From NCBI GenBank assembly GCA_958295975.1, contig OY282446.1, positions 124,001 through 188,000 on the forward strand: DNA of 64,000 nucleotides. Reading direction: 5' to 3'. The notes under the pieces were generated by a model, which was not told the DNA's origin, did not search any database, and saw only the letters and a program-made list of their open reading frames with translations. Shown here piece after piece: positions 1-64,000 of this stretch (position 1 is the first letter of the stretch; every line of letters starts with the position of its first letter). Both the position numbers and the translations under genes were made by a program. Source of the DNA: Tepidiformaceae bacterium. GTDB taxonomy: Bacteria > Chloroflexota > Dehalococcoidia > Tepidiformales > Tepidiformaceae.

Positions 1-434
1 GCCTTGCGCCAGAGGCGCAGCCCCACGTTGACCGTGAGGATGGCGAGGGTGATGTCGGTTGCGATCCACTCGATGGCGATGTGCGCTCCACCGCCGCCCT
101 CGGCGGCGGCGGTGCCCCAGCGGCCGGCGAACCACACGTTGAAGAACAGGAACAGGAGGGCGAGCGACCCGAAGAAGCGCACGTTGGCCGCCAGCCACTC
201 GCGGTGGTCCGCATCCGCGGGCAGGGCCCGCCGGAGGGCGTACGTCACGAGCGCGAGCAGGACCACGGCGACCGCCATGATCCAGTCGAGCACGCGCCAG
301 ATGTCGAACGCGTCGCCGGCGTTCCCCTGCCCGGCGTACAGCTCGAAGACGAGGAAGTAGCCGCCCACGGCCAGCCCCACGGCAATGAAGGCCGCGCCCA
401 GCACCCGGTGCGCGATGGTCATGGCGTCGTTCAT
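1..434 (-). CDS. 4-TM membrane protein, truncated at window edge
   Basis: The reverse strand encodes a small hydrophobic protein starting MNDAMTIAHRVLG with about four predicted membrane helices (near residues 8-28, 47-70, 85-108 and 123-140). It runs off the left edge at the motif LRLWRKA. The next gene upstream, at 447-863, is a paralogue of the same design that ends LRLWREAA, so probably only the last codon or two is missing here. The ATG at 434 follows an AAGGAG site that overlaps the stop of the upstream gene, which suggests translational coupling in a two-gene operon. I do not recognise the family and no catalytic motif is visible; a role in the membrane is all that can be said. Confidence 0.7.
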   Translation of the reverse strand, partial: MNDAMTIAHRVLGAAFIAVGLAVGGYFLVFELYAGQGNAGDAFDIWRVLDWIMAVAVVLLALVTYALRRALPADADHREWLAANVRFFGSLALLFLFFNVWFAGRWGTAAAEGGGGAHIAIEWIATDITLAILTVNVGLRLWRK

Positions 435-446
435 GCGTTCGCTCCT

Positions 447-863
447 TCAGGCGGCTTCGCGCCAGAGCCGCAGCCCCGCGGCCACGGACAGGATGGGGAT
501 GGCGGCGTCGATGAGCGCCCACACGTCCCAGAGCTGGCGCGAGGCGTCGCCCCATTCGGCCAGGAACCAGTTGGGGAAGTAGGAGAGGGCGGTCGCGACC
601 GTGAGGTAGAAGAGGACGTTCGCCTCAAGGTACTCGCGCCAGCCGGGGTCCGCGGGCAGCGCGCGCTTCCACGCGAACGTGGCGATCAGCAGCAGGATGA
701 GGCCCGCCGCCGAGAACCAGTCGATGACCAGCCAGGCGGTCACGTCGGGGTCCGCACTGCGGTCGTAGAGGGGGAAGGCGAGGTAGTGCCCCGCCACCAC
801 GAGCGCGAGCAGGAACAGGTAGATCGCCGCGAGCCGCCTGAGCGCGGGGGGTGCGAACGCCAT
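447..863 (-). CDS. 4-TM membrane protein, paralogue of its neighbour
   Basis: A 138-residue protein with four hydrophobic segments near residues 10-30, 43-65, 80-102 and 112-132. It shares the layout and several motifs with the downstream gene: (K/R)RALPAD before helix 3 and LRLWR at the end. The ATG at 863 has a perfect AAGGAGG site seven bases upstream, and a TATCAT -10 box at 889-884 gives a short leader. The divergent neighbour is a Nudix hydrolase. Function is unknown; the pair looks like a local tandem duplication that has diverged. Confidence 0.75.
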   Translation of the reverse strand: MAFAPPALRRLAAIYLFLLALVVAGHYLAFPLYDRSADPDVTAWLVIDWFSAAGLILLLIATFAWKRALPADPGWREYLEANVLFYLTVATALSYFPNWFLAEWGDASRQLWDVWALIDAAIPILSVAAGLRLWREAA

Positions 864-920
864 CGGCCGCCTCCTTCGGCGGGATGATACCACCGTCGCG
901 CGCGCGGGCGCGATCCGCCG

Positions 921-926
921 TAGGCT
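921..926 (+). promoter_or_regulatory. -10 box of the Nudix gene, leaderless type
   Basis: TAGGCT lies six bases before the GTG start at 933, so transcription should begin at or next to the start codon. There is no Shine-Dalgarno site. Confidence 0.5.
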
Positions 927-932
927 GCGCGC

Positions 933-1469
933 GTGGCCGACGCCCCGCAATCCGTCGCCAGCGAGACCGCGCACGCGGGCCGCCTCTTCGACCTGCGCCT
1001 CGAGACGCTGCGCCAGGCGGACGGGCGCGAGTCGCGGCGCGAGATGATCTACCACCCGGGCGCCGTCTGCATGGTGGCCGTGGACGGCGACGAGCGACTG
1101 CTGCTCGTCGAGCAGTACCGCCACGGCGCGCGCGGGCGTCTGCTCGAAATCCCCGCGGGCACGCTGGAGGCGGGCGAGGATCCCGTCGTCGCCGCCGTGC
1201 GCGAGCTGCGCGAGGAGGTGGGCATGGCGCCGGGCCGCGTGGAGGCGCTCGGCGGCTTCTGGGTCGCGCCCAGCTACGCCACCGAGTACCTCCACCTCTT
1301 CCTCTGCACCGAACTCTCCGCCGCGCCCCTGCCGGGCGACGAGGACGAGGACATCGAGGTCGTGCGGCTCACGCGCGCGGAGGCGCTGGCGGCGGTGGAC
1401 GGGGGGCGCATCGCGGACGCCAAGTCGATCGCGGGCATCCTGCGCTGGGACCGCCTGCGCGGGCGCTAG
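933..1469 (+). CDS. Nudix hydrolase, ADP-ribose pyrophosphatase type
   Basis: The 178-residue protein carries a complete Nudix box at residues 76-98 (G-x5-E-x7-REL-x-EE-x-GM), the metal-binding helix that cleaves nucleoside diphosphates linked to another moiety. The N-terminal part (strands around YHPGAVCMVAV and LLLVEQYRHG) and the ending AKSIAGILRW match the ADP-ribose pyrophosphatase/NudF branch, which hydrolyses ADP-ribose to AMP and ribose 5-phosphate. The GTG start at 933 is chosen because a TAGGCT box sits six bases upstream, a pattern seen repeatedly in this window. The gene stands alone, divergent from the membrane-protein pair and convergent with the nitroreductase operon, whose last stop overlaps its end at 1466-1469. 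Confidence 0.88.
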   Translation: MADAPQSVASETAHAGRLFDLRLETLRQADGRESRREMIYHPGAVCMVAVDGDERLLLVEQYRHGARGRLLEIPAGTLEAGEDPVVAAVRELREEVGMAPGRVEALGGFWVAPSYATEYLHLFLCTELSAAPLPGDEDEDIEVVRLTRAEALAAVDGGRIADAKSIAGILRWDRLRGR

Positions 1470-1705
1470 CGCCGCTCCCGTTCGAGCGCCGCCACGCGCC
1501 GGTCGAGGCTGCGCAGCGTGTAGCGGATGATCGCCATCGTCACGAAGAAATCGAACCACAGCATGATCGCGCCGAGGATGGCGAACACGTCCCGCAGGAC
1601 CTGGTTGTCGACGAGGATGGCGGCGAGGATGAAGGCCACGCCCGCCCCCGAAAGCAGCGAGGGCACCACGATGAGCGCGCCGCCGACCGTGCGCCGCACC
1701 GTCAC
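1466..1705 (-). CDS. small two-helix membrane protein
   Basis: A 79-residue protein with two hydrophobic stretches (near residues 8-32 and 40-60) and a charged tail, SLDRRVAALERERR, likely to form a short cytoplasmic helix. The GTG start overlaps the nitroreductase stop by four bases (GTGA), so the two genes are almost certainly co-translated. I do not recognise the family. Confidence 0.65.
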   Translation of the reverse strand: MTVRRTVGGALIVVPSLLSGAGVAFILAAILVDNQVLRDVFAILGAIMLWFDFFVTMAIIRYTLRSLDRRVAALERERR

Positions 1706-2301
1706 GCGCGTTCTCCCCGCGCGGGCTCGCCGTGGCGCGCCTCCCAGCGGTCGACGGCCACGATGCGGTCGAGCGGCAGGCGGCGCCGGTCGCGGCGCTC
1801 GCGGCCCCGCAGGTCCTCCGGCAGCGTCTCCGGCGCGCCGGGGAAGCCGATGGCGAAGACGGCCAGCACGCGCAGCTCGGGGGGCGCGGCGAAGGCGCGG
1901 CGCGCGGCCTCCTCGTCGAAGCCCGCCATGGGGTGCGCGATCAGCCCCAGCGCCGTGGCCTGCGCCATCAGGTTGGCAGCGGCGATGCCCGCGTGGAACG
2001 ACCAGATGGCGCGCTCCCCACCGTAGGCGTCCGCGCGCTCGTGGGCGGGCAGCGCGCCCAGCGCGACGAGCAGGGGGGCGGCGGACGCCCAGCCGCGGTT
2101 GCCTTCGGAGAGCGCCGCCGCCAGCGCCGCGCGCGCGCCTTCGGATTGCGCCGCCAGCAGGCGCACGGACTGGGCGTTGCCGTGGCTGGGCGCGACCGAC
2201 ACCGCCCGCCAGAGCGACTCGCGCGCGTCGTCGGGCACGGGGCGCGGATCGAACGCACGCCGCGCGCGCCGCGCCTCCAGCGCCTCCAGCAGTTCGGCCA
2301 T
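1702..2301 (-). CDS. nitroreductase family protein
   Basis: The 199-residue protein has the start of the FMN-dependent nitroreductase fold: an early arginine-rich FMN phosphate-binding segment (RRARRAFDPRPVP, residues 11-23), a later helix WSFHAGIAAANLMAQATALGL, and the loop HPMAGFDEEAARRAF that closes over the flavin. Members reduce nitro groups, quinones or related acceptors with NAD(P)H and work as homodimers. Length is typical of the short branch. It is the first gene of a two-gene unit with the small membrane protein. The natural substrate cannot be read from sequence. Confidence 0.85.
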   Translation of the reverse strand: MAELLEALEARRARRAFDPRPVPDDARESLWRAVSVAPSHGNAQSVRLLAAQSEGARAALAAALSEGNRGWASAAPLLVALGALPAHERADAYGGERAIWSFHAGIAAANLMAQATALGLIAHPMAGFDEEAARRAFAAPPELRVLAVFAIGFPGAPETLPEDLRGRERRDRRRLPLDRIVAVDRWEARHGEPARGERA

Positions 2302-2335
2302 GCCGTGAATCGTGCCACTCGCGGGCGCGCGGTGC

Positions 2336-2341
2336 TAGCGT
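2336..2341 (+). promoter_or_regulatory. -10 box of first DUF429 gene
   Basis: TAGCGT inside GCTAGCGT ends seven bases before the ATG at 2349. The same GCTAGCGT sequence recurs six bases before the start of the second copy at 3138. Confidence 0.5.
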
Positions 2342-2348
2342 GGCGCCG

Positions 2349-3122
2349 ATGCCCGCGTTCATCGGCCTCGACCTCGCGTGGACGGCGCATCGCAGGAACG
2401 TGCGCTCCGGGACCGGCTTCTGCCTGTTTGAAGGCGAAGGTCCCGATGATTTCCACTGCACGCACATCGGGGCGCAGCCGCTCCACGTCGGGACCCTGAC
2501 CGAGAGCGTCGCGAGAGTCGCGGACAGGACGGCATCCGTGATCGTGGCCATCGACGCGCCCCTGCTCTTCCCCGCCAATCCCGCGCTGGAACGCCCCATC
2601 GACGCCGAAGTCCAGCGGCGCTTCAAACCGTACAAGGTGCACGTGCTGTCGGCGCGCGAGGCCCGCGCGAAAGGACAGACGGCGGGCATCGACCTCGCCC
2701 GTACGCTGGCGGCGCGCGGCTTCACGCTCGACCCAACCGCGCTGCTGGCGGGCAAGCACGCTGGCAGGCTCGCGTTCGAGGTCTTCCCGCACACGCTCCA
2801 CATTCGCCTCTTCGGCCTCACCGAGCGCCTGCTGTACAAGCACGGTCCCGACGAGGAGCGGCGGCACGGCCTGCGCCACTACCAGCGCCACCTGCGGGCG
2901 CTGGTCGAGCGTGAGGCGCCGGGCGCACTCGCCAACCCCAATGTGCGGCGCGCGCTCGATCCGCAAACTGCGGCAACAGCGGAAGGGCCCGGGATTAAGC
3001 AGCTCGACGACACGCTCGACGGGCTCACCTGCGCGCTGGCGGCGTGGCTGGCGTGGCGCAGCCCCGAAGGCTGGGAGATACTCGGCGACACGAGCGGCCA
3101 CATGGTCATGCCGCGCGAATGA
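2349..3122 (+). CDS. DUF429 family protein, copy 1
   Basis: The 257-residue protein begins MPAFIGLDLAWTAHRRNVRSG and has internal VIVAIDAPLLFP and DGLTCALAAWLAWR, the acidic motifs of the DUF429 family, which is predicted to adopt an RNase H-like fold and bind metal through conserved Asp and Glu residues. Function is not established. The gene has the base composition of the chromosome. A diverged paralogue follows directly at 3138; both share the first 20 residues, the central FEVFPH/IEVYPH motif and the C-terminal TCALAAW block. The ATG is set by the TAGCGT box upstream and by alignment to the second copy. Confidence 0.8.
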   Translation: MPAFIGLDLAWTAHRRNVRSGTGFCLFEGEGPDDFHCTHIGAQPLHVGTLTESVARVADRTASVIVAIDAPLLFPANPALERPIDAEVQRRFKPYKVHVLSAREARAKGQTAGIDLARTLAARGFTLDPTALLAGKHAGRLAFEVFPHTLHIRLFGLTERLLYKHGPDEERRHGLRHYQRHLRALVEREAPGALANPNVRRALDPQTAATAEGPGIKQLDDTLDGLTCALAAWLAWRSPEGWEILGDTSGHMVMPRE

Positions 3123-3125
3123 TGC

Positions 3126-3131
3126 TAGCGT
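3126..3131 (+). promoter_or_regulatory. -10 box of second DUF429 gene
   Basis: TAGCGT lies six bases before the GTG at 3138 and overlaps the four bases after the stop of the first copy. Conservation of GCTAGCGT in both copies suggests that the promoter was duplicated with the gene. Confidence 0.5.
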
Positions 3132-3137
3132 AGTCCC

Positions 3138-3941
3138 GTGCCCGTCTTCGTTGGCATCGACCTCGCATGGACGGCGCATCGTGAGGATGTGCCGTATGAG
3201 AGCGGGATCTGCGTGCTTGAGAGTAAGGACAATGCCGACATCCGCTGTTCGCGCCTTGAGGCTGTGAAGGTGCATATCACCGACATTGCCACGTGGCTTG
3301 GGGAACTCACGAATGAATCCAGCCCTGTCGTGGTCGCGATCGATGCGCCTTTGATTGTCACGCCCACGCGCAATGCCGAGAAAAATCTCAACAAGGAATT
3401 CTCAAAGTACAACGCGGGAGCATACACTACCAGCATAAAGTGGATAGAGGGAAACAATATCAATGCAGGACCGCTGCTTGGCAAGATCCTCGAGAAATCC
3501 GGTTTCAATCTCGATCCGAGTGCAATCCTGCAGGGAACGCTTGATGATCCCACTGCGATTGAAGTCTATCCCCATCCAATCCATGTGCGGCTGTTTAGTC
3601 TGAAAGAAAGGATTGCTTACAAGAAAGGAAACAAAGCGAAGAAACGTCAAGGGCTACTGCGTTACCAAGGACTGCTACATCAGTATATCAAGCAGCACGC
3701 GTACACCATCCTGGAAAACCCAAAAGTTCTGGATGCTCTGACTCCAGATACGCTTTCGGAGTATCTACCCGGAACCTCGAAGAAAGGGCCTTCGCTGAAA
3801 CATTACGAAGATATGCTCGACAGCCTTACGTGCGCCCTTGCCGCATGGCAGATACGAACCCTGCACTCCGCGTGGAAGATGCACGGCGATGTGAAGAACG
3901 GCTACATCGTCGCGCCGAGGGAGCGGCCCGCGCTGTCGTAG
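3138..3941 (+). CDS. DUF429 family protein, copy 2, atypical base composition
   Basis: The 267-residue protein is a clear paralogue of the preceding gene (MPVFVGIDLAWTAHREDVPY, VVVAIDAPLIVTP, IEVYPHPIHVRLFSL, LDSLTCALAAWQ). Its DNA is close to 50 percent GC through the middle and uses codons such as AAA, AAT and ATT freely, unlike every neighbour; the first 60 bases and the last 100 are GC-rich like the host. Insertions around residues 80-115 and 190-235 distinguish it from copy 1. The pattern suggests acquisition of a foreign homologue or recombination into a resident copy. Function is unknown, as for the family. The GTG start is supported by the promoter spacing and by alignment. Confidence 0.8.
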   Translation: MPVFVGIDLAWTAHREDVPYESGICVLESKDNADIRCSRLEAVKVHITDIATWLGELTNESSPVVVAIDAPLIVTPTRNAEKNLNKEFSKYNAGAYTTSIKWIEGNNINAGPLLGKILEKSGFNLDPSAILQGTLDDPTAIEVYPHPIHVRLFSLKERIAYKKGNKAKKRQGLLRYQGLLHQYIKQHAYTILENPKVLDALTPDTLSEYLPGTSKKGPSLKHYEDMLDSLTCALAAWQIRTLHSAWKMHGDVKNGYIVAPRERPALS

Positions 3942-3944
3942 CCG

Positions 3945-5657
3945 CTACATGCGCTCCGGCGCGCTCATGCCCAGCAGCTCCAGCACGCGGCCCAGCGCGA
4001 TCCTGGCCGCCAGCGCCAGCCGCAGCCGCGCCGCCGTCAGCGCCGCGTCGTCCGTGATCACCTTCAGCCCCGGATCGCCCTGCTGGCGGAAGGCGTCGTT
4101 GAAGGCGTGGAAGGCGGCGGCCAGCTCGGTGCCGTAGCGCGCCAGGTGGTGCGGCTCGAAGGTGGTGGCCACCAGCTCGATCGCCTCCGGCAGGCGCAGC
4201 ATGGCGCGCACCAGCGCCAGCTCGTGCGGGGCCGTGAGCAGGGCCGCGTCGCCGCCCTCGGGCGAGTGTCCGGCGGCGGCGGCGCGGTCGATCATGCTGG
4301 CCAGCCGCGCGTGCGCGTACTGGATGTAGTAGACGGGGTTCTCGTTCGACTGCTTCACCGCGAGGTCGAGGTCGAACTCCATCTGCGAGCCGGGCGCGCT
4401 CCGCAGGAAGAAGAAGCGGGCGGCGTCGGACCCCACCTCCTCGATGAGCTGATCCAGCGTCACGATGTCGCCCGAGCGCTTGGAGACGCGCGCGACGGCG
4501 TCGCCGCGCCGCAGCGTGACCAGCTGGTAGAGGAGCACGTGCAGCCCCCCGCCGCGCTCCGACATCGCCTCCGCGCCCGCCTCCACGCGCGAGACGTGGC
4601 CGTGGTGGTCGGCCCCCCAGACGTCGATGACGAGGTCGAAGCCGCGGCGCTCGAACTTGTCGTAGTGGTAGGCGATGTCGCTGGCGAAGTAGGTGGGGCG
4701 TCCGTCGGAGCGCACGACCACGTTGTCCTTGTCCTCGCCCAGGTCGGCGGCGGTGAGCCAGAGCGCGCCCTCGCGTTCGGTCAGGCGCCCGTCCGCGCGC
4801 AGGCGCGCCAGCGCGGCCCCCCAGGCCGATTCGCCCCCCTCCGGCGGCGGCTCGTGGAGCGAGCGCTCGCTGAACCAGCGGTCGTAGCGCACGCCGAACG
4901 ACTCCAGCGTGGCGCGGATGCGCGCCACCATCAGCGCGATGCCGAGCTCGCCCAGCGCGGGGGGGCAGGGCGCGCCCGGGTCCGTGAGGAAGCGGTCGCC
5001 CTCGCGCTCGCGCACCTCCACGGCCAGGTCGGCCATGTACTCGCCGCGGTAGCCGCCGTCGGGGATGGCGGCCTCGCGCCCGAAGAGGCGCAGGTAGCGC
5101 GCGTGCAGCGTCTCCGCGAAGAGCGCCGTCTGCGCGCCCGCGTCGTTCACGTAGTACTCGCGCTCGACCGCGTAGCCGGCGGCGGCGAGCGCCGACGCGA
5201 GCGTGTCGCCGATGGCCGCGCCGCGCCCGTTGCCCACGTGCAGCGGGCCCGTGGGGTTGGCGGAGACGAACTCGACCTGCGCGCGCCGTCCCGCCCCGAT
5301 GGCAAGGTCGGCGAAGGCCGCGCCGCGCGCAATGACGCGGTCCACCTCGCCCTGCAGGAAGCCGTCGGCCAGCCGCAGGTTGATGAAGCCCGGCGGGGCC
5401 ACCTCCGGGGCGGCCACGATGCCGTCGGCGGGCAGGCGTTCGGCGATGGCCGCGGCGATGGCGAGCGGCGGCATGGTGGCGGCGCGGGCGAGGCGCAGGG
5501 GCAGCGAGCTGGCGTAGTCGCCGTGCGCCGCGTCGCGGGGGCGTTCGAGGGCGACGGCGGGCAGGGCCACGTCGGGCAGCGCGCCCTCGGCGATGGCGGC
5601 GCGCGCCGCGGCCTCGACCAGCGCGGCCACGCGCTCGCGCGGCATGGTGTCAGTCAT
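3945..5657 (-). CDS. argS: arginine-tRNA ligase
   Basis: A 570-residue class Ia aminoacyl-tRNA synthetase that charges tRNA-Arg. The N-terminal Add-1 domain covers about residues 1-115. The HIGH-type nucleotide-binding motif is PTGPLHVGNGRGAAIGD (HVGN at 140-143), the ArgRS-specific YVNDAGAQ follows, and the KMSK-equivalent loop is VSKRSGDIV, as expected for an enzyme in which this motif is degenerate. The C-terminal DALR anticodon-binding domain ends in LGLLGMSAPERM-like residues typical of ArgRS (here VLELLGMSAPERM). The start at 5657 is supported by a TACGCT box six bases upstream; an in-frame ATG at 5643 is the alternative. A tRNA-Arg gene lies 24 kb away at 29903. Confidence 0.96.
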   Translation of the reverse strand: MTDTMPRERVAALVEAAARAAIAEGALPDVALPAVALERPRDAAHGDYASSLPLRLARAATMPPLAIAAAIAERLPADGIVAAPEVAPPGFINLRLADGFLQGEVDRVIARGAAFADLAIGAGRRAQVEFVSANPTGPLHVGNGRGAAIGDTLASALAAAGYAVEREYYVNDAGAQTALFAETLHARYLRLFGREAAIPDGGYRGEYMADLAVEVREREGDRFLTDPGAPCPPALGELGIALMVARIRATLESFGVRYDRWFSERSLHEPPPEGGESAWGAALARLRADGRLTEREGALWLTAADLGEDKDNVVVRSDGRPTYFASDIAYHYDKFERRGFDLVIDVWGADHHGHVSRVEAGAEAMSERGGGLHVLLYQLVTLRRGDAVARVSKRSGDIVTLDQLIEEVGSDAARFFFLRSAPGSQMEFDLDLAVKQSNENPVYYIQYAHARLASMIDRAAAAGHSPEGGDAALLTAPHELALVRAMLRLPEAIELVATTFEPHHLARYGTELAAAFHAFNDAFRQQGDPGLKVITDDAALTAARLRLALAARIALGRVLELLGMSAPERM

Positions 5658-5663
5658 GCCTCC

Positions 5664-5669
5664 AGCGTA
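5664..5669 (-). promoter_or_regulatory. -10 box of argS, leaderless type
   Basis: On the reverse strand TACGCT is followed by six bases (GGAGGC) and then the ATG at 5657. The GGAGG is too close to the start to serve as a normal ribosome-binding site. Confidence 0.4.
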
Positions 5670-5699
5670 GCGCAGGCGGGGACATGGGGGGAGCGGGCG

Positions 5700-6119
5700 T
5701 CAGGGCCGCTCCCAGGGATTGAGGACGTCGACGCCAAGCCCGGCGAAGTCGCCGACATTGCGCGTGGCGATGGTGAGCGCGTGAACGCTGGCGGTTCCGG
5801 CGACGAGGGCATCTCCCACGTCCACCACGCGCCCCGCCTGTTGCGCACGCGCCCGAAGCTCGGCGGCCCGCTCCGCCGCATCGCGTTCCAGTGGCAGGAT
5901 GCGTTCCTCGTGTTCCCCGATGATGTCCGCCAGCACCCGCCGCAAGCGCTCGCGACGCCGTCCTGCCGGGAGCAACTGAATCCCGAACTCGAGCTCATGC
6001 AGCACGATTGCCGGGATCCACAGGTCGACCCGTCCGACGAAAAAGGCGATTACGCGCGGATCCGGCGCGTCTCGCGTCATCTCCGAGAGCGTATTGGTGT
6101 CCAGCAGGAAACCACTCAC
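5700..6119 (-). CDS. PIN-domain ribonuclease toxin, VapC family
   Basis: The 139-residue protein has the four acidic positions of a PIN nuclease: LLDTNTLSE at the start, the ELEFGI helix, VDVGDALVAGTA, and the ATRNVGDF motif near the end. VapC toxins cut tRNA or other structured RNA with Mg2+ and are blocked by their antitoxin. The GTG start at 6119 overlaps the antitoxin stop (GTGA), the usual arrangement of a vapBC operon. No DNA outside the pair suggests a mobile element. Whether the toxin is active cannot be told from sequence, but no acidic residue looks lost. Confidence 0.88.
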   Translation of the reverse strand: MSGFLLDTNTLSEMTRDAPDPRVIAFFVGRVDLWIPAIVLHELEFGIQLLPAGRRRERLRRVLADIIGEHEERILPLERDAAERAAELRARAQQAGRVVDVGDALVAGTASVHALTIATRNVGDFAGLGVDVLNPWERP

Positions 6120-6400
6120 TGGCGTTCCTCTTCATCCTCGTCGTCGATGAACGGAATCTTGCGGCTGGACTTGCGGCTGGCGTTGATTTCGAGGTTCGCG
6201 CCGCGCGGCATGTTCTCGACGAGCCACTGGCCCAGGGGGAGGCGCTCCTTCGCGGGCGGCGGCGGCTCCGCCTCGCGGCGCGCGAGGTACTCGGCCACGG
6301 CCTCGCACAGCACCGCCGAGCGGCCCCGGTCGCGCACCTCCGGCTGGCCGTCGAGCCGCGCCAGCAGCGCCTCGTCCATGTCCACGCGCACCGTCGTCAC
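6116..6400 (-). CDS. ribbon-helix-helix antitoxin, VapB-like
   Basis: The 94-residue protein opens with a ribbon-helix-helix DNA-binding segment (TTVRVDMDEALLARLDG, then a helix SAVLCEAVAEYLARRE) and continues into a Pro- and acid-rich tail that would wrap the toxin. It precedes and overlaps the PIN toxin gene. GTG at 6400 is preferred because TATGAT lies exactly six bases upstream; an in-frame ATG at 6418 would start inside or before that box and has no ribosome-binding site. Such antitoxins normally repress their own operon. Confidence 0.8.
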   Translation of the reverse strand: MTTVRVDMDEALLARLDGQPEVRDRGRSAVLCEAVAEYLARREAEPPPPAKERLPLGQWLVENMPRGANLEINASRKSSRKIPFIDDEDEEERQ

Positions 6401-6406
6401 GGGGCG

Positions 6407-6412
6407 ATCATA
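6407..6412 (-). promoter_or_regulatory. -10 box of vapBC pair 1
   Basis: TATGAT on the reverse strand, six bases from the GTG start of the antitoxin gene. This is close to the sigma-70 consensus. Confidence 0.45.
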
Positions 6413-6477
6413 GCGCATCCGCGCGCAGCTCCCCTGAGAGCAGCCGCGGGAAGCCGTTCCCCGCCGGCGCGCGGCGC

Positions 6478-6630
6478 TCAGGCGGTGAGCACGAGGCCGA
6501 GCACGGTTCCGAGCGCGATGGCGAGGCCGCCCAGCCCCGCCACCACGGCGAGGTCCATGGCGCTGAAATCGGCGCGCGCGTCGGTGTGCGCGGGCGCGGT
6601 CTCGGGGACGTCCTGGTCGCTGGCGGTCAT
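6478..6630 (-). CDS. small single-helix membrane protein
   Basis: A 50-residue product ([15 protein letters not shown], then an acidic linker and one hydrophobic helix, [20 protein letters not shown]). The ATG at 6630 has GGGAG six bases upstream. An in-frame ATG at 6648 would add six residues. It is divergent from the ABC exporter operon. It belongs to no family I recognise, but the helix and the ribosome-binding site make it more likely than not to be real. Confidence 0.5.
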
Positions 6631-6767
6631 GTCGCGCTCCCGCGCCATTGTGCGCGCGCCCACGCTTGCGCGCACGCGCCGCCTTGATCGAGCGCCGTCC
6701 GCGGCCCACCATGGAAGGCCCACACTACGGAAGCCGCCGCGTGGCTCGCGGGCGGCGAGGAGCGACG

Positions 6768-7508
6768 ATGGCCGGGAACGAGGACGACCGCGCGGACCTG
6801 GTCATCGACGCCGCGGGCGTGGTGAAGACCTACGACACGGGCGAGGTGCAGGTGCATGCCCTGCGCGGCGTCGACCTGCGCGTGCCGCGCGGCGAGATGG
6901 TGGCGGTGATGGGGCCCTCCGGCTGCGGCAAGACGACGCTGCTGAACTGCCTCTCCGGGCTGGACGGCTTCGACGACGGGCGCGTGCTCATCAACGGCTC
7001 GGACATCACGCGCATGGCGGACAACGAGAAGACGGATTTCCGCGCGCGCGGCATGGGCTTCATCTTCCAGACCTACAACCTGCTGCCCGTGCTCAGCGCG
7101 GCGGAGAACGTGGAGCTGCCCCTGATCGTCTCCGGCACGCGCCCGCGGGAGGCGCGGCGGCTGGCGCTGGAGGCGCTGGAGCGCGTCAGCCTGGCGGAGT
7201 ACGCCAACCACCGCCCCGCGCAGCTCTCCGGCGGCCAGCGCCAGCGCGTGACCGTGGCCCGCGCCATCGTCAACCGCCCCTCCATCGTGTGGGCGGACGA
7301 GCCCACGGGCGCGCTCGATTCGGGCACCGCGAACGGCATCATGGACCTGCTCGTCGAGCTGAACGCGGACGCGGACCAGACGCAGGTGATCGTCACGCAC
7401 GCGCCCGACGTGGCCGCCCGCTGCCACCGCACCATCCACATGGCCGACGGCCACATCGAGCGCGACGAGGCGACGCGCCCCCTGGCCGCGGCCGCGGCCT
7501 CGGGCTAG
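6768..7508 (+). CDS. ABC transporter ATP-binding protein, MacB/LolD type
   Basis: A 246-residue ATPase with Walker [10 protein letters not shown] (from residue 49), Q-loop [18 protein letters not shown], signature LSGGQRQR (about 152) and Walker [14 protein letters not shown]. The wording of the Q-loop and of the Walker B region is that of the MacB/LolD/FtsE-like group, which works with FtsX-fold permeases as a mechanotransmitting system rather than a classic channel. The permease follows after nine bases. The ATG at 6768 follows GAGGAG; longer readings of the frame start in sequence without protein-like composition. Substrate is unknown. Confidence 0.93.
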
Positions 7509-7517
7509 CCGCGCGCC

Positions 7518-10500
7518 ATGGAGGACCTCTTCGGCATCCCCATGTCCACGATCGCGGCGGTGTGCGTCGCGATCACCGTGCTCATCCTCGTGCTGATCGG
7601 CGTCCTCGCCGTGCGCAACCCGGTGATGTTCAAGACGGGGCTGCGGAACATCCCGCGGCGGCGCACGCAGACGGCGCTCATCGTCTTCGGGCTGATGCTG
7701 GCGACAGTGATCATGACCGCCTCCTTCGGCACCGGCGACACCGTGGTGAACAGCGTCACGGATGACGTCTACGAGCTGATGGGCGAGACGGACCTGACCG
7801 TGAGCTGGGACGCGGAGCGCTTCCCGCGCCCCACGGCGGAGCGGCTGCTTCCGCTCGCCGAGGCGGACGCCCTGCGCGAGGAATTCGCCGGGGATCCCGA
7901 CATCGACGGCTTCCTGGCCGTGATCGGGGAGGCGCTGCCCGTCGTCAGCCTCGATACGCAGCTGAACGAGTCGGGGGCCGTGATCCTGGGCTACGACCCC
8001 GCCGAAGCGGAACCGTTCGGCCTGCTGCGCGACGTGGACGGGCGGCCCATCCAGCTGGCGGGCAACCAGATCGCCGTCAACGAGGACCTCGCCGAAGAGC
8101 TCGACGCCGAGCCCGGCCACCGCCTGCTGTTGCTCTACGGGGGCACGCCCATCGAGGTCGAGGTCGCGGCCATCGCGCCCAACAGCTTCATCAGCGGCGC
8201 GTTCGCCATCACCGCGGGCGACGCCCCGGGCGGCGCCATGCACATCGACGCCCTCGGCGAGGCGCTGGGGCTGGAAGGCTTCGCCACCGACATCTTCGTG
8301 TCCACCACCGGCGGCGTGCGGAGCGGCCTCGACTCCTCGGACGCCGCCGAAGGTGAACTGGAGCGGTACCTGGCGGACGCGGGCAAGCCCTACGCCGTCT
8401 CGGCGGTGAAGAAGGACGCCATCGACGGCGCGCGCACGGCGGGCAGCACCTTCACCAGCCTCTTCGTGATCTTCGGGACCTTCTCCATCGCCGCGGGCGT
8501 GCTGCTGATCTTCCTCATCTTCATCATGCTGGCCGCCGAGCGGAAGCCGGAGATGGGCATGGCGCGCGCGGTGGGGGCGAGGCGCCGCCATCTGGTGGAG
8601 TCGTTCCTGGCCGAGGGCATGGGCTACGACCTGGGCGCGGCGCTGGTCGGGCTGGGCGCGGGCATCGGCGTGACCTACGCCATGATCGCGCTCCTCAACT
8701 CGCTCGGCTTCGGCCTCGACCTGCGCGTCTCCTTCACCATCCGCAGCCTCATCGTGTCCTTCTGCCTGGGCGTGATCGCCACCTTCCTCGTCATCTTCCT
8801 GGCGGCGCTGCGGGCCAGCCGCCTCAACATCGTGGCCGCCATCCGCGACCTGCCCGAAACGCCCCCGCGCAACCCCGAGGACGCGACCTGGCGCGGCTAC
8901 GCGCGCTCGGTGCTGTCGGCGGCGGTGGCCGCGGGCTACGTCATCGTCTGCCTGCTCGCCATCGTGCGCCTGCCGGAGGCGCGCTGGCTGTTCACGCTGG
9001 GCCTGATCTTCGGGCTGGTGGGGCCGTGGATCTTCGTGCTGCGCGGACGCGAGGGGCGGGGCCTCCCGCGCTGGCCGTTCGCGCTCGTGCCGCTCATCCC
9101 CTTCTACCTGGTGGCCCTCCTGATCGTGCGCTTCGCGCGCAACCGCATGGCCAACCCGGGCCTGCCGCTGATGGTCCTCGGCATCCTCCTGCCGCCGCTG
9201 GGGCTGGCGCTCGTGGCGGGGCAGCCGCGCGAGCGCGCCGTCTCCTGGAGCGCCGGGTACGCGGTCACGGGGCTGGGGCTGGCGGCGCTGCTGCTGGAGT
9301 GGACCTTCGCCTCGGACCGCGCCGTCTACTTCCTGCTGGGCGTCTCCCTCATCTTCTTCTGGGTCGCGCTCACGCTGCGCTACTTCCACGTGCACGAGCG
9401 GCTCACGTTCACGGTGGTGGCGGCCCTGCTGCTGCTGTTCTGGTACGCCTTCCCCACGGACATCTTCAACTTCCTCACGGGCGAGCTGGATACCAACATC
9501 GAGATCTTCTTCGTGAGCGGGCTGGTGATGGTGACGGCGGGCACCTTCCTCATCGTCTCCAACGCCGACATCCTGCTGCCCGCGGTGGCGGCGGCGGGAT
9601 CGCGGCTGGGGCGCATCGTGCCCGCCATCAAGACCGCCGTGGCCTACCCCCTCACGGCGCGCATGCGCACGGGCATGACGATCATGATGATCGGGCTCAT
9701 CTCCTTCTCCCTCATCAACTTCTCCACCGTGAACGCCAACTTCGCCAGCCTCTTCCTCTCGGACGACGCGCGCGGCGGCTTCAGCACGCAGGTGGCCGTG
9801 AACGGCAACAACCCGATTGCCGACTTCCCCGCCCTGCTCGAGGAGCGCGGCGTGGACTCCTCCCCCATCGAAACGGCGGCGGAGGTGCGCATCGCGGGCG
9901 CGAACGAGACCGAGATCTCGGACCCGGCGGCGCCCGGCGAGTTCCGCACCTCCGCGGTCTTCGGCGGCGACCGCGCCTTCCTCGAAACGATCGAGATGGA
10001 GTTCACCATCCGCGGGGCGGGCTACGACAGCGACGAGGCCGTCTGGCGCGCGCTCGCGGATGAGCCCCGCCTGGCCGTCATACCCGCCTCGCTCACGCAG
10101 GGGACGGGGCCCTTCGATCCCCAGGGGGACGAGGCGCTGCGCCTCGAGCCGCTGGCGGACGGCTTCCAGCCCTTCGCGCTCACCTTCCGCGACCCCGGCA
10201 CGGAGCGCGAGACGGTGGTGACCGTCATCGCCCAGCTGGACGACGTGGCCGATACCTTCTGGCCGGCCATCCTCGTGCGGCGCGACACGCTGCTCGCCGC
10301 CTTCCCCGATACGAGCGGGCAGCTCTTCTACCTGCGGACGGCGGACGGCACGGACCAGGACGCCTTCGCCAAGTCGATCGAGGCGGGGCTGGTGCAAGCC
10401 TCGGCGGAATCGCTGGACCAGCTGCTGGACGACCAGCGCGGGGCCACGACGGGCTTCCTGCGGCTCTTCCAGGGCTTCATGGGGCTGGGGCTGATCGTGG

Positions 10501-10859
10501 GCATCGCGGCGCTGGGCGTGATCGCCTTCCGCGCCGTGGTGGAGCGCCGCCAGCAGATCGGCATGTTGCGCGCCATCGGCTACCAGCGCTCCATGGTGGC
10601 GCTCAGCTTCCTCTTCGAATCCGGCTTCGTGGCCCTCTCCGGCATCGTCATGGGGCTGGTCATGGGCGTCTCCTTCGCGTGGGTGCTGTTCGCCTCGGGC
10701 ACGATGGGCGAGGCGGCGGCGGACGCGGGCTTCACCGTGCCCTGGGCGCAGCTGGCCATCATCTGCGGCATCGCCTTCGCCTCCTCCATGGTCATGACCT
10801 GGTTCCCCTCGCGCGCCGCCGCGGGCGTGGCCGTGGCCGAGGCCCTGCGCTACGAATGA
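7518..10859 (+). CDS. large FtsX-like ABC permease with two FtsX domains
   Basis: The 1113-residue membrane protein has an N-terminal helix (about residues 9-30), a second helix at 53-74 leading to a large extracytoplasmic domain, then a FtsX block (about 315-440: three helices ending near RASRLNIVAAIRD). A middle region of roughly eight hydrophobic helices (460-700) follows. A second MacB-like unit comes next: helix near 710, soluble domain about 745-960, and FtsX helices at 985-1110 with MLRAIGYQRSMVALSF and the ending AVAEALRYE. It therefore contains both halves of the usual permease dimer in one chain plus an extra membrane block. It pairs with the upstream ATPase. Cargo is unknown; lipoprotein, peptide or antibiotic extrusion are all possible for this family. 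Confidence 0.88.
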   Translation: MEDLFGIPMSTIAAVCVAITVLILVLIGVLAVRNPVMFKTGLRNIPRRRTQTALIVFGLMLATVIMTASFGTGDTVVNSVTDDVYELMGETDLTVSWDAERFPRPTAERLLPLAEADALREEFAGDPDIDGFLAVIGEALPVVSLDTQLNESGAVILGYDPAEAEPFGLLRDVDGRPIQLAGNQIAVNEDLAEELDAEPGHRLLLLYGGTPIEVEVAAIAPNSFISGAFAITAGDAPGGAMHIDALGEALGLEGFATDIFVSTTGGVRSGLDSSDAAEGELERYLADAGKPYAVSAVKKDAIDGARTAGSTFTSLFVIFGTFSIAAGVLLIFLIFIMLAAERKPEMGMARAVGARRRHLVESFLAEGMGYDLGAALVGLGAGIGVTYAMIALLNSLGFGLDLRVSFTIRSLIVSFCLGVIATFLVIFLAALRASRLNIVAAIRDLPETPPRNPEDATWRGYARSVLSAAVAAGYVIVCLLAIVRLPEARWLFTLGLIFGLVGPWIFVLRGREGRGLPRWPFALVPLIPFYLVALLIVRFARNRMANPGLPLMVLGILLPPLGLALVAGQPRERAVSWSAGYAVTGLGLAALLLEWTFASDRAVYFLLGVSLIFFWVALTLRYFHVHERLTFTVVAALLLLFWYAFPTDIFNFLTGELDTNIEIFFVSGLVMVTAGTFLIVSNADILLPAVAAAGSRLGRIVPAIKTAVAYPLTARMRTGMTIMMIGLISFSLINFSTVNANFASLFLSDDARGGFSTQVAVNGNNPIADFPALLEERGVDSSPIETAAEVRIAGANETEISDPAAPGEFRTSAVFGGDRAFLETIEMEFTIRGAGYDSDEAVWRALADEPRLAVIPASLTQGTGPFDPQGDEALRLEPLADGFQPFALTFRDPGTERETVVTVIAQLDDVADTFWPAILVRRDTLLAAFPDTSGQLFYLRTADGTDQDAFAKSIEAGLVQASAESLDQLLDDQRGATTGFLRLFQGFMGLGLIVGIAALGVIAFRAVVERRQQIGMLRAIGYQRSMVALSFLFESGFVALSGIVMGLVMGVSFAWVLFASGTMGEAAADAGFTVPWAQLAIICGIAFASSMVMTWFPSRAAAGVAVAEALRYE

Positions 10860-11650
10860 GCGCGCCCGCCGACCGTCCGGAACTGCGCGGCACGGGGCTG
10901 TTCGACCTGGGCGGGCGCGTGGCCATCGTCACGGGCGCGGGCCGCGGGCTGGGGCGCGTCATGGCGCTGGCGCTGGCCGCCGCCGGGGCCGACGTGCTGC
11001 TCGCCAGCCGCACCGCCGCCGAGCTGGACAGCCTCGCCGCCGAGATTCGCGCCCTCGGACGGCGCGCCCTGCCCTTCCCCGCGGACGTGACCGCGCCCGA
11101 GGCCTGCGAGGCCATGGCGGCGGCGGCGGTCGAGGGGCTGGGCGGCCTCGACATCCTCGTCAACAACGCGGGCACGAACGTGCGCAAGCCCGCCCTCGAG
11201 CTCACGCCGGAGGAGTTCGAATTCGTCGTCGCCACCAACCTGAGGGGCTACTTCAACGGCGCGCGCGCGGCGGGGCGGCATTTCACGGCGCAGGGGTCGG
11301 GCAAGGTCGTGAACGTGTCCAGCATCATGGGCAGCGTGGCCCTGCCCAACCAGGCGGCCTACGCCTCCTCGAAGGGCGGCGTGGACCAGCTGACGAAGGT
11401 GCTGGCGCTGGAGTGGGCGGCCTCGGGCGTGCAGGTGAACGGGCTCGCGCCCACCTATTTCGAGACGGAACTCACGCGCCCGCTCTACGAGGATCCCGAA
11501 CGGCGCGCCTTCATCACGGAGCGCACGCCCGCGGGGCGCTGGGGCCAGCCGCACGAACTGGCGGGCGCGGTCATCTTCCTGGCCAGCGCCGCCAGCGACT
11601 TCGTGACCGGCCAGACGCTGCTGGTGGACGGCGGCTGGACGGCCTGGTAA
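10856..11650 (+). CDS. SDR-family NAD(P)-dependent oxidoreductase
   Basis: The 264-residue protein is a classical short-chain dehydrogenase: cofactor motif TGAGRGLG (from about residue 26), NNAG, and the catalytic Ser-Tyr-Lys set in NVSSIMGS and YASSKGG (Tyr about 169, Lys about 173). The run ILVNNAGTNVRKPALELTPEEF and the end VTGQTLLVDGGWTAW resemble gluconate 5-dehydrogenase and 2-deoxy-gluconate 3-dehydrogenase relatives, but substrate cannot be fixed from sequence. The ATG overlaps the permease stop by four bases, so it is translated with the exporter operon although no functional link is obvious. Confidence 0.9.
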   Translation: MSAPADRPELRGTGLFDLGGRVAIVTGAGRGLGRVMALALAAAGADVLLASRTAAELDSLAAEIRALGRRALPFPADVTAPEACEAMAAAAVEGLGGLDILVNNAGTNVRKPALELTPEEFEFVVATNLRGYFNGARAAGRHFTAQGSGKVVNVSSIMGSVALPNQAAYASSKGGVDQLTKVLALEWAASGVQVNGLAPTYFETELTRPLYEDPERRAFITERTPAGRWGQPHELAGAVIFLASAASDFVTGQTLLVDGGWTAW

Positions 11651-11657
11651 GGCGGCG

Positions 11658-12059
11658 TCAGAAGGCGCGCCCGATCTGCGGCTCCCAGAGCGTGAAGAAG
11701 TAGCCGTCGGGCCCCATGATCTGGCAGGCGCGCGCGCCCTCGTCGCCGTGCGGCCGCTGGATGCTGACGTAGCCCAGCGCCAGCGCGCGATCGTGGCGCG
11801 CGTCCACGCCGTCCACGCGCAGGCGCACCTCCGCGCCGATGCCGCGGGCCACGCCCTCGCCCGCCAGCGCCCCGTGCCAGGGGTGGCCGGGGTGGGACTC
11901 GTCGCCGTGCAGCAGGATTTCGCCGCCGCCCTCCAGCTCGAGCGCCGCGAAGCCGGGATGGCGCACGCGCGGGATCGCGCCCGCCACCTCCGCCAGGAAG
12001 GCCGCGAAGGTCCCGATGTCCTCCGTCCAGAGGGCCACGCCGAGCGCCGGGGAAGGCAC
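11658..12059 (-). CDS. VOC (glyoxalase-fold) family protein
   Basis: The 133-residue reading has two beta-alpha-beta-beta-beta units of the vicinal oxygen chelate fold: ALGVALWTEDIGTFAAFLAEVAG with GFAALELEGGGEILLH, and RLRVDGVDARHDRALALG with IMGPDGYFFTLWEP. The His and Glu positions at strand ends could bind a metal, but I cannot assign a reaction. The start is uncertain: GTG at 12059 sits just after the DUF35 stop without a ribosome-binding site, and an ATG at 12131 would overlap that gene by 58 bases. It is the last gene of a unit with DUF35 and thiolase-like genes, so a role in the same acyl-CoA pathway is possible. Confidence 0.75.
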   Translation of the reverse strand: MPSPALGVALWTEDIGTFAAFLAEVAGAIPRVRHPGFAALELEGGGEILLHGDESHPGHPWHGALAGEGVARGIGAEVRLRVDGVDARHDRALALGYVSIQRPHGDEGARACQIMGPDGYFFTLWEPQIGRAF

Positions 12060-12073
12060 GGGCGAGGCGGCGC

Positions 12074-12499
12074 TCAGCCGTCCGCCGCGGGCCGGAAGCG
12101 GGGCACGGGCGCATCGCCCTCGCGCTGCCACACGACCTCGACGGCCATGCCCACGGCCAGTTCGCCGTTGTCGACGCCGACCACGTTGGCGGGCATGCGC
12201 GGGCCTTCGTCGAGCTCGACGACGGCGATGTTGTAGGGCAGGTCCGGCTCCCAGGCGGGGTGGTAGCGCTGGTGCATGACGGCGAAGGTGTAGACGGTTC
12301 CGCGCCCGCTGGCCTCGCGCCAGCTGAAGCCCTCGCCGAGGCAGGAGGGGCAGACGGGGGAGGAGGGCAGGCGCAGTTCCCCGCAGGAATCGCAGGCGGC
12401 GAGCAGCAGGCGGCCCTCCGCGCCCGCGGCGAAGAACGGCTCCGTGAGCTCGTCCGGCTCGGACACGGGCTTGCGCGGCGGGGAGTCGGCGTCGGCCAT
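12074..12499 (-). CDS. zinc-ribbon OB-fold protein (DUF35)
   Basis: The 141-residue protein has the DUF35 layout: a short helix (ELTEPFFAAGAEGRL), a rubredoxin-like zinc ribbon with Cys pairs at 36/39 and 50/53, and a C-terminal OB fold beginning GRGTVYTFAVMHQRYHP. In characterised cases DUF35 proteins form complexes with thiolase-fold enzymes, in archaeal HMG-CoA synthesis and in steroid side-chain Ltp2 aldolases. The thiolase-like gene lies 16 bases upstream, which is the conserved pairing. Confidence 0.9.
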   Translation of the reverse strand: MADADSPPRKPVSEPDELTEPFFAAGAEGRLLLAACDSCGELRLPSSPVCPSCLGEGFSWREASGRGTVYTFAVMHQRYHPAWEPDLPYNIAVVELDEGPRMPANVVGVDNGELAVGMAVEVVWQREGDAPVPRFRPAADG

Positions 12500-12515
12500 G
12501 GCGTCGGGCCTCCGG

Positions 12516-13706
12516 CTAGTTGCGGTGGGGGCTGAGGATGAGGGAGGCGTGGTAGCTGAGCGCGCCGCCGTTGCCCGTGACGAGCACGAGGTCGCGCTTC
12601 GGGGCCTGGCGCTCGCCGCCCTCGCCGCGCGCCTGGATGACGCCCTCGCTGAGCGGCGTCATGCCCCACATGTAGTAGGCGGAGAGCTGCCCGCCGCCGG
12701 TGTTGGTGGGCAACGCGCCGCCGGGGCCCAGCTTGCCGTCGGCCACGAAGGCGCCGCCCTCGCCCTTCGCGCAGAAGCCGTAGTCCTCGAGCGTGACGAT
12801 GACGGTGTAGGTGTAGCAGTCGTAGACCTCGCAGACGTCGATGTCGGCGGGGCCCGCGCCGGCCATGCGGAACGCGGTTTCGGCGGCCAGCCGCGCGCCC
12901 GTCTCCGTCTCCGGCGAATCGCCCGCGCGGCGCATGTCGCCGGGGTGGCCCTGGCCCATGCCGCGCACGTAGACGGGCGGGCGCGGCATGGAGGCGGCGC
13001 GGTCGGGGGGGCTGACGACGACGGCCACGGCCCCGTTGGAGACGAGGCAGCAGTCGAGCAGGTGGAGCGGCTCCACGATCCAGCGCGAGGCGTGGTACTG
13101 CTCGAGCGTGAGGGGGTCGCGCATCCGGGCGCGCGGGTTCATGGTGGCCCAGGCGCGCTCGGCCACGGCCACCGCGCCGAACTGGTCCTGCGTGGTGCCG
13201 TAGAGGGCCATGTGGCGGCGCGCGGCGAGGGCGTAGGCGGTGTTCGCGCCGAACTGCCCGGCGCCCGCCGCCAGCCCGAGGATGCCGCGCGGCCCGGCGC
13301 GCCGTCCGGCGTTGCCGTAGGCCGCCGCCGCGGAGCCGCCCTCGCGCAGGGGCGCGTCCGCGAACACGCAGACGACGTGCGTGGCCATGCCCGCGTCGAT
13401 GGCCATGGTCGCGTACTGCACCATCTGCGCCGCCGTGGAGCCCGCCGCGTTCATGTGGTTGAGCAGGCGCAGGCCGCCCATGCCCAGCGCGTTCTGCAGC
13501 TGCAGCCCCACGCCCGTTCCCTGGAAGCCGGTGATGCCCGCGTTGATGAGGAGGCCGTCGACGTCGGACTTCGCCAGCCCCGCGTCGGCGATGGCGAGGC
13601 GCACGGCGTCCACCGCGAAGTCGGTCGCGCTCTTGCCGTAGATGCGCCCCATGGGCGTGATGCCGAGGCCGGTGATGGCCGCCGCTCCCCGCAGTCGATG
13701 CGCCAT
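12516..13706 (-). CDS. thiolase-like lipid-transfer protein lacking the nucleophilic cysteine
   Basis: A 396-residue thiolase-fold protein of the SCP-x/lipid-transfer type. The segment HMNAAGSTAAQMVQY (residues 84-98) aligns with the NCATGSTA block of SCP-x thiolases, but the acylated cysteine position reads Asn86. The C-terminal blocks EVYDCYTYTVIVTLEDYGF, CAKGEGGAFVADG and the GGG turn are present. Cys-less members paired with DUF35 include the Ltp2 retro-aldolases, which use a tyrosine and release propionyl-CoA or acetyl-CoA; this is the best guess. Start ATG 13706 has TATACT seven bases upstream. DUF35 and VOC genes follow. Confidence 0.85.
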   Translation of the reverse strand: MAHRLRGAAAITGLGITPMGRIYGKSATDFAVDAVRLAIADAGLAKSDVDGLLINAGITGFQGTGVGLQLQNALGMGGLRLLNHMNAAGSTAAQMVQYATMAIDAGMATHVVCVFADAPLREGGSAAAAYGNAGRRAGPRGILGLAAGAGQFGANTAYALAARRHMALYGTTQDQFGAVAVAERAWATMNPRARMRDPLTLEQYHASRWIVEPLHLLDCCLVSNGAVAVVVSPPDRAASMPRPPVYVRGMGQGHPGDMRRAGDSPETETGARLAAETAFRMAGAGPADIDVCEVYDCYTYTVIVTLEDYGFCAKGEGGAFVADGKLGPGGALPTNTGGGQLSAYYMWGMTPLSEGVIQARGEGGERQAPKRDLVLVTGNGGALSYHASLILSPHRN

Positions 13707-13713
13707 GCCCGCG

Positions 13714-13719
13714 AGTATA
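13714..13719 (-). promoter_or_regulatory. -10 box of thiolase/DUF35/VOC unit
   Basis: TATACT on the reverse strand, seven bases from ATG 13706, with no Shine-Dalgarno sequence between. It is one of the best leaderless-type boxes in the window. Confidence 0.6.
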
Positions 13720-13735
13720 CGCGCCCGCGCGCCCG

Positions 13736-14461
13736 CTAGCAGCGGTAGGTGGCGAAATCGCGCGCCACGGTCGTGCGCGGCAGGTCCGTCTCCACGTCCG
13801 GCTCGACGTGCGTGAGCAGCAGGCGCGCCCCCGCGGGCATGGCCGCGCGCACCTCGGGGATGTCGTCCACGAGGTTCATGTGGATGGGGATGACGGCGTC
13901 GCGGGAGGCGCACTCCGCCACCAGCGTCCCCGCCCCGCGGGCAAGGTCGCGCACGCCGTCGCAGAGGCGCGTGTCGCCCGTGTAGGCGAAGGTCTCGCCG
14001 TCGAGACGCGCGCGGTAGCCGAGGTTGAGGGAGAGGCGCGCGTCGTGCTCGACGGCCACGGCCTCGACGTCGAGGCCGCCGAAGCGGGCGGAATCGCCGG
14101 CCTCCAGCTCGCGCCATTCGACGCCGAAGCCGCCCTCGAAGAGACCGGGGTAGACCGTCTCGCCGATGAGGCGCGCGAGCCGCTCCGTCTGCGGCGGCCC
14201 CGCGATCACGACCGGCGCGGCGCGCCCGCGGTGCTTCCAGTGCAGCAGCAGCGAGGGCAGGCCGAGGAAGTGGTCGCCGTGGTGGTGGCTGAGCACGACG
14301 GCCTCAATGGCGTTCGGATCGAGGTCCGCACGGTGGAGCGCCATGAGCGCCGAGGGCGGGGCCTCGAAGAGGTAGCGCCCGTTGGCCACGAAGCCGTTCC
14401 AGCAGAGGCCGCCCGGCGCGAAGGCGTTGCCCGTGCCGATGAAGGTCAGGTCGAGCGCCAT
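13736..14461 (-). CDS. MBL-fold metallo-hydrolase, RNase Z-like
   Basis: The 241-residue protein has the metallo-beta-lactamase zinc motif SHHHGDH (His59, His61, Asp63, His64), a later conserved His in AVEHDARLSL, the Asp of AYTGDTRLCDG, and a C-terminal His in LLTHVEPD. The start MALDLTFIGTGNAF is typical of the RNase Z/ElaC-like branch, whose members process tRNA 3' ends or hydrolyse small phosphodiesters. It lacks an obvious long exosite arm, so tRNA processing is not assured. TAGGAT sits six bases before the ATG. It is divergent from argC across 58 bases. Confidence 0.87.
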   Translation of the reverse strand: MALDLTFIGTGNAFAPGGLCWNGFVANGRYLFEAPPSALMALHRADLDPNAIEAVVLSHHHGDHFLGLPSLLLHWKHRGRAAPVVIAGPPQTERLARLIGETVYPGLFEGGFGVEWRELEAGDSARFGGLDVEAVAVEHDARLSLNLGYRARLDGETFAYTGDTRLCDGVRDLARGAGTLVAECASRDAVIPIHMNLVDDIPEVRAAMPAGARLLLTHVEPDVETDLPRTTVARDFATYRC

Positions 14462-14467
14462 GCCCGC

Positions 14468-14473
14468 ATCCTA
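14468..14473 (-). promoter_or_regulatory. -10 box of metallo-hydrolase gene
   Basis: TAGGAT followed by GCGGGC and the ATG at 14461. The divergent argC gene has the same six-base spacer after its own box. Confidence 0.5.
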
Positions 14474-14507
14474 CCGCCTCCGTCTGGCGCGGGCGCGCGC
14501 GAGGCGG

Positions 14508-14513
14508 GAGAAT
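14508..14513 (+). promoter_or_regulatory. -10-like box of the arg operon
   Basis: GAGAAT is followed by GCGGGC and the argC ATG at 14520. It is a weak match to TANNNT but occupies the usual position for this genome. Confidence 0.35.
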
Positions 14514-14519
14514 GCGGGC

Positions 14520-15545
14520 ATGGCCGTGCGCGTCGGCGTCGTCAACGTCACCGGGTTCGCGGGCATGGAGGCGGCGCGCCTGCTCCGCAGCCACCCCGGC
14601 GCGGAACTGGCGGCGGCCACGGGGCGCTCGCTGGCGGGGCGGCGGCTGGGCGAGGCCTTCCCCCATCTCGCCGCCTATGGCGATTTCCCCATCACGGCGG
14701 AGCTGGAGGCGGACGTCGACGTCGTCTTCTCGGCGCTGCCCACGGGCGCGAGCGCGGAGGCCTGCGCGCCGCTCGTGCGGCGGGGCGTGCGCGTCGTGGA
14801 CATCGCCGCCGACTTCCGGCTGCGCGACGCGGACGAATTCGCGCACTGGTTCGGCGTCGCGCACCCCGCGCCGGAGCTGCTCGATCGCGCCGTCTACGGC
14901 CTCGCCGAGCTGCACGCGGCGGCCATCGCCGAAGCCGATCTGGTGGCCAACCCGGGCTGCTATCCGACCGCCGCCATCCTCGCCCTCGCGCCCGCGCTGG
15001 CGGCGGGGCTGATCGAGCCGCGCGTCTTCGTGGACGCCAAGTCGGGCATCTCCGGCGCGGGCCGCGGGGGCGGCGGCGGCCACGGCTACAGCGACGCGAA
15101 CGAGGACGTGTCCGCCTACCGCGTGGCCAATCACAACCACCAGCCGGAGATGGTCCAGGAGCTCTCGCGGCTGCGCGAGGGGCCGCCCGTGGCCGTCACC
15201 TTCGTGCCCCACCTCGTGCCCATGACGCGCGGCATCCACGCCACCTGCCACGCGCCGCTGGCGCGCCCCGTCACGCAGGCGGAGGCGCTGGCGGTCTACC
15301 GCGACTTCTACGCGGGCGAGCCCTTCACCGTCGTGAGCGAGACGCCGCCGCACACGAAGCACGCGACGGGCAGCAACGCGTGCCTCGTCCATCCGGCGGT
15401 GGACGAACGCAACGGCGCGCTGGTGGCCATCGGCGCGCTCGACAACCTGATGAAGGGCGCCGCCGGCAGCGCCATCGAGAACATGAACCTCATGTTCGGG
15501 CTGCCGCGGGAGGCGGGGCTGGACCGCCCCGCGCTCTACCCGTGA
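14520..15545 (+). CDS. argC: N-acetyl-gamma-glutamyl-phosphate reductase
   Basis: The 341-residue enzyme reduces N-acetylglutamyl phosphate to the semialdehyde with NADPH, the third step of arginine synthesis. The nucleotide-binding start is VNVTGFAGMEAARLL, the catalytic cysteine is Cys147 in VANPGCYPTAA, and the family blocks VDAKSGISGAGR, VAFVPHL-like FVPHLVPMTRGI and DNLMKGAAGSAIENMNLMFG are all present. It heads a compact operon: the argJ GTG overlaps its stop by four bases. Confidence 0.96.
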   Translation: MAVRVGVVNVTGFAGMEAARLLRSHPGAELAAATGRSLAGRRLGEAFPHLAAYGDFPITAELEADVDVVFSALPTGASAEACAPLVRRGVRVVDIAADFRLRDADEFAHWFGVAHPAPELLDRAVYGLAELHAAAIAEADLVANPGCYPTAAILALAPALAAGLIEPRVFVDAKSGISGAGRGGGGGHGYSDANEDVSAYRVANHNHQPEMVQELSRLREGPPVAVTFVPHLVPMTRGIHATCHAPLARPVTQAEALAVYRDFYAGEPFTVVSETPPHTKHATGSNACLVHPAVDERNGALVAIGALDNLMKGAAGSAIENMNLMFGLPREAGLDRPALYP

Positions 15546-16747
15546 GCGTCGCCCTCGACCCCGCCGGGGGCGTGACCAGCGCGGCGGGCTTCCGCGCGGG
15601 CGGGGCCTTCGCGGGCATCAAGCGGCCCGGCGAGGGCGCGCTCGACACGGGCCTGCTGCTTTCGGACCGGCCCTGCGCCGCCGCCGCCGTGTTCACGCGC
15701 AACCGCCTGCATTCGGCCTGCATCGACGTGAACCGCGAGCGGCTGGCGGGCGGGCGCGGCCGGGCGGTGGTGGTGAACAGCGGCAACGCCAACGCCAGCA
15801 CCGGCGAGCGCGGCCCGCGCGACGCCATCCGCATGACGGAGCTGGCGGCGGCGAAGGCGGGCCTGCCGCCCGAGGCCGTGTTCGTCTCCAGCACGGGCGT
15901 CATCGGCCGCCCCCTGGACATGGACCGCATCGCCGCGGGCATCGCGGCCATCGACGCGCGCGCGGACGCGGCGGGCGGCGACGAGTTCGCGCGCGCCATC
16001 CTCACCACCGACCTCGTGGCCAAGCACGGGGCCGCGCGCTTCGGCCCCTTCACGCTGGGCGGCTGCGCCAAGGGCTCGGGCATGATCCACCCGAACATGG
16101 CCACCATGCTCGCCTACCTCACGACGGACGCCGCCATCGCGCGCGAGCCGCTGCAGGCGGCCCTCGCGGAGGCCGCGGACCGCAGCTTCAACCTGATCAC
16201 GGTGGACGGCGACACGAGCCCCAGCGACACCGTCGTGCTCCTCGCCAACGGGGCCGCGGGGGGCGAGCCCGTCGCGCCCGGCAGCGCGCGCTTCGGCGAG
16301 TTCCGCGAGGCGCTGGACGCCGTCTGCATCCACCTGGCGAAGGCCATCGCGCGCGACGGCGAGGGCGCCACGAAGCTGATCGAGATTCGCGTGCGCGGGG
16401 CCGCCAGCGAGGACGAGGCGCGGCGGCTCGCGCGCCTCATCGGCACCTCCCCGCTGGTCAAGACGGCGGTGCACGGGGCCGACCCCAACTGGGGCCGCAT
16501 CGTCGGCGTCGTGGGGCGCTCGGACGCGGCCATCGTGGAGCAGGCCGTGACCGTGCGCGTCTGCGGCCACCTGCTCTTCGAACGCGCCGAGCCCGTGCCC
16601 TTCGACGAGGCCGAGGTCTCACGCGCCATGGCGGGCGCGGAGGTCGACATCGAGGTGGAGCTGGGCGCGGGCGCGGCGAGCGCCACCGGCTGGACCTGCG
16701 ACCTGGGCGACGGCTACATCCGCATCAACGCCGATTACACGACGTGA
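15542..16747 (+). CDS. argJ: bifunctional ornithine acetyltransferase/N-acetylglutamate synthase
   Basis: The 401-residue protein transfers the acetyl group from N-acetylornithine to glutamate, giving the economical cyclic pathway, and may also use acetyl-CoA. The autocleavage block GSGMIHPNMATML has the nucleophilic Thr188 after Ala187, so it should self-process into alpha and beta chains. The C-terminal blocks TVDGDTSPSDTV, HGADPNWGRI and DLGDGYIRINADYTT are intact. Its start and stop each overlap a neighbour by GTGA, placing it firmly in the argCJB unit. The presence of argJ explains why no argA or argE is needed nearby. Confidence 0.96.
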   Translation: MSVALDPAGGVTSAAGFRAGGAFAGIKRPGEGALDTGLLLSDRPCAAAAVFTRNRLHSACIDVNRERLAGGRGRAVVVNSGNANASTGERGPRDAIRMTELAAAKAGLPPEAVFVSSTGVIGRPLDMDRIAAGIAAIDARADAAGGDEFARAILTTDLVAKHGAARFGPFTLGGCAKGSGMIHPNMATMLAYLTTDAAIAREPLQAALAEAADRSFNLITVDGDTSPSDTVVLLANGAAGGEPVAPGSARFGEFREALDAVCIHLAKAIARDGEGATKLIEIRVRGAASEDEARRLARLIGTSPLVKTAVHGADPNWGRIVGVVGRSDAAIVEQAVTVRVCGHLLFERAEPVPFDEAEVSRAMAGAEVDIEVELGAGAASATGWTCDLGDGYIRINADYTT

Positions 16748-17526
16748 GCGGCGCGCCTCCGCTCGTGGTGAAGGTGGGGGGCGCCACGCTCGGCGACGCC
16801 GCCGGCGCGTTCCGCGACATCGCCGCCCTCGACCGCGCGGGCGCGAACCCCATCGTCGTGCACGGCGGCGGCGCGGAGGCCAGCCGCTGGCTCGACGCCC
16901 TGGGCGTGGAAAGCCGCTTCGTGGACGGCCTGCGCGTGACGGACGAGCGCGCTCTGCCGGTGGTCGTGGCCGTCTTCGCGGGGCTCGTGAACAAGCGCAT
17001 CGTGGCCGCCCTGAACGCGGCGGGGGCGCGCGCGGCGGGCCTTTCCGGGGCCGACGGGCGCACCCTCGAATGCGAGCGCGCGCGGCCCGAACTCGGCTTC
17101 GTGGGCACGCCCGTGCGGGCCAGCGCGGGGGCCGTGCTGGCCCTGCGCGGGGCGGGCTTCACGCCCGTCGTCAGCCCCGTCGGCGTCGTGCCCGGCGCGG
17201 AGCGCGACGAGCTGGTGAACGTGAACGCCGACGAGGCGGCCATCTGGGTGGCGCGGGCGGCGGGCGCGCGCGAGCTCGTCTTCCTCACCGACGTGGCGGG
17301 CGTGCGCGGCGAGGACGGCGCCGTCCTGCCCGAACTCGACGCCGCCCGCGTGCGCGCCCTGCGCGAGCGCGGCGTGGTCGCGGGCGGCATGATCCCGAAG
17401 ACCGACGCCTGCCTGCGCGCCGCCGCGGCGGGCCTTCGCAGCCGCATCCTCGACGGGCGCGAGGCGGGCGCGCTGCTCGACCGCGAGGGGCGCGGCACCC
17501 TCTTCCCGCCCGCCCCTCCGGCGTGA
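16744..17526 (+). CDS. argB: acetylglutamate kinase
   Basis: The 260-residue amino acid kinase phosphorylates N-acetylglutamate. Motifs seen are VVKVGGATLGD, the glycine-rich IVVHGGGAEASRWL, the AGLSGADGR loop, VNADEAA, LVFLTDVAGV and VAGGMIPKTDACLRAA. It is shorter at the N terminus than arginine-inhibited hexameric forms, which carry an extra helix, so strong feedback control by arginine is not obvious. GTG at 16744 overlaps the argJ stop. Confidence 0.94.
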   Translation: MSGAPPLVVKVGGATLGDAAGAFRDIAALDRAGANPIVVHGGGAEASRWLDALGVESRFVDGLRVTDERALPVVVAVFAGLVNKRIVAALNAAGARAAGLSGADGRTLECERARPELGFVGTPVRASAGAVLALRGAGFTPVVSPVGVVPGAERDELVNVNADEAAIWVARAAGARELVFLTDVAGVRGEDGAVLPELDAARVRALRERGVVAGGMIPKTDACLRAAAAGLRSRILDGREAGALLDREGRGTLFPPAPPA

Positions 17527-17540
17527 ACGCGCGCGCGGCG

Positions 17541-17546
17541 TAGAAT
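17541..17546 (+). promoter_or_regulatory. -10 box upstream of argD
   Basis: TAGAAT lies 41 bases before the argD ATG. The leader that follows carries GGGAG near 17574, so argD appears to have its own promoter and a conventional ribosome-binding site in addition to read-through from argCJB. Confidence 0.45.
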
Positions 17547-17587
17547 CGCGGGGGCCGGGATCGCCCGCGCCACGGGAGCCATGCGCC

Positions 17588-18778
17588 ATGACCGACTGGA
17601 TCGACCTCGAACGGCAGTACCTCTTCCAGAACTACGGACGCCAGCCCATCGTGCTCGAACGGGGCGAGGGCTCGCGCGTGCGGGACGTCGACGGGAAGGA
17701 GTACCTGGATTTCGTGGGCGGGCTGGCGGTCACGGCCCTGGGCCACGCCCACCCCGCCGTGACGCAGGCCGTGGCCGAGCAGGCGGCGCGGCTCGTGCAC
17801 GTCTCCAACCTCTACTACACGACGCCCATGATCGAGCTGGCGCGGCTGCTGGTGGAGCATTCGCCGCTGGACCGCGTGTTCTTCTGCAACTCCGGGGCGG
17901 AGGCGGTGGAGGCGGCGATCAAGCTGGCGCGCCGCCACGGGCACGACGAGCGCGGCGGCGCGCACGGCGTGATCGCCATGGAGGACGGGTTCCACGGGCG
18001 CAGCCTGGGGGCGCTGGCGGCCACGGGCACGGCCCGCTACCGCGAGCCCTTCGCGCCCATGCCGCCCGGCTTCACGCACGTCCCCTGGAACGACCTCGAC
18101 GCCCTCCGCGCCGCCACGGACGACGGCACGGTGGCCGTGCTCATGGAGCCGATGCAGGGCGAGGGCGGCGTGAACGCGCCCGCCGAGGGCTACCTGCGCG
18201 GCGTGCGCGACTGGTGCGACGAGCGCGGCCTGCTCCTCATCCTCGACGAGATACAGACGGGCGTGGGCCGCACGGGCACGCTCTGGGCGCACGAGCAGGA
18301 GGGCGTCGAGCCGGACATCATGTGCGTGGCCAAGGGGCTGGCCGGGGGCCTGCCCATCGGGGCCGTGCTCGCGCGCGAGTCGCTCGCGCGCCACCTCGTG
18401 CCCGGCGACCACGGCACCACCTTCGGCGCCAACCCCGTGGCCACGGCGGCGGGCGTGGCCGTGCTGCGCCACATCCTCGACAACGACGTGCTCGGGGCCG
18501 CGCGGCGCGCCTCCGAACGGCTGGTGACGCGCCTGCGGGCGATGGAGGACCGGCTGCCCGCCGTCACCGGCGTGCGCGGGCGCGGCCTGCTGCTGGCCGT
18601 GAGCCTCTCCGCCGAGGTCGCGGGCGAGGTGGTGGCCGCCTGCCGCGAGCGCGGGCTGCTCGTGAACAACGTGCGCCCCGACCGCATCCGCCTCATGCCC
18701 GCGCTGATCGTGGAGGACGCCGAGATCGACCGCGCCTGCGACATCCTCGAGGAAGCCATCCGGTGGGCGACCTCCTGA
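17588..18778 (+). CDS. argD: acetylornithine aminotransferase
   Basis: The 396-residue class III aminotransferase converts N-acetylglutamate semialdehyde and glutamate to N-acetylornithine. The PLP-binding sites are visible: FCNSGAEAVEAAIKLARR, FHGRSLGAL, the Asp of ILDEIQTGVGRTG, and the Schiff-base Lys249 in CVAKGLAGGLPIGAV, followed by GTTFGANPVATAAG. It lies between argB and argG, as expected for its role. The last codons overlap a small membrane-protein gene by 16 bases. Confidence 0.95.
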   Translation: MTDWIDLERQYLFQNYGRQPIVLERGEGSRVRDVDGKEYLDFVGGLAVTALGHAHPAVTQAVAEQAARLVHVSNLYYTTPMIELARLLVEHSPLDRVFFCNSGAEAVEAAIKLARRHGHDERGGAHGVIAMEDGFHGRSLGALAATGTARYREPFAPMPPGFTHVPWNDLDALRAATDDGTVAVLMEPMQGEGGVNAPAEGYLRGVRDWCDERGLLLILDEIQTGVGRTGTLWAHEQEGVEPDIMCVAKGLAGGLPIGAVLARESLARHLVPGDHGTTFGANPVATAAGVAVLRHILDNDVLGAARRASERLVTRLRAMEDRLPAVTGVRGRGLLLAVSLSAEVAGEVVAACRERGLLVNNVRPDRIRLMPALIVEDAEIDRACDILEEAIRWATS

Positions 18779-19056
18779 GCGGCGCCATCCTCATCGCGGG
18801 CACGCTGGCGACGGTGGCCTGCGTGGGCTGGGGCGTGCGCTGCCTGCTGGCCGCGCGCGCGGCGGACGGCCCCGTTTCGCCCTCCGGCGCGCTCGTGCTG
18901 GGGGGAACGGCGGGCGCGGCCCTGGGGCTGGCCTTCGCGCCCTTCGCCCTCACGGGGGCGCTGCCCGCGGCGCTGAGCGCCATCGCCATCGCCCTGCTGG
19001 CGCTCGCGCTGGCGGGGACCATCGCCGCCTGGGCGTTCCTGCGCCGCGCCGTCTAG
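18763..19056 (+). CDS. small membrane protein inside the arginine operon
   Basis: A 97-residue protein with three hydrophobic segments (about residues 4-30, 42-60 and 66-93) and almost no charged residues. The GTG at 18763 lies inside the last codons of argD and has GAGGAA seven bases upstream, so it is probably translated with argD. No family is recognised. It could be a transporter accessory or simply a passenger in the operon. Confidence 0.6.
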   Translation: MGDLLSGAILIAGTLATVACVGWGVRCLLAARAADGPVSPSGALVLGGTAGAALGLAFAPFALTGALPAALSAIAIALLALALAGTIAAWAFLRRAV

Positions 19057-19068
19057 CGGCGGGCGCGC

Positions 19069-19074
19069 TACCCT
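19069..19074 (+). promoter_or_regulatory. -10 box upstream of argG
   Basis: TACCCT lies 26 bases before the argG GTG, leaving a short leader with the GGGAGG site at 19089-19094. Confidence 0.35.
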
Positions 19075-19100
19075 GTGGGGGAACGGACGGGAGGACGCGC

Positions 19101-20354
19101 GTGCCGGCACTGGTTCTCGCCTACAGCGGCGGACTCGACACCACCACCGCCATCACCTGGCTCACGAAGGAGCGCGGCTACGACGTGATCGCGCTCAACG
19201 TCGACGTGGGCATGAGCCGCGAGCAGGACGTGCTGGAGGAGCGCGGGCTGGCGGCGGGCGCGGCCCGCGTGATCGTGGTGGACGCGCGCGAGGAGTTCCT
19301 GCGCCATTTCGCCTTCCCCGCCCTCGCCGCCGGGGCCGTCTACCAGGACGCCTATCCCCTCGCCACCGCCCTCGCCAGGCCGCTCATGGCCAGGCTGCTC
19401 GTGGACGCCGCCCGCGAGGAGGGGGCCGTCGCCGTCGCCCATGGCTGCACGGGCAAGGGCAACGACCAGGTGCGCTTCGACGTGGGCATCCGCACGCTCG
19501 ACCCCGCCCTCGCCATCGTCGCGCCCGCGCGCGAGCAGGCCATGTCGCGCGAAGCCGAGATCGACTACCTGCGCGAGCACGGCGTGGCCATCGCCTGGGA
19601 AACGAAGGGCTCCTTCAGCATCGACGAGAACATCTGGGGCCGCAGCGTGGAGGCGGGCGCGCTCGAGGACCCGTGGGCCGAGCCGCCGCCGTCCGCCTTC
19701 GCCTGGACGCGCGCCCCCGCCGACGCCCCCGCGGACGGCGTGGAGCTGACCATCTCCTTCGAGCGCGGCGCGCCCGTGGCCATCGACGGGGAGGCGCTCG
19801 CGCCCGTGGCCATCGTGGAGCGGCTGAACGAGCTGGGCGGGGAGCACGGCGTGGGCCGCGTGGACCACATCGAGGACCGCCTCGTGGGCATCAAGAGCCG
19901 CGAAATCTACGAGGCCCCGGCGGCCGTCGCGCTGCACGCCGCCCACCGCGCGCTCGAAACGATGACGCTCTCGCGGAGCCAGCTGCGGCTGAAGCGCCAG
20001 CTGGCCGCCGAATACGCCGAGCTCATCTACGACGGCCTCTGGTTCAGCGCCCATCACCAGGACATCGCCGCCTACATGGCCAGCACGCAGCGCCACGTGA
20101 GCGGCGAGACGCGCCTGCGCCTGCGGCAGGGGGCGGTGACGGTGACGGGGCGCCGCGCCGCGGCCTCGCTCTACGACCGCGCCCTCGCCACCTACGACCG
20201 CGAGGACGCCTTCGACCAGAGCTCGGCCACGGGCTTCATCGACATCTGGGGGCTGCAGACGCGCGTGCAGGCCCGCCGCCAGCTGCTGGACCAGATGCCG
20301 GGCGCGCTCCACATCGCCAGCCCCGCCGGCGCCATCGGGGAGGGAAGCCCGTGA
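19101..20354 (+). CDS. argG: argininosuccinate synthase
   Basis: The 417-residue enzyme joins citrulline and aspartate using ATP. The PP-loop LAYSGGLDTT is at residues 6-15. The family blocks VAHGCTGKGNDQVRF, DENIWGRSVE, ALHAAHRALETMTLSR and YDGLWFSAHHQDI are present, and the length is typical. GTG at 19101 follows GGGAGG. The gene overlaps the next small frame by GTGA. argH and argF, needed to complete the pathway, are not in this window. Confidence 0.96.
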   Translation: MPALVLAYSGGLDTTTAITWLTKERGYDVIALNVDVGMSREQDVLEERGLAAGAARVIVVDAREEFLRHFAFPALAAGAVYQDAYPLATALARPLMARLLVDAAREEGAVAVAHGCTGKGNDQVRFDVGIRTLDPALAIVAPAREQAMSREAEIDYLREHGVAIAWETKGSFSIDENIWGRSVEAGALEDPWAEPPPSAFAWTRAPADAPADGVELTISFERGAPVAIDGEALAPVAIVERLNELGGEHGVGRVDHIEDRLVGIKSREIYEAPAAVALHAAHRALETMTLSRSQLRLKRQLAAEYAELIYDGLWFSAHHQDIAAYMASTQRHVSGETRLRLRQGAVTVTGRRAAASLYDRALATYDREDAFDQSSATGFIDIWGLQTRVQARRQLLDQMPGALHIASPAGAIGEGSP

Positions 20355-20695
20355 GCACGGCGCAGGCGGAGGCCGCCGTCCGCTACCACGGCCCCGGCGA
20401 GGGCGGCGAGCTGTGGGGCGGCACGCAGGCCGATTTCGTGATCGAGTGGCCGGGCCACCCCGACCGCGAGGTGGCCGTCCTGCTCCAGCACGCCGCCGCC
20501 GCCGAGCTGGCGCGCGCCGCGGGCGAGGACGACGGCGACGCCTTCCGCGCACGTGCCGCGCGGCTCGCGGGCGCGGCCTGGCTGGCGGCGGGGGTGGCGC
20601 GCGGCGAGCGCCTCGACTCCTTCGCCGTCATCTCCGCGGCCACGCTGCGCGAGCGCCCTGAACTGGTCGGGGCCGTGCGCGCGGGCGCGGCCTGA
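20351..20695 (+). CDS. hypothetical protein after argG
   Basis: A 114-residue soluble protein (MSTAQAEAAVRYHGPGEGGELWGG at the start, then FVIEWPGHPDREVAVLLQHAA, and Ala-rich helices). The start overlaps the argG stop by four bases, so it is translationally coupled to arginine synthesis. It is not argH and shows no cysteine, nucleotide-binding or helix-turn-helix motif. Base composition and codon use match the neighbours, which supports it as a real gene. Confidence 0.6.
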   Translation: MSTAQAEAAVRYHGPGEGGELWGGTQADFVIEWPGHPDREVAVLLQHAAAAELARAAGEDDGDAFRARAARLAGAAWLAAGVARGERLDSFAVISAATLRERPELVGAVRAGAA

Positions 20696-20703
20696 GGCCC
20701 GCC

Positions 20704-21249
20704 GTGGCGGCGGAGCGCCCGCGCCGCGTCCCCGTCGACCGCGAGGCCGCGCGGCCCGCCGCGGACGCGGACTCGTGCGACTGCCCGCGGCTGGACCGCG
20801 ACGAGTGGCACGAGGTGGAGAGCGACTGGGGCGACATCGCCTTCGCGCGCGTGGCCATGCCCGCGCTCTTCGGCGTGCCCCTGCGCTTCTGGCGGCAACG
20901 GCGCGGCCTGATCGAGCGCGCGGAGGCGGCGGGCGCCGTGCCCGAGGACGCCATGCTGCTGCTGGGGCCGGGGCGGCTGCGGCGCACGGCCATGCTGGAG
21001 GTGGAGGACGCCGACCGCTCGGCGCGCGGCATCGTCGTGCCCGGCGGCGTCGCCTGGACGCGCCTGCTGCCCGCGCCCTGGGGCCGCATGCGCGCCCTCA
21101 TGGGGGAGACGAAGCGGCTCGCGCGCGAACGCTACGGGCGCAACCCCGACACCGTCTGGGTGTGGTACCTCACCTGCCGCGTCTGCTCCGCCGCCCGCGA
21201 ATTCGAGACGCTCTTCGTGGCGCACTACCGGCGGCGTCCGGCGGGATGA
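20704..21249 (+). CDS. conserved-looking hypothetical protein with N-terminal CDC motif
   Basis: The 181-residue protein has SCDCPRLDRDEWHEVESDWGDIAF near residue 24, a hydrophobic central segment AMPALFGVPLRFWRQRRGL, and a C-terminal part rich in aromatic residues (DTVWVWYLTCRVCSAAREFETLF). The CxC near the start and the CRVC near the end could bind a metal together. Starting at GTG 20704, it follows the previous gene after eight bases. I do not recognise a characterised family, and a hydrolase or iron-binding role would be a guess. Confidence 0.6.
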   Translation: MAAERPRRVPVDREAARPAADADSCDCPRLDRDEWHEVESDWGDIAFARVAMPALFGVPLRFWRQRRGLIERAEAAGAVPEDAMLLLGPGRLRRTAMLEVEDADRSARGIVVPGGVAWTRLLPAPWGRMRALMGETKRLARERYGRNPDTVWVWYLTCRVCSAAREFETLFVAHYRRRPAG

Positions 21250-21268
21250 CCGCAGGCGCGCGCTCCGC

Positions 21269-21274
21269 TACGAT
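21269..21274 (+). promoter_or_regulatory. -10 box of the leuS leader
   Basis: TACGAT is followed by seven bases and the ATG of the leader peptide at 21282, the same leaderless-type spacing as elsewhere in the window. Confidence 0.5.
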
Positions 21275-21281
21275 CGGGGCG

Positions 21282-21356
21282 ATGACGACGATGACACCGG
21301 AACGACCGGCGCAGACGGGCGCGTTGCTCGCCCTTCCGCGGCCTCGCGGCGCATAG
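21282..21356 (+). CDS. leuS leader peptide
   Basis: A 24-codon frame (MTTMTPERPAQTGALLALPR, then PRGA) lies between the leuS promoter and leuS. It contains three leucines in four codons near its end: TTG, CTC, GCC, CTT at 21324-21335. TTG and CTT are rare leucine codons in DNA this GC-rich. Its stop codon TAG (21354-21356) falls within a strong hairpin. Position, leucine clustering and overlap with the hairpin are those of a ribosome-mediated attenuation leader that senses charged tRNA-Leu. The call is an inference from sequence; no homologue comparison was possible. Confidence 0.6.
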   Translation: MTTMTPERPAQTGALLALPRPRGA

Positions 21357-21369
21357 CCGGCGAGGCCGT
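21338..21369 (+). promoter_or_regulatory. leuS leader hairpin 1
   Basis: A perfect nine-base inverted repeat, CGGCCTCGC at 21339-21347 and GCGAGGCCG at 21360-21368, begins four bases after the last leucine codon of the leader peptide. An inner GGC/GCC pairing surrounds the stop codon. A ribosome waiting on the leucine codons would cover the 5' arm. A pyrimidine run (TCCCTCCTTCCCC) follows, with no T-run, so it is not a textbook intrinsic terminator. Confidence 0.6.
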
Positions 21370-21387
21370 CCCTCCTTCCCCACGCCC

Positions 21388-21446
21388 GTTCCCCGGCGGC
21401 GGCGCGCCCGCGCGCGCGGGGAACCCGCAGCAGCGAGGAGTTCCCC
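21388..21446 (+). promoter_or_regulatory. leuS leader alternative hairpins over the ribosome-binding site
   Basis: GGGGAAC at 21418-21424 can pair upstream with GTTCCCC at 21388-21394 (extended to eight pairs with the flanking G-C) or downstream with GTTCCCC at 21440-21446, directly before the leuS ATG and overlapping the last base of the GAGGAG site at 21435-21440. The two pairings exclude each other, which gives a ready on/off switch for leuS translation. This is seen in sequence; the switching itself is inference. Confidence 0.55.
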
Positions 21447-23888
21447 ATGCCCGATCGTTACAACCCGCACGCCATCGAGCCGAAATGGCGGGAGCGCTGG
21501 CGGGCGGATGGCATCGACCGCGCCCGCGACGACGACGAGCGGCCCGCCTGGTACGCGCTCACCATGTTCCCCTACCCCTCGGGGGACCTGCACACGGGCC
21601 ACTGGTACGCCATGGCCCCCAGCGACGCCGCCGCCCGCTTCCAGCGCATGCGGGGCCGCAACGTGCTCTTTCCCATCGGCTTCGACGCCTTCGGGCTGCC
21701 CGCGGAGAACGCCGCCATCCGCCACGGCGAGGACCCTGGGAGCTGGACGCACGGGAACATCGAGCGCATGCGCGAACAGCTGCGCACGATGGGCGCGAGC
21801 TTCGACTGGGAGCGCGAAATCGTCACCTGCGACCCCGACTACTACCGCTGGACGCAGTGGTGGTTCCTGAAGCTGCACGAGCGGGGGCTGGCCTACCGCG
21901 CCGAAGCCGCCGCCAACTGGTGCCCCGGCTGCCGCACCGTGCTGGCCAACGAGCAGGTGCTGGACGGGCGCTGCGAGCGCTCCGACGACGCCGTGGAGCG
22001 CCGCTTCCTCACGCAGTGGTTCTTCCGCATCACCGCCTACGCCGGGGAGCTGCTCGATTTCAGCGGGCTGGACTGGCCGGAGCGCGTCATGGCCATGCAG
22101 CGCAACTGGATCGGGCGCTCCGAGGGCGCGAACCTGCGCTTCCCCGTCGACGTCGCGGGCGTGGACGAGCCGCTCACCGTCTTCACCACGCGCCCCGACA
22201 CCGTGTACGGGGCCACCTTCATGGCGCTCGCGCCCGAACACCCGCTGGTGGCGCGCATCGTCACGGAGGCGCAGCGCGCGGCGGTGGACGCCTGCGTGGC
22301 GGCCACGGCGCGCACGCCGGAGGTCGAGCGCCTCGCCGCCGGGCGCGCGCGCACGGGCGCGTTCACGGGCGCGTACGCGATCAACCCCTTCACGGGCGCG
22401 CGCATCCCCGTCTGGATCGCGGACTACGTGCTGGCGACCTACGGCACGGGCGCGATCATGGCCGTGCCCGCGCACGACGAGCGCGATTTCGCCTTCGCCC
22501 GCGCGCACGGCCTCGACGTGGTCCCCGTCCTCGACCACGAAAGCATCGACACGGACGCGCCCCTGGCGGCGGCCTTCACCGAGGGTCGCGCCATGATCAA
22601 CTCCGGGCCCTTCGACGGCACGCCCGCGGGCGAGGCCTTCGACGCCGTCGTCGCCCACGCCGAGGCCGGGGGCATGGGCGAGCGCGCCGTCACCCATCGC
22701 CTGCGCGACTGGCTCATCTCGCGCCAGCGCTACTGGGGCGCGCCCATCCCCATGGTCCACTGCGACGCCTGCGGCATCGTGCCCGTGCCGGAGTCCGACC
22801 TGCCCGTGCTCCTGCCGGAGGGCGCGCGCTTCGAGCCGACAGGCCAGTCGCCCCTCACGCAGATCGCGGAGTGGGTGAACGTGGCCTGCCCCGACTGCGG
22901 GGGGGAGGCGCGGCGCGAGACGGACACGCTCGACACCTTCATGTGCTCGAGCTGGTACCAGATGCGCTACATCGACCCACGCAACGCGGAGCGCCCCTTT
23001 TCGCCCGAAGCGGCGCGGCGCTGGCTGCCCGTGGACCTCTACACGGGCGGCGCGGAGCACGCCGTCATGCACCTGCTCTACACGCGCTTCTTCTGGAAGG
23101 CGGCGCGCGACGCGGGCATCGTGGAGGGCGACGAGCCCATGAAGCGGCTCTTCAACCAGGGCGTGATCGTGGGCCCCGACGGCAACCGCATGTCCAAGAG
23201 CCGCGGCAACGTGGTCGCGCCCGACGAGCAGGTGGAGCGGCACGGGGCGGACGCCTTCCGCTGCCAGCTGATGTTCATCGGCCCGTGGGACCAGGGCGGC
23301 CCCTACAACCCCGGCGGCATGCCCGGCATCGTGCGCTGGCTCAACCGCCTCTGGTCCGTGGCCACGGGACCGCCGCCCGAGGGCGCGCCCGACGCGGAGG
23401 CCGCGCGCGCCCTGGGGGCCGCCGCCCAGCGCGCCATCCGCGACGTGACCGCCGACGTCGAGGATTTCCGCTTCAACACCGCCATCGCGCGGCTCATGGA
23501 GTTCACGACCGCCCTGGCGCGCGCGGGGGAGAGCGGCGGCGTGGGGCGCGACGATTGGGAACGCGCCGCGGAGACGCTCATCCTGCTGACGGCCCCCTTC
23601 GCGCCGCACGTCGCCGAGGAGCTGTGGGAGCGCCGCGGCAAGCCCTACAGCGTGCACCGGCAGGCGTGGCCCGCGCTCGACGAGTCGCTCGCCGAGCGGG
23701 AGACGGTGGAGATCGCCGTGCAGGTGAACGGCAGGGTGCGCGACCGGCTGACGCTCCCCGCCGGGGCGGGCGAGGAGGAGGCGCTGGCGCTGGCGCTGGC
23801 CAGCGCGCGCGTGCGGGGCCATGTGGGGGACGGGGCGCCGCGCCGCGTCGTCTACGTGCCCGGCAAGCTCCTCAACATCGTCGCCTGA
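21447..23888 (+). CDS. leuS: leucine-tRNA ligase
   Basis: An 813-residue class Ia synthetase. The HIGH motif is HTGH in MFPYPSGDLHTGHWYAM (about residues 49-52), the CP1 editing domain spans roughly 220-410 with TTRPDTVYGATFM and GTGAIMAVPAHDERD, and the KMSKS loop is RMSKSRGN (about 581-588). The zinc-ribbon insertion CPGCRTVLANEQV is present. The ATG at 21447 follows GAGGAG by six bases. The preceding leader suggests control by leucyl-tRNA supply. Confidence 0.97.
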   Translation: MPDRYNPHAIEPKWRERWRADGIDRARDDDERPAWYALTMFPYPSGDLHTGHWYAMAPSDAAARFQRMRGRNVLFPIGFDAFGLPAENAAIRHGEDPGSWTHGNIERMREQLRTMGASFDWEREIVTCDPDYYRWTQWWFLKLHERGLAYRAEAAANWCPGCRTVLANEQVLDGRCERSDDAVERRFLTQWFFRITAYAGELLDFSGLDWPERVMAMQRNWIGRSEGANLRFPVDVAGVDEPLTVFTTRPDTVYGATFMALAPEHPLVARIVTEAQRAAVDACVAATARTPEVERLAAGRARTGAFTGAYAINPFTGARIPVWIADYVLATYGTGAIMAVPAHDERDFAFARAHGLDVVPVLDHESIDTDAPLAAAFTEGRAMINSGPFDGTPAGEAFDAVVAHAEAGGMGERAVTHRLRDWLISRQRYWGAPIPMVHCDACGIVPVPESDLPVLLPEGARFEPTGQSPLTQIAEWVNVACPDCGGEARRETDTLDTFMCSSWYQMRYIDPRNAERPFSPEAARRWLPVDLYTGGAEHAVMHLLYTRFFWKAARDAGIVEGDEPMKRLFNQGVIVGPDGNRMSKSRGNVVAPDEQVERHGADAFRCQLMFIGPWDQGGPYNPGGMPGIVRWLNRLWSVATGPPPEGAPDAEAARALGAAAQRAIRDVTADVEDFRFNTAIARLMEFTTALARAGESGGVGRDDWERAAETLILLTAPFAPHVAEELWERRGKPYSVHRQAWPALDESLAERETVEIAVQVNGRVRDRLTLPAGAGEEEALALALASARVRGHVGDGAPRRVVYVPGKLLNIVA

Positions 23889-23892
23889 GCCG

Positions 23893-24147
23893 TCAGGAGA
23901 CCTGGCCCACGACCCAGAGCATGGCGTAGAGCACGAGGATCACGATCAGCGGGCTGAGGTCGAAGCCGCCCATGCTAGGCAGGCGGCGGCGCACCGGCTC
24001 GATCAGCGGGTCCGTGATCTGGTGCACGATGCGGCGGAAGGGGTTGGACGGCGAGACCGGGAACCAGCTGAGCACGGCGCGCGCCAGCGTGGCCAGGATG
24101 AGCAGGTAGAGGAAGGCGCGGAAGACGGCGGCGATCTGGTCGTTCAC
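23893..24147 (-). CDS. YggT family membrane protein
   Basis: The 84-residue protein has two hydrophobic helices around a conserved loop, SWFPVSPSNPFRRIVHQITDP, with the second half ending VLYAMLWVVGQVS. YggT proteins sit in the membrane and commonly lie beside proC and yggS, as here; their role is unclear, with links to cell-envelope or osmotic functions. GTG at 24147 has GGGAGG nine bases upstream and lies five bases after the proC stop. Confidence 0.88.
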   Translation of the reverse strand: MNDQIAAVFRAFLYLLILATLARAVLSWFPVSPSNPFRRIVHQITDPLIEPVRRRLPSMGGFDLSPLIVILVLYAMLWVVGQVS

Positions 24148-24151
24148 GGCT

Positions 24152-24946
24152 TCAGCCTCCCTCGCCCAGTTCGCGCGAGCGCGCATGGGCGGCGCGCACG
24201 CAGGCGGCCAGCAGCTCGCGGAAGCCGCCGCGTTCGAGTTCGCGCAGGCCCGCCGCCGTGGTGCCGCCGGGCGAGGTGACGCGCTCCCGCAGCTCGGCGG
24301 GCGAACGCTCGCTCCGCAGCGCGTAGGCGGCGGATCCGGCCAGCGTGCGCAGCGTGAGCGTGCGCGCCTGTTCGCGCGTCAGGCCGATGGCCTCGCCCGC
24401 GTCAATCAGCGCCTCGGTGAAGAGGAAGACGTAGGCGGGGCCGCTGCCGCTGAGGGCCGTGGCCATGTCGAGCGCGGCCTCTTCCCCCACCTCGAGCTCG
24501 TGCCCGATGGCCCCCAGCAGGGCGCGCACGGTCTCCCGCTGCGAGGCGTCCACCTCCGCCGTGGCCGTCCACACGCTCATGCCCTCGTTCACGGCGGCGG
24601 GCGTGTTGGGCATGACGCGCACGATGCGGCGGTGGGCGAAGCGTTCGGCCAGCGCGGCCATGCGCACGCCCGCCATGACCGACACCAGCAGGGCCCCGCC
24701 GTCGAGGCGGGCGTCGATGCGCGCGTACTCGCCGGGCTTGACCGCCAGCAGCACGAGGCTCGCGCCGCGCGCCGCCTCCGCGGCTTCGGCGACGGTGGCC
24801 ACGCCGTAGCGCTCGGCCAGCGCCGCGCGGCGGTCGGGAAGCTGTTCGACGACGGTCGTCTCGCCGCGGGCCAGCACGCCGCGCGCGAGCGCGCCCGCGA
24901 GGATGGCCTCGCCCATGACGCCGCCGCCCACGATGACCACCGTCAC
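24152..24946 (-). CDS. proC: pyrroline-5-carboxylate reductase
   Basis: The 264-residue enzyme performs the last step of proline synthesis with NAD(P)H. It has the Rossmann start VIVGGGVMGEAILAG, the LLAVKPGEYARI segment, VMPNTPAAVNEGMS, and the dimerisation block ALSGSGPAYVFLFTEALIDAG followed by VTSPGGTTAAGL. The GTG start overlaps the yggS stop by four bases. It sits in the widely conserved yggS-proC-yggT order. Confidence 0.95.
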   Translation of the reverse strand: MTVVIVGGGVMGEAILAGALARGVLARGETTVVEQLPDRRAALAERYGVATVAEAAEAARGASLVLLAVKPGEYARIDARLDGGALLVSVMAGVRMAALAERFAHRRIVRVMPNTPAAVNEGMSVWTATAEVDASQRETVRALLGAIGHELEVGEEAALDMATALSGSGPAYVFLFTEALIDAGEAIGLTREQARTLTLRTLAGSAAYALRSERSPAELRERVTSPGGTTAAGLRELERGGFRELLAACVRAAHARSRELGEGG

Positions 24947-25623
24947 CGCGCGCGCTCCCCGAAGAGGGCGCGTCCGGCGCGCACGAAGGTGGCCCCCTCC
25001 TCGACGGCCGCGTCGAGGTCGTTGGTCATGCCCATGGAGAGGTCGGGCAGCTCGAAGCGGGCGGCGAGCTCGCGCAGGGCGCGGAACGCGGGCCGCACCT
25101 CCTCCGCGTCGCGGGAGAGGGGCGCGATCGTCATGAGGCCGCGCAGGCGCAGGCGCTCCGCCGCGCGCGCGGCCTCCACCAGCGCGCCCAGCCACTGCGG
25201 CGGGACGCCGCCCTTCTGTTCCTCGCCCACGACGTTGACCTGCAGGAACACGTCGCGGGGCGCGGGGGCCGCGGCGTCGAGCCTCACCAGCAGGCGCGCG
25301 GAATCGACGGAGTGGATGGCCTCGAAGGCCCCCGCGACGGCGCGCGCCTTGTTCGATTGCAGCGTGCCCACGAAGTGCCAGCGGGCCTCGACGCCCGCGG
25401 CCCGCGCCGCCTCGATCTTGGGCAGCGCCTCCTGCACGCGGTTCTCGCCGAAGTGCCCGACGCCGGCCTCGAAGGCGGCGCGCACGGCCTCGGCGGAGTG
25501 GCCCTTGCTGACGGCGACGAGCGTGACGGCGGCGGGGTCGCGGCGCGCGCGGTCGCAGGCGGCGGCGATGCGCTCGCGCAGGCGGGCCAGGCGTGCGGCC
25601 ACCTCGGTCGCAGGCGCATTCAT
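24943..25623 (-). CDS. YggS family PLP homeostasis protein
   Basis: The 226-residue alanine-racemase-fold protein binds pyridoxal phosphate through Lys40 in TLVAVSKGHSAE. Other family blocks are HFGENRVQEALPK, WHFVGTLQSNKAR, GLMTIAP and LSMGMTNDLDAAVEEGATFVR (the last with a phosphate-binding role). Relatives buffer PLP and keep amino acid pools in balance rather than acting as enzymes. TAGAAT sits six bases before the ATG. Confidence 0.94.
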   Translation of the reverse strand: MNAPATEVAARLARLRERIAAACDRARRDPAAVTLVAVSKGHSAEAVRAAFEAGVGHFGENRVQEALPKIEAARAAGVEARWHFVGTLQSNKARAVAGAFEAIHSVDSARLLVRLDAAAPAPRDVFLQVNVVGEEQKGGVPPQWLGALVEAARAAERLRLRGLMTIAPLSRDAEEVRPAFRALRELAARFELPDLSMGMTNDLDAAVEEGATFVRAGRALFGERAR

Positions 25624-25629
25624 GCCCCG

Positions 25630-25635
25630 ATTCTA
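25630..25635 (-). promoter_or_regulatory. -10 box of yggS-proC-yggT
   Basis: TAGAAT on the reverse strand followed by CGGGGC and ATG 25623; leaderless-type spacing of six bases. Confidence 0.55.
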
Positions 25636-25686
25636 CCCGCGCGCGGGGGGCGCGGGCGCGGCTGGCCAGCGGTCACGCCGCCGCCG

Positions 25687-28092
25687 TCAGCCGCACTTGG
25701 TGTAGCCGCAGCCGCGGCAGAGCAGGCAGCCCTCGCCGTAGTAGAGGACGGCACCGCAGTCGGGGCAGCCCACGCCGCTGGCGACCATGTCGGCGTGGGC
25801 GAGGGCGGGCTCGTCCACGCCGCGGCTCGCGGCCACCTCGTGGGGGGCGATGAGCGTGGGCTGCGCACCCGCCTCGCGGTCGCCGAACTTCAGCTCCAGC
25901 CAGCGGAAGATGTAGTCGATGATGCTGGTGGCGATGGGGATGCGGGGGTTGCCGGTGGGGCCGCTGGGCTCGAAGCGGCTGCCCTGCAGCTTGCTCGCCA
26001 GCACGGAGACGGGCACGCCGAACTGCAGCGCGTAGCTGGTGAGCATGGCCATCGTGTCCATGAGCGCCATCACCGTGGAGCCCTGCTTGCTCACGTTCAC
26101 GAAGAGCTCGCCCGGGGCGCCGTCCTCGAAGAGGCCGACGGTCATGTAGCCCTCCAGCTCGCCCACGCGGAACTTGTGCGTGATGGAGCTGCGTTCGTCG
26201 GGCAGGCGGCGGCGCACGGGGTGGCCGCGCTCGGCCACGAGCGCCTCGGCGGCGGCCACGGCCTCGGCGGCGGCCTCTTCCGCCGCGCCCTCGCCCGCGT
26301 GCTTCAGCACCTGCAGGTCGCGCGAGCCGTCGCGGTAGATGGTGATGCCCTTGCAGCCCGTGTCCCAGGCCAGGCGGTAGGCGCGCGCCACGTCCTCGGC
26401 GGTGGCCTCCCTGGGGAAGTTGATCGTCTTGGAGACGGCGTTGTCGGTGCCTTCCTGGAAGGCCGCCTGCATGCGCACGTGCGCCTCGGGGGCGATGTCG
26501 TGGGCGGTCACGAACACCTCCTTCGCCCAGTCGGGAACCTCGGCGCGGTCGGCGAGATGGCCCCCGCGGGCGAGGAAGTCGATGAGCGCGTCGCTGAAGA
26601 AGCCCTCCTCGCGGGAGACGCGCGCGAAGTGCTCGTTCACCTCGTTCAGCTCGGTGCGCTTGCCCGGGTCGTCCCGGTCCAGGTAGTGGGAGCGCACGAA
26701 GGCGAGGGCGAAGACGGGCTCCACGCCGCCGGAGCAGTTGGCGATGATGCTGAGCGTGCCCGTGGGCGCGATGGTGGTGCGCGTGGCGTTGCGCATGGGC
26801 CGGGGGCCCTCGGCGCCGCCCGGCCCGTAGATCGACTGCGCCCATTCGGGGAACGTGCCGCGCAGGGCGGCCAGCTGGCTGGAGGCCTCGTCGGCCTCGC
26901 GCTGGATGAAGCCCATCACCTCGCGCGCCAGCGAGAGCGCCTGCGCGGAGTCGTAGGGGATGCGCAGGTCGAGCAGCAGGTCCGCCCAGCCCATCACCCC
27001 CAGGCCGATGCGGCGGATGGCGCGCGAGGTCTCCTCGATCTCCTCGATCGGGTAGCGGTTCATCTCGATCACGTTGTCGAGCAGGTGCACGCAGCGGCGC
27101 ACGACGGCGCCGAGCCGCCCGAAATCGAGCGCGCGCGCGCCCGGCGCTCCGGCGGCGAAGCGGGCGAGGTTGATCGAGCCGAGGTTGCAGGAGTCGTGGG
27201 CGTAGAGGGGCTGCTCGCCGCAGGGGTTGGTCGATTCAATGGGCCCGCGCGCGCGCACGGGGTTGGCGCGTCCGGCGTTGATGCGGTCGATGAAGATGAC
27301 GCCGGGGTCGCCGTTCCGCCAGGCGTTCCCGACCAGCATGTCCCAGACCTCGCGGGCGTCGCGCCGCGCCACCGTCTCGCCGGACTTGGGGTTGACGAGG
27401 TCGTACTCGCCGCCCGCGTCCAGCGCCTCCATGAAGGCGTCGGTGACGGCCACGCTGATGTTGAAGTTGGTGAGCGTGGTCATGTCCGCCTTCATGGCGA
27501 TGAACTGCTCGATGTCGGGGTGGTCGACGCTCAGGATGCCCATGTTGGCCCCGCGGCGGGTGCCGCCCTGCTTGATGGCCTCCGTGGCCGAATCGAAGAC
27601 GGTCATGAAGGAGACGGGGCCGCTGGCCACGCCCATGGTGCTGCGCACGCGGTCGTGGGCGGGGCGCAGGCGCGAGAAGGCGAAGCCCGTGCCCCCGCCC
27701 GATTTGTGGATGACGGCGGTATCGCGGATGGCCTTGAAGATGCCGTCGATGGAATCGGGCACGGGCAGCACGAAGCAGGCGGAGAGCTGCTGCAGATCGC
27801 GCCCCGCGTTCACCAGCGTGGGCGAGTTCGGCAGGAATTCCAGCGAGGCCAGCAGGCGGTAGAAATCCTCCTCGGCAGCGGCGCGATCGTCCTCCACGCC
27901 CCCGAAGCGCAGCTCCGCCTGCGAGAGGTTGCGCGCCACGCGGCGGAAGCACTGGTCGGGCGTCTCCACGGGATCGCCCGCGTCGTCGCGCGCGACGATG
28001 CGGCGCTCCATGACCACGACCGCGTTCTCCGAAAGGGGAACGGGCGTAAATCCGGCGGCGCTTTCGGGAGCGGGATCGGACGTGATGACCAT
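25687..28092 (-). CDS. nrdJ: class II (B12-dependent) ribonucleoside-diphosphate reductase
   Basis: The 801-residue enzyme makes deoxyribonucleotides using adenosylcobalamin as radical source, so it works with or without oxygen. Visible features are the first redox cysteine in LSACFVLP (Cys106), the active-site loop ESTNPCGEQPL (Cys291, Glu293), SCNLGSINLA and the PTGTLSIIANCSGGVEP block. The C-terminal tail is a zinc-ribbon-like CPDCG...CLLCRGCGYTKCG that re-reduces the active site. There is no ATP-cone at the N terminus, so activity control by dATP is unlikely at that site. AGGAGG lies nine bases before the ATG. nrdR precedes it on the same strand. Confidence 0.96.
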   Translation of the reverse strand: MVITSDPAPESAAGFTPVPLSENAVVVMERRIVARDDAGDPVETPDQCFRRVARNLSQAELRFGGVEDDRAAAEEDFYRLLASLEFLPNSPTLVNAGRDLQQLSACFVLPVPDSIDGIFKAIRDTAVIHKSGGGTGFAFSRLRPAHDRVRSTMGVASGPVSFMTVFDSATEAIKQGGTRRGANMGILSVDHPDIEQFIAMKADMTTLTNFNISVAVTDAFMEALDAGGEYDLVNPKSGETVARRDAREVWDMLVGNAWRNGDPGVIFIDRINAGRANPVRARGPIESTNPCGEQPLYAHDSCNLGSINLARFAAGAPGARALDFGRLGAVVRRCVHLLDNVIEMNRYPIEEIEETSRAIRRIGLGVMGWADLLLDLRIPYDSAQALSLAREVMGFIQREADEASSQLAALRGTFPEWAQSIYGPGGAEGPRPMRNATRTTIAPTGTLSIIANCSGGVEPVFALAFVRSHYLDRDDPGKRTELNEVNEHFARVSREEGFFSDALIDFLARGGHLADRAEVPDWAKEVFVTAHDIAPEAHVRMQAAFQEGTDNAVSKTINFPREATAEDVARAYRLAWDTGCKGITIYRDGSRDLQVLKHAGEGAAEEAAAEAVAAAEALVAERGHPVRRRLPDERSSITHKFRVGELEGYMTVGLFEDGAPGELFVNVSKQGSTVMALMDTMAMLTSYALQFGVPVSVLASKLQGSRFEPSGPTGNPRIPIATSIIDYIFRWLELKFGDREAGAQPTLIAPHEVAASRGVDEPALAHADMVASGVGCPDCGAVLYYGEGCLLCRGCGYTKCG

Positions 28093-28101
28093 GCGTAGAG
28101 T

Positions 28102-28107
28102 CCTCCT
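28102..28107 (-). promoter_or_regulatory. nrdJ ribosome-binding site
   Basis: AGGAGG on the reverse strand, nine bases before the nrdJ ATG. It decides the start over nearby in-frame alternatives and contrasts with the leaderless-type starts elsewhere. Confidence 0.6.
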
Positions 28108-28112
28108 GAATT

Positions 28113-28142
28113 ATGGTCATACTTATGACAATCATGGTCATA
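28113..28142 (-). promoter_or_regulatory. triple operator-like repeat upstream of nrdJ
   Basis: ATGGTCATA occurs at 28113-28121 and 28134-28142, 21 bases (two helical turns) apart, with an inverted copy TATGACAAT between them at 28124-28132. Adjacent halves form dyads such as GTCATA-CT-TATGAC. The block does not match the NrdR box. A TATTAT -10-like sequence lies upstream at 28160-28155, so the repeats could sit just after the transcription start, where a bound repressor would block elongation. The regulator is unknown. Confidence 0.5.
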
Positions 28143-28154
28143 CCTAACAGTCCG

Positions 28155-28160
28155 ATAATA
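28155..28160 (-). promoter_or_regulatory. possible -10 box of nrdJ
   Basis: TATTAT on the reverse strand, about 63 bases from the nrdJ ATG. No convincing -35 element is seen, so this is a weak candidate. Confidence 0.3.
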
Positions 28161-28233
28161 CCCAGCAGAAGTTCGGGGGCGCCCCAGTCGCGGCGCACGG
28201 CCCGGCATGCAAACGGCCATGCCCGCCACCGTC

Positions 28234-28788
28234 CTATCCCACCGACCGCACGAGCGGAACGGGTTCGGATGAATCACGGGGCGACTTGCCGCCCGCATTC
28301 GGGAGGGAGAGCTGGAGCGTGCGTTCCTCGATCGAGGGCTCGCGCCCCTCGTCCAGCGCCGCCAGCGCATCCTTGAGCGAATCGAGGTCCGTGAAGGCGC
28401 GGTAGACGGAGGCGAAGCGGATGTAGGCGATGTGGTCGAGGCGGCGGAGGGCGTCCATGGCCAGCTCGCCGATGCGGGCGGAGGGGGCCTCGGCTCCCCC
28501 ATCGCGCGTGAGGCGCGACTCGATGTCGGCGGCCACGGCGTCGAGCTGGCCCGCGGAGACGGCGCGCTTGGCGCAGGCCGCGCGCAGCCCCGCGAGCAGC
28601 TTGCCGCGGTCGAAGTCCTCGCGGCGATCGTCCTTCTTCACCACCTGGAGCGTGGAGCGCTGCACCGTTTCGAGCGTGGTGAAGCGCTCGCCGCAGCTGG
28701 CGCATTCGCGGCGGCGGCGCACGGCGCTGTCCGTGCCGCGGCTGTCCGTCACGCGGGAGTTGTCGGAGCGGCAGAAGGGACAGCGCAT
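28234..28788 (-). CDS. nrdR: transcriptional repressor NrdR
   Basis: The 184-residue protein starts with a zinc ribbon (Cys3, Cys6, Cys29, Cys32: MRCPFCRSDN and ECASCGERF) and continues with an ATP-cone (VVKKDDRREDFDRGKLLAGLRAAC to about residue 140). NrdR senses the ATP/dATP balance and represses ribonucleotide reductase genes. The tail after residue 150 is longer than in many homologues and ends PVPLVRSVG. It lies directly upstream of nrdJ, and two NrdR-box-like sites overlap its own promoter region, so autoregulation is likely. Confidence 0.96.
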   Translation of the reverse strand: MRCPFCRSDNSRVTDSRGTDSAVRRRRECASCGERFTTLETVQRSTLQVVKKDDRREDFDRGKLLAGLRAACAKRAVSAGQLDAVAADIESRLTRDGGAEAPSARIGELAMDALRRLDHIAYIRFASVYRAFTDLDSLKDALAALDEGREPSIEERTLQLSLPNAGGKSPRDSSEPVPLVRSVG

Positions 28789-28794
28789 CGGGAT

Positions 28795-28822
28795 ATTCTA
28801 GGGATCGATCAAAGCCTGTCAA
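28795..28822 (-). promoter_or_regulatory. nrdR promoter, leaderless, consensus -35
   Basis: On the reverse strand TTGACA (28822-28817) is followed after 16 bases by TAGAAT (28800-28795), and the nrdR ATG comes six bases later. This is the most consensus-like promoter in the window. The -35 element forms one end of an NrdR-box-like site. Confidence 0.65.
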
Positions 28823-28832
28823 TATCTTGTGT
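28817..28832. promoter_or_regulatory. NrdR box 1
   Basis: TGTCAATATCTTGTGT matches the published NrdR-box consensus (ACACTATATATAGTGT-type) at about 12 of 16 positions. It overlaps the -35 element of nrdR. Confidence 0.55.
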
Positions 28833-28848
28833 GGAATTATCATTCACC

Positions 28849-28864
28849 CTACAAGATATTGACA
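28849..28864. promoter_or_regulatory. NrdR box 2
   Basis: CTACAAGATATTGACA is the inverted partner of box 1; the core ACAAGATATTG is an exact reverse complement of CAATATCTTGT. Centre-to-centre distance is 32 bases, about three helical turns, which is the spacing known for paired NrdR boxes. Confidence 0.55.
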
Positions 28865-28886
28865 ACCTAGGACGACAACCTAGGAC
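28861..28886. repeat. perfect 13-bp tandem repeat
   Basis: GACAACCTAGGAC occurs twice without a gap, at 28861-28873 and 28874-28886, starting inside NrdR box 2. Each copy holds the palindrome CCTAGG. It lies in the AT-rich island upstream of nrdR; no function is known. Confidence 0.7.
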
Positions 28887-28892
28887 ATTGAT

Positions 28893-28936
28893 AAGGAGGA
28901 ATTTATGTGAAGCTGGATTCGGGATTCCAGGACTAG
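28893..28936 (+). other. strong forward ribosome-binding site with minimal reading frames
   Basis: AAGGAGG at 28893-28899 is followed after five bases by ATG and immediately TGA (28905-28910), a start-stop. Alternatively GTG at 28907 opens a nine-codon frame (MKLDSGFQD) ending at 28936, across the stop of the opposite-strand gene. A forward TTGACA lies at 28859-28864. No downstream forward gene exists to explain these signals. Confidence 0.3.
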
Positions 28937-29295
28937 CGGCGGCGCGCTTCGTGGAACTGGCATGCCTCCGTGTCCGGCCAGGGCGAGAACACGCCGCTGC
29001 CGGGATGGAGGCACCGCCCGCGCCCGGCGTCGTCGTCGGGGATGAATTCGCGGCACTCCCCGCACCGCAGCCGCGCACGGGCGCGGGGCCCGTCCCCATC
29101 CCCGTCGCGCAGGCGGCCAAGCAGATCGCGCGGGTCGGTCTCCTCGCGCCAGCCAGGCGCGGGCGGAAGGGCGGGGAAGGGGGGACTTTCGCGGACGCGG
29201 CGGCGGATGCGTTCCCCGGAGCGGCGCAGGGCCTCCGCGCCCACGCCCTCGCGATCCCGCCCGCGGCGGCGCTTGCGGCCCTTGCGACGACCCAT
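28933..29295 (-). CDS. basic hypothetical protein with C-terminal cysteine cluster
   Basis: A 120-residue protein whose first 35 residues are almost all Arg, Lys, Gly and Glu (MGRRKGRKRRRGRDREG), suggesting nucleic-acid contact or disorder. The end holds four cysteines in RCGECREFIP, RCLHPGS and EACQFHEA, plus His residues, consistent with a small metal-binding site. Its ATG overlaps the ogt stop by one base (TGATG), so it is coupled to ogt. No family was recognised. Confidence 0.6.
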   Translation of the reverse strand: MGRRKGRKRRRGRDREGVGAEALRRSGERIRRRVRESPPFPALPPAPGWREETDPRDLLGRLRDGDGDGPRARARLRCGECREFIPDDDAGRGRCLHPGSGVFSPWPDTEACQFHEARRR

Positions 29296-29819
29296 CAGAG
29301 CAGCCGCCCGCCGCCCGTCTCGATCTCCAGCAGGGCGCGCTTCGTTCCGATGCCGCCGGCGAAGCCCGTGAGCGCGCCGTTCGCTCCCACCACGCGGTGG
29401 CAGGGCACGAGCACGGGCGCGGGGTTGCGCGCGGCGGCGGCGCCCACGGCGCGGGCCGCGCCGGGCCGCCCGATGCGCTCCGCGACGGCGCCGTAGGTGC
29501 GCGTCTCCCCGTGCGGGATGCGGACGAGCGCCTCCCACACGAGCCGCTGGAACTCGCTGCCGCGCAGGTCGAGCGCCACGCCGAAGCGGCGGCGCTCCCC
29601 GCGGAAGTACTCGTCCAGCTCGCGCAGCGCCCGCTCGAGCCAGTCGACCGCGCGCGGGCCCGCCGCGCCAGCCTCGGCGGAGGCGGCGCGCGCGTCCCCG
29701 CCACCCCAGAGCACGGCGCGCACCCCGGCCGCGGAGGCGGCCACGGTGAGCGTCCCGATGGGGGTGGCGAGCGCGCGCACGGCGAGCGGCGCGTCCGGGG
29801 ACGGTTCCGGTTCGTTCAT
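29295..29819 (-). CDS. ogt: methylated-DNA-protein-cysteine methyltransferase
   Basis: The 174-residue suicide enzyme takes alkyl groups from O6-alkylguanine onto Cys140 in VLVPCHRVVG. The helix-turn-helix arginine finger region (RIPHGETRTYGAVAERIG, then ARAVGAAAARNP) and the C-terminal GFAGGIGTKRALLEIE are intact. The ATG at 29819 comes only eight bases after the CCA end of the tRNA-Arg gene, with no ribosome-binding site; TACCAT, which includes the tRNA CCA, sits seven bases before it. Symbol ogt is used for the single-domain form. Confidence 0.93.
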   Translation of the reverse strand: MNEPEPSPDAPLAVRALATPIGTLTVAASAAGVRAVLWGGGDARAASAEAGAAGPRAVDWLERALRELDEYFRGERRRFGVALDLRGSEFQRLVWEALVRIPHGETRTYGAVAERIGRPGAARAVGAAAARNPAPVLVPCHRVVGANGALTGFAGGIGTKRALLEIETGGGRLL

Positions 29820-29827
29820 GGGGGGAA

Positions 29828-29903
29828 TGGTACGCCAGAGAGGATTCGAACCTCTGACCTCTACCTCCGCAGGGTAGCGCTCTCTCCACTGAGCTACTGG
29901 CGC
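29828..29903 (-). tRNA. tRNA-Arg (anticodon GCG)
   Basis: A full cloverleaf is visible on the reverse strand: acceptor GCGCCAG with CTGGCGT, D-stem GCTC/GAGC, anticodon stem CTACC/GGTAG around loop CTGCGGA (anticodon GCG, codon CGC), and T-stem AGAGG/CCTCT around TTCGAAT. Discriminator A and CCA are encoded. Most bacteria read CGC with an inosine-modified ACG anticodon, so GCG is a less common choice. Confidence 0.93.
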
Positions 29904-29911
29904 ACGGGCGC

Positions 29912-29999
29912 TGGTGCCGAAGGTGAGATTTGAACTCACACGCCCACAAGGGGCACTACGCCCTGAACGTAGCGCGTCTGCCGGTTCCGCCACTTCGGC
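29912..29999 (-). tRNA. tRNA-Leu (anticodon CAG)
   Basis: Class II tRNA with acceptor GCCGAAG/CTTCGGC, anticodon stem CTACG/CGTAG around TTCAGGG (anticodon CAG, codon CUG), a long variable arm TGCCCCTTGTGGGCGT, T-loop TTCAAAT, and encoded CCA. It lies eight bases upstream of tRNA-Arg, so the two are probably one transcript. Confidence 0.94.
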
Positions 30000-30007
30000 C
30001 CGTCCCC

Positions 30008-30013
30008 ATTATC
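30008..30013 (-). promoter_or_regulatory. -10 box of the tRNA-Leu/tRNA-Arg unit
   Basis: GATAAT on the reverse strand lies eight bases before the mature 5' end of tRNA-Leu, implying a very short leader removed by RNase P. Confidence 0.5.
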
Positions 30014-30075
30014 GGCCCCCGCGCCCGCAGCTTCAACGCCCGGCGGCGGGAGTGGCGGCCCGCGCGCCGCTGCCC

Positions 30076-30081
30076 TAGACT
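30076..30081 (+). promoter_or_regulatory. -10 box of tRNA-Val
   Basis: TAGACT lies 14 bases before the mature 5' end of tRNA-Val. Confidence 0.5.
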
Positions 30082-30095
30082 CGCGGCACACGGTC

Positions 30096-30172
30096 GGGCG
30101 GTTAGCTCAGATGGTTAGAGCGCGTCGTTCACACCGACGAGGCCACTGGTTCGAGTCCAGTATCGCCCACCA
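30096..30172 (+). tRNA. tRNA-Val (anticodon CAC)
   Basis: Acceptor GGGCGGT/ATCGCCC, D-arm GCTC AGATGGTTA GAGC, anticodon stem CGTCG/CGACG around TTCACAC (anticodon CAC, codon GUG), T-stem ACTGG/CCAGT around TTCGAGT, and encoded ACCA. It is divergent from the tRNA-Leu gene. Confidence 0.94.
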
Positions 30173-30176
30173 GCGT

Positions 30177-30217
30177 CCCGCCCCATCGGGCAGCGGGCCT
30201 GCCCCCCGCGAGCGGGC
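30177..30217 (+). terminator. possible GC-rich terminator after tRNA-Val
   Basis: CCCGC at 30177-30181 can pair with GCGGG at 30193-30197, and a second hairpin CCCGC-GA-GCGGG lies at 30205-30216. Only weak T content (CTTGCGCCTTTG) follows, so this is a tentative call. Confidence 0.3.
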
Positions 30218-30237
30218 TTGCGCCTTTGTCACGCGGA

Positions 30238-30256
30238 TGTGTATTCTTCCTACACA
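30238..30256 (+). promoter_or_regulatory. dyad operator of toxin-antitoxin pair 2
   Basis: TGTGTA and TACACA flank TTCTTCC, a perfect six-base dyad. The right arm overlaps the likely -10 region (TACACA), with TTGTCA at 30226-30231 as a possible -35. The antitoxin ATG follows at 30276, so autorepression is a natural reading. Confidence 0.5.
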
Positions 30257-30275
30257 CTTCAGGAGGGACGACGCG

Positions 30276-30548
30276 ATGGCCAGGGTCCAGCTCGTGATGT
30301 CCGACGAGGACCGCGCCCGCTTCACCCATGAGGCGCGACGGGAGGGCATGTCCTTCAGCGCCTGGATGAGGGCCGCGGCGCGCGACCGGCTGGAAGCGCG
30401 GCGCGCCGAACCGTTCGCGTCGGTGGCGGAGCTCGAGGCGTTCTTCCGCGAGTGCGACGCGCGCAAGGGCGAGGGGCGGGAGCCCGACTGGGATGAGCAC
30501 CTGCGCATCATCGCGGAGTCGCGGAGCCGCGGGGCCGCGGATTCGTGA
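30276..30548 (+). CDS. antitoxin of a VapBC-type pair
   Basis: A 90-residue protein with a short strand MARVQLVMS followed by two helices (DEDRARFTHEARREG and SFSAWMRAAARDRLEAR), consistent with a ribbon-helix-helix DNA-binding domain, then an acidic C-terminal tail likely to bind the toxin. AGGAGGG lies eight bases before the ATG. The PIN toxin start overlaps its stop (GTGA). Confidence 0.75.
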   Translation: MARVQLVMSDEDRARFTHEARREGMSFSAWMRAAARDRLEARRAEPFASVAELEAFFRECDARKGEGREPDWDEHLRIIAESRSRGAADS

Positions 30549-30934
30549 TCTTCGTCGATACCAACGTCTTCATGTACGCGGTCGGGCGGGAGCACCCGTT
30601 GCAAGACCCCGCCCGCGCATTCTTCGCCGAAACCGCGCGCGCCCGGACGTCCCTCTTCACTTCGGCGGAGGTGCTGCAGGAGTTGGCGCATGCGTACATC
30701 ACCCGTCAGCGGCTGGAAACGCTGGATGCGGCGCTGGCGCTCGTCTCACGCTCGGCCGTGGAGGTGTGGCCACTGGAAAGCGGGGACGTCATGCTCGCCC
30801 TGCAACTCCACGAGCGGCACCCGACGCTGCAAGCCCGCGACCTCTGCCATCTTGCGAGCTGCCGCCGCCGCGGCGTGCGCACGATCAAGACCTTCGACCG
30901 GGCCCTTCACGCCGTGGCGGGCGCGCCCGCCTGA
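30545..30934 (+). CDS. PIN-domain toxin, VapC family
   Basis: The 129-residue protein has FVDTNVFMYAVG at the start, SAEVLQELAHAYI, ARDLCHLASC and IKTFDRAL near the end, giving the acidic residues of a PIN ribonuclease. It overlaps its antitoxin gene by GTGA. It is not closely similar to the PIN protein at 5700-6119, so the two pairs are independent rather than a duplication. Confidence 0.86.
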   Translation: MIFVDTNVFMYAVGREHPLQDPARAFFAETARARTSLFTSAEVLQELAHAYITRQRLETLDAALALVSRSAVEVWPLESGDVMLALQLHERHPTLQARDLCHLASCRRRGVRTIKTFDRALHAVAGAPA

Positions 30935-30952
30935 TCCTTCCCGATGATCCGT

Positions 30953-30958
30953 TAAGAT
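30953..30958 (+). promoter_or_regulatory. -10 box of the polysaccharide cluster
   Basis: TAAGAT lies nine bases before ATG 30968, with no Shine-Dalgarno site between. Confidence 0.4.
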
Positions 30959-30967
30959 TGCGCGCGG

Positions 30968-32104
30968 ATGAGCGCCGCCGTTCTCTGCCTGCTCCCGCGC
31001 ATGGACGACACCCGCATCGCCAGGCGCATCGCCATGCTGCGCGAGGCCGGATGCGAGGTGGAGGCGGCGGCCTTCGCGCGCGACGACCGCGCCGGGTCCG
31101 GCCAGCCGCCGGGTTGCGCGGTCGAGCCGCTCGGCCAGCTCCGCCAGGGGCGCTACGCCGCCCGCATCCCGCGGCTGCTGCGCGCGGCGCGGAAGACGCG
31201 GGCCCTGATCCGCCGCAACGACGCCGTCTACGCCTTCGGGCCCGACCTGGCCCTGCTCGCGCTGCTCGCGGGCGCGGGACTGAGGAGGCCCGTCATCCTC
31301 GAAGTCGCCGACGTGGTGCCCGTCCAGGTCGCCGCTGGCTGGGCGGGGCGCGCCGTTCGCGGCGCGGAGCGGCTGACGGCGGAGCGCTGCGCCCTGCTGG
31401 CGCTGACCACCACGGGCTACCTCCCCTACTACCGCGACTGGCTGGGGGTGACGACGCCCGACCTCATCATCGAGAACAAGGTCGACGCCGCCTTCGCCGC
31501 GTCGGTGCGGGACGCCGGGACCGCGGACGCGCCCGCGGACGGGCCGCTCCGCATCGGCTGGTTCGGCACGCTGCAGGACGACTGGCCCCTGCGCGTGCTG
31601 CAGGCGCTGACCGCCGCCGCGCCGGAGCGTTTCCGCGCCGTGCTCGCCGGGGTGCCGACCTGGCTGGGGGAAGGCGCGGCGGCGGGGGCGGCGCTCTCCC
31701 GGCGAATCGGGGAGAATCCGCACATCGAATTCCGCGGACCCTACCGCTATCCCGACGACCTGCCCGCGCTCTACGGGGGCGTCGATCTGACCATGGCCTG
31801 CTATTCGCCGGAGGTTCCCGACGGCTGGTCGCAGTCGAACCGCTTCTACGAGGCGTGCCTCTTCCGCAGGCCGCTGATCGTGCGCGACGGCTGCGCTGAC
31901 GCCGCGCCGGTGCGCCGCCACGACGTGGGGCTGACGCTCCCGGAATCGGACCCGGACGAAGCCGCCGCCCGCATCCTCGGCACGCCGCCGGAGCGCTGGG
32001 CTCGGTGGCGGGCGAACATGGCCGCGCTTCCCCCCCGCGCGTACGCCTCCGTGGATGAACCGGAGGCGCTGCGGCGGGCGCTCGCGGAGCTGACGCATGG
32101 CTAA
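30968..32104 (+). CDS. GT-B fold glycosyltransferase (GT4-like)
   Basis: The 378-residue protein has an N-terminal half of the GT-B kind (IARRIAMLREAGCEVEAAAF, then AVYAFGPDLALLALLAG) and a C-terminal half with IGWFGTLQDDWPLRVL, the IEFRGPYRYPDDLPALYGGVDLTMACYSPEV donor-site block and NRFYEACLFRRPLIVRDG, where an E-x7-E-like acidic region binds the nucleotide sugar. It is the first gene of a surface-polysaccharide cluster and would add sugars on the cytoplasmic face. Donor and acceptor are unknown. Confidence 0.82.
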   Translation: MSAAVLCLLPRMDDTRIARRIAMLREAGCEVEAAAFARDDRAGSGQPPGCAVEPLGQLRQGRYAARIPRLLRAARKTRALIRRNDAVYAFGPDLALLALLAGAGLRRPVILEVADVVPVQVAAGWAGRAVRGAERLTAERCALLALTTTGYLPYYRDWLGVTTPDLIIENKVDAAFAASVRDAGTADAPADGPLRIGWFGTLQDDWPLRVLQALTAAAPERFRAVLAGVPTWLGEGAAAGAALSRRIGENPHIEFRGPYRYPDDLPALYGGVDLTMACYSPEVPDGWSQSNRFYEACLFRRPLIVRDGCADAAPVRRHDVGLTLPESDPDEAAARILGTPPERWARWRANMAALPPRAYASVDEPEALRRALAELTHG

Positions 32105-33437
32105 CGTCGCGTTCCCGGCGCGGCTGCGGACGGCGCCCGCCATCTCCGCGGCGCGCCCCTTCCTCACGGCCGCGGCGGGGGGGTGGCTGCTCAGCATCTA
32201 TCTGGGGCTGGCGCCGGTCTACCAGATGCCGGGCGTCGGCGACGACCTGCTGCGGCTGGTCAAGGGCGCGCTGCTGGCCGGAGGGCTGGCGATCGTGCTG
32301 CTCCCGCCCCTGCTGGAGCGCAGGCTGCGGCTGCCGGGGGGCTGGCTGGGACCGGTCGCGTTCCTCGGCCTCTACGCGCTCTCGATGCCGGGGCTGGCGC
32401 AGGCGCGGGATACGGCGCTGGTGTTCGCCTTCCTCAAGGACCTCGCGCTGACCGCCGCCTTCTTCTGGTGCTTCTTCCACCTGGCCCGCACGGGGGAGAA
32501 CGTGCGCCTGATCCTCGTCCGCGCGCTCGGCATCATGGCCGCCCTCGCCGCGATCGCGCTGGTCGAGACGCTGCTGATCTGGGCCAGCGACGGAATTCCC
32601 CCGCTCGACCAGGGGAGCCTCGGCATCCACGGCTTCGGCGTGAAGGCGACGGGCTGGTCGATCTCGCTGGCCTTCTTCCTGCCGCTCGTGCTGCTCCCGA
32701 CGGCGGCCTCGCACGACTGGCGGCGCATGGCGCTCATCGCCGGCGTGGCCGCGCTCATCGTCGGCAGCCAGTTCGTGAGCGGCGGACGCACGGGCCTTCT
32801 CGGCTCGCTCATCGCGCTCATCGCGCTGGCGCTCATCCTCAGCGGGTCGCGGTGGACGGCCCTCTCGATACTGGCGGGCATCCTGATCACCGGCGGGATC
32901 GCGCTTTCCCGCGACGCCTATGCCAGGCACCTGTCGGTGGACCACATCTTCACGCCTCCGCCCGACGCGGTGGACTACTGGGGATCGGCGGGCGGCCTGG
33001 AAGCGTTCACCACTGGCCGCATCCAGGGCTACGAGACCGCCTTCGACCGCATCGCCAGCCGTCCCTTCCACGGCCACGGCCTCGAGCGGGTCACGATCGC
33101 CACGCCGTTCGGCGAGCACATCGAGATTCACAACCTGTGGCTCAAGTGGGCCGCCTACGGCGGCGTGTTCGCGCCGCTGCTGTTCGCCGTCATGGCGGGC
33201 GCCATCGTGCGCGACGGCGCCGGGCTGCTCCGCACGGGGGGCGGCAGACGCCTTCCCGCCGCCATGCTCCTGATCGTGGTGCTGGGCCTGCTGGCCACGC
33301 TGTTCGAGCCCGAGGCGCTCCTCGGCGCGTTCCAGTACACCGCCATCTGGTGGGCGGCGGCGGGTGTGCTGATCGGCCTGCGCGCGCGGCGCACGGACCC
33401 ATCCCCCGGCGCGGACGGGGAGGGGGCGGCCCCGTGA
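32097..33437 (+). CDS. O-antigen ligase/polymerase-like membrane protein
   Basis: A 446-residue polytopic protein with about ten to twelve hydrophobic helices and a large loop (about residues 275-345) holding SRPFHGHGLERVTIATPFGEHIEIHNLWLKWAAYGG. That HGHG...HIHN-like loop is the hallmark of the O-antigen ligase/WaaL-Wzy superfamily, which joins lipid-linked sugar chains. The start overlaps the previous gene by eight bases. In an organism without classic LPS it would more likely polymerise or attach an exopolysaccharide. Confidence 0.82.
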   Translation: MANVAFPARLRTAPAISAARPFLTAAAGGWLLSIYLGLAPVYQMPGVGDDLLRLVKGALLAGGLAIVLLPPLLERRLRLPGGWLGPVAFLGLYALSMPGLAQARDTALVFAFLKDLALTAAFFWCFFHLARTGENVRLILVRALGIMAALAAIALVETLLIWASDGIPPLDQGSLGIHGFGVKATGWSISLAFFLPLVLLPTAASHDWRRMALIAGVAALIVGSQFVSGGRTGLLGSLIALIALALILSGSRWTALSILAGILITGGIALSRDAYARHLSVDHIFTPPPDAVDYWGSAGGLEAFTTGRIQGYETAFDRIASRPFHGHGLERVTIATPFGEHIEIHNLWLKWAAYGGVFAPLLFAVMAGAIVRDGAGLLRTGGGRRLPAAMLLIVVLGLLATLFEPEALLGAFQYTAIWWAAAGVLIGLRARRTDPSPGADGEGAAP

Positions 33438-34207
33438 AGGTCTCGATCGTGACGCCGGTCTACAACGACCCGCGCGTGGGCCGCGCGCTGGACTCCATCC
33501 TCGGCCAGCGCATGGACCACGAACTCGAGACCATCGTCGTGGACGCCGCTTCGCGCGACGGCACGCTGGACGTGCTGGAGCGCTATCGCGACCGCATCGA
33601 CGTGCTCATCAGCGAACCGGACCGCGGCATCTACGACGGCATGAACAAGGGCATCGGGCGCGCCACCGGCGACGTGATCGGCATCCTCAACGCGGACGAC
33701 CGCTACTGCGACGATTCCGTCCTGCGCGACGTGACGAACGCCCTCGCGGAGACGGGCGCGGACCTCTGCTACGGGAACATCGTCTACGTGAACGGCAACG
33801 ATCAGCGGCGCAGGGTCTGGAATTCGGGCCCGCCCGGCGACCTCCGGTGGCGGCTGGGCTGGATGCCGCCGCACCCCGCGTTCTTCGCGCGCAAGCATGT
33901 CTACGAGCGCCATGGCGCGTTCAACACCGAATTCCGCATCTCGGCGGACTACGAGCTCATGCTGCGGCTCATGGTCAGGCACCGGATCGGGGCCGTCCAT
34001 CTGGACCGGCCGGTCGTGTTCATGGCCACGGGCGGCATGTCCAACCGCTCCGTCGGCAACGTCGTCAAGGCCAACCTCGAGGTGGGCCGGGCCTGGCGGC
34101 GCAACGGCCTGCGGGGCGGGCAGCTGGCGCCGCTGCTGAAACCGGCGCGCAAGATCCCCCAGTTCGTCAGCGCGGGCCTGGGGAAGGGCGCGGGCACGCG
34201 CGCTTGA
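33434..34207 (+). CDS. GT-A fold glycosyltransferase family 2
   Basis: The 257-residue protein starts KVSIVTPVYNDPRVGRALDS, has VVDAASRDGTLDVLERY, GIYDGMNKGI and the metal-binding GILNADDRYCDD, then HPAFFARKHVYERHGAFN and FRISADYELMLRL. These are the GT2 signatures, especially of the WcaA/WcaE-like branch that builds colanic-acid-type polymers. GTG at 33434 overlaps the previous stop (GTGA). Confidence 0.92.
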   Translation: MKVSIVTPVYNDPRVGRALDSILGQRMDHELETIVVDAASRDGTLDVLERYRDRIDVLISEPDRGIYDGMNKGIGRATGDVIGILNADDRYCDDSVLRDVTNALAETGADLCYGNIVYVNGNDQRRRVWNSGPPGDLRWRLGWMPPHPAFFARKHVYERHGAFNTEFRISADYELMLRLMVRHRIGAVHLDRPVVFMATGGMSNRSVGNVVKANLEVGRAWRRNGLRGGQLAPLLKPARKIPQFVSAGLGKGAGTRA

Positions 34208-34249
34208 CCGGAAGGGCGCGCCCGTAGCACCGTATGCGCGGAGGAGCGC

Positions 34250-35209
34250 ATGAACGTCGTCGTCACGGGCGCGGGGGGCTTCATCGGCCATCACCTCGTG
34301 AACCGGCTGAAGGCCGAGGGGCACCACGTGCGCGGCGTGGACCTGAAGCGCCCGGAGTTCGCCCCCAGCGCCGCCGACGAGTTCCAGATCGCCGACCTGC
34401 GCCACTTCGAGAGCTGCCTGCGCGCCACGGAGGGCATGGACGACGTCTACCAGCTGGCCGCCGACATGGGCGGCATCGGCTACATCAGCGCCAACCACGC
34501 CTTCCTCACGCGCAACAACACGCTCATCAACAGCCACATGCTGGAGGCGGCGCGCCTCTCCCGCGTGCGCCGCTACCTCTACACCAGCTCCGCCTGCGTC
34601 TACCCCAGCTTCCTGCAGAACGGCGCGGACGTGACGCCCCTGCGCGAGACGGAGGCCGTGCCCGCCGACCCGGAGAAGGGCTACGGCTGGGAGAAGCTCT
34701 TCGCCGAGCAGCTGACCGGCTACTACCACGAGGAATGCGGGCTGGACGTGCGCATCGTGCGCTTCCACAACATCTACGGGCCGCTGGGCGCCTACGACGG
34801 CGGGCGCGAGAAGGCCCCCGCCGCCATCTGCCGCAAGGTCGCGCTGGCCCCCGACGGCGGCTGCATCGAGGTCTGGGGCGACGGCCTGCAGACGCGCAGC
34901 TTCTGCTACATCGAGGACTGCATCGAGGGCATCCGCCGCATCATGGAGTCCGGCTACGCCAGGCCCATCAACCTGGGCAGGGACGAGCTCGTCACCGTCA
35001 ACCAGCTGGTGGACGCGGCCTGCGCGGCGGCGGGCAAGGAGCTGACGCGGCGGCACGATCTGACCAGGCCGCAGGGCGTGCGCGGGCGCAACAGCGACAA
35101 CTCCGTGCTCGCGGACCTGCTCGGCTGGCAGCCGGAAACGGCCCTGTGCGAGGGCATCCAACCCACGTACGACTGGATCGCCGCCGAGCTCGTCTCCGCC
35201 TCCCCCTAG
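34250..35209 (+). CDS. GDP-mannose 3,5-epimerase-like SDR
   Basis: The 319-residue extended SDR has GAGGFIG (7-13), the catalytic Tyr145-x3-Lys149 in KGYGWEKLFAEQ, SSACVYPSFLQ with Cys116, and FHNIYGPLGAYDGGREKAPAAICRKV with Lys188. Cys116 and Lys188 fall where plant GDP-mannose 3,5-epimerase has its epimerising acid-base pair, and GRNSDNSVLADLLGWQP matches that family. It would supply GDP-L-galactose or a related sugar for the upstream glycosyltransferases. A GGAGGAG site precedes the ATG. Confidence 0.85.
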   Translation: MNVVVTGAGGFIGHHLVNRLKAEGHHVRGVDLKRPEFAPSAADEFQIADLRHFESCLRATEGMDDVYQLAADMGGIGYISANHAFLTRNNTLINSHMLEAARLSRVRRYLYTSSACVYPSFLQNGADVTPLRETEAVPADPEKGYGWEKLFAEQLTGYYHEECGLDVRIVRFHNIYGPLGAYDGGREKAPAAICRKVALAPDGGCIEVWGDGLQTRSFCYIEDCIEGIRRIMESGYARPINLGRDELVTVNQLVDAACAAAGKELTRRHDLTRPQGVRGRNSDNSVLADLLGWQPETALCEGIQPTYDWIAAELVSASP

Positions 35210-35212
35210 AAT
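35207..35212 (+). promoter_or_regulatory. -10 box overlapping the epimerase stop codon
   Basis: TAGAAT begins with the TAG stop of the epimerase gene and lies seven bases before GTG 35220, giving a leaderless-type start for the ABC exporter. Confidence 0.5.
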
Positions 35213-35219
35213 GCCCCGC

Positions 35220-36137
35220 GTGGGCGAGGCCGTCATCGAGACGCGCGGGCTGCGCAAGCGCTACGGCGACGTGGAGGCCGTGCGCGGCATCGACCTGCGC
35301 GTCGAGCGCGGCGAGGTGTTCGCCCTGCTCGGCCCCAACGGCGCGGGCAAGACGACCACCGTGGAGATCCTCGAGGGCCACCGCACGCGCTCCGGCGGCG
35401 AGGCGCGCGTGCTCGGCTTCGACCCCGAACGGAACGCCGTCGCCCTGCGCGAGCGCACCGGCATCGTGCTCCAGCACACGGGCCTCGAGCCCTACCTGAC
35501 CGTGGCCGAGACGATCGACCTCTTCCGCGGCTACTATCCGCGCCCCCTGCCGCTCGACGAGGCGCTGGCCGTGACGGGGCTGGAGGCGGAGCGCGACCGG
35601 CGCGTGCGGCGGCTCTCCGGCGGCCAGCAACGGCGGCTCGACGTGGCCGTGGGGCTGGCGGGCGACCCCGAACTGCTCTTCCTCGACGAGCCCACGACGG
35701 GCTTCGACCCGTCCGCGCGGCGCGGCGCCTGGGCGATGATCCGCGGCCTGCGCGCGCTCGGCAAGACGGTGCTGCTCACCACCCACTACCTCGACGAGGC
35801 GCAGGCGCTGGCGGACCGCGTAGCCATCATGGCGCGCGGCGAGATCGTGACCGTGGACGCGCCCGCGCGGCTGGTGGCGGCGGAGGACGCCTCCCTCATC
35901 CGCTTCCGCGCGCCGGAGGACGCCGCCCTGCCCGCCGCCCTCGCCCCGCGCGCGACGCACGCGGACGGGTACGTCGAATTGCGCTCGCCGGACCCCGTGC
36001 GCGACCTCAACGCCCTCACCGGCTGGGCGCTGGCCGGGGGCGCGGCGCTGGCGGAGCTGACCGTGAGCCGCCCCTCGCTCGAGGACGTGTACCTGCGCCT
36101 GACGGGCGGCGACGGCGGCGCGGAGGGGGAGGCGTGA
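35220..36137 (+). CDS. ABC-2 type exporter ATP-binding protein
   Basis: The 305-residue ATPase has Walker A GPNGAGKTT, Q-loop VLQHTGLEPYLTVAETIDLFRGYY, signature LSGGQQRRLDVA, Walker B LLFLDEPTTGFDPSARR and the His switch TTHYLDEAQAL. A C-terminal accessory domain of about 85 residues follows, as in drug- and lipid-exporting DrrA-like ATPases. GTG at 35220 is chosen from the TAGAAT box; ATG 35211 lies inside that box and is the alternative. The permease follows with a GTGA overlap. Confidence 0.93.
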   Translation: MGEAVIETRGLRKRYGDVEAVRGIDLRVERGEVFALLGPNGAGKTTTVEILEGHRTRSGGEARVLGFDPERNAVALRERTGIVLQHTGLEPYLTVAETIDLFRGYYPRPLPLDEALAVTGLEAERDRRVRRLSGGQQRRLDVAVGLAGDPELLFLDEPTTGFDPSARRGAWAMIRGLRALGKTVLLTTHYLDEAQALADRVAIMARGEIVTVDAPARLVAAEDASLIRFRAPEDAALPAALAPRATHADGYVELRSPDPVRDLNALTGWALAGGAALAELTVSRPSLEDVYLRLTGGDGGAEGEA

Positions 36138-36910
36138 GGGCGCTGCGGCTGGCCCTGCGCCAGGTGAAGTACGAGGAGCGGGCCTTCCGGCGCAACCCGG
36201 CGGCGGCCTTCTTCACGTTCGCCTTCCCGCTCATCTTCCTCGTCATCCTCACCGTCATCTTCGGGAACAGCGACATCGAGGCGGGGGAGCGCGTGATCAG
36301 CGGGGCCACCTTCTACGTGCCCGCCATCACGGCGCTCACGGTGGTGAACACCTGCTACACCTCGGTCGCCATGAGCTGGGTGTACGACCGCGACGCGGGC
36401 GTGCTCAAGCGCATCCGCGGCGCGCCCCTGCCCGCGTGGGCCTTCCTCTTCGGGCGCATCGCCTACGCGATCATCGTGATGCTGGCCCTGACCGTCATCG
36501 TGGCGGCCTTCGGGCGCCTCTTCTACGGCGTCTCCCTGCCGGGCGCGACCGCGCCCGCGGTGGTCGTCACGCTGGCGGTGGGCGCGTTCGCCTTCTGCGC
36601 GCTGGGGCTGGCGGTGGCGGCGGCCATCCCCAACGCCGACGCCGCGCCCGCCATCGTCAACGCCACGGCCCTGCCCCTGCTCTTCATCTCCGACATCTTC
36701 ATCCCGCCCGACGTGGGCACGCCCGTGTGGGTCGAGCGGGTGAGCGCCATCTTCCCCGTCCGCCATCTGTCGGAGGCGCTGCAGACGGGCTTCAACCCCT
36801 TCGAAGCGGGCGCGGGCTTCGAGCCGGTCCATCTGGGCGCGCTCGCCGCCTGGGGCGTGGCCGGGCTGCTGCTGGCGCTGCGCTTCGGCTCGTGGGAGCC
36901 GCGCCGGTGA
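36134..36910 (+). CDS. ABC-2 type permease
   Basis: The 258-residue membrane protein has six hydrophobic segments (about residues 24-44, 59-78, 106-130, 138-165, 171-190 and 235-252). It carries the ABC-2 signature region RHLSEALQTGFNPFEAG after the fifth helix. It forms the exporter with the preceding ATPase; cargo is not evident, though placement after a polysaccharide cluster allows a link. The independent promoter argues for a separate role. Confidence 0.9.
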   Translation: MRALRLALRQVKYEERAFRRNPAAAFFTFAFPLIFLVILTVIFGNSDIEAGERVISGATFYVPAITALTVVNTCYTSVAMSWVYDRDAGVLKRIRGAPLPAWAFLFGRIAYAIIVMLALTVIVAAFGRLFYGVSLPGATAPAVVVTLAVGAFAFCALGLAVAAAIPNADAAPAIVNATALPLLFISDIFIPPDVGTPVWVERVSAIFPVRHLSEALQTGFNPFEAGAGFEPVHLGALAAWGVAGLLLALRFGSWEPRR

Positions 36911-36953
36911 ACGGGCTTGCGCGCCGCCCGCGGCTGTGATCGGATCGTCGCCG

Positions 36954-37763
36954 ATGTTCCGCCCCGGCGTCACGCCCCCGCGCGACCGCGACGACACGGC
37001 GCTCTGGATGCTGGTCCAGCGCGACCGCGTGCTCCTGCGCGAGGGCGACGCGGGGCTGGCCGGCCCCGAGCGGGCGGCGCGGCTGGCGGGCGCGGGCACG
37101 GCCCACTACCTCGGCACGCTCGACGGACGCCAGCTGTGGGCCGCGGGCGTGGACGACGGGGCCGAGGCGGACGAGGGCTGGCGCTTCTCCGACCTGTTCT
37201 CGTTCCACGCGCTGGCGGGCGACGAGCGCTGGCTGGCGGCGGGCCGCGCCGTGCAGATCGTCGAGTGGGAGCGCACGCACCGCTTCTGCGGGCGCTGCGG
37301 CGCGCCCACCGAACAGGCCCGGGGCGAGCGCGCCATGCGCTGCCGGCGGTGCGGCCTGCTCGCCTTCCCGCGGCTTTCGCCCGCCGTCATCGTCCTCATC
37401 CACCGTGGCGACGAGGCGCTGCTGGCGCGCAGCCACCGCTTCCCCGAGGGCATGTACAGCGCGCTCGCGGGCTTCGTGGAGCCGGGCGAGACGGTCGAGG
37501 GCGCGCTCATGCGGGAGGTCGAGGAGGAAGTGGGCGTGCGCGTGCGCAACCTGGAGTATCGGGGCAGCCAGCCCTGGCCCTTCCCCAACTCGCTCATGCT
37601 CGGCTTCTTCGCGGAGTACGCGGGCGGCAAGATCGTGCCGGAGGCGGCGGAGATCGCGGACGCGGCGTGGTTCCCCGCGGACGCCCTGCCGGCCATCCCG
37701 GGGCCGATCAGCATCGCCAACCGGCTCATCACCTCCTGGGTCGCGCGCCGCGGCGCCGGCTGA
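36954..37763 (+). CDS. nudC: NAD+/NADH diphosphatase
   Basis: The 269-residue protein has an N-terminal domain, a zinc ribbon (Cys112, Cys115, Cys130, Cys133: FCGRCG...CRRCG), and a Nudix box at about 173-195 (GFVEPGETVEGALMREVEEE). It ends with the NudC-specific SQPWPFPNSLMLGF motif. NudC splits NAD(H) and removes NAD caps from RNA. An in-frame GTG at 36936 would add six residues; ATG 36954 fits the family better. The stop overlaps the next ATG (TGATG). Confidence 0.94.
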   Translation: MFRPGVTPPRDRDDTALWMLVQRDRVLLREGDAGLAGPERAARLAGAGTAHYLGTLDGRQLWAAGVDDGAEADEGWRFSDLFSFHALAGDERWLAAGRAVQIVEWERTHRFCGRCGAPTEQARGERAMRCRRCGLLAFPRLSPAVIVLIHRGDEALLARSHRFPEGMYSALAGFVEPGETVEGALMREVEEEVGVRVRNLEYRGSQPWPFPNSLMLGFFAEYAGGKIVPEAAEIADAAWFPADALPAIPGPISIANRLITSWVARRGAG

Positions 37764-38320
37764 TGCGCCTCGCGGTCGCGCTGACGGCGGCGCTGGCCGC
37801 CGCCCTCGTCGCCGCCCCCCGCGCGGGCGGCGGGGCGACGGAGCCCGCGCCCCTGCCGTACGCGGCCACCGTCCCCGGCGTGGCCGCCGACGCGGGTGCG
37901 CTCGCCTGCGGCGCCCGGCTGCCCGACGGCTGCCCGCTCGCCACGGCCACGCTCATCGCAAGCGGCGCGGGCGGGAGCGCCCTCCTCACGGTGGAGATCG
38001 CGGACACTTCGGAGACGCGGCGGCGCGGCCTCATGTTCCGCCGCTCGCTGCCCGAATTCGGGGGCATGCTGTTCGCCTTCCCGCGCATCGGCCAGGGCGG
38101 CTTCTGGATGAAGGACACACCCATCCCGCTCGACATCGCCTTCCTCGCGGGCGACGGCACGGTGCTGGAGATCGCGCGCGGCGTCCCCTTCAGCCTCGCC
38201 ATCCTCCGGCCCGCGCGCCCCTACGCCTACGCGCTGGAGGTGAACGGGGGCTGGTTCGAGCGCCGGGGCCTCGGCCCGGGCGACCGCATCGCCGTGCCCC
38301 CCGGCCTGCGGGGCCGCTAG
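37763..38320 (+). CDS. secreted or anchored DUF192 protein
   Basis: The 185-residue protein begins with a signal peptide (MRLAVALTAALAAALVAAPRA). The DUF192 domain follows: LLTVEIADTSETRRRGLMFRRSLP, GGMLFAFPRIGQGGFWMKDTPIPLDIAFL and YALEVNGGWFERRGLGPGDRI. The family is small, beta-rich and extracytoplasmic, with no known activity. The region 40-65 contains a Cys pair that could form a disulfide. It is coupled to nudC by a one-base overlap. Confidence 0.88.
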   Translation: MRLAVALTAALAAALVAAPRAGGGATEPAPLPYAATVPGVAADAGALACGARLPDGCPLATATLIASGAGGSALLTVEIADTSETRRRGLMFRRSLPEFGGMLFAFPRIGQGGFWMKDTPIPLDIAFLAGDGTVLEIARGVPFSLAILRPARPYAYALEVNGGWFERRGLGPGDRIAVPPGLRGR

Positions 38321-38333
38321 CGGGCGGCGCGCG

Positions 38334-38726
38334 CTACTCCCCTTCCTCCGCGTCCATGATGGCGAGGAAGCCGAGGCGACGCTGAACGTCGTCCTCGTCC
38401 GGGTGAATCTCCACGCGGTAGATGGCCCCGAAGGGGAGGAACACCTGGATGTCGTGATCGTGGTCCTCGCGCTGCGTGTGGAGCGCCACCCAGCGCTCGG
38501 AGACGCCCGCGATGGCCTTCACGAAGTGCCGCGCGCCGTCCACCGTGTACAGCTCGACGATGGGCCGCGTGCACACGACCTGGCTGCAGAAGGCCGCGAT
38601 GGAGCGCGGCAGCGTCTGCTCGAAGAACTCGCGGTCGAAGGGCGGCCCGCCCGCGGCGGTCGCCTGCGCGGCCACGGACGGCGCGACGACGCCGGGGGGC
38701 AGGAAGAGGGCGGTCTGCGGCGGCAT
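38334..38726 (-). CDS. hypothetical protein, divergent from methylmalonyl-CoA mutase
   Basis: The 130-residue protein has an N-terminal Pro/Ala-rich segment, a central helix REFFEQTLPRSIAAFCSQVVC, and a beta-rich second half (VELYTVDGARHFVKAI, WVALHTQREDHDHDIQVFLPFGAIYRVEIHPDED). The fold is unknown to me. TAGGCT at 38741-38736 lies nine bases before the ATG. Its divergence from the mutase gene gives no clear functional clue. Confidence 0.6.
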   Translation of the reverse strand: MPPQTALFLPPGVVAPSVAAQATAAGGPPFDREFFEQTLPRSIAAFCSQVVCTRPIVELYTVDGARHFVKAIAGVSERWVALHTQREDHDHDIQVFLPFGAIYRVEIHPDEDDVQRRLGFLAIMDAEEGE

Positions 38727-38763
38727 CGCGCCCGCAGCCTACGCCCGCGGCGCGGGGCCGCGC

Positions 38764-38769
38764 TACACT
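38764..38769 (+). promoter_or_regulatory. -10 box of methylmalonyl-CoA mutase gene
   Basis: TACACT lies 21 bases before the ATG; a GGAGG site at 38779-38783 follows, so this mRNA has a short normal leader. Confidence 0.45.
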
Positions 38770-38790
38770 GGACGCGACGGAGGTCCGCGC

Positions 38791-40506
<1,716 letters not shown>

Positions 40507-40515
40507 CCACGCGCG

Positions 40516-40521
40516 TAGACT
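40516..40521 (+). promoter_or_regulatory. -10 box of the zinc-ribbon gene
   Basis: TAGACT lies 30 bases before ATG 40552, with GGAGG at 40538-40542 in the leader. Confidence 0.45.
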
Positions 40522-40551
40522 CGCGCCCATCCCATTGTGGAGGCGAACGCC

Positions 40552-40764
40552 ATGACGCTGGAACGAATCGCCTATTCCTGCGCGAAATGCTCCAACCCCA
40601 CGTACGCGACGGAGGAGATCCGCGCCACCGGCAAGTACAGCCGCTTCTTCGACGTGCAGAACAAGAAGTTCACCGCCGTCATCTGCGAGAACTGCGGCTA
40701 CGCCGATTTCTACCGCGCCGAGGGCGGCAAGGGCGGGAACATCCTCGACTTCTTCACCAGCTAG
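40552..40764 (+). CDS. zinc-ribbon protein, YpzJ-like
   Basis: A 70-residue protein with CAKC near the start and CENCGYADFY in the middle, and the strongly conserved RFFDVQNKKFTAVICENCGY and GNILDFF at the end. This matches a small family of predicted nucleic-acid-binding zinc ribbons (YpzJ-like) with no established role. ATG 40552 follows GGAGG; GTG 40537 is an upstream alternative overlapping that site. It converges with the next gene, overlapping by four bases. Confidence 0.88.
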   Translation: MTLERIAYSCAKCSNPTYATEEIRATGKYSRFFDVQNKKFTAVICENCGYADFYRAEGGKGGNILDFFTS

Positions 40765-41429
40765 CGCTCGTCGAAGTGCAGGTCGCCGTGCGCGCCGTCG
40801 CAGAACGGCTTGGCGGCGGACGCCCCGCAGCGGCAGAGGGTGCGCCGGTTCAGCGCCTCCCAGGGCGCGCCGTCGGCGCTCTCCACGGGGATGCCGCCGC
40901 GCACCCACAGCGGCCCGCCGGGCACGACCCCGATTTCGCGCGGCAGCTCCGGCTCGACGGGCGCCTCCCCCTCGCGCGCGAGCAGCGCCAGACGGCCCGA
41001 GGGGCACATCGCCGCCATGTCCGCCACGCGCTCGCGGGCGTCCCCGCCCTCCTCCCCCATGAGGTCCCAGGCGTTGGCCGTGCGCGTGCCGCAGAAGCCC
41101 GCGCCGATGCACAGGGACTCGTCGTCGAGCATGACCCCGGCGGGGCCCTCGACGCGGCCCGCGCGCGCGGCCATGGGGCCGCGGTCGGCGGTCTCGGCCT
41201 CGGGCCACTCCCCGTTCGCGTGCGAGCCGTCGCAGTACGGCTTGTCGTTCGAGCGGCCGCAGCGGCAGAGGGCGTACATGTCGCGCGACTCGTCGAACTC
41301 GCGCAGCTCGTGCCAGGCCACGGGCTCGTCGTTGAGCGTCCGCACGGGCGCCATCTCCTTCAGCGGCACGCCGCCGGAGACGACGTAGGGCCCGCCGCGC
41401 ATGACCTGGATGCGCATCTCGTCCGTCAT
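40761..41429 (-). CDS. iron-sulfur protein with two CDGSH domains around a Fer4 domain
   Basis: The 222-residue protein has a CDGSH motif near the start (Cys55, Cys57, Cys66, His70: CRCGRSNDKPYCDGSH) and another at the end (Cys199, Cys201, Cys210, His214: CRCGASAAKPFCDGAH). Each should bind a 2Fe-2S cluster with three Cys and one His. Between them lies a divergent single-cluster ferredoxin-like segment (Cys107, Cys113, Cys142 in CIGAGFC and MCPSG). The three domains could pass electrons or clusters along one chain. A TACCAT box lies about 35 bases upstream of the ATG. Confidence 0.9.
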   Translation of the reverse strand: MTDEMRIQVMRGGPYVVSGGVPLKEMAPVRTLNDEPVAWHELREFDESRDMYALCRCGRSNDKPYCDGSHANGEWPEAETADRGPMAARAGRVEGPAGVMLDDESLCIGAGFCGTRTANAWDLMGEEGGDARERVADMAAMCPSGRLALLAREGEAPVEPELPREIGVVPGGPLWVRGGIPVESADGAPWEALNRRTLCRCGASAAKPFCDGAHGDLHFDER

Positions 41430-41478
41430 GGAGTGCCCCCGATGCCGCCAGTCGCGGCGCGCGCATGGTACAGGACGC

Positions 41479-42741
41479 TCAGGCGGCGCGGGCCTTCGCA
41501 CGCAGGCACTCGACGCGCTTCGCCAGTTCCGCGATGGAGGCGCGGATAGCACCGGTACAGCCCGCCAGATCGATGGCAGTGACTTCCAGCCGCTTGCCCG
41601 CATGGAGGACACAGTACGGGGACGGATCGGCCTCGCCCTTCGCGTAGATGAGGAGCGCACCGGGCAGGCCCAGCGCAATGGCATAGGCGAGCGCCTGATA
41701 GAGGTCAGCGTTGGGGATTTTGGGGTCGGTGTTCTTGGGGTCGTTCCGATCAGTGCGCTTGTACTTGACATCGCCGACGAAGGTGCACTCTTCGCCTTCC
41801 CACAGCGAGAGGTCGGGCTTGAGCTTGATCTTCCCGCCCACATCAAGCGTGCCAACCACTTTGTCGTCCGCACGCAGCGTTCGCCCGGACTCTCCCAGCG
41901 CCTCGCGCAGCGCCCGCGTCACGAACTGCTGGAACACCTTGTTCATGTCCATCAGGAAGCCCGGCGCGCGCACGCCTTTCTCGTCTCGCGCCGCCTCGTA
42001 GGACCAGTGGCGCAGGATCAGCCGCGCGATGGCCACCGCCTCCTCGTAGTGATCGTTGAGCCGGTCGAACTTCACCTCCGGCACGGCGTTCGGCGGGAAG
42101 CGTTCGAGCGCGACGTTGGCCAGCGTGGCGTCAATGTGGCGCAGGCCCTCGCGCGCACGCGAATCGTTGAGCCGCATCCGGCGCAGCAGCCGCGCCGCCG
42201 CCTTGATCAGCCGGTTGGCCGTGACGTCCTCGGTGTACTCGTCGTAGCGCACCTCGACGGGTAGGGGCATATCAAAGCGCCGCCGTATCTGCTCGGCCAC
42301 CATGATGCGCCCGCGCACGGTGTGCAGCGCCTCCTCGCGCGTCTGGTAGTCCTGCCACAGGCCCTGCCGGAAGGCCCGCCCGGCGGCATCCCCCAGCGCC
42401 TGCGCCAACGCCTCGATCAGCGTGAGGTCGGTGACCTGCTTAAAACGAAACATCTCATCCCGCACATCGACGCCAGCCGCATACGACGCCAGGTAGAGCA
42501 GCCGCTGGATGGACACCTTGGGCTTGATCTGGAGCGACAGGTCGCCGAGTTCGAGCGCGCCGACGATGGAGCCGGGCCGCAGGGTGTGGTAGCCGTCTCC
42601 CTTGCTCGGCTCCGGCCTGATATCGAGGACACGCCTGTCCGTGTCCCTGAACCTGAGCGCATCGAGCGCCTTGAGTTGCGAGGCGGAGAGTTCCCGGGTA
42701 CAGGAATCGTACTCCGTAAGGTCGATGTCAATTTTCTCCAT
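41479..42741 (-). CDS. mcrC: McrC-like nuclease subunit of a McrBC restriction system
   Basis: The 420-residue protein has an N-terminal region (DIDLTEYDSCTRELSASQLKALDAL) that would contact McrB, the middle block LLYLASYAAGVDVRDE with MVAEQIRRRFDMPLPVEVRYDEYTEDVTANRLIKAA, and a C-terminal PD-(D/E)xK nuclease: LKPDLSLWEGEECTFVGDVKYKR. These are McrC features. With McrB it cleaves modified DNA. Its ATG overlaps the mcrB end by 14 bases. GC content is visibly lower than in flanking core genes, pointing to transfer. Confidence 0.9.
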   Translation of the reverse strand: MEKIDIDLTEYDSCTRELSASQLKALDALRFRDTDRRVLDIRPEPSKGDGYHTLRPGSIVGALELGDLSLQIKPKVSIQRLLYLASYAAGVDVRDEMFRFKQVTDLTLIEALAQALGDAAGRAFRQGLWQDYQTREEALHTVRGRIMVAEQIRRRFDMPLPVEVRYDEYTEDVTANRLIKAAARLLRRMRLNDSRAREGLRHIDATLANVALERFPPNAVPEVKFDRLNDHYEEAVAIARLILRHWSYEAARDEKGVRAPGFLMDMNKVFQQFVTRALREALGESGRTLRADDKVVGTLDVGGKIKLKPDLSLWEGEECTFVGDVKYKRTDRNDPKNTDPKIPNADLYQALAYAIALGLPGALLIYAKGEADPSPYCVLHAGKRLEVTAIDLAGCTGAIRASIAELAKRVECLRAKARAA

Positions 42742-44326
42742 TGGTACCCGGCTCGGTCGTGGCGGCGCTGGCCTGCCCACTATCGCCTTCGTTCGACGGC
42801 GTGTTGGCCGCAGCATCAACCTCGGTCCGGAGCGTCTTGAGCGCGAACTCCTCGATCTTGCGCGGGCCACCGTACAGCTGCTCCTCGACGTAGGGGATAA
42901 CGCTGTGCTCCCAGATGCGCTCCACCAGATCCGCGGTCAGAGGGCCCTTCCTGGGATCCCGCATGAAGTAGCTGGGACCGATGGCCGCCTCCTTGTTGTC
43001 CAGCTTCTCGTTGGCCCGCTTGACAACATCGACGACCCACTGCATATCCGGGGCATTCTTGTCCAGCCAGCTCTTCAGCAGGCCCTCGATCGGCTCCTTG
43101 TCCGGATGGAACGTGACGAAGTGGAAGCGGCGGCGCAGCGCCAGATCGACGAGCGCGATGGAACGGTCCGCCGTGTTCATCGTGCCGATGATGTACAGGT
43201 TCTTCGGCAGCGCAAAGGGCTCGTCGGAGTACTGGAGCTGCATCTCGTCCTCGCGGTACTCCAGCAGAAAGTAGAGTTCGCCGAGGATTTTTCCGAGGTT
43301 GCCACGGTTGATCTCGTCGATGACGAGGAAGAACTTCGAGTCTTCACCACGCTCCAACGCCGCTTTGGCCTCTTTCGCCATTTTGACCAGCGGGCCTTCC
43401 CGCAGCTCGAAGCCCGCCTGCCCGTCCTTCAGCGTGGGGCGGAAGCCCTGCACGAAATCCTCGTAGGCGTAGGACGGGTGGAACTGGACGAGCTTCACGC
43501 GCTTCTTGTCTCCGGCGAGGTACTCGGCCAGCTTGCGCGCGACGAACGTCTTGCCCGTGCCGGGCGGTCCCTGGAAGATGACCTGCTGCTTGTCAGCGAG
43601 CAGGTTCTCGATGTCGCGGAGGAAATCAGCGGGGAGCAGCAGATCCTTGGCGAGCGCGTCGAGGGATCCAGAATTGTTCGGCGTGGGCGGGGGCACAGGA
43701 TTGCCCTTCAGCCACCACACGATCGACTGCGCCTCAAGGCGATTGCGCGGCCGCTCGATCCCCAACTCGCGGGCCCGTTCGACGAGATGATCGAGGAACG
43801 CCACCATGTGCCCGTACGTCGCCCCTTCATCAGCACCAGCATACGGCTTCGGATAGTCCAGATAACCGTAGACTTGGTCGAAGGGGGTCCACCGGAACGG
43901 AGGATAGTCCGGCCCCAAAGCCATGAGCAGAACAGAGACTGGCGTAAGCCTCTGGCTAAGGCTGTTGAAATTCTTTTGCACACGGATTTGTTCCACAGGC
44001 ACCAAGTCAAGGAAATCACGGACACGCTTGTCCGGAGGCGTGTTCCCACCCTGCCACATATCCTGCAGGGCTCGCAGCGCAACGTCGGGATAGGTTTCAC
44101 ACCACTCCACAAGCGCACCGTGGTTCAGGAAGAACGTGATGTTGTTCTCCGTGCTACCAAACGCACTTTTCATGAGCGCGAGCCAGTCGGCATGGCCCGC
44201 ACGCACCGCATCGCACGCCTTTCGCATGCGCTCACTCAACTTCTCTTTGAAAGCCTCTCCCTCTTCAATCTCTGCCCAGCGCTGCTCCCCCACGCGCAGG
44301 TAGTGGTCCAGCTTCGCCTGATCCAT
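42728..44326 (-). CDS. mcrB: McrB-like AAA+ GTPase of a McrBC restriction system
   Basis: The 532-residue protein has an N-terminal domain of about 200 residues that I cannot assign (probably the DNA-recognition part), then the AAA+ module: Walker A GPPGTGKT (about 251-258), Walker B FFLVIDEINRGN, and the McrB signature GTMNTADRS (about 380-388) that confers GTP preference. It would recognise modified DNA and drive translocation towards the McrC nuclease. AAGGAG precedes ATG 44326. The N-terminal domain is not an obvious EVE, YTH or B3-like fold, so target specificity is open. Confidence 0.9.
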   Translation of the reverse strand: MDQAKLDHYLRVGEQRWAEIEEGEAFKEKLSERMRKACDAVRAGHADWLALMKSAFGSTENNITFFLNHGALVEWCETYPDVALRALQDMWQGGNTPPDKRVRDFLDLVPVEQIRVQKNFNSLSQRLTPVSVLLMALGPDYPPFRWTPFDQVYGYLDYPKPYAGADEGATYGHMVAFLDHLVERARELGIERPRNRLEAQSIVWWLKGNPVPPPTPNNSGSLDALAKDLLLPADFLRDIENLLADKQQVIFQGPPGTGKTFVARKLAEYLAGDKKRVKLVQFHPSYAYEDFVQGFRPTLKDGQAGFELREGPLVKMAKEAKAALERGEDSKFFLVIDEINRGNLGKILGELYFLLEYREDEMQLQYSDEPFALPKNLYIIGTMNTADRSIALVDLALRRRFHFVTFHPDKEPIEGLLKSWLDKNAPDMQWVVDVVKRANEKLDNKEAAIGPSYFMRDPRKGPLTADLVERIWEHSVIPYVEEQLYGGPRKIEEFALKTLRTEVDAAANTPSNEGDSGQASAATTEPGTNGEN

Positions 44327-44373
44327 ATCCTTGCTCCTTCCAGCCCCCGCGGGGAACCGCCAGCCGTTTCCTG

Positions 44374-44402
44374 AGCCTGGGGTTGCCATCCGCGCACGTC
44401 AA
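44374..44402 (-). promoter_or_regulatory. predicted mcrBC promoter
   Basis: On the reverse strand TTGACG (44402-44397) is followed after 17 bases by CAGGCT (44379-44374). The start would be near 44367, giving a leader of about 40 bases with AAGGAG. The -35 element begins one base after the 38-bp palindrome. Confidence 0.45.
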
Positions 44403-44403
44403 C

Positions 44404-44441
44404 GCCGTTGGTAAAGAAACGCGCGTTTCTTTACCAACGGC
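44404..44441. repeat. 38-bp perfect palindrome
   Basis: The arm GCCGTTGGTAAAGAAACGC (44404-44422) is exactly reverse-complemented by 44423-44441, with no loop or mismatch. Composition is near 47 percent GC, unlike the surroundings. It sits between the tRNA-Met gene and the mcrB promoter, directly upstream of the predicted -35. No T-run follows on either strand. It may be an operator, an insulating terminator for tRNA-Met, or a recombination footprint. Confidence 0.9.
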
Positions 44442-44469
44442 ACGGGAGCAGGCAAGCGCGTGCGCCGTG

Positions 44470-44545
44470 TGGTGGGCCCGGGTGGATTCGAACCACCGAC
44501 CAACCGGTTATGAGCCGGGCGCTCTCACCGCTGAGCTACAGGCCC
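44470..44545 (-). tRNA. tRNA-Met (anticodon CAT, elongator type)
   Basis: Acceptor GGGCCTG/CGGGCCC, D-arm GCTC AGCGGTGA GAGC, anticodon loop CTCATAA (anticodon CAT) on stem CCCGG/CCGGT with one weak end pair, T-stem GGTGG/CCACC around TTCGAAT, and encoded ACCA. The GGCTCATAACC loop region resembles elongator tRNA-Met more than initiator or Ile2 tRNA, though CAT-anticodon identity is hard to settle by eye. Confidence 0.9.
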
Positions 44546-44553
44546 CCGCCGCA

Positions 44554-44580
44554 CAGTATAGGCGCGGGCGCGCTATACTG
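44554..44580. promoter_or_regulatory. divergent promoters of tRNA-Met and acnA in one dyad
   Basis: CAGTATAG (44554-44561) and CTATACTG (44573-44580) form an eight-base perfect dyad separated by 11 bases. Read leftward it gives TATACT at 44560-44555 for tRNA-Met; read rightward it gives TATACT at 44574-44579 for acnA. The two -10 elements face away from each other. Confidence 0.6.
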
Positions 44581-44591
44581 GCCCGCACGCC

Positions 44592-47264
<2,673 letters not shown>

Positions 47265-47291
47265 CCGCGAGAAGACAGGAGCGACCGACCC

Positions 47292-48668
47292 ATGCCCGAA
47301 CCCGACCTGCTCAGGATCGCCCGCACGGAGGCCGACGGGGGCGACCTGTCCGGCCTGCTGGAGGACCTGTTCGAGCCCTCCGACGTGCGCCCCGATGGTT
47401 ACCCCGACGCCGTCATCTGGCGGGGCGGGAACCACGACGGGACGGTCAACCCGGTGGCCCACTCGCTCACGGACGCCTACGCCCTGCTGGGCACGATCAT
47501 GGCCGCGGACGTGCTCGGCCTGCCCTTCCACGCCGTGCCCATGTGGGCGCAGTACCGCCACGACCGCCAGCTGGCGCCGCTGGGCTGGTTCGGCAACATG
47601 CCCTGCACCTCGATCAAGTGGTCGACCGCGGGCGACGCCTACGTGAACGACGGCCGGGGCGGGCGCGTGGTGGTGATGGGCAAGTCGGGCAACGCGCCCC
47701 TGCGCACGCAGGCGGGCGTCTACTGCAACGTGCGCCCCTACGGCCCCGTCACGGTCGTGCGCTGCATGCCCTGCCTGCCCTATTCGCAGGACCGGAGCGC
47801 CTTCGCCGTGGACGCGGAGACGGGCGTCATCCACTCGGAGATGAACACGCCGGGCCTGCAGATGGCCTACGCCTGCCGCCGCTTCCTGCGCCTGGTGCAC
47901 GAGACGGGCCGCCTGGGGCGCGTCGCCTTCAAGCCCACGCAGGCCATGGAGGACGGCATCAACGCCGGCATCCTCTCGTGGATGCTGCGGGGCACGAAGT
48001 TCCGCGTGGGCCGCGCCTACGCCGTGGACGGCTACGTGGAGCACCGCGAGCGCGTGGACCGCATCGTCAACCTGCTGCCGCCGGATTTCCGGGACGGCAT
48101 GGAGGAGTGGGGCGGCCAGATCGAGCAGCACATCTCCGACACCAACTACGGGCTGCTGCTGTGGGACCTGATCGAGCAGCGGGAGGTGGCGGTGCTGGCC
48201 ACCGACCTCGACGGCGACCGCCTGACGGACCTGCTGGCCGACGCCTCGGACCCGCTGCGCGCCTTCGGCCAGCGCGTGGTGGACCACCTCGGCGGCGAGG
48301 CGCGCATGGGCGACCTCTGGGGCGAGATGGGCTACACCACCGGCAACGGGCGCGACATGACCTCCGTCATGCACCGCATGCACGGCCCGCCCATCCACGA
48401 GCAGACGCTGGGCTCCGCCGACGCCATGCTGCTGCGCCTGCTGGACGGCGACGAATGGATGGGCGGGACGAAGCGCCCCTACGACCCGCGCATCCATTTC
48501 GTGCTCATCCGCGACGCCTACCGCGACGCCAACCCTGAGAACGCGGCCCTGCACGCCTGGCTCGACGACGCCCTCGCGCGCTTCGACGAGGTGTACGCGG
48601 GCGAGCGCCCGGGCTTCCTCGACGGCTACGCGCGGCTGAAGCAGGCGATCCGGCCCTGGGGGAGCTGA
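47292..48668 (+). CDS. 458-residue protein of unrecognised family
   Basis: CAGGAG precedes the ATG, 27 bases after acnA, so it is probably co-transcribed. The protein is soluble, with many aromatic, His and Cys residues and well-formed motifs: VIWRGGNHDGTVNPVAHSLTDAY, FHAVPMWAQYRHDRQL, MPCTSIKWSTAGDAYVNDG, VYCNVRPYGPVTVVRCMPCLPYSQDR, and GEMGYTTGNGRDMTSVMHRMHGPPIHEQTLGS. These look like conserved active-site or metal-site segments, but I do not recognise them. No transmembrane helix, Rossmann or P-loop is visible. Confidence 0.72.
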   Translation: MPEPDLLRIARTEADGGDLSGLLEDLFEPSDVRPDGYPDAVIWRGGNHDGTVNPVAHSLTDAYALLGTIMAADVLGLPFHAVPMWAQYRHDRQLAPLGWFGNMPCTSIKWSTAGDAYVNDGRGGRVVVMGKSGNAPLRTQAGVYCNVRPYGPVTVVRCMPCLPYSQDRSAFAVDAETGVIHSEMNTPGLQMAYACRRFLRLVHETGRLGRVAFKPTQAMEDGINAGILSWMLRGTKFRVGRAYAVDGYVEHRERVDRIVNLLPPDFRDGMEEWGGQIEQHISDTNYGLLLWDLIEQREVAVLATDLDGDRLTDLLADASDPLRAFGQRVVDHLGGEARMGDLWGEMGYTTGNGRDMTSVMHRMHGPPIHEQTLGSADAMLLRLLDGDEWMGGTKRPYDPRIHFVLIRDAYRDANPENAALHAWLDDALARFDEVYAGERPGFLDGYARLKQAIRPWGS

Positions 48669-48703
48669 GCGCGGCCATGCTGGCCCCTTCCGCGCGGAGG
48701 CGG

Positions 48704-48709
48704 TATGCT
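48704..48709 (+). promoter_or_regulatory. -10 box upstream of mrp
   Basis: TATGCT lies about 115 bases before the mrp ATG, leaving an unusually long leader for this genome. Confidence 0.4.
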
Positions 48710-48793
48710 GAACGGGCCATCGTGCGCCTCACCCGATCGATCCCCGCCTTCTCCCCCCGTCCCCGCCGCCCGCTCCCCGCGGACGGGTGCCAT

Positions 48794-48811
48794 GCCAGCG
48801 CCGCCGCTGGC
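48794..48811 (+). promoter_or_regulatory. hairpin abutting the mrp ribosome-binding site
   Basis: GCCAGCG and CGCTGGC form a seven-base stem with a four-base loop, ending at the base before the GGGGAG site at 48812-48817. It may affect translation of mrp. Confidence 0.4.
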
Positions 48812-48825
48812 GGGGAGCAGGCGCG

Positions 48826-49893
48826 ATGACCGCCCCCGCCGCCGTGAACCGCGACGACGCGCTGGCCGCCCTGGCGACCGTGAACGACCCCGAGCTGCAC
48901 CGCGACATCGTGTCGCTGGGCATGGTCGAGGAGCTGACCATCGAGGGCGGCGCGGTCACGGTGAAGGTCCAGCTGACGACGCCCGCCTGCCCCCTGAAGG
49001 ATGTCATCGAGCAGGACGTGCGCGCCGCTCTGACGCCCCTGCCCGGCGTCGAGTCGGTGACGCTGGACTGGGGGGCGCAGGTGCGCGCGAGCGACCCGCG
49101 CGAGGGGCAGAAGGCGATCGAGGGCGTGCGCAACGTCATCGCCGTGGCCTCCAACAAGGGCGGCGTGGGCAAGTCCACGGTGGCCTCCAACCTGGCCGTG
49201 GCGCTGGCCGCGGCGGGCGCGCGGGTGGGGCTCGTGGACGCGGACGTGACGGGTCCGAACCTGCCCACCATGTTCGGCCTGCCCGCCGGGCTGCAGGCCA
49301 ACCAGCGCGAGGGGCTGCGCCCGGTGGAGCGGCACGGCGTGCGCCTCGTCTCCATCGGCTTCCTCCTGCCGAAGGGCACGCCCGTGGTCTGGCGCGGCCC
49401 CATGATCGGCAGCGCCGTGCGCCAGCTGCTGCACGACGTGCCGTGGGAGGACGTGGACTACCTCATCATCGACCTGCCCCCCGGCACCAGCGACGCCTCC
49501 ATGAGCATGGCGCAGGAAGCGCCCATCGCCGGAGCCGTCATCGTTTCGACCCCCCAGGACGTCTCGCTGGAGGACGCCATGAAGGCGGTCTCCATGTTCG
49601 AGAAGCTCGACGTGCCGGTCTTCGGCATGCTCGAGAACATGAGCTACTTCATCGCGCCCGACACCGGGGCGCGCTACGACATTTTCGGGCACGGCGGCGC
49701 GCGCCAGGCCGCCGAGGAACTCGGCATCGACTTCCTCGGCGAGATACCGATCGAACCCCGCATCCGCGAGGGCTCGGATCGGGGCGTGCCACTGGTGGCC
49801 AGCGCGGGGGACTCCGCTTCGGCGGAGAGCTTCCGCGCCATCGCCGGCGCCGTCGCCGCCCGAATCAGCGTGCTGCAAAGGATGGGAACGTAA
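48826..49893 (+). CDS. mrp: Mrp/NBP35-type Fe-S carrier ATPase
   Basis: The 355-residue protein has an N-terminal DUF59/MIP18 domain (about residues 5-85, LATVNDPELHRDIVSLGMVEEL), then a deviant-Walker P-loop VASNKGGVGKSTVASNLA (about 108-125). DADVTGPNLPTMFGL, LIIDLPPGTSDASMSMAQ and GMLENMSYFIAPDTG follow. Mrp proteins carry iron-sulfur clusters to apo-enzymes such as aconitase, which is encoded two genes upstream. The CxxC usually found near the C terminus (CPxC) reads IAPDTG here, so the cluster-binding cysteines at that site are missing. Confidence 0.92.
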   Translation: MTAPAAVNRDDALAALATVNDPELHRDIVSLGMVEELTIEGGAVTVKVQLTTPACPLKDVIEQDVRAALTPLPGVESVTLDWGAQVRASDPREGQKAIEGVRNVIAVASNKGGVGKSTVASNLAVALAAAGARVGLVDADVTGPNLPTMFGLPAGLQANQREGLRPVERHGVRLVSIGFLLPKGTPVVWRGPMIGSAVRQLLHDVPWEDVDYLIIDLPPGTSDASMSMAQEAPIAGAVIVSTPQDVSLEDAMKAVSMFEKLDVPVFGMLENMSYFIAPDTGARYDIFGHGGARQAAEELGIDFLGEIPIEPRIREGSDRGVPLVASAGDSASAESFRAIAGAVAARISVLQRMGT

Positions 49894-49899
49894 CCCCGC

Positions 49900-51009
49900 A
49901 TGGCACTCAATTTCCTGGGCCGCGGCTCCTCCGCTGAGGAAGCGGCCGACACCACCGAGGACACCACCGCCACGACCGACGGCGTCATCGACGCCACCGA
50001 GACCGAATCCGCCGCGCCGCCCGCCCGCCGCCGCCGCCGCGGCACGCGCGGGGGGCGCTCGTCGGGCGCGAACCGCGCCGCCGCCACGGCCACGGACGAG
50101 GACGCCGCGGAGGAGCCGCCCGCTCCCGCGCGCACGACCGCGCGCCGCCGCAAGGCCGCCGTCGCCGACGAGGACGCCGCCGCCACGGAGGAGACCGCGC
50201 CCAAACGCGCCGCTCCCCGTCGCCGTACCGCCGCCGCCGCCGCCACCGCCGAGGCCGCGGAGGAAGCCGCGCCCAAGCGCGCCGCTCCCCGCCGCCGCGC
50301 CGCCGCCACCGCCGCCACCGCCACCGCCGCCGAAGCCGCGGAGGAGGCCGCGCCCAGGCGCGCCGCTCCCCGCCGCCGCAAGGCCGAGCCGGAGCCGGAG
50401 GGCGAGGCCGCGCTGGTGGCCGCCCTGCGGGAGCAGAACGAGAAGCTCTCGCGCCTCGTCGATCTGCAGGAGCAGGCCATCGAGCGCCTCTCCGCCAGCG
50501 ACGGGAACGGCACGGGCGCCGCCACGCTGCCGCGCGTCGGCATCTTCGTGGACAGCGCCAACGTGGAGCTGGCGCGCGACCGCTCGCGCGGCGGCAAGGC
50601 CATCGACTGGGGGCTCGTGCTCGAGCGCCTCACGAAGGAGCGGCGGCTGGTGCGCGCCGTGGCCTACTCGCCCGTGCACGACGACCCCGGCGTGAGCCGC
50701 GAGACGCAGCGCTTCGTCGAGCCGTTCCTGGGCAAGGGCTACAAGATCGTGACCAAGCCGCTCAAGCGCTTCGCCGACGGCTCCATCAAGGCGAACCTCG
50801 ACATCGAGCTGGCGCTGGACCTGATCACGATGGCCGACCGGCTGGACGTGGCCGTGATCATCTCCGGCGACGGCGACTTCCAGCACCTCGTCGAGGTGGT
50901 GCAGGGACGCGGCGTGCGCGTCGAGGTGGCGGGCCTGGGAAGCTCCGTCGCGGGCGCGCTCAAGAACGCTGCCGACCGTTACGTCGAGCTGGACTTCGCG
51001 CAGAAGTAA
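49900..51009 (+). CDS. NYN-domain protein with repetitive basic N terminus
   Basis: The 369-residue protein has a disordered first half rich in Ala, Arg, Glu and Thr, including three copies of a unit built on APKRAAPRRR or [10 protein letters not shown] separated by Ala/Glu stretches (about residues 95-165). A short coiled coil follows (ALREQNEKLSRLVDLQEQAIERL), then a C-terminal NYN/LabA-like PIN-fold nuclease domain (from about 205): GIFVDSANVELARD, KANLDIELALDLITMAD and VIISGDGDFQHLVEVVQGRG. The Asp residues fit a metal-dependent RNase. The basic arm could bind RNA. It starts seven bases after mrp. Confidence 0.87.
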   Translation: MALNFLGRGSSAEEAADTTEDTTATTDGVIDATETESAAPPARRRRRGTRGGRSSGANRAAATATDEDAAEEPPAPARTTARRRKAAVADEDAAATEETAPKRAAPRRRTAAAAATAEAAEEAAPKRAAPRRRAAATAATATAAEAAEEAAPRRAAPRRRKAEPEPEGEAALVAALREQNEKLSRLVDLQEQAIERLSASDGNGTGAATLPRVGIFVDSANVELARDRSRGGKAIDWGLVLERLTKERRLVRAVAYSPVHDDPGVSRETQRFVEPFLGKGYKIVTKPLKRFADGSIKANLDIELALDLITMADRLDVAVIISGDGDFQHLVEVVQGRGVRVEVAGLGSSVAGALKNAADRYVELDFAQK

Positions 51010-51018
51010 CGGACGCGC

Positions 51019-51624
51019 TCAGGCGCGCAGGCCCGCGCGCTCGCGCCCGGGATTGCGCCGTTCGCGCTCGATGACGCGCGCGAGCTCGGCGGCGGCCTCG
51101 TCGAGCCCGCCCTCGCGGTTCTCGATCACGTAGTCGTTGTTGGGCGCGTCCGCCAGCTCCGCGTCCACCTCGGCCAGGCGGCGGGCGAGCGACTCCGCGC
51201 TCTCGCTCTTGCGGGCGGTGAGGCGCGCCCGCAGGGCCTCACGACTCTCCGCCGTGAGCAGCACGAAGACGGCGCCGCGGAGCAGCCCCCGCAGCCGCCG
51301 CGCCCCCTGCAGGTCGGTGCGCACGAGCACGTCCCGCCCGCGCGCCAGCGGCTCCTCCAGCGCGCGCCGTTCGAGCCCCTTCAGGTCGCCGTAGACCTCG
51401 GCGTGTTCGAGAAAGTCTCCGGCGGCGATCTTCCCCTCGAATTCCGCGCGCGTGAGGAAGCGGTAGTCGACGCCGTCGCGCTCGCCCTCGCGTCGCGGGC
51501 GGCTGTTGCTGCTGACGGCGCGGTCGATGTCGACGCGCTCGCGCAGGCGGGCGATGACGGAGTCCTTGCCCGCGCCGGAGGGCCCGTGCAGCACCACGAT
51601 GAGGGGGCGGCGTTCGTCGCTCAC
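51019..51624 (-). CDS. gmk: guanylate kinase family protein
   Basis: The 201-residue P-loop kinase has GPSGAGKDSVIARL (14-27), a GMP-binding region SRPRREGERDGVDYRFLTRAEFE, FLEHAEVYGDLKGLE and a late NNDYVIENREGG. These match guanylate kinase, although the usual TTRxPR begins SNSRPR, a modest divergence. It converts GMP to GDP. GTG at 51624 overlaps the aroA stop by four bases, so it is translated with the aromatic pathway genes. Confidence 0.88.
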   Translation of the reverse strand: MSDERRPLIVVLHGPSGAGKDSVIARLRERVDIDRAVSSNSRPRREGERDGVDYRFLTRAEFEGKIAAGDFLEHAEVYGDLKGLERRALEEPLARGRDVLVRTDLQGARRLRGLLRGAVFVLLTAESREALRARLTARKSESAESLARRLAEVDAELADAPNNDYVIENREGGLDEAAAELARVIERERRNPGRERAGLRA

Positions 51625-52919
51625 GCCAGACGCGCGGTCCCGGGCGCGGCCGCCGCCAGCGCCTCGCGGAAGTCCGGGTAGGAGACGGAGACGGCGTCGC
51701 GCTCGACGTGCGTTTCGCCGTCCGCGAGCGCCCCGGCCACGGCCCCCAACATGCCCATGCGGTGGTCGCCGGCGGCGTCGAGGCGCGCGCCGTGCAGCTC
51801 GCGCGGGCCGCGCGCGACGAAGCCGTCGGGGGCCGTCTCGATGTCCGCGCCCAGGGCCGAGAGCATGGCCGCCGAGGCCTCCACGCGGTCCGATTCCTTC
51901 ACGCGCAGCTCCGCGGCCTCGCGCACCACCGTCTCGCCCTCGGCGAAGCAGCCGAGCAGGGCCACCAGCGGCAGCTCGTCGATGGCGCGCGGCACGTCGC
52001 TGCCCTCCACGGTCACGCCGCGCAGGGAGGAGGAGCGCGCCACGATGTCGGCCACGGGCTCACCGCCCGACTCGCGCTCCTCCAGCAGCTCGACGTCCGC
52101 GCCCATGCGCCCGAGGATGTCGAGCAGGCCCGTGCGCGTGGGGTTGACGCCGACGCCTTCCAGCCGGATCTCGGCGTCGGGGTGGCAGACGGCGAGCGCG
52201 AGCCAGGGGGCGGCGCTGGAGACGTCGCCGGGCACGCGCAGGTGGAGCGGGCGCAGCCGCCCGGGACGGCGCACGGCGATGGCGCGGCCCTCCCGCGCGA
52301 CGGGCGCGCCCATGGCCGCCAGCAGCTTCTCCGTGTGGTCGCGCGTGGGCGCGGGCTCGATCACGCGCACGGGCGCTTCCACCGAAAGCCCGGCGAGCAG
52401 CAGCGCCGATTTCACCTGGGCGCTGGCCACGGGCAGCTCGTAGCGGATGGCGCGCAGGGCGCCGCCGTTGATGGCGACGGGGGCGAGCGTGCCGCCCGCG
52501 CGCGCGCCGATGCGCGCCCCCATGCGCCGCAGCGGCTCGATCACGCGCCCCATGGGCCGCCGCCGCAGCGACTCGTCGCCGCTGAGCACGCTGAACAGCG
52601 GGTGGGCCGCGAGCAGCCCCGTGAGCAGCCGCAGGGTGGTGCCGCTGTTGCCGCAGTCGAGCACCGCCTCGCTCTCGTAGAGGCCGTGCAGGCCGCCGCC
52701 GCGGATGCGCGCCGCGGACGCCCCCGCGGGCCACTCCAGCTCGACGCCGAGCGCGGCCATGCACGCCGCCGTGGCGCGCACGTCGTCCGAATCGAGCAGG
52801 TTCTCGACGTGCGAATCGCCCTCCGCCAGCGCGGCCAGCATGAGGGCGCGGTGGGAGATGGACTTGTCGGGGGGGACGCGAACGCTCGCGCGCAGGCGTC
52901 CCGCGCGGCGGACGATCAC
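51621..52919 (-). CDS. aroA: 3-phosphoshikimate 1-carboxyvinyltransferase
   Basis: The 432-residue EPSP synthase joins shikimate 3-phosphate and phosphoenolpyruvate. Motifs are VPPDKSISHRALMLAALA, LDCGNSGTTLRLLTG, SAQVKSALLLAGL, PTRDHTEKLLAAMG, and the C-terminal RVKESDRVEA and DHRMGMLGAVAGALA. Two inverted alpha-beta domains are complete. GTG at 52919 overlaps the tyrA stop. The residues LDCGNSGTTLRLL correspond to the glyphosate-sensitive class I type. Confidence 0.95.
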   Translation of the reverse strand: MIVRRAGRLRASVRVPPDKSISHRALMLAALAEGDSHVENLLDSDDVRATAACMAALGVELEWPAGASAARIRGGGLHGLYESEAVLDCGNSGTTLRLLTGLLAAHPLFSVLSGDESLRRRPMGRVIEPLRRMGARIGARAGGTLAPVAINGGALRAIRYELPVASAQVKSALLLAGLSVEAPVRVIEPAPTRDHTEKLLAAMGAPVAREGRAIAVRRPGRLRPLHLRVPGDVSSAAPWLALAVCHPDAEIRLEGVGVNPTRTGLLDILGRMGADVELLEERESGGEPVADIVARSSSLRGVTVEGSDVPRAIDELPLVALLGCFAEGETVVREAAELRVKESDRVEASAAMLSALGADIETAPDGFVARGPRELHGARLDAAGDHRMGMLGAVAGALADGETHVERDAVSVSYPDFREALAAAAPGTARLA

Positions 52920-53998
52920 CGTTCCCGCGAAGCGCCGCCGCCCCGCAGCTGCTTGATGCGGTCGTAGAGGTAGGCGCCGGTGAGCATCTGCATGAACATC
53001 TCGCCGCTGCTGCCGGGCAGGTCCGCGGCGGACGCCTTCGGTTCGCGCCCGACCGCGCGGTCCTCGCTCACCAGCCGGTCGAGCCGCGTGCGCCTGAACA
53101 GGCTCTCCAGCATCTCGTCGGGGTTCTCCGGAACCTTGCCCGCAGTGCGCCCGTCGTCGCCCTCTTCCTCGACCCGCGCGAGGAGTTCACGCAGGCCCGC
53201 GTCGTCCAGTTCGAGCGCGCGGACGAGCGAGTCCAGCTCGTCCTGGAAGCGGCGCAGCCAGGAGACGATGGCCGGGCGGTTGGTGGCCACGATGTCGGCG
53301 GACATGCGCGGATCGCCCTTGGCCAGGCGCGTCATGTCGCGGAAGGCGGGGCCCGCCAGCTGCTCCGCGTCCTCCCAGCAGGCGCTGTCGCGCATCATGC
53401 GGAAGAGCGCCACGGAGAGCATGAGGGGCAGGTGGCTGACGGCGGCGACCAGCTCGTCGTGCTCGGCCGGATCGACGTAGACGGGCACGGCGCCCGCGGC
53501 CCTGATCATGCCCAGCACGACCTCCACGGAGCGCTCGTTGGCCGTGGCCGAGGGCGTCACCGCCCAAGCCGCGCCCTGGAACAGGTCGGCGCTGGCGGCG
53601 GCGGGACCGCTGCGCTCGGAGCCCGCCATGGGATGCCCGCCGATGATGCTGGCCTTGCCGCCGAACAGCTCCTCGGCCCTAGCCATGAAGGCCGCCTTAG
53701 TGCTGCAGGTGTCGGTGACGATGGCGCCCTCGGCCACGTACGTGGCCATGGCCTCCAGCAGCTCGGCGGCGGCGCGCGGGGGCGTGGCGAGCACGATCAT
53801 GCTCGCGCCCTCGACCGCCTCGTTGAGGTAGCGCACGGTGCGATCGACGGCCCCGAGCTCCCGCGCCGTGCGCGCGTTCTGGCGGCTGTTGTCGACGCCC
53901 ACCACCTCGTAGCGGCGGTCCTTGCGCCCCATGAGGCTGAGGCCCAGGGAGGCGCCGATGAGGCCGGTGCCAATGACGGCGATGCTGGAATCGGGCAT
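52916..53998 (-). CDS. tyrA: prephenate dehydrogenase
   Basis: The 360-residue protein has the NAD-binding start IAVIGTGLIGASLGLSLMG, TDTCSTKAAFM, IGGHPMAGSERSGPAAASADLF and DELVAAVSHLPLMLSVALF, the TyrA signatures. A C-terminal extension of about 80 residues (from 285) is charged and does not look like an ACT domain. It makes 4-hydroxyphenylpyruvate for tyrosine. It heads the tyrA-aroA-gmk run with GTGA overlaps. ATG 53998 is 13 bases after the HD-domain gene stop. Confidence 0.93.
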   Translation of the reverse strand: MPDSSIAVIGTGLIGASLGLSLMGRKDRRYEVVGVDNSRQNARTARELGAVDRTVRYLNEAVEGASMIVLATPPRAAAELLEAMATYVAEGAIVTDTCSTKAAFMARAEELFGGKASIIGGHPMAGSERSGPAAASADLFQGAAWAVTPSATANERSVEVVLGMIRAAGAVPVYVDPAEHDELVAAVSHLPLMLSVALFRMMRDSACWEDAEQLAGPAFRDMTRLAKGDPRMSADIVATNRPAIVSWLRRFQDELDSLVRALELDDAGLRELLARVEEEGDDGRTAGKVPENPDEMLESLFRRTRLDRLVSEDRAVGREPKASAADLPGSSGEMFMQMLTGAYLYDRIKQLRGGGASRER

Positions 53999-54011
53999 GG
54001 CGGTTTCGCTT

Positions 54012-54497
54012 TCAGGTGGCGGCGTCGGCGCGCTGCAGGAGGGCCAGCATAGCATCATCGCCCGCGGGCCGGTGGTGCAGGCGCGTGAGCGCGACGGCGC
54101 GCGCGGAGGCCCCGGCGGCGGCCAGCAGCCGCGCGCCGATTTCGCCGTGGGCGCGGCTGCGGGCGATGGCGCGGCGCATCCGCAGGCGCGAGTCCGCCGC
54201 GCCCGCCGCCGCGCCCGCGCACAGCCAGCCCGCCAGCACGTGCGCCACGCGGTCGCGCGTGCGCTGGCGGCCCTTGCCCGCGTCGTGCAGGAGGGCGGCC
54301 ACGAGCAGGTCGCGGTCGCCGTCGTGGCCGCGCTCCAGCAGCCAGCGCGCGGTGCCCGCGCTGTGGCGCTGATCGCGCGGCTCCTGCGCCGCGAAGAGCG
54401 CCAGCAGCTCGCCGTCCAGGTATTCGCGGGCGAGGGCCAGGTCGTCCGCGCCGGGCGGCAGCGAGGCCTCGCGGAACTGCCGCACGCGCTCCAGCAT
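54012..54497 (-). CDS. HD-domain phosphohydrolase-like protein
   Basis: The 161-residue protein has His45 in RDQRHSAGTARWLLERG, His71-Asp72 in LLVAALLHDAGKGRQR, and a later His in RSRAHGEIGARLLAAAG and TRLHHRP, the metal-binding pattern of a small HD hydrolase. Members remove phosphate from nucleotides or signalling molecules. The ATG overlaps the M50 protease stop by one base (TGATG). Confidence 0.82.
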   Translation of the reverse strand: MLERVRQFREASLPPGADDLALAREYLDGELLALFAAQEPRDQRHSAGTARWLLERGHDGDRDLLVAALLHDAGKGRQRTRDRVAHVLAGWLCAGAAAGAADSRLRMRRAIARSRAHGEIGARLLAAAGASARAVALTRLHHRPAGDDAMLALLQRADAAT

Positions 54498-55183
54498 CAG
54501 GCCACGAAGTCCAGGAAGAGGTCGAACGCCTCGTTGAAAATCCAGCTCAGCGGGCTGTAGTCGGGCGCGATGAAGTTGAGCGCGATGAGGGCGATCAGCA
54601 GCGCCGGGCCCCAGCGGCCCAGCGGGATCATGGCCCGCGCCGCGCCGTCCGGCAGCACGCCCACGAGCACCTTGAAGCCGTCGAGCGGGTGGATGGGGAT
54701 GAGGTTGAAGACGCCGAGCAGCACGTTGATCCAGGCGATGAAGAAGAGGAACGCGCCCAGCAGTTCGGCGCCGTCGGCCCGCCCGAAGGTCGCGAGCGAG
54801 CGGGGCGGCTCCACCCAGCCGAGGATGAGCGGCAGGGATACGATCAGGGCGAAGGCGAAGTTCGAGAGCGGCCCTGCCACGGCCACCGTCATGTTGCCCC
54901 GCTTCACGCCGGAGCGCAGGCGGTAGGGGTTCACGGGCGTGGGCCTGCCCCAGCCGAAGCCCGCCACGAACAGCAGGATGGCGCCCGCCGGGTCGAGGTG
55001 CGCGAGCGGGTTCAGCGTGAGCCGCCCCTGCCGCGCGGCGGTGTCGTCGCCCAGCTCGTTCGCGGCCCAGGCGTGGCTGAACTCGTGGAAGGCGATGCCC
55101 GTCACGAACGCCAGCGCGAAGGCGGCGAGGTAGACGAGGCCCGCGACGGGGTTGTCGAGCAGATCGTCGATGATCCAGATCAC
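54497..55183 (-). CDS. site-2 protease (M50) family protein
   Basis: The 228-residue membrane protease has the zinc motif HEFSH (His33, Glu34, His37) in the second helix and the third ligand in IPIHPLDGF, both inside membrane segments, plus four further hydrophobic helices. It fits the short group of M50 peptidases without PDZ domain that cut membrane-bound regulators. The start is uncertain: GTG 55183 has TAGCAT eight bases upstream, and GTG 55201 would add six residues. Confidence 0.9.
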   Translation of the reverse strand: MIWIIDDLLDNPVAGLVYLAAFALAFVTGIAFHEFSHAWAANELGDDTAARQGRLTLNPLAHLDPAGAILLFVAGFGWGRPTPVNPYRLRSGVKRGNMTVAVAGPLSNFAFALIVSLPLILGWVEPPRSLATFGRADGAELLGAFLFFIAWINVLLGVFNLIPIHPLDGFKVLVGVLPDGAARAMIPLGRWGPALLIALIALNFIAPDYSPLSWIFNEAFDLFLDFVA

Positions 55184-55213
55184 GCGCTCCCATGCTAGCA
55201 CCCGATGCCGAAA

Positions 55214-55242
55214 TTGACCGGGCGCGGGCCGCTTGCTAGGCT
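55214..55242 (+). promoter_or_regulatory. promoter of the propeller/transglycosylase unit
   Basis: TTGACC (55214-55219) and TAGGCT (55237-55242) are separated by 17 bases, a well-formed sigma-70-type promoter. The leader to ATG 55334 is about 85 bases and has no clear ribosome-binding site. Confidence 0.5.
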
Positions 55243-55333
55243 CGCGCAGGCGGGAACGTCATTGGCGCTGGCGGGGTTGGCCTGGTCGAGAGGCTTCACC
55301 CCATCCCCGACGCCCCGGCTCCGGTTCTCCCGC

Positions 55334-56422
55334 ATGAACGCTCCCTCTTCGTTGACCACGCGCCCGCGATTGAGTCCCCGCGCCCGCCGCGCGCTGGCGC
55401 TGCTGGCGGCGGCGGTCGCGCTCGCGGCGCTGGCCGCCGTGCTGCTGGCGCGCGGGGGCGGCCCCCCGACCACGGCCTTCGCCAACGCGCCCGCCGGGCA
55501 GTACGCCGTGGTGGCGCGCGGCGAGGGCGCGGCCAGCGTCATCGGCGTGGTCAACGCCGCCGGCGGGCGCGCCCTCGAAGTGGCGACCGTGCCGCATCTG
55601 CCCGGCTTCGCCCCGCGCGGGGCGGTCTCGCCGAACGGGCGCTGGCTCGCCCTGATCGCGGTCACGGGCGGCGTCCCCGCGCAGCCGCTGGCCGCGCTCC
55701 TCGCGCTCCACCTGGAGACGGGCGAGGCGCGCATCCTCGCCGCCAGCGTCGACCCCCTGCAGGACGCGCTCTGGACGCCGGATTCGGGCGCCGTGATCGT
55801 GACGCGCGGCGGGCCGGACGGCATCGACGTGCTGCGCGTGGGCCTCGACGGCGCGGAGACGGCGCTCGAACGGGGGCGCGACGCGCTCGCCGTGGCCCCC
55901 GTCGGCTTCGACGCCGCCGGGCGGCTGCTCGCCGTCGTGCTCGACGGGCGCGGCTCGACGCTGACGCGCGGGGGCGCGGACGCACGCCACCTGAGCGCCC
56001 ACCTCACGCGCGACTGGGCGCTCAGCCCCGACGGCTCGGCGCTGGCCTTCGTGGAGGCGAACCTCGACGGCGGGCTGCGCTACCTGCCGCGCGTGGCCGC
56101 CATCGCGGGCGGCGCGGTCTCCGCCGCCTCCGCGGGCGGCTTCGGCGAGGGGCAGGCGCTGGGCGCGGCCTGGCCCCCCAACGGCGGCGCGCCGCGCTTC
56201 GGCCACGAGCCGGAGCGCGTTCCCGGCGGCGTGCGCGCGCAGGCCGCGGGGGGCTTCGACGTGCCCCTCGGCTACAGCCGCGACGGGGCGGCGCTGGCCG
56301 TGCGCCGCTGGAGCGGGAGCGGCTTCGCCGAGCCCGGCGGCGCGCGCCTGCAGATCGTCGCGGGCGGCGAACGGCGCACGCTCGCCGGCTTCTCGAGGTT
56401 CCACGGATGGACCGCGCGCTAG
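55334..56422 (+). CDS. membrane-anchored TolB/WD40-like propeller protein
   Basis: The 362-residue protein has an N-terminal cytoplasmic stretch, one membrane helix (ALALLAAAVALAALAAVLLA, about residues 20-40), then an extracytoplasmic beta-propeller-like part with repeated WALSPDGSALAF, AVSPNGRWLALI and ALWTPDSGAVIV blocks. These resemble TolB/YncE-type blades. It lies just before a peptidoglycan-binding protein and overlaps it by 16 bases, so a cell-envelope role is plausible. No enzyme motif is seen. Confidence 0.75.
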   Translation: MNAPSSLTTRPRLSPRARRALALLAAAVALAALAAVLLARGGGPPTTAFANAPAGQYAVVARGEGAASVIGVVNAAGGRALEVATVPHLPGFAPRGAVSPNGRWLALIAVTGGVPAQPLAALLALHLETGEARILAASVDPLQDALWTPDSGAVIVTRGGPDGIDVLRVGLDGAETALERGRDALAVAPVGFDAAGRLLAVVLDGRGSTLTRGGADARHLSAHLTRDWALSPDGSALAFVEANLDGGLRYLPRVAAIAGGAVSAASAGGFGEGQALGAAWPPNGGAPRFGHEPERVPGGVRAQAAGGFDVPLGYSRDGAALAVRRWSGSGFAEPGGARLQIVAGGERRTLAGFSRFHGWTAR

Positions 56423-58524
56423 CGGCGCTGGCGGCGACCGCCGTCGTGCTGACGCTCATCCTCTCCGGCCCGGGCGAACGCGCGGGCGCGCGCACGGGCG
56501 CGTACCTCTGCCCCGCCACCAGCCCGGCCGCGGGCCCGGCATTCAATTTCGACGCCTACGAGGCGTTCGACAACGTGGGCATCTACACGGCGGCCATCGA
56601 CCTGGCGGCGGCGGGGGTGGCGATCACGGGCACGACCATCCCCTCCGGCGAGGCGCACCAGCTGGAATACCCGGGCCTGTTGACCGGCTCGCTCGAGGAG
56701 CGCGTCGACCAGCAGCCGAACACGGCCCTCCGCATCCCGCCCTCGCTGATGAAGGCGGTCATATGGCTGGAATCGCAGTTCGACCACGCCAGTGCGGCCA
56801 CGCCCTGGGGCGGCGTGGGGCCGGTGATACGCTCCTTCGACTGCGGCTACGGGCTGGGCCAGATCACGAGCGGCATGGCGAATCCCACGGGCAACCCCAG
56901 CGCCGGGCAGGCGCTCACGGGCACGCACTTCCTCTACAACCTGGCCGCCTCCGCGCGCATCCTCGCGGAGAAGTGGAACGGCGAATTCCTGCCGCCGATC
57001 GCGGGCGGGGGCGATCCGGCGGCGCTGGAGGACTGGTACCACGCCATCTGGGCCTACAACGGCTTCGCCTTCGTGAACCACCCGCTCCATCCCGGGTACG
57101 ACCCGCTGCGGGGCGACGTCTGGCACTGCCGCGACGAAAGCGCGCCCACCTGGATCGACGCGGGCAACGGCGTGCCGCTGTACGGCTACTTCGATTACCC
57201 CTACCCGGAACGCATCTACGGCTGCATGCGCCATCCGCCCGCGTATCCCGAACGGCTGCTCGCGCTGGAAGGAACCCCGACGCCCACGCCAGCGGGCACC
57301 CCGACGCCGACTCCCACCCCAACTTCGACGCCCACGCCGGCTCCTACTCCTACTCCGACGCCGACGCCGACGGCTACCCCCACGCCCACTCCCACTCCCA
57401 CTCCCACCCCGATTCCGACGCCCGCGCCGCGGACGGCGGTGACCGAGCACGTGATCGTGGCGGGGGACACGTTCTGGGGGCTGGCCGTCGCCTACGACGT
57501 GACCGTCTCCGCCATCGGGGAGCTGAACCCCAACCTGGATCCGGGGGCGCTTCAGCTCGGCGACGTCGTGCTCATTCCCCCCAACGCCCCTCCCGCCACG
57601 CCCACGCCGACTCCAACGCCCACGCCAACGCCAACCCCGGAAGGCGCGGCCACCGCGACGCCCACACCCACGCCGACTCCCGCGCCCGCGCCCGATCCGG
57701 TGCGGCGCATGTGGCCGGCGGTGGCGGTCAGCATGCCGGACCTGACCATCGACCGGGTGGCGGTCGCCTTCGCGCCCTCCATCTTCCACGAGTGCGAGAA
57801 CCAGGGCTGGCTCGGCGGCTGTCCGGGGATGACCTTCCCCACCTCGCTCCCGGAGTTCGGCATCGAAACGCACCGCGACCCGACGCCGCCCGCGGACGCG
57901 CGGCTGCGCGCGGGGATGCTGGGCCAGCCCGCGTTCACGGCGCGCGGGCCGTCCGAGGCCAACCTCGCCGTGAACGGGAACGGCGAGCCGGGGAGCGTCC
58001 GCATCGTCGTGTCGAACGCGGGCACGTGGATCGCGCCCTTCCGCATCACGACCACGGCGGACTGGATCGTGGTGCGGCGCGGCGAGGCGCACGCCCCCTC
58101 CGCGGGCCACCTCCACGGCGGCGTGGCCATCGGCGCGGAGACGAAGGTGATCCGCATCGCCGCGCGGGAGGGCCAGGCCGAGGTGGCGACGCAGGGACAC
58201 TCGCCCGTGCTCCTGATCACGCTCGACGCGGACGCCCTGCCCGCGGGCGGGAGCGTGGAGGGGACGGTGGTGATCGAGCCGCTGTACGGGGCGGGCTCGG
58301 CCAGGCGCGTGCTCGTGCGCGCCTGGCCGAACGCGGAGGCCGCGCCCCCCGGTTCGACGGAAACGCCGGACGCGACGGCAACGCCCACTCCGACGGCGAC
58401 GCCCACTCCGACGCCGACCCCCACGCCCGGTCCGGGGCCGGGCAAGCTGGAGGCGGTCGAGGAGGCGGACAGCGACGCCGCGCGCATGCGCATCGTCGTG
58501 CCCGCCCTGGCGTCCGACCGCTGA
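56407..58524 (+). CDS. secreted protein with transglycosylase-like and LysM domains on Pro-Thr linkers
   Basis: The 705-residue protein has a signal peptide (residues 1-22), then a lysozyme-like SLT domain (about 105-230: [19 protein letters not shown] with a likely catalytic Glu, and [11 protein letters not shown]). A long Pro-Thr linker (about 293-340) and a LysM domain (about 343-392, [28 protein letters not shown]) follow. A second linker, a beta-rich C-terminal domain and a third Pro-Thr run complete it. It would bind and cut, or just bind, peptidoglycan. Pro-Thr linkers like these are frequent in Chloroflexota. Confidence 0.85.
57283..57426 (+). repeat. degenerate 6-bp repeat coding Pro-Thr linker
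   Basis: Runs of CCNACN hexamers encode (Pro-Thr)n. Third codon positions vary throughout, so protein-level selection, not recent slippage, keeps the repeat. Similar shorter runs lie at about 57595-57690 and 58378-58434. Confidence 0.8.
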
Positions 58525-58528
58525 GGGG

Positions 58529-60586
58529 TCAGCGGGCGGCGGGGGCCTCCTCGCGCCCGGCCTCGATGACGCGCCGGGCGACGTTGCCGGGCACCTCGTC
58601 GTAGCGGTCGAAGTCGAGTTCGAAGAGGCCGCGGCCCTGCGTGAGCGAGCGCAGGTCGGAGGCGTAGCGCTGCACCTCGGCGAGGGGCACGTCCGCCTCG
58701 ACGACGCTCATGCCGCTGTCGGGGGCGATGCCGTGGATGCGCGCGCGCTTGGTGTTGAGGTCGCCCACGACGTCGCCCGCGTTCGCCTCGGGGGCGCGCA
58801 CGCGGATGGTCATGACCGGCTCCAGCAGGAGGCCGCTGGCGCCCGCCACGGCCTCCTTCAGCGCCTGGCTGGCGGCCAGCTTGAAGGCCATCTCGCTGGA
58901 ATCGACGGGATGGTGCTTGCCGTCGAACAGCGTCACCTCGCAGTCGGTCAGCTCGTAGCCCGCGAGCACGCCCTCGCGGGCCGTCTCGGCCACGCCCTTC
59001 TCCACGGCGGGGATGTATTCGCGGGGCACGGAGCCGCCCACGACGCGGCTGTTGAAGCGCAGCCCCGAGCCGCGCGGCAGGGGCGCGATCTCGATGGCCA
59101 CGCGCGCGTACTGGCCGTGGCCGCCGGTCTGCTTCTTGTGCGTGTAATCGGCGGAGGAGGAGCGCGCCACCGTCTCGCGGTAGGGGACGCGCGGCAGGGA
59201 GAGATCGACCTCGACGTTGAACTTGCGCGCGAGCCGCCCCACGGCCACGTCGAGGTGGGCGTCGCCCAGCCCCTCGATGATGGTCTCGCTGGTGCTCGCC
59301 TCGCGGCGCAGGCGCAGGCCCGGGTCCTCCTCCACGAGCCGCTGCAGGCTCGGCCCCAGCTTGTCCACGGCGGCCTTCGCGCCCGGGCGCACGGCCATGC
59401 CGTAGACGGGCTCGGGGAAGACCATGGCGGGCAGCCGCACGGGCCGCTCCTTCGTGGCCAGGGTGTCGCCCGTGCGCGTCTCGCCCAGCTTGGCCACCAC
59501 GCCGATGTCGCCCGCGGGGAGCGCCTCCGTCGGCTCCTGCTCCTTGCCCCGCTGGCGGTAGATGGCGCCGAGGCGCTCGTCCGCGCCGCGCACGCTGTTC
59601 CAGAGGTGGCTGTCGGAGCGGACCGTGCCGGTCATCACGCGCAGGTAGCTGAGGCGCCCCACGTAGGGGTCGGCGGCGGTCTTGAAGACGAGCGCCGCGG
59701 GCGGGGCCTCGGGGCCCGTCTCCAGCGCCTCGCCGTCGGCGTCCGCGACGGCGCGCGCGAGCGGGGAGGGGGCCGCCGCCACGAGCGTGTCGAGCAGCTG
59801 GCGCACGCCCACGCGACGGACGGCGGAGGCGCAGAGCAGGGGCGTGATCTGGCCCTCCGCCAGCGCCGCCCGCAACGCCCCCGCCAGCTCGTCGGGCGTG
59901 ATCTCCTCGTCCTCGAAGTACTTGGTCATGAGATCCTCGTCGTTTTCGACGATGCTCTCGATGAGCGCGGCGCGCATGGCGGCGGCCCGTTCCGCGTGCT
60001 CGGCGGGAATCTCGCCGGGCTCCTCGCCCTCGCCGGGGTACGCCTTCATGGCCAGCAGGTCGATGACGCCGCCGAGGTCGTGGCTCTCGCCGAGGGGCAG
60101 GTAGAGGGGCGCGACGGAGCCGCCCCAGCGTTCCCGCAGCGCCTCCAGCACGGACGCGAAGTCCGCGTTCTCGCGGTCGAGGCGGTTGACCAGCGCCATG
60201 CGCGGCAGCCCGCGCTCGGCGGCGATGCGCCAGACGCGGTCGGTGCCCACCTCCGGCCCGGAGACGGCGTCGACGACGACGAGGGCGAGGTCGGCGGCGT
60301 GCGCCCCGCAGATCACCTCGGAGACGAAGTCGGCGTAGCCGGGCGTGTCGATGAGGTTGATCCTGGCCCCGTTCCATTCCACGGGCAGGACGGAGAGGTT
60401 GAGGCTGAACTTGCGGCGGTGCTCGTCCTCGTCGTAGTCGCCGACCGTGTTCTGCTCCTCGATGGCGCCCATGCGCGTGGTCGCCCCGCTCACGTACAGG
60501 GCCGCCTCGCCGAGCGTCGTCTTGCCCACGTTGCCGTGGCCGACGACGACCACGTTGCGGATGTCTTCGGAGCGGTAAACCTTCAT
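58529..60586 (-). CDS. elongation factor G paralogue
   Basis: The 685-residue translational GTPase has G1 GHGNVGKTT (16-24), switch II DTPGYADF, G4 VNRLDREN (Arg in place of the usual Lys), then EF-G domains II to V ending in SLTQGRGLFELDFDRYDEVP. Canonical EF-G starts its G1 with AHIDAGKTT; the GHGNVGKTT form marks the second, non-canonical EF-G group found in many bacteria, whose role in elongation, recycling or stress is not settled. A separate canonical fusA is expected elsewhere. TACAAT at 60635-60630 is the likely -10. Confidence 0.9.
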   Translation of the reverse strand: MKVYRSEDIRNVVVVGHGNVGKTTLGEAALYVSGATTRMGAIEEQNTVGDYDEDEHRRKFSLNLSVLPVEWNGARINLIDTPGYADFVSEVICGAHAADLALVVVDAVSGPEVGTDRVWRIAAERGLPRMALVNRLDRENADFASVLEALRERWGGSVAPLYLPLGESHDLGGVIDLLAMKAYPGEGEEPGEIPAEHAERAAAMRAALIESIVENDEDLMTKYFEDEEITPDELAGALRAALAEGQITPLLCASAVRRVGVRQLLDTLVAAAPSPLARAVADADGEALETGPEAPPAALVFKTAADPYVGRLSYLRVMTGTVRSDSHLWNSVRGADERLGAIYRQRGKEQEPTEALPAGDIGVVAKLGETRTGDTLATKERPVRLPAMVFPEPVYGMAVRPGAKAAVDKLGPSLQRLVEEDPGLRLRREASTSETIIEGLGDAHLDVAVGRLARKFNVEVDLSLPRVPYRETVARSSSADYTHKKQTGGHGQYARVAIEIAPLPRGSGLRFNSRVVGGSVPREYIPAVEKGVAETAREGVLAGYELTDCEVTLFDGKHHPVDSSEMAFKLAASQALKEAVAGASGLLLEPVMTIRVRAPEANAGDVVGDLNTKRARIHGIAPDSGMSVVEADVPLAEVQRYASDLRSLTQGRGLFELDFDRYDEVPGNVARRVIEAGREEAPAAR

Positions 60587-60629
60587 GGAGCGCCTCGCGG
60601 GCCGCTGGGGCCGGGGGTTTCGCGCGCCG

Positions 60630-60635
60630 ATTGTA
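60630..60635 (-). promoter_or_regulatory. -10 box of EF-G paralogue
   Basis: TACAAT on the reverse strand, 43 bases before the ATG. Confidence 0.4.
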
Positions 60636-60675
60636 CGCGCTCCGGCGGCGCGGCGCGGCCCGCCCCCGCTTCCCG

Positions 60676-60681
60676 TAGACT
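60676..60681 (+). promoter_or_regulatory. -10 box of dnaQ-dinG fusion gene
   Basis: TAGACT lies 11 bases before ATG 60693, with no ribosome-binding site between. Confidence 0.45.
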
Positions 60682-60692
60682 GCGCCGCACGC

Positions 60693-63416
60693 ATGACCAG
60701 CGGCGCAGGCGCCTACGTCGCCCTCGACCTCGAGACGACCGGTCTCGACCCCGCGCGCGACCGCATCACCGAGATCGGCGCGCTGCGCTTCGACGCCGAG
60801 GGCCGCGAACTGGCCGCCTGGGAACGGCTCGTCGATCCGGGGATCCCCATCCCCGCCCTGATCGAGGAGATCACCGGCATCGCCGACGCGGACGTGCGCG
60901 GGCAGCCGGCCTTCGCCGAGGTCGCGGACGAATTCGCGGCCTTCGCGGGGGACGCCCCCATCGTCGGGCAGAACGTCGGCTTCGACCTCGGCTTCCTGAA
61001 GGCGGCGGGCGTCGAGCTGCCCGGCCCCGCGCTGGACACGCTCACCCTCGCCGGTGCCGTGCTGCCCGGCGAGGGCTCCCGCGCGCTGGGGGCGCTGGCC
61101 GGGGAGCTGGGCATCGCCGCGCCGGTGGCGCACCGCGCGCTCGCCGACGCGCGCACGACCGCCGCCGTCTTCACGGCCCTGCGGCGACGCGCGGCGGAGC
61201 TGCCGCGGGATGAGCGCCTGGGGCTGGCCCGCCTCGTGGCGATCGAGCAGCCCGCCCTCGCGCGCGAGATCGCGGGCGGGGAGGTCCCCGACGGCCCCTT
61301 CGCCCCGCCCGCGCTGCCCGACCGCTGGCAGCCGCCGGAGCCGCTCACGCGGGCGGAGACGCCCACGCCCGTGACCGCGCGCGACGTGCGCGCAGCATTC
61401 TCGGCGGCGACGCGCGTCCTGCCCCGCTTCGAGGAGCGCCCGCAGCAGGCGGAGATGGCGGAGGCGGTCGCGCGCGCCATCGCCGAGGGCGGGCAGTGGC
61501 TGATCGAGGCGGGCACGGGCGTGGGCAAGTCGCTCGCCTACCTCATCCCAGCGGCGATCCACGCCATCCGCAACGGCGAGCGTGCCATCGTCTCCACCAA
61601 CACGATCGCGCTGCAGGAACAGTTGCTGGGGGAGGACGTGCCCGCCCTGCGCGACATCCTGTGCGCGGCGGGGGTCATCGAGGCGCCCGGCGACCTGCGC
61701 GTGGCCCTGCTCAAGGGGCGCGCCAACTACCTCTGCGTGCGGCGCTGGGCGGGCCACCAGACCAGCCTCGGGGACCCCGGCGTGGCGCGGCTGGCGGCCG
61801 CGCTCGCCCTCTGGCTGCCGCGCACGGAGACGGGCGACCGCGGCGAGCTGCGCCTCGACGACGCCGCGCGCGACTCCTGGCCCCGCTTCTGCGCCGCCGA
61901 CGCCGCCTGCCTCTCCGAACGCCCCGCCTTCGTGCGCGAGGGGCGCTGCTTCCTGCTGCGCGCGCGGCGGCGGGCGGAGAGCGCCCACCTCGTGGTGGTC
62001 AACCACTCCCTGCTGCTGGCCGACGTGGCCACCGGCCAGAGCGCCATCCCGCCCTTCGGTCGCCTGATCGTCGACGAGGCGCACAACCTCGAGGCGCAGG
62101 CCACGCAGCAGTTCGGCCTGCGCGCCGGGCCGCGCCAGATCATGGAGGCCGTCGAGGCCATCCACCGCCCGCGCGGGCGGGGCCGCCGCGAGAGCGGCAT
62201 CGCCGCCGCCGCGGGCGTGCGCGAGACGCTCGGCGCGGCGGCCCTGGACGCCCTCACCGCGGCGCTGGCGCGGGTGGCGGAGCGCACGCCCCATCCCTTC
62301 GCGGCGCTGGACGGGCTCGGCGGAGACGGCGCGGACGACCGCGTGAGCATCACCGCCTCCGTGCGCTCGCGCCCCGCCTGGGACGAGGTGGAGGAGGGCT
62401 GGACGGAGCTCAACGACGCCATCCTCGACGCCATCGAACGCAGCCGCGCCGCCGCCCGCCTGCTGGAGGCCGCGGGCGTGGCCACGGCGGACGAACTGGA
62501 CGGGGCGGCGGGACGGCTCGACGAGCTGCGCCGCGGCCTCGAACGGCTGGTCGCCGGGCAGGACCGCGACGCCATCGTCTGGGCCTCCCTCGGGCGGGAC
62601 GGCGCGAACGCCCTGAACTCCGCCCCCGTCGAGGTGGGACCGCTGTTGGCGGAGAAGCTGTTCCGCGGCCGCGCGACCGTCATCGCCACGAGCGCCACGC
62701 TGGGGAGCGGGGACTCGATGGCCTTCGCGGCGGAACAGATGGGCCTGCCGGAAGCGGCCACGCTGGCGCTCGGCTCCCCCTTCGACTACGAGCGCTCGAC
62801 GCTGCTGGCCACGCCCACCGGCCTGCCCGCCCCCAACGCGCCCGGCTACGACGAGGCCGTGGCGCGGGCGATCGCGGAGCTCGCGTGCGCCTCCGGCGGA
62901 CGGGCGCTGGCGCTGTTCACCTCGCACGCCGCCCTGCGCCGCGCCGCCGCCCTCGCACGCCCCGCGCTGGAGGCGGACGACATCGAGGCGCTCGTGCAGG
63001 GGGAGCGCTCGCCGCGACAGCTGATCGACCGCCTCAAGCAGCACCCGCGCGCGGTCGCCTTCGGCACGGTCAGCCTGTGGGAGGGCGTGGACGTGCGCGG
63101 GGACGCGCTGTCGCTCCTGATCGTCGCGCGGCTGCCCTTCCCCGTGCCCACGGACCCCGTGCACCGCGCCCGCGCGACGTTGTACGACGACGACTTCAGC
63201 GAGTACTCGCTGCCCATCGCCGTCCTGCGCTTCCGGCAGGGCTTCGGGCGGCTCATCCGCGACCGCACGGACCGCGGCGTGGTGGCCGTGCTCGATGCGC
63301 GCGTGCGCACGAAACGCTACGGCGCGCGCTTCATCGAAGCGCTGCCGCCCTGTACGCGGCTCACCGCGGACATCGACGCCACCGCCGACCGCACGCGCGA
63401 GTGGCTGGCGCGGTGA
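60693..63416 (+). CDS. DnaQ-type exonuclease fused to DinG-type helicase
   Basis: The 907-residue protein starts with a DEDDh 3'-5' exonuclease (about residues 5-165: YVALDLETTGLDP, GQNVGFDLGFLKAAG and HRALADARTTAAVF). An XPD/DinG superfamily 2 helicase follows: Walker A EAGTGVGKS (about 271-279), a Cys-rich region with four cysteines (about 347-430) likely to hold a 4Fe-4S cluster, DEAH (about 461-464) and the late motif FRQGFGRLIRDRTDRG. The same fusion is known in Firmicutes DinG. It probably acts in repair or in removing unusual DNA structures. Confidence 0.93.
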   Translation: MTSGAGAYVALDLETTGLDPARDRITEIGALRFDAEGRELAAWERLVDPGIPIPALIEEITGIADADVRGQPAFAEVADEFAAFAGDAPIVGQNVGFDLGFLKAAGVELPGPALDTLTLAGAVLPGEGSRALGALAGELGIAAPVAHRALADARTTAAVFTALRRRAAELPRDERLGLARLVAIEQPALAREIAGGEVPDGPFAPPALPDRWQPPEPLTRAETPTPVTARDVRAAFSAATRVLPRFEERPQQAEMAEAVARAIAEGGQWLIEAGTGVGKSLAYLIPAAIHAIRNGERAIVSTNTIALQEQLLGEDVPALRDILCAAGVIEAPGDLRVALLKGRANYLCVRRWAGHQTSLGDPGVARLAAALALWLPRTETGDRGELRLDDAARDSWPRFCAADAACLSERPAFVREGRCFLLRARRRAESAHLVVVNHSLLLADVATGQSAIPPFGRLIVDEAHNLEAQATQQFGLRAGPRQIMEAVEAIHRPRGRGRRESGIAAAAGVRETLGAAALDALTAALARVAERTPHPFAALDGLGGDGADDRVSITASVRSRPAWDEVEEGWTELNDAILDAIERSRAAARLLEAAGVATADELDGAAGRLDELRRGLERLVAGQDRDAIVWASLGRDGANALNSAPVEVGPLLAEKLFRGRATVIATSATLGSGDSMAFAAEQMGLPEAATLALGSPFDYERSTLLATPTGLPAPNAPGYDEAVARAIAELACASGGRALALFTSHAALRRAAALARPALEADDIEALVQGERSPRQLIDRLKQHPRAVAFGTVSLWEGVDVRGDALSLLIVARLPFPVPTDPVHRARATLYDDDFSEYSLPIAVLRFRQGFGRLIRDRTDRGVVAVLDARVRTKRYGARFIEALPPCTRLTADIDATADRTREWLAR

Positions 63417-63799
63417 GCGCGCGCGGGACGCTTCCGCGACGCATCGCGGGCGAGCGCGTCACGCTGCGCCGCGACGATTCCGGCGCGGGCGACGCCATCG
63501 CCTGGGCCATCCACCGCAAGGGCGGGCGCGAGGCCATCGGGCGGGCGGCGGTCGCCTTCGCGGACGGCGTCCCCGTCGTCGAGCGGCTCTGCATCGACGA
63601 AGCGGCGCGCGGCTACGGGGCGGGCTCGGAGGCGGCGGCGCTGCTGCTGGAGACGCTGGCGCGCCGCCACGCGGTCGCGCGCGCCTGGGCGCCCCCCGAC
63701 CTCGGCCTGGCGGTCTACTTCTGGATCCGCATGGGCTTCCGTCCGCTGGCGGGCGAGGGGCCGAACGGCGGCCTGCGGTTCGAGCAGGCGCTGCGCTAA
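63413..63799 (+). CDS. GNAT-family acetyltransferase-like protein
   Basis: The 128-residue protein has the GNAT core: ERLCIDEAARGYGAGSEAAALLLETLARRH, whose R-G-Y-G-A-G loop binds the acetyl-CoA pyrophosphate, and AVYFWIRMGFRPL near the end. The N-terminal region is short, so this is a minimal or slightly truncated form. GTG at 63413 overlaps the preceding stop by four bases. Substrate unknown. Confidence 0.8.
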   Translation: MSARGTLPRRIAGERVTLRRDDSGAGDAIAWAIHRKGGREAIGRAAVAFADGVPVVERLCIDEAARGYGAGSEAAALLLETLARRHAVARAWAPPDLGLAVYFWIRMGFRPLAGEGPNGGLRFEQALR

Positions 63800-64000
63800 C
63801 TGAGACAAGCCCATGATGTTATGTACAATCCTAGTTTACTTTTTTCTGTAAAGTTGATCCGTCTATGTTTTGGAGATTCTGTGATTTGCATTTTGTGAGA
63901 TTTATCAGTAGATTTTCTCTGTGGCACCTAATCTGGCCGTCGAGCTGGCGCCTAAGGGCAAAACTAATCTTAGCCTTCGCAATCCTGTCATGTCGGCCTC
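63800..64000. other. AT-rich tail without recognised gene
   Basis: GC falls from over 70 percent to about 33 percent at 63841-63900 and near 40 percent for the last 160 bases. No frame looks coding on either strand. TTTAC-TTTTTTCT-GTAAA (about 63834-63853) is a weak inverted repeat with a T-run. It could be the edge of an acquired element or an AT-rich control region for a gene beyond the window. Confidence 0.5.

Follow-up and report, generated by a model that had tools for sequence, protein, structure and literature searches.

A conserved leucine-codon leader with a stop-enclosing hairpin is a probable ribosome-dependent control element of leuS in Tepidiformales

The leucyl-tRNA synthetase gene, leuS, in the window (the whole stretch of 64,000 nucleotides that was analyzed) is preceded by a short reading frame that includes leucine codons and by a hairpin that encloses its stop codon. 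This arrangement raises the question of whether leuS is controlled by leucine through translation of a leader peptide and, if so, how a ribosome located on the leader would act on the gene. The original prediction proposed a ribosome-mediated attenuator with a bistable switch over the ribosome-binding site (RBS). All the features that it named are present in the sequence, as determined by direct reading and a re-check by script. The features of the locus are the following:

21269 to 21274, plus strand: predicted -10-like promoter element (TACGAT) for transcription of the leader
21282 to 21356, plus strand: leader reading frame of 24 codons, MTTMTPERPAQTGALLALPRPRGA and stop, probably leaderless (ATG at 21282-21284, TAG at 21354-21356)
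21324 to 21335, plus strand: TTG CTC GCC CTT within the leader reading frame, by direct reading
21327 to 21335, plus strand: putative regulatory leucine codons CTC-GCC-CTT; the CTT at 21333-21335 is invariant in the family alignment
21336 to 21340, plus strand: five-base interval that separates CTT from the first invariant pair of hairpin P1, from the alignment
21339 to 21368, plus strand: hairpin P1, with 9 perfect pairs, a bulged G, 3 further pairs and a 5-nt loop
21388 to 21424, plus strand: possible second hairpin, GTTCCCC...GGGGAAC, from the sequence; not conserved
21432 to 21439, plus strand: leuS RBS, GCGAGGAG, from the sequence
21447 to 23888, plus strand: leuS, leucyl-tRNA synthetase of 813 aa, the proposed regulated gene (Pfam PF13603, PF00133, PF09334, PF08264)

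The TACGAT element is separated from the ATG by 7 nt. P1 consists of a perfect inverted repeat of nine bases (CGGCCTCGC, 21339-21347, and GCGAGGCCG, 21360-21368) that encloses the stop codon, and an inner extension, GGC/GCC, with one bulged G (21359); the TAG spans the loop and the upper stem. In this species the stem extends two pairs into the five-base interval (21339-21340). The combination of an in-frame CTN-NNN-CTT, five further nucleotides and a stem of 8 bp or more that holds the in-frame stop has a single instance in the window, at the leuS leader, and was not found in 20 dinucleotide shuffles. Another CTN-NNN-CTT with five nucleotides and a 13-bp stem is located at 10607 (plus strand), within a long reading frame resembling an FtsX-type permease; it was taken as background. 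The overall fold stability of the leader is not unusual (z -0.44); the signal resides in conservation. An Rfam scan of the window detected tRNAs only, leaving the leader unmatched. The gene located 5′ of the leader (20704-21249) codes for a 181-aa protein with a match to Pfam PF20603.

The leuS upstream regions of 36 genomes of the window's family (Chloroflexota, Tepidiformales), which is the sole representative of its order in the genome set compared, were searched for a hairpin enclosing a stop codon, a criterion free of codons; five cases were placed by hand on the basis of the same hairpin motif. The element precedes leuS in 33 of the 36 loci, a count that ignores kinship and includes many metagenome-assembled genomes (MAGs). 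A diverged version is present in L012 and the element is missing from L019 and L035, indicating that it is not essential. In L019 and L035, too, leuS is directly preceded by the C-terminal end of a protein similar to the PF20603 one of the window. The typical element has a short, usually leaderless reading frame, CTC-NNN-CTT, five bases, and a hairpin of 10-11 bp with the stop codon in the loop. In the alignment, CTT is found in 33 of 33 members, CTC precedes it by two codons in most, and the codon between them is free. The stop codon comes seven codons after CTT in all 32 members that could be read. P1 has 11 pairs in the alignment, with 96.4% of the cells paired and two-sided changes at three pairs (C-G to U-A or the reverse in 8 sequences, C-G to G-C or the reverse in 2, and the outer pair in 12 cells). 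The leader peptide varies together with the stem (RPRGA, RPGGA, GPRSA, RPRDG). It is thus the RNA pairing and the codons, rather than the peptide, that are preserved. Both the conserved leucine codons and the covarying stem that the original prediction expected in relatives were therefore found. An exact pattern scan of the genomes of 84,980 species produced 25 matches, all assigned to the window's family; where contigs bearing the element are named, they belong to MAGs of Dehalococcoidia or Chloroflexi, including one Tepidiforma. A family-derived model scanned against 393 genomes of the class gave one match per genome plus two weak matches outside the family. One of these precedes leuA; the other, in G159, adjoins neither leuS nor leuA and was set aside.

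The start of the leader was also compared. For 22 of the 33 family members, a TANNNT sequence is located 6-10 nt before an in-frame start of the leader, as opposed to 1-2 members for the two other phases. In a sister family (f2), (T/G/C)ATACT precedes the in-frame leader start in 15 of 20 cases and is found in none for the other phases. This phase-specific -10-like element supports the near-leaderless start originally proposed for the leader peptide. Such a setting had been described as uncommon for attenuation; nonetheless, there is a precedent in the cysteine attenuators of mycobacteria, according to the text that cites them (Canestrari et al. 2020, cited in PMC9094748). In two element-free loci of the sister family, L167 and L169, only a few bases separate a TACGAT box from the start codon of leuS, so that leuS itself looks leaderless.

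The leucine codons in five genes of the window were counted as CTG 105, CTC 96, CTT 5, CTA 3 and TTG/TTA 0. By these counts CTC is a common codon, unlike the rare CTT and TTG. CTT, invariant at the leader position (33/33), represents 5 of the 209 leucine codons (about 2%) in the five genes. Two leucine codons of the leader had been singled out as rare; CTT is both rare and conserved, but TTG, although rare, is confined to the leader of this species. Among the genome's long tRNAs, ARAGORN identified one tRNA-Leu each with the anticodons GAG, CAG, CAA, TAG and TAA. By the usual wobble rules, tRNA-Leu(GAG) reads CTC as well as CTT. The presence of CTT instead of the common CTG or CTC makes isoacceptor-specific sensing directly testable.

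The sister-family leuS leaders have the arrangement CTC-NNN-CTT-ANN-TAG, with the stop codon at the base of the hairpin and the first pair again 5 nt past CTT. Twenty of these leaders were picked by a pattern that included CTT, the spacing and the first four stem bases, and counts obtained from them are partly by construction. A model identified two more, L179, in which CTT is kept, and L160, with CTC at the CTT position. The sister-family and ilvB sets were all found with CTT-containing patterns or models, whereas the set from the window's own family was not. The sister-family leuS stem covaries, with two-sided changes at five pairs. In L103, L165 and L171 the early TAG is lost and the frame remains open up to an in-frame stop codon in the hairpin loop, the same stop arrangement as in the window's family. 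The comparisons within the family and with the sister family support the proposal that a leader peptide containing leucine codons, next to a hairpin, is encoded upstream of leuS.

The model derived from the sister-family leuS leaders exposed a second site in many genomes of that family, upstream of ilvB (acetolactate synthase). Nearly all of these leaders end in CTC GTA CTC GTA CTT ANN TAG (LVLVLT and stop) with the same spacing, and the exceptions still terminate in Leu-Val-Leu. Three model matches, L305-L307, were set aside as they do not have the CTC-NNN-CTT codons. Leucine codons followed 4-5 nt later by a hairpin were also found upstream of leuA in families f14, f16, f17 and f34 (L128, L130, L131, L202), of one sister-family leuA (L212) and of ilvB in f17 (L332). 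As read from these leaders, the codons track the function of the downstream gene, Leu for leuS and Leu-Val for ilvB, which in our view is the strongest argument for amino-acid sensing. It also bears on the idea that a protein, such as LeuRS in an autoregulatory role or another regulator, binds P1 and that the reading frame is incidental. The strong conservation of the P1 sequence in the window's family would agree with a protein site. However, between families the loop and stem sequences vary freely while the codon position, the spacing and the stop placement persist, and codons matched to gene function are unexpected of such a site. We consider protein binding very unlikely.

The ilvB and leuA genes of the window's family have leaders of other types. 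The ilvB leader (L328:3166-3344, minus strand), located upstream of ilvB (G000:C1:769756-771411), was aligned with 16 relatives (alignment A3). It is an RNA of 150-180 nt with covarying stems and the invariant stretches CGGCTTACCGGCC and GCCACGACCG..GGCGTGGC. Six loci of this type had no match in Rfam, even at E 0.5, and on its sequence this leader is a candidate for a new riboswitch-like element. The leuA genes (L132, L134-L149, L152; L148 in the window genome) have their own conserved short reading frame, with an end close to APDSPGRxL, that contains the inverted repeat CGCCCCGG-ACTCA-CCGGGGCG. A leucine codon, often CTT or CTC, is found a few bases past this hairpin, sometimes just before the stop codon.

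The location of P1 with respect to the ribosome was assessed with CTT placed in the A site and the first P-site base numbered +1. The first invariant pair is at +12, where 33 of 33 family members are paired, and an outer pair at +11 is present in 26 of 33. The sister family has the +12 pair in 20 of 20 leaders, a count that is partly by construction, and the +11 pair in 2 of 20. In the window leader the stem reaches two bases further out than +12. In vitro, binding of tRNA to the A site is hindered by stem-loops whose first pair is at +12 or +13 (PMC7282821, PMC8861025). The frameshift-stimulating stem-loops of dnaX and HIV analyzed in those studies resemble P1 in that the first pair is +12 from the P-site codon and the stem-loop is short and GC-rich. 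Unlike them, the leader has no slippery site or frameshift product, and the codon in the A site is a putative regulatory leucine codon. The spacing between CTT and P1, which is that of known frameshift stimulators, could also be read as a sign of programmed frameshifting at CTT, with P1 as the stimulator and a longer product or coupling to leuS as the outcome. Nevertheless, the phase of leuS with respect to the leader reading frame is random (14/12/7 and 6/6/8 for the three phases in the two families) and no slippery sequence is conserved, and frameshifting is considered extremely improbable. The minimal inference is that P1, beginning at +12 as long as CTT occupies the A site, would be intact until CTT is decoded and would be opened by the next step. 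By analogy with the stem-loops assayed in vitro, P1 might also be a built-in competitor of tRNA-Leu(GAG) for the A site, making the leader a tunable one-codon sensor of charged tRNA, an idea that we regard as rather doubtful. If true, A-site competition would be a general principle of leaders in this Chloroflexota class, for leuS, leuA and ilvB. The fixed distance between codon and hairpin leads to a precise prediction on the competition between mRNA hairpins and tRNA in the ribosome.

The anatomy of the predicted element, its conservation, its leaderless context and its gene-matched codons were documented by comparison between genomes, and control of leuS by leucine through the leader peptide is considered very likely. 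From these comparisons we infer the leucine response and its sign, the stalling and the output step. The leuS transcript would begin at or beside the ATG of the short reading frame, and a ribosome would translate the leader up to CTC-NNN-CTT, read by the single tRNA-Leu(GAG). P1 would stay intact during the wait for charged tRNA-Leu at CTT and would be opened once this codon is decoded; its position may also slow the entry of tRNA-Leu, sharpening the sensor. The position of the stop codon, within P1 or at its base, would make the ribosome terminate while on the hairpin, and P1 would in this way report the decoding of a single leucine codon. Under scarcity of charged tRNA-Leu, the ribosome parked at CTT would increase leuS expression. 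A probability of about 0.6 is assigned to this full mechanism, in which the element is a leucine-responsive, ribosome-dependent leader of leuS.

The output step was approached through the pairing potential of the leader. In the window, CTCGC (21327-21331), within the leucine codons, is complementary to GCGAG (21432-21436) in the leuS RBS. Complementarity between the leucine run and the RBS was also seen in L130 (10 bp), L173 and L174 (8 bp), and L178, L180 and L182 (7-8 bp). Permutation of the RBS regions among 40-42 representatives across families resulted in p 0.0004-0.003, compared with p 0.02-0.25 for controls, in a test designed after seeing examples and with one control comparison at p 0.02. 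Permutation within families gave p 0.23 and 0.085, and p 0.36 and 0.046 with representatives, which was judged not significant; the value for the window's family with representatives is p 0.36. The likeliest output for leuS, held tentatively and at less than even odds, is that the parked ribosome covers leucine codons that could otherwise pair with the leuS RBS.

Another possible output, held with somewhat less conviction, is that the parked ribosome prevents premature termination, either Rho-dependent or at a weak terminator. The sensor would be the same; departure of the ribosome would expose the leader RNA, and a ribosome at CTT would keep RNA polymerase going. In 10 of 16 sister-family ilvB leaders, a hairpin with a T-rich tail is located directly after P1, which suggests that the sensor acts on transcription in these leaders. 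In the window's family, the spacer before leuS is rich in C and poor in G, with a C/G ratio of 1.72 as compared to 1.22 upstream, a composition often seen in RNA that binds Rho. On the other hand, the C/G bias of the sister family is not confined to the spacer, and no conserved alternative pairing that could oppose termination was found. Terminator-like hairpins are rare in leuS leaders, 4 of 33 in the window's family and 1 of 20 in the sister family as against the 10 of 16 for ilvB, and no intrinsic terminator was found between the leader reading frame and leuS in the window. Release of the RBS and prevention of premature termination are regarded as near-equal options for leuS, since the RBS pairing within the family is not significant and the test was built after examples had been seen.

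A third possibility was the switch of the original prediction, in which mutually exclusive hairpins would form by pairing of GGGGAAC (21418-21424) either with an upstream segment or over the leuS RBS. All three segments are present, and their complementarity is perfect; GTTCCCC is found at 21388-21394 and at 21440-21446, the latter directly abutting the leuS ATG (21447). The mechanism was nevertheless rejected. The segments are not conserved even within the genus: a complement to the bases that precede the ATG is absent from the leaders of all seven congeners compared, and it was found in 2 of 33 family leaders, including that of the window. The spacer folded no more strongly than shuffles, and the modelled accessibility of the RBS was the same whether the ribosome was left out, placed at CTT or placed at the stop codon. 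A switch of this kind is most improbable. Pairing of the P1 arms with downstream leader RNA was also no better than in shuffles (z near 0).

The closest classical parallels to the leucine-responsive leader proposed here are the trp, leu and ilv leaders of E. coli, in which control codons lie near the first hairpin and the stop codon lies in its loop. The likeness consists of control codons next to a stop-bearing hairpin and of Leu-Val codons before sister-family ilvB. Unlike in E. coli, no 2:3/3:4 switch was found for leuS: among trp-type features, intrinsic terminators are mostly absent from the leuS leaders and mutually exclusive hairpins were not found. T-box elements (Rfam RF00230) had no match in the window or in L004. 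Elsewhere in the class, RF00230 was matched at L126 (leuS), and the sequence suggests T-boxes at L105, L107 and L120 (leuS) and L322 (ilvB). As leuS or ilvB of other families is apparently under T-box control, RNA solutions seem to have been exchanged within the class.

The leuS attenuators of Streptomyces, with antiterminator and terminator hairpins and poly-U (Seliverstov et al. 2005, PMC1262725), share with the leaders described here a peptide, encoded upstream of leuS, that contains leucine codons. They differ in that most leaders here have no intrinsic terminator and no alternative hairpin, the stop codon lies inside a single conserved hairpin, and the distance from CTT to the stem is fixed. 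The LEU element described in the same study is a pseudoknot upstream of actinobacterial leuA, with a run of leucine codons proposed to pair with the RBS of the next gene; mutation of the leucine codons in Streptomyces had no effect, as stated there (PMC1262725). A similar complementarity between leucine run and RBS exists here, significant across families and not within the window's family. The pseudoknot was not found, the two leuS alignments having only one conserved stem, and the gene is leuS instead of leuA. The polycysteine attenuators of mycobacteria, as presented in the citing text, use a leaderless short reading frame with codons for the sensed amino acid (Canestrari et al. 2020, cited in PMC9094748). 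At the level of the reading frame, the leaderless setting is common to both systems; the amino acid and the phylum differ. No described case of leuS or ilvB leader peptides in Chloroflexi was found in the open-access literature searched. With cognate codons and a conserved adjacent structure, the element fits, as judged from its sequence, ribosome-mediated leader attenuation in the broad sense, and it would add to the known systems a conserved leucine sensor, absent from Rfam, that serves leuS, leuA and ilvB.

Follow-up and report, generated by a model that had tools for sequence, protein, structure and literature searches.

What is a long perfect palindrome doing between a tRNA-Met gene and an McrBC restriction module? 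The palindrome lies in a 64,000-nucleotide stretch of DNA from a Tepidiformaceae bacterium, which was analysed as a whole (the window). Here, tRNA-Met, the palindrome, mcrB and mcrC follow one another in the same direction of transcription (Table 1), i.e., transcription of the tRNA heads into the palindrome and then into mcrB. A preliminary description of this DNA had offered three options, namely an operator, an insulator against tRNA read-through and a scar of integration. Our own reading is a tentative one: the palindrome may be an RNA 3′-end hairpin that stops tRNA-Met transcription before it reaches mcrBC or insulates mcrBC from it, perhaps together with Rho.

A single-copy palindrome of 38 bp

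A recount confirmed that 44404-44441 is an exact palindrome with no loop, as the preliminary description had it. The distance of 28 nt to the 3′ end of tRNA-Met, called on the minus strand at 44470-44545, also agrees with that description. The flanking bases add no further symmetry, and the only repeat that could pass for a target duplication around the palindrome is a trivial one of 2 bp. A window of this composition would be expected to contain 9e-6 loopless 19-bp arms, and the whole genome 3e-4; thus, the palindrome is not a chance occurrence, as had already been supposed. No other perfect inverted repeat of the window is as long, and five Markov shuffles gave 12 bp at most; in length and perfection, its stem is also the most extreme found in the 464 kb inspected for palindromes (the window plus 400 kb sampled from this genome). 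The low GC content ascribed to it holds in part, since 53% is below the 73% of the window but is not very low. As RNA, the palindrome is predicted to fold into a hairpin of 17 pairs with a 4-nt loop (-27.3 kcal/mol), the stem of which is about half GC, with its A/T pairs towards the apex and its G/C pairs at the bottom. It is directly followed by GTTGACG, with no T-run.

Table 1. Features of the tRNA-Met/mcrBC locus, in positions of the window
Feature	Position	Strand	Basis
CDGSH iron-sulfur gene, far edge of the insertion	40761..41429	-	Pfam zf-CDGSH; alignment to G008; start chosen by eye
mcrC, nuclease subunit, PD-D/ExK-like motif, overlaps the mcrB end	41479..42741	-	Pfam PF10117 McrBC, 1.4e-58; motif
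mcrB, AAA GTPase, Walker A GPPGTGKT, MNTADRS signature	42728..44326	-	Pfam AAA_5; motifs; start by Shine-Dalgarno
Promoter proposed earlier, TTGACG-N17-CAGGCT, poor -10	44374..44402	-	sequence; candidate only
38-bp loopless palindrome / 17-pair RNA hairpin	44404..44441	.	sequence; fold prediction -27.3 kcal/mol
tRNA-Met (CAU), CCA encoded	44470..44545	-	ARAGORN and Rfam; adjoins acnA in 9/9 genus genomes
Presumably acnA (aconitase), conserved neighbour divergent from tRNA-Met	44592..47264	+	

The palindrome has no second copy in its own genome (2.4 Mb, one contig). With up to three mismatches, the half-site matches the two arms only and the central 24-mer matches only the palindrome itself. 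When a 16-mer half was searched with one mismatch in 60 genomes including its own, one other genome was matched, that of the relative G008, by a single half-site (with one mismatch) on a different contig from the tRNA-Met/acnA locus of G008. The 38-bp palindrome was found in none of the eight other genomes of the genus. Given the single genomic copy, together with its absence from these eight genomes and from six other mcrBC loci (see below), the palindrome is neither a dispersed repeat, such as a REP- or MITE-like element, nor a conserved mcrB operator. Five genomes contain a match to the 19-mer half. Four of these matches share one reading frame in related sequences (...GRRFFTNGWNLFDF...), the other lies in a different open frame, and all five look like coincidences within coding sequence. 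A phage or plasmid element was likewise rejected, as the matches were short and at chance level: the central 30-mer had no match among viral contigs, and the 16-mer half matched nine viral contigs, once each.

An insertion behind tRNA-Met

The pair of tRNA-Met and the presumed acnA is kept in all nine genomes of the genus, and the tRNA gene's own -10 box (TATACT) is readable in each. The sequence directly 3′ of tRNA-Met varies between most members, with a similar flank in G001, G002 and G006, which suggests that this flank may be an insertion hot spot. Across the G001-G008 loci, the divergence of the 3′ flank sometimes begins within the CCA end. The palindrome is absent after the same tRNA-Met in the other eight members (in G002, only 46 nt of flank are available). 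Comparison of the sequences indicates that the mcrBC pair is an insertion 3′ of tRNA-Met. The mcrBC segment has a GC content of 63% vs. 73% for the window, and in G008 the tRNA-Met is followed, after about 200 nt, by the same CDGSH gene that follows mcrC here, an identity that rests on DNA alignment. From about the stop codon of mcrC onwards, this alignment is convincing.

The integration scar of the preliminary description therefore stands as far as the insertion of mcrBC behind the tRNA is concerned; the palindrome itself is not tied to the junction, and an att repeat, an integrase and a target duplication were not found. An island integrated at the tRNA by a tyrosine integrase was rejected, since no direct repeat of the tRNA-Met 3′ end was found on the far side (the longest shared word is 8 nt), and between tRNA-Met and the CDGSH gene there is no gene of integrase size except mcrB and mcrC. 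An integron attC site was also rejected, as neither of its core motifs (RYYYAAC and GTTRRRY) occurs in 44396-44451. No transposon ends were found at the palindrome, and transposition was set aside for want of a target duplication. The locus thus resembles tRNA-associated insertions of defence genes in having an acquired mcrBC directly 3′ of a tRNA whose flank is variable across the genus, and differs from them in having no integrase and no repeated tRNA end.

A functionless scar is conceivable, if rather unlikely, in which the palindrome arose by a templated fold-back or template switch, perhaps during the insertion of mcrBC behind tRNA-Met. The palindrome lies inside the interval of about 143 nt that must contain the tRNA-side junction of the insertion, neither arm has a second copy in the genome, and the palindrome was not found in the eight relatives of the genus, most of which differ from one another in the tRNA-Met 3′ flank. 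Its loopless perfection also suggests a recent templated origin. However, the target duplication, att repeat and integrase that were looked for are missing, no sufficiently close relative shows the state before the event, and no finding ties such an event to the mcrBC insertion. It would be highly improbable that the palindrome instead serves as the active end of a minimal mobile cassette carrying mcrBC, i.e., a single-stranded DNA hairpin site at which an enzyme supplied from elsewhere inserts the defence pair behind tRNA genes without an integrase of its own.

Upstream region of mcrB and other mcrBC loci

The identification of the module as McrBC in the preliminary description was borne out by the Pfam matches (AAA_5 and PF10117) and the GTPase motifs, and the McrB GTPase signature and McrC nuclease domain together predict a type IV restriction activity on the basis of sequence. 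The mcrB start is most likely 44326, which has AAGGAG before its ATG, and not 44389, leaving about 143 nt between the end of tRNA-Met and mcrB. The promoter proposed earlier for mcrB does exist as a TTGACG-N17-CAGGCT string at 44402-44374 on the minus strand, with a fair -35; its -10, however, matches only two of six positions, and a promoter scan of 42500-45000 reported none. No hexamer matching TATAAT in at least four of six positions was found within the 150 nt between tRNA-Met and mcrB. The candidate does satisfy a looser promoter pattern that occurs just nine times in 64 kb on both strands, and a weak mcrB promoter at 44374-44402 is therefore possible.

If mcrBC had no strong promoter of its own, it might be transcribed from the tRNA promoter, and the hairpin would then determine the share of transcription that gets past or the place at which an RNase cuts. 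The shared orientation, the 143 nt from the tRNA-Met end to the mcrB start, and the conserved -10 box of tRNA-Met next to the lack of a good -10 before mcrB are all consistent with such an attenuator or processing site. A weak promoter match proves little, however, when only the tRNA promoters of this organism have been modelled, and we give this explanation only an outside chance.

A dimeric regulator that binds the palindrome and controls mcrBC, like BrxR and RptR at other defence islands, appears unlikely. The palindrome does lie just upstream of a possible mcrB promoter, and there are precedents for repressors of defence genes with symmetric binding sites, namely BrxR (PMC9122601) and RptR (PMC12255303). 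The BrxR site has 11-bp arms with a 5-bp spacer (PMC9122601), the RptR site consists of repeated 6-bp palindromes, and the site of an HTH regulator dimer usually spans 15-20 bp (PMC12255303). Like these operators, the present site has inverted symmetry and lies ahead of a defence operon of the restriction type. However, its perfect symmetry over 38 bp is far longer than the published sites and exceeds the usual dimer site (PMC12255303), and the site is single-copy in the genome. The module consists of mcrB and mcrC only, with no adjoining regulator gene, just as the preliminary description had noted; a WYL regulator of the BrxR type was rejected, as no WYL domain was found in the genome. With a weak candidate promoter as well, the operator option retains nothing but its position in its favour.

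The other mcrBC loci do not help an operator either. The AAA-ATPase query matched 17 of the 60 genomes (its own included), and the upstream comparison was made on six mcrBC loci, leaving out weaker matches. These homologous pairs occur at other genomic places in four other members of the genus, one of which has two copies, and in G055. The palindrome is absent upstream in all six loci of these five genomes, where the gene starts are approximate, and no tRNA lies near the pairs in the stretches read. An absence before mcrB in all close homologues, which the preliminary description had named as a refutation of its view, is thus what the available homologues show, in a comparison that is a weak test, as they share only about 50-64% identity. 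At one locus (G005:C30), an imperfect inverted repeat (16-bp arms with one mismatch, 12-nt loop) is found close to where mcrB presumably starts, and it may fall within the reading frame.

Hairpins at gene ends in this genome

Long stems that lack a T-run are a habit of this genome. In the 400-kb sample, seven perfect stems with arms of at least 13 bp were found vs. none in a Markov null. Of 16 stems with arms of at least 11 bp, 14 were placed relative to crude gene calls (two with 11-bp arms were left out): four follow a predicted stop codon by no more than 50 nt, and five are located inside predicted genes. Among the four is a second loopless perfect palindrome, of 30 bp (15-bp arms), 22 nt past a predicted stop (L158, 2107-2136; about 2,032,107 in the genome), which has short T stretches at its edges. 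Elsewhere (L157, 4224-4260 and 4540-4574; about 1,914,224-1,914,574 in the genome), two perfect hairpins with arms of 14 and 15 bp lie within 350 bp, outside predicted genes. In the window itself, an inverted repeat at 28817-28864 (single genomic copy), whose perfect arms of 14 bp enclose a loop of 20 nt, immediately precedes nrdR, a minus-strand gene that starts near 28788 and has Pfam matches to the NrdR Zn ribbon and the ATP-cone. This repeat presumably represents a pair of NrdR boxes.

For tRNA genes, a stem of at least 10 bp occurs in 3 of 45 downstream 60-nt flanks, this tRNA-Met included, vs. 3 of 900 in the null and none of 45 upstream flanks. In two relatives, stems of at least 9 bp were counted in 2 of 35 tRNA flanks (G004) and in 0 of 32 (G008, not counting a Met copy whose flank was cut short by the contig end), from 30 loci per genome out of 46 and 39 matches. 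Most tRNAs of these three genomes are thus without a long hairpin. No run of five Ts was found within 120 nt of the tRNAs in any of the 45 flanks, so tail-poor ends are the rule in this genome. A second tRNA-Met (L080, L124-L130) has a 3′ hairpin that is kept in all eight genomes compared (its own and seven others); stem and loop differ in sequence, but the pairing is maintained. In the G008 copy of this hairpin, A and T tracts form part of the stem. Rho is encoded in the genome.

The palindrome has one property of an intrinsic terminator, a stable hairpin just after a gene (28 nt, -27.3 kcal/mol), and lacks another, a GC-rich stem followed by a run of Ts. In a classical terminator, the arrangement of A/T and G/C along the stem is reversed. 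The A/T-rich apex and the missing T-tail argue against a classical intrinsic terminator, and the perfect symmetry over 38 bp, which exceeds what a terminator needs, counts against it too. A terminator scan, which requires a loop of 3-8 nt and a T-tail, did not report the palindrome. In E. coli, GC-rich hairpins without a U-tract have been read as marking Rho-terminated transcripts that are trimmed back to a stabilising hairpin (PMC13289151). The present palindrome resembles such transcript ends in being a strong stem soon after an RNA gene, with no T-run and with Rho in the genome; unlike them, it is loopless, perfect over 38 bp and A/T-rich near its apex.

Of the three options of the preliminary description, the insulator, recast as a 3′-end hairpin, is the best supported, based on its position and strand, the long tail-poor stems at other gene ends, the conserved hairpin of the second tRNA-Met, the presence of Rho and the E. 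coli precedent. Besides the layout of the stem and the missing T-run, several results speak against it: most tRNAs of this genome and of two relatives have no long hairpin, five of the 14 placed stems fall inside predicted genes, and the eight other members of the genus have no such palindrome behind this tRNA-Met. From this position and genome habit, we infer transcription through the palindrome, termination and insulation. RNA polymerase passing the end of tRNA-Met would copy the palindrome, and the transcript would fold into the 17-pair hairpin 28 nt behind the tRNA, marking the 3′ end of its transcription unit. The hairpin might itself halt the polymerase, acting as a terminator that nearly lacks a T-tail; alternatively, Rho might halt it downstream, with exonucleases trimming the RNA back to the hairpin. 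Either way, the tRNA promoter would be kept from driving the mcrBC pair inserted immediately downstream in the same orientation.

A tRNA 3′ hairpin, an acquired McrBC and a variable tRNA flank are each of a known kind, and this copy is unusually long and perfect. A literature search returned no title on a tRNA-palindrome-mcrBC arrangement, which is not evidence of absence. Neither outcome would change current understanding. If the hairpin insulates, the locus would be a single example of a defence operon that sits directly behind a tRNA gene and is not driven by the tRNA promoter; otherwise, it would be a well-marked case of defence genes being taken up at the 3′ flank of a tRNA.
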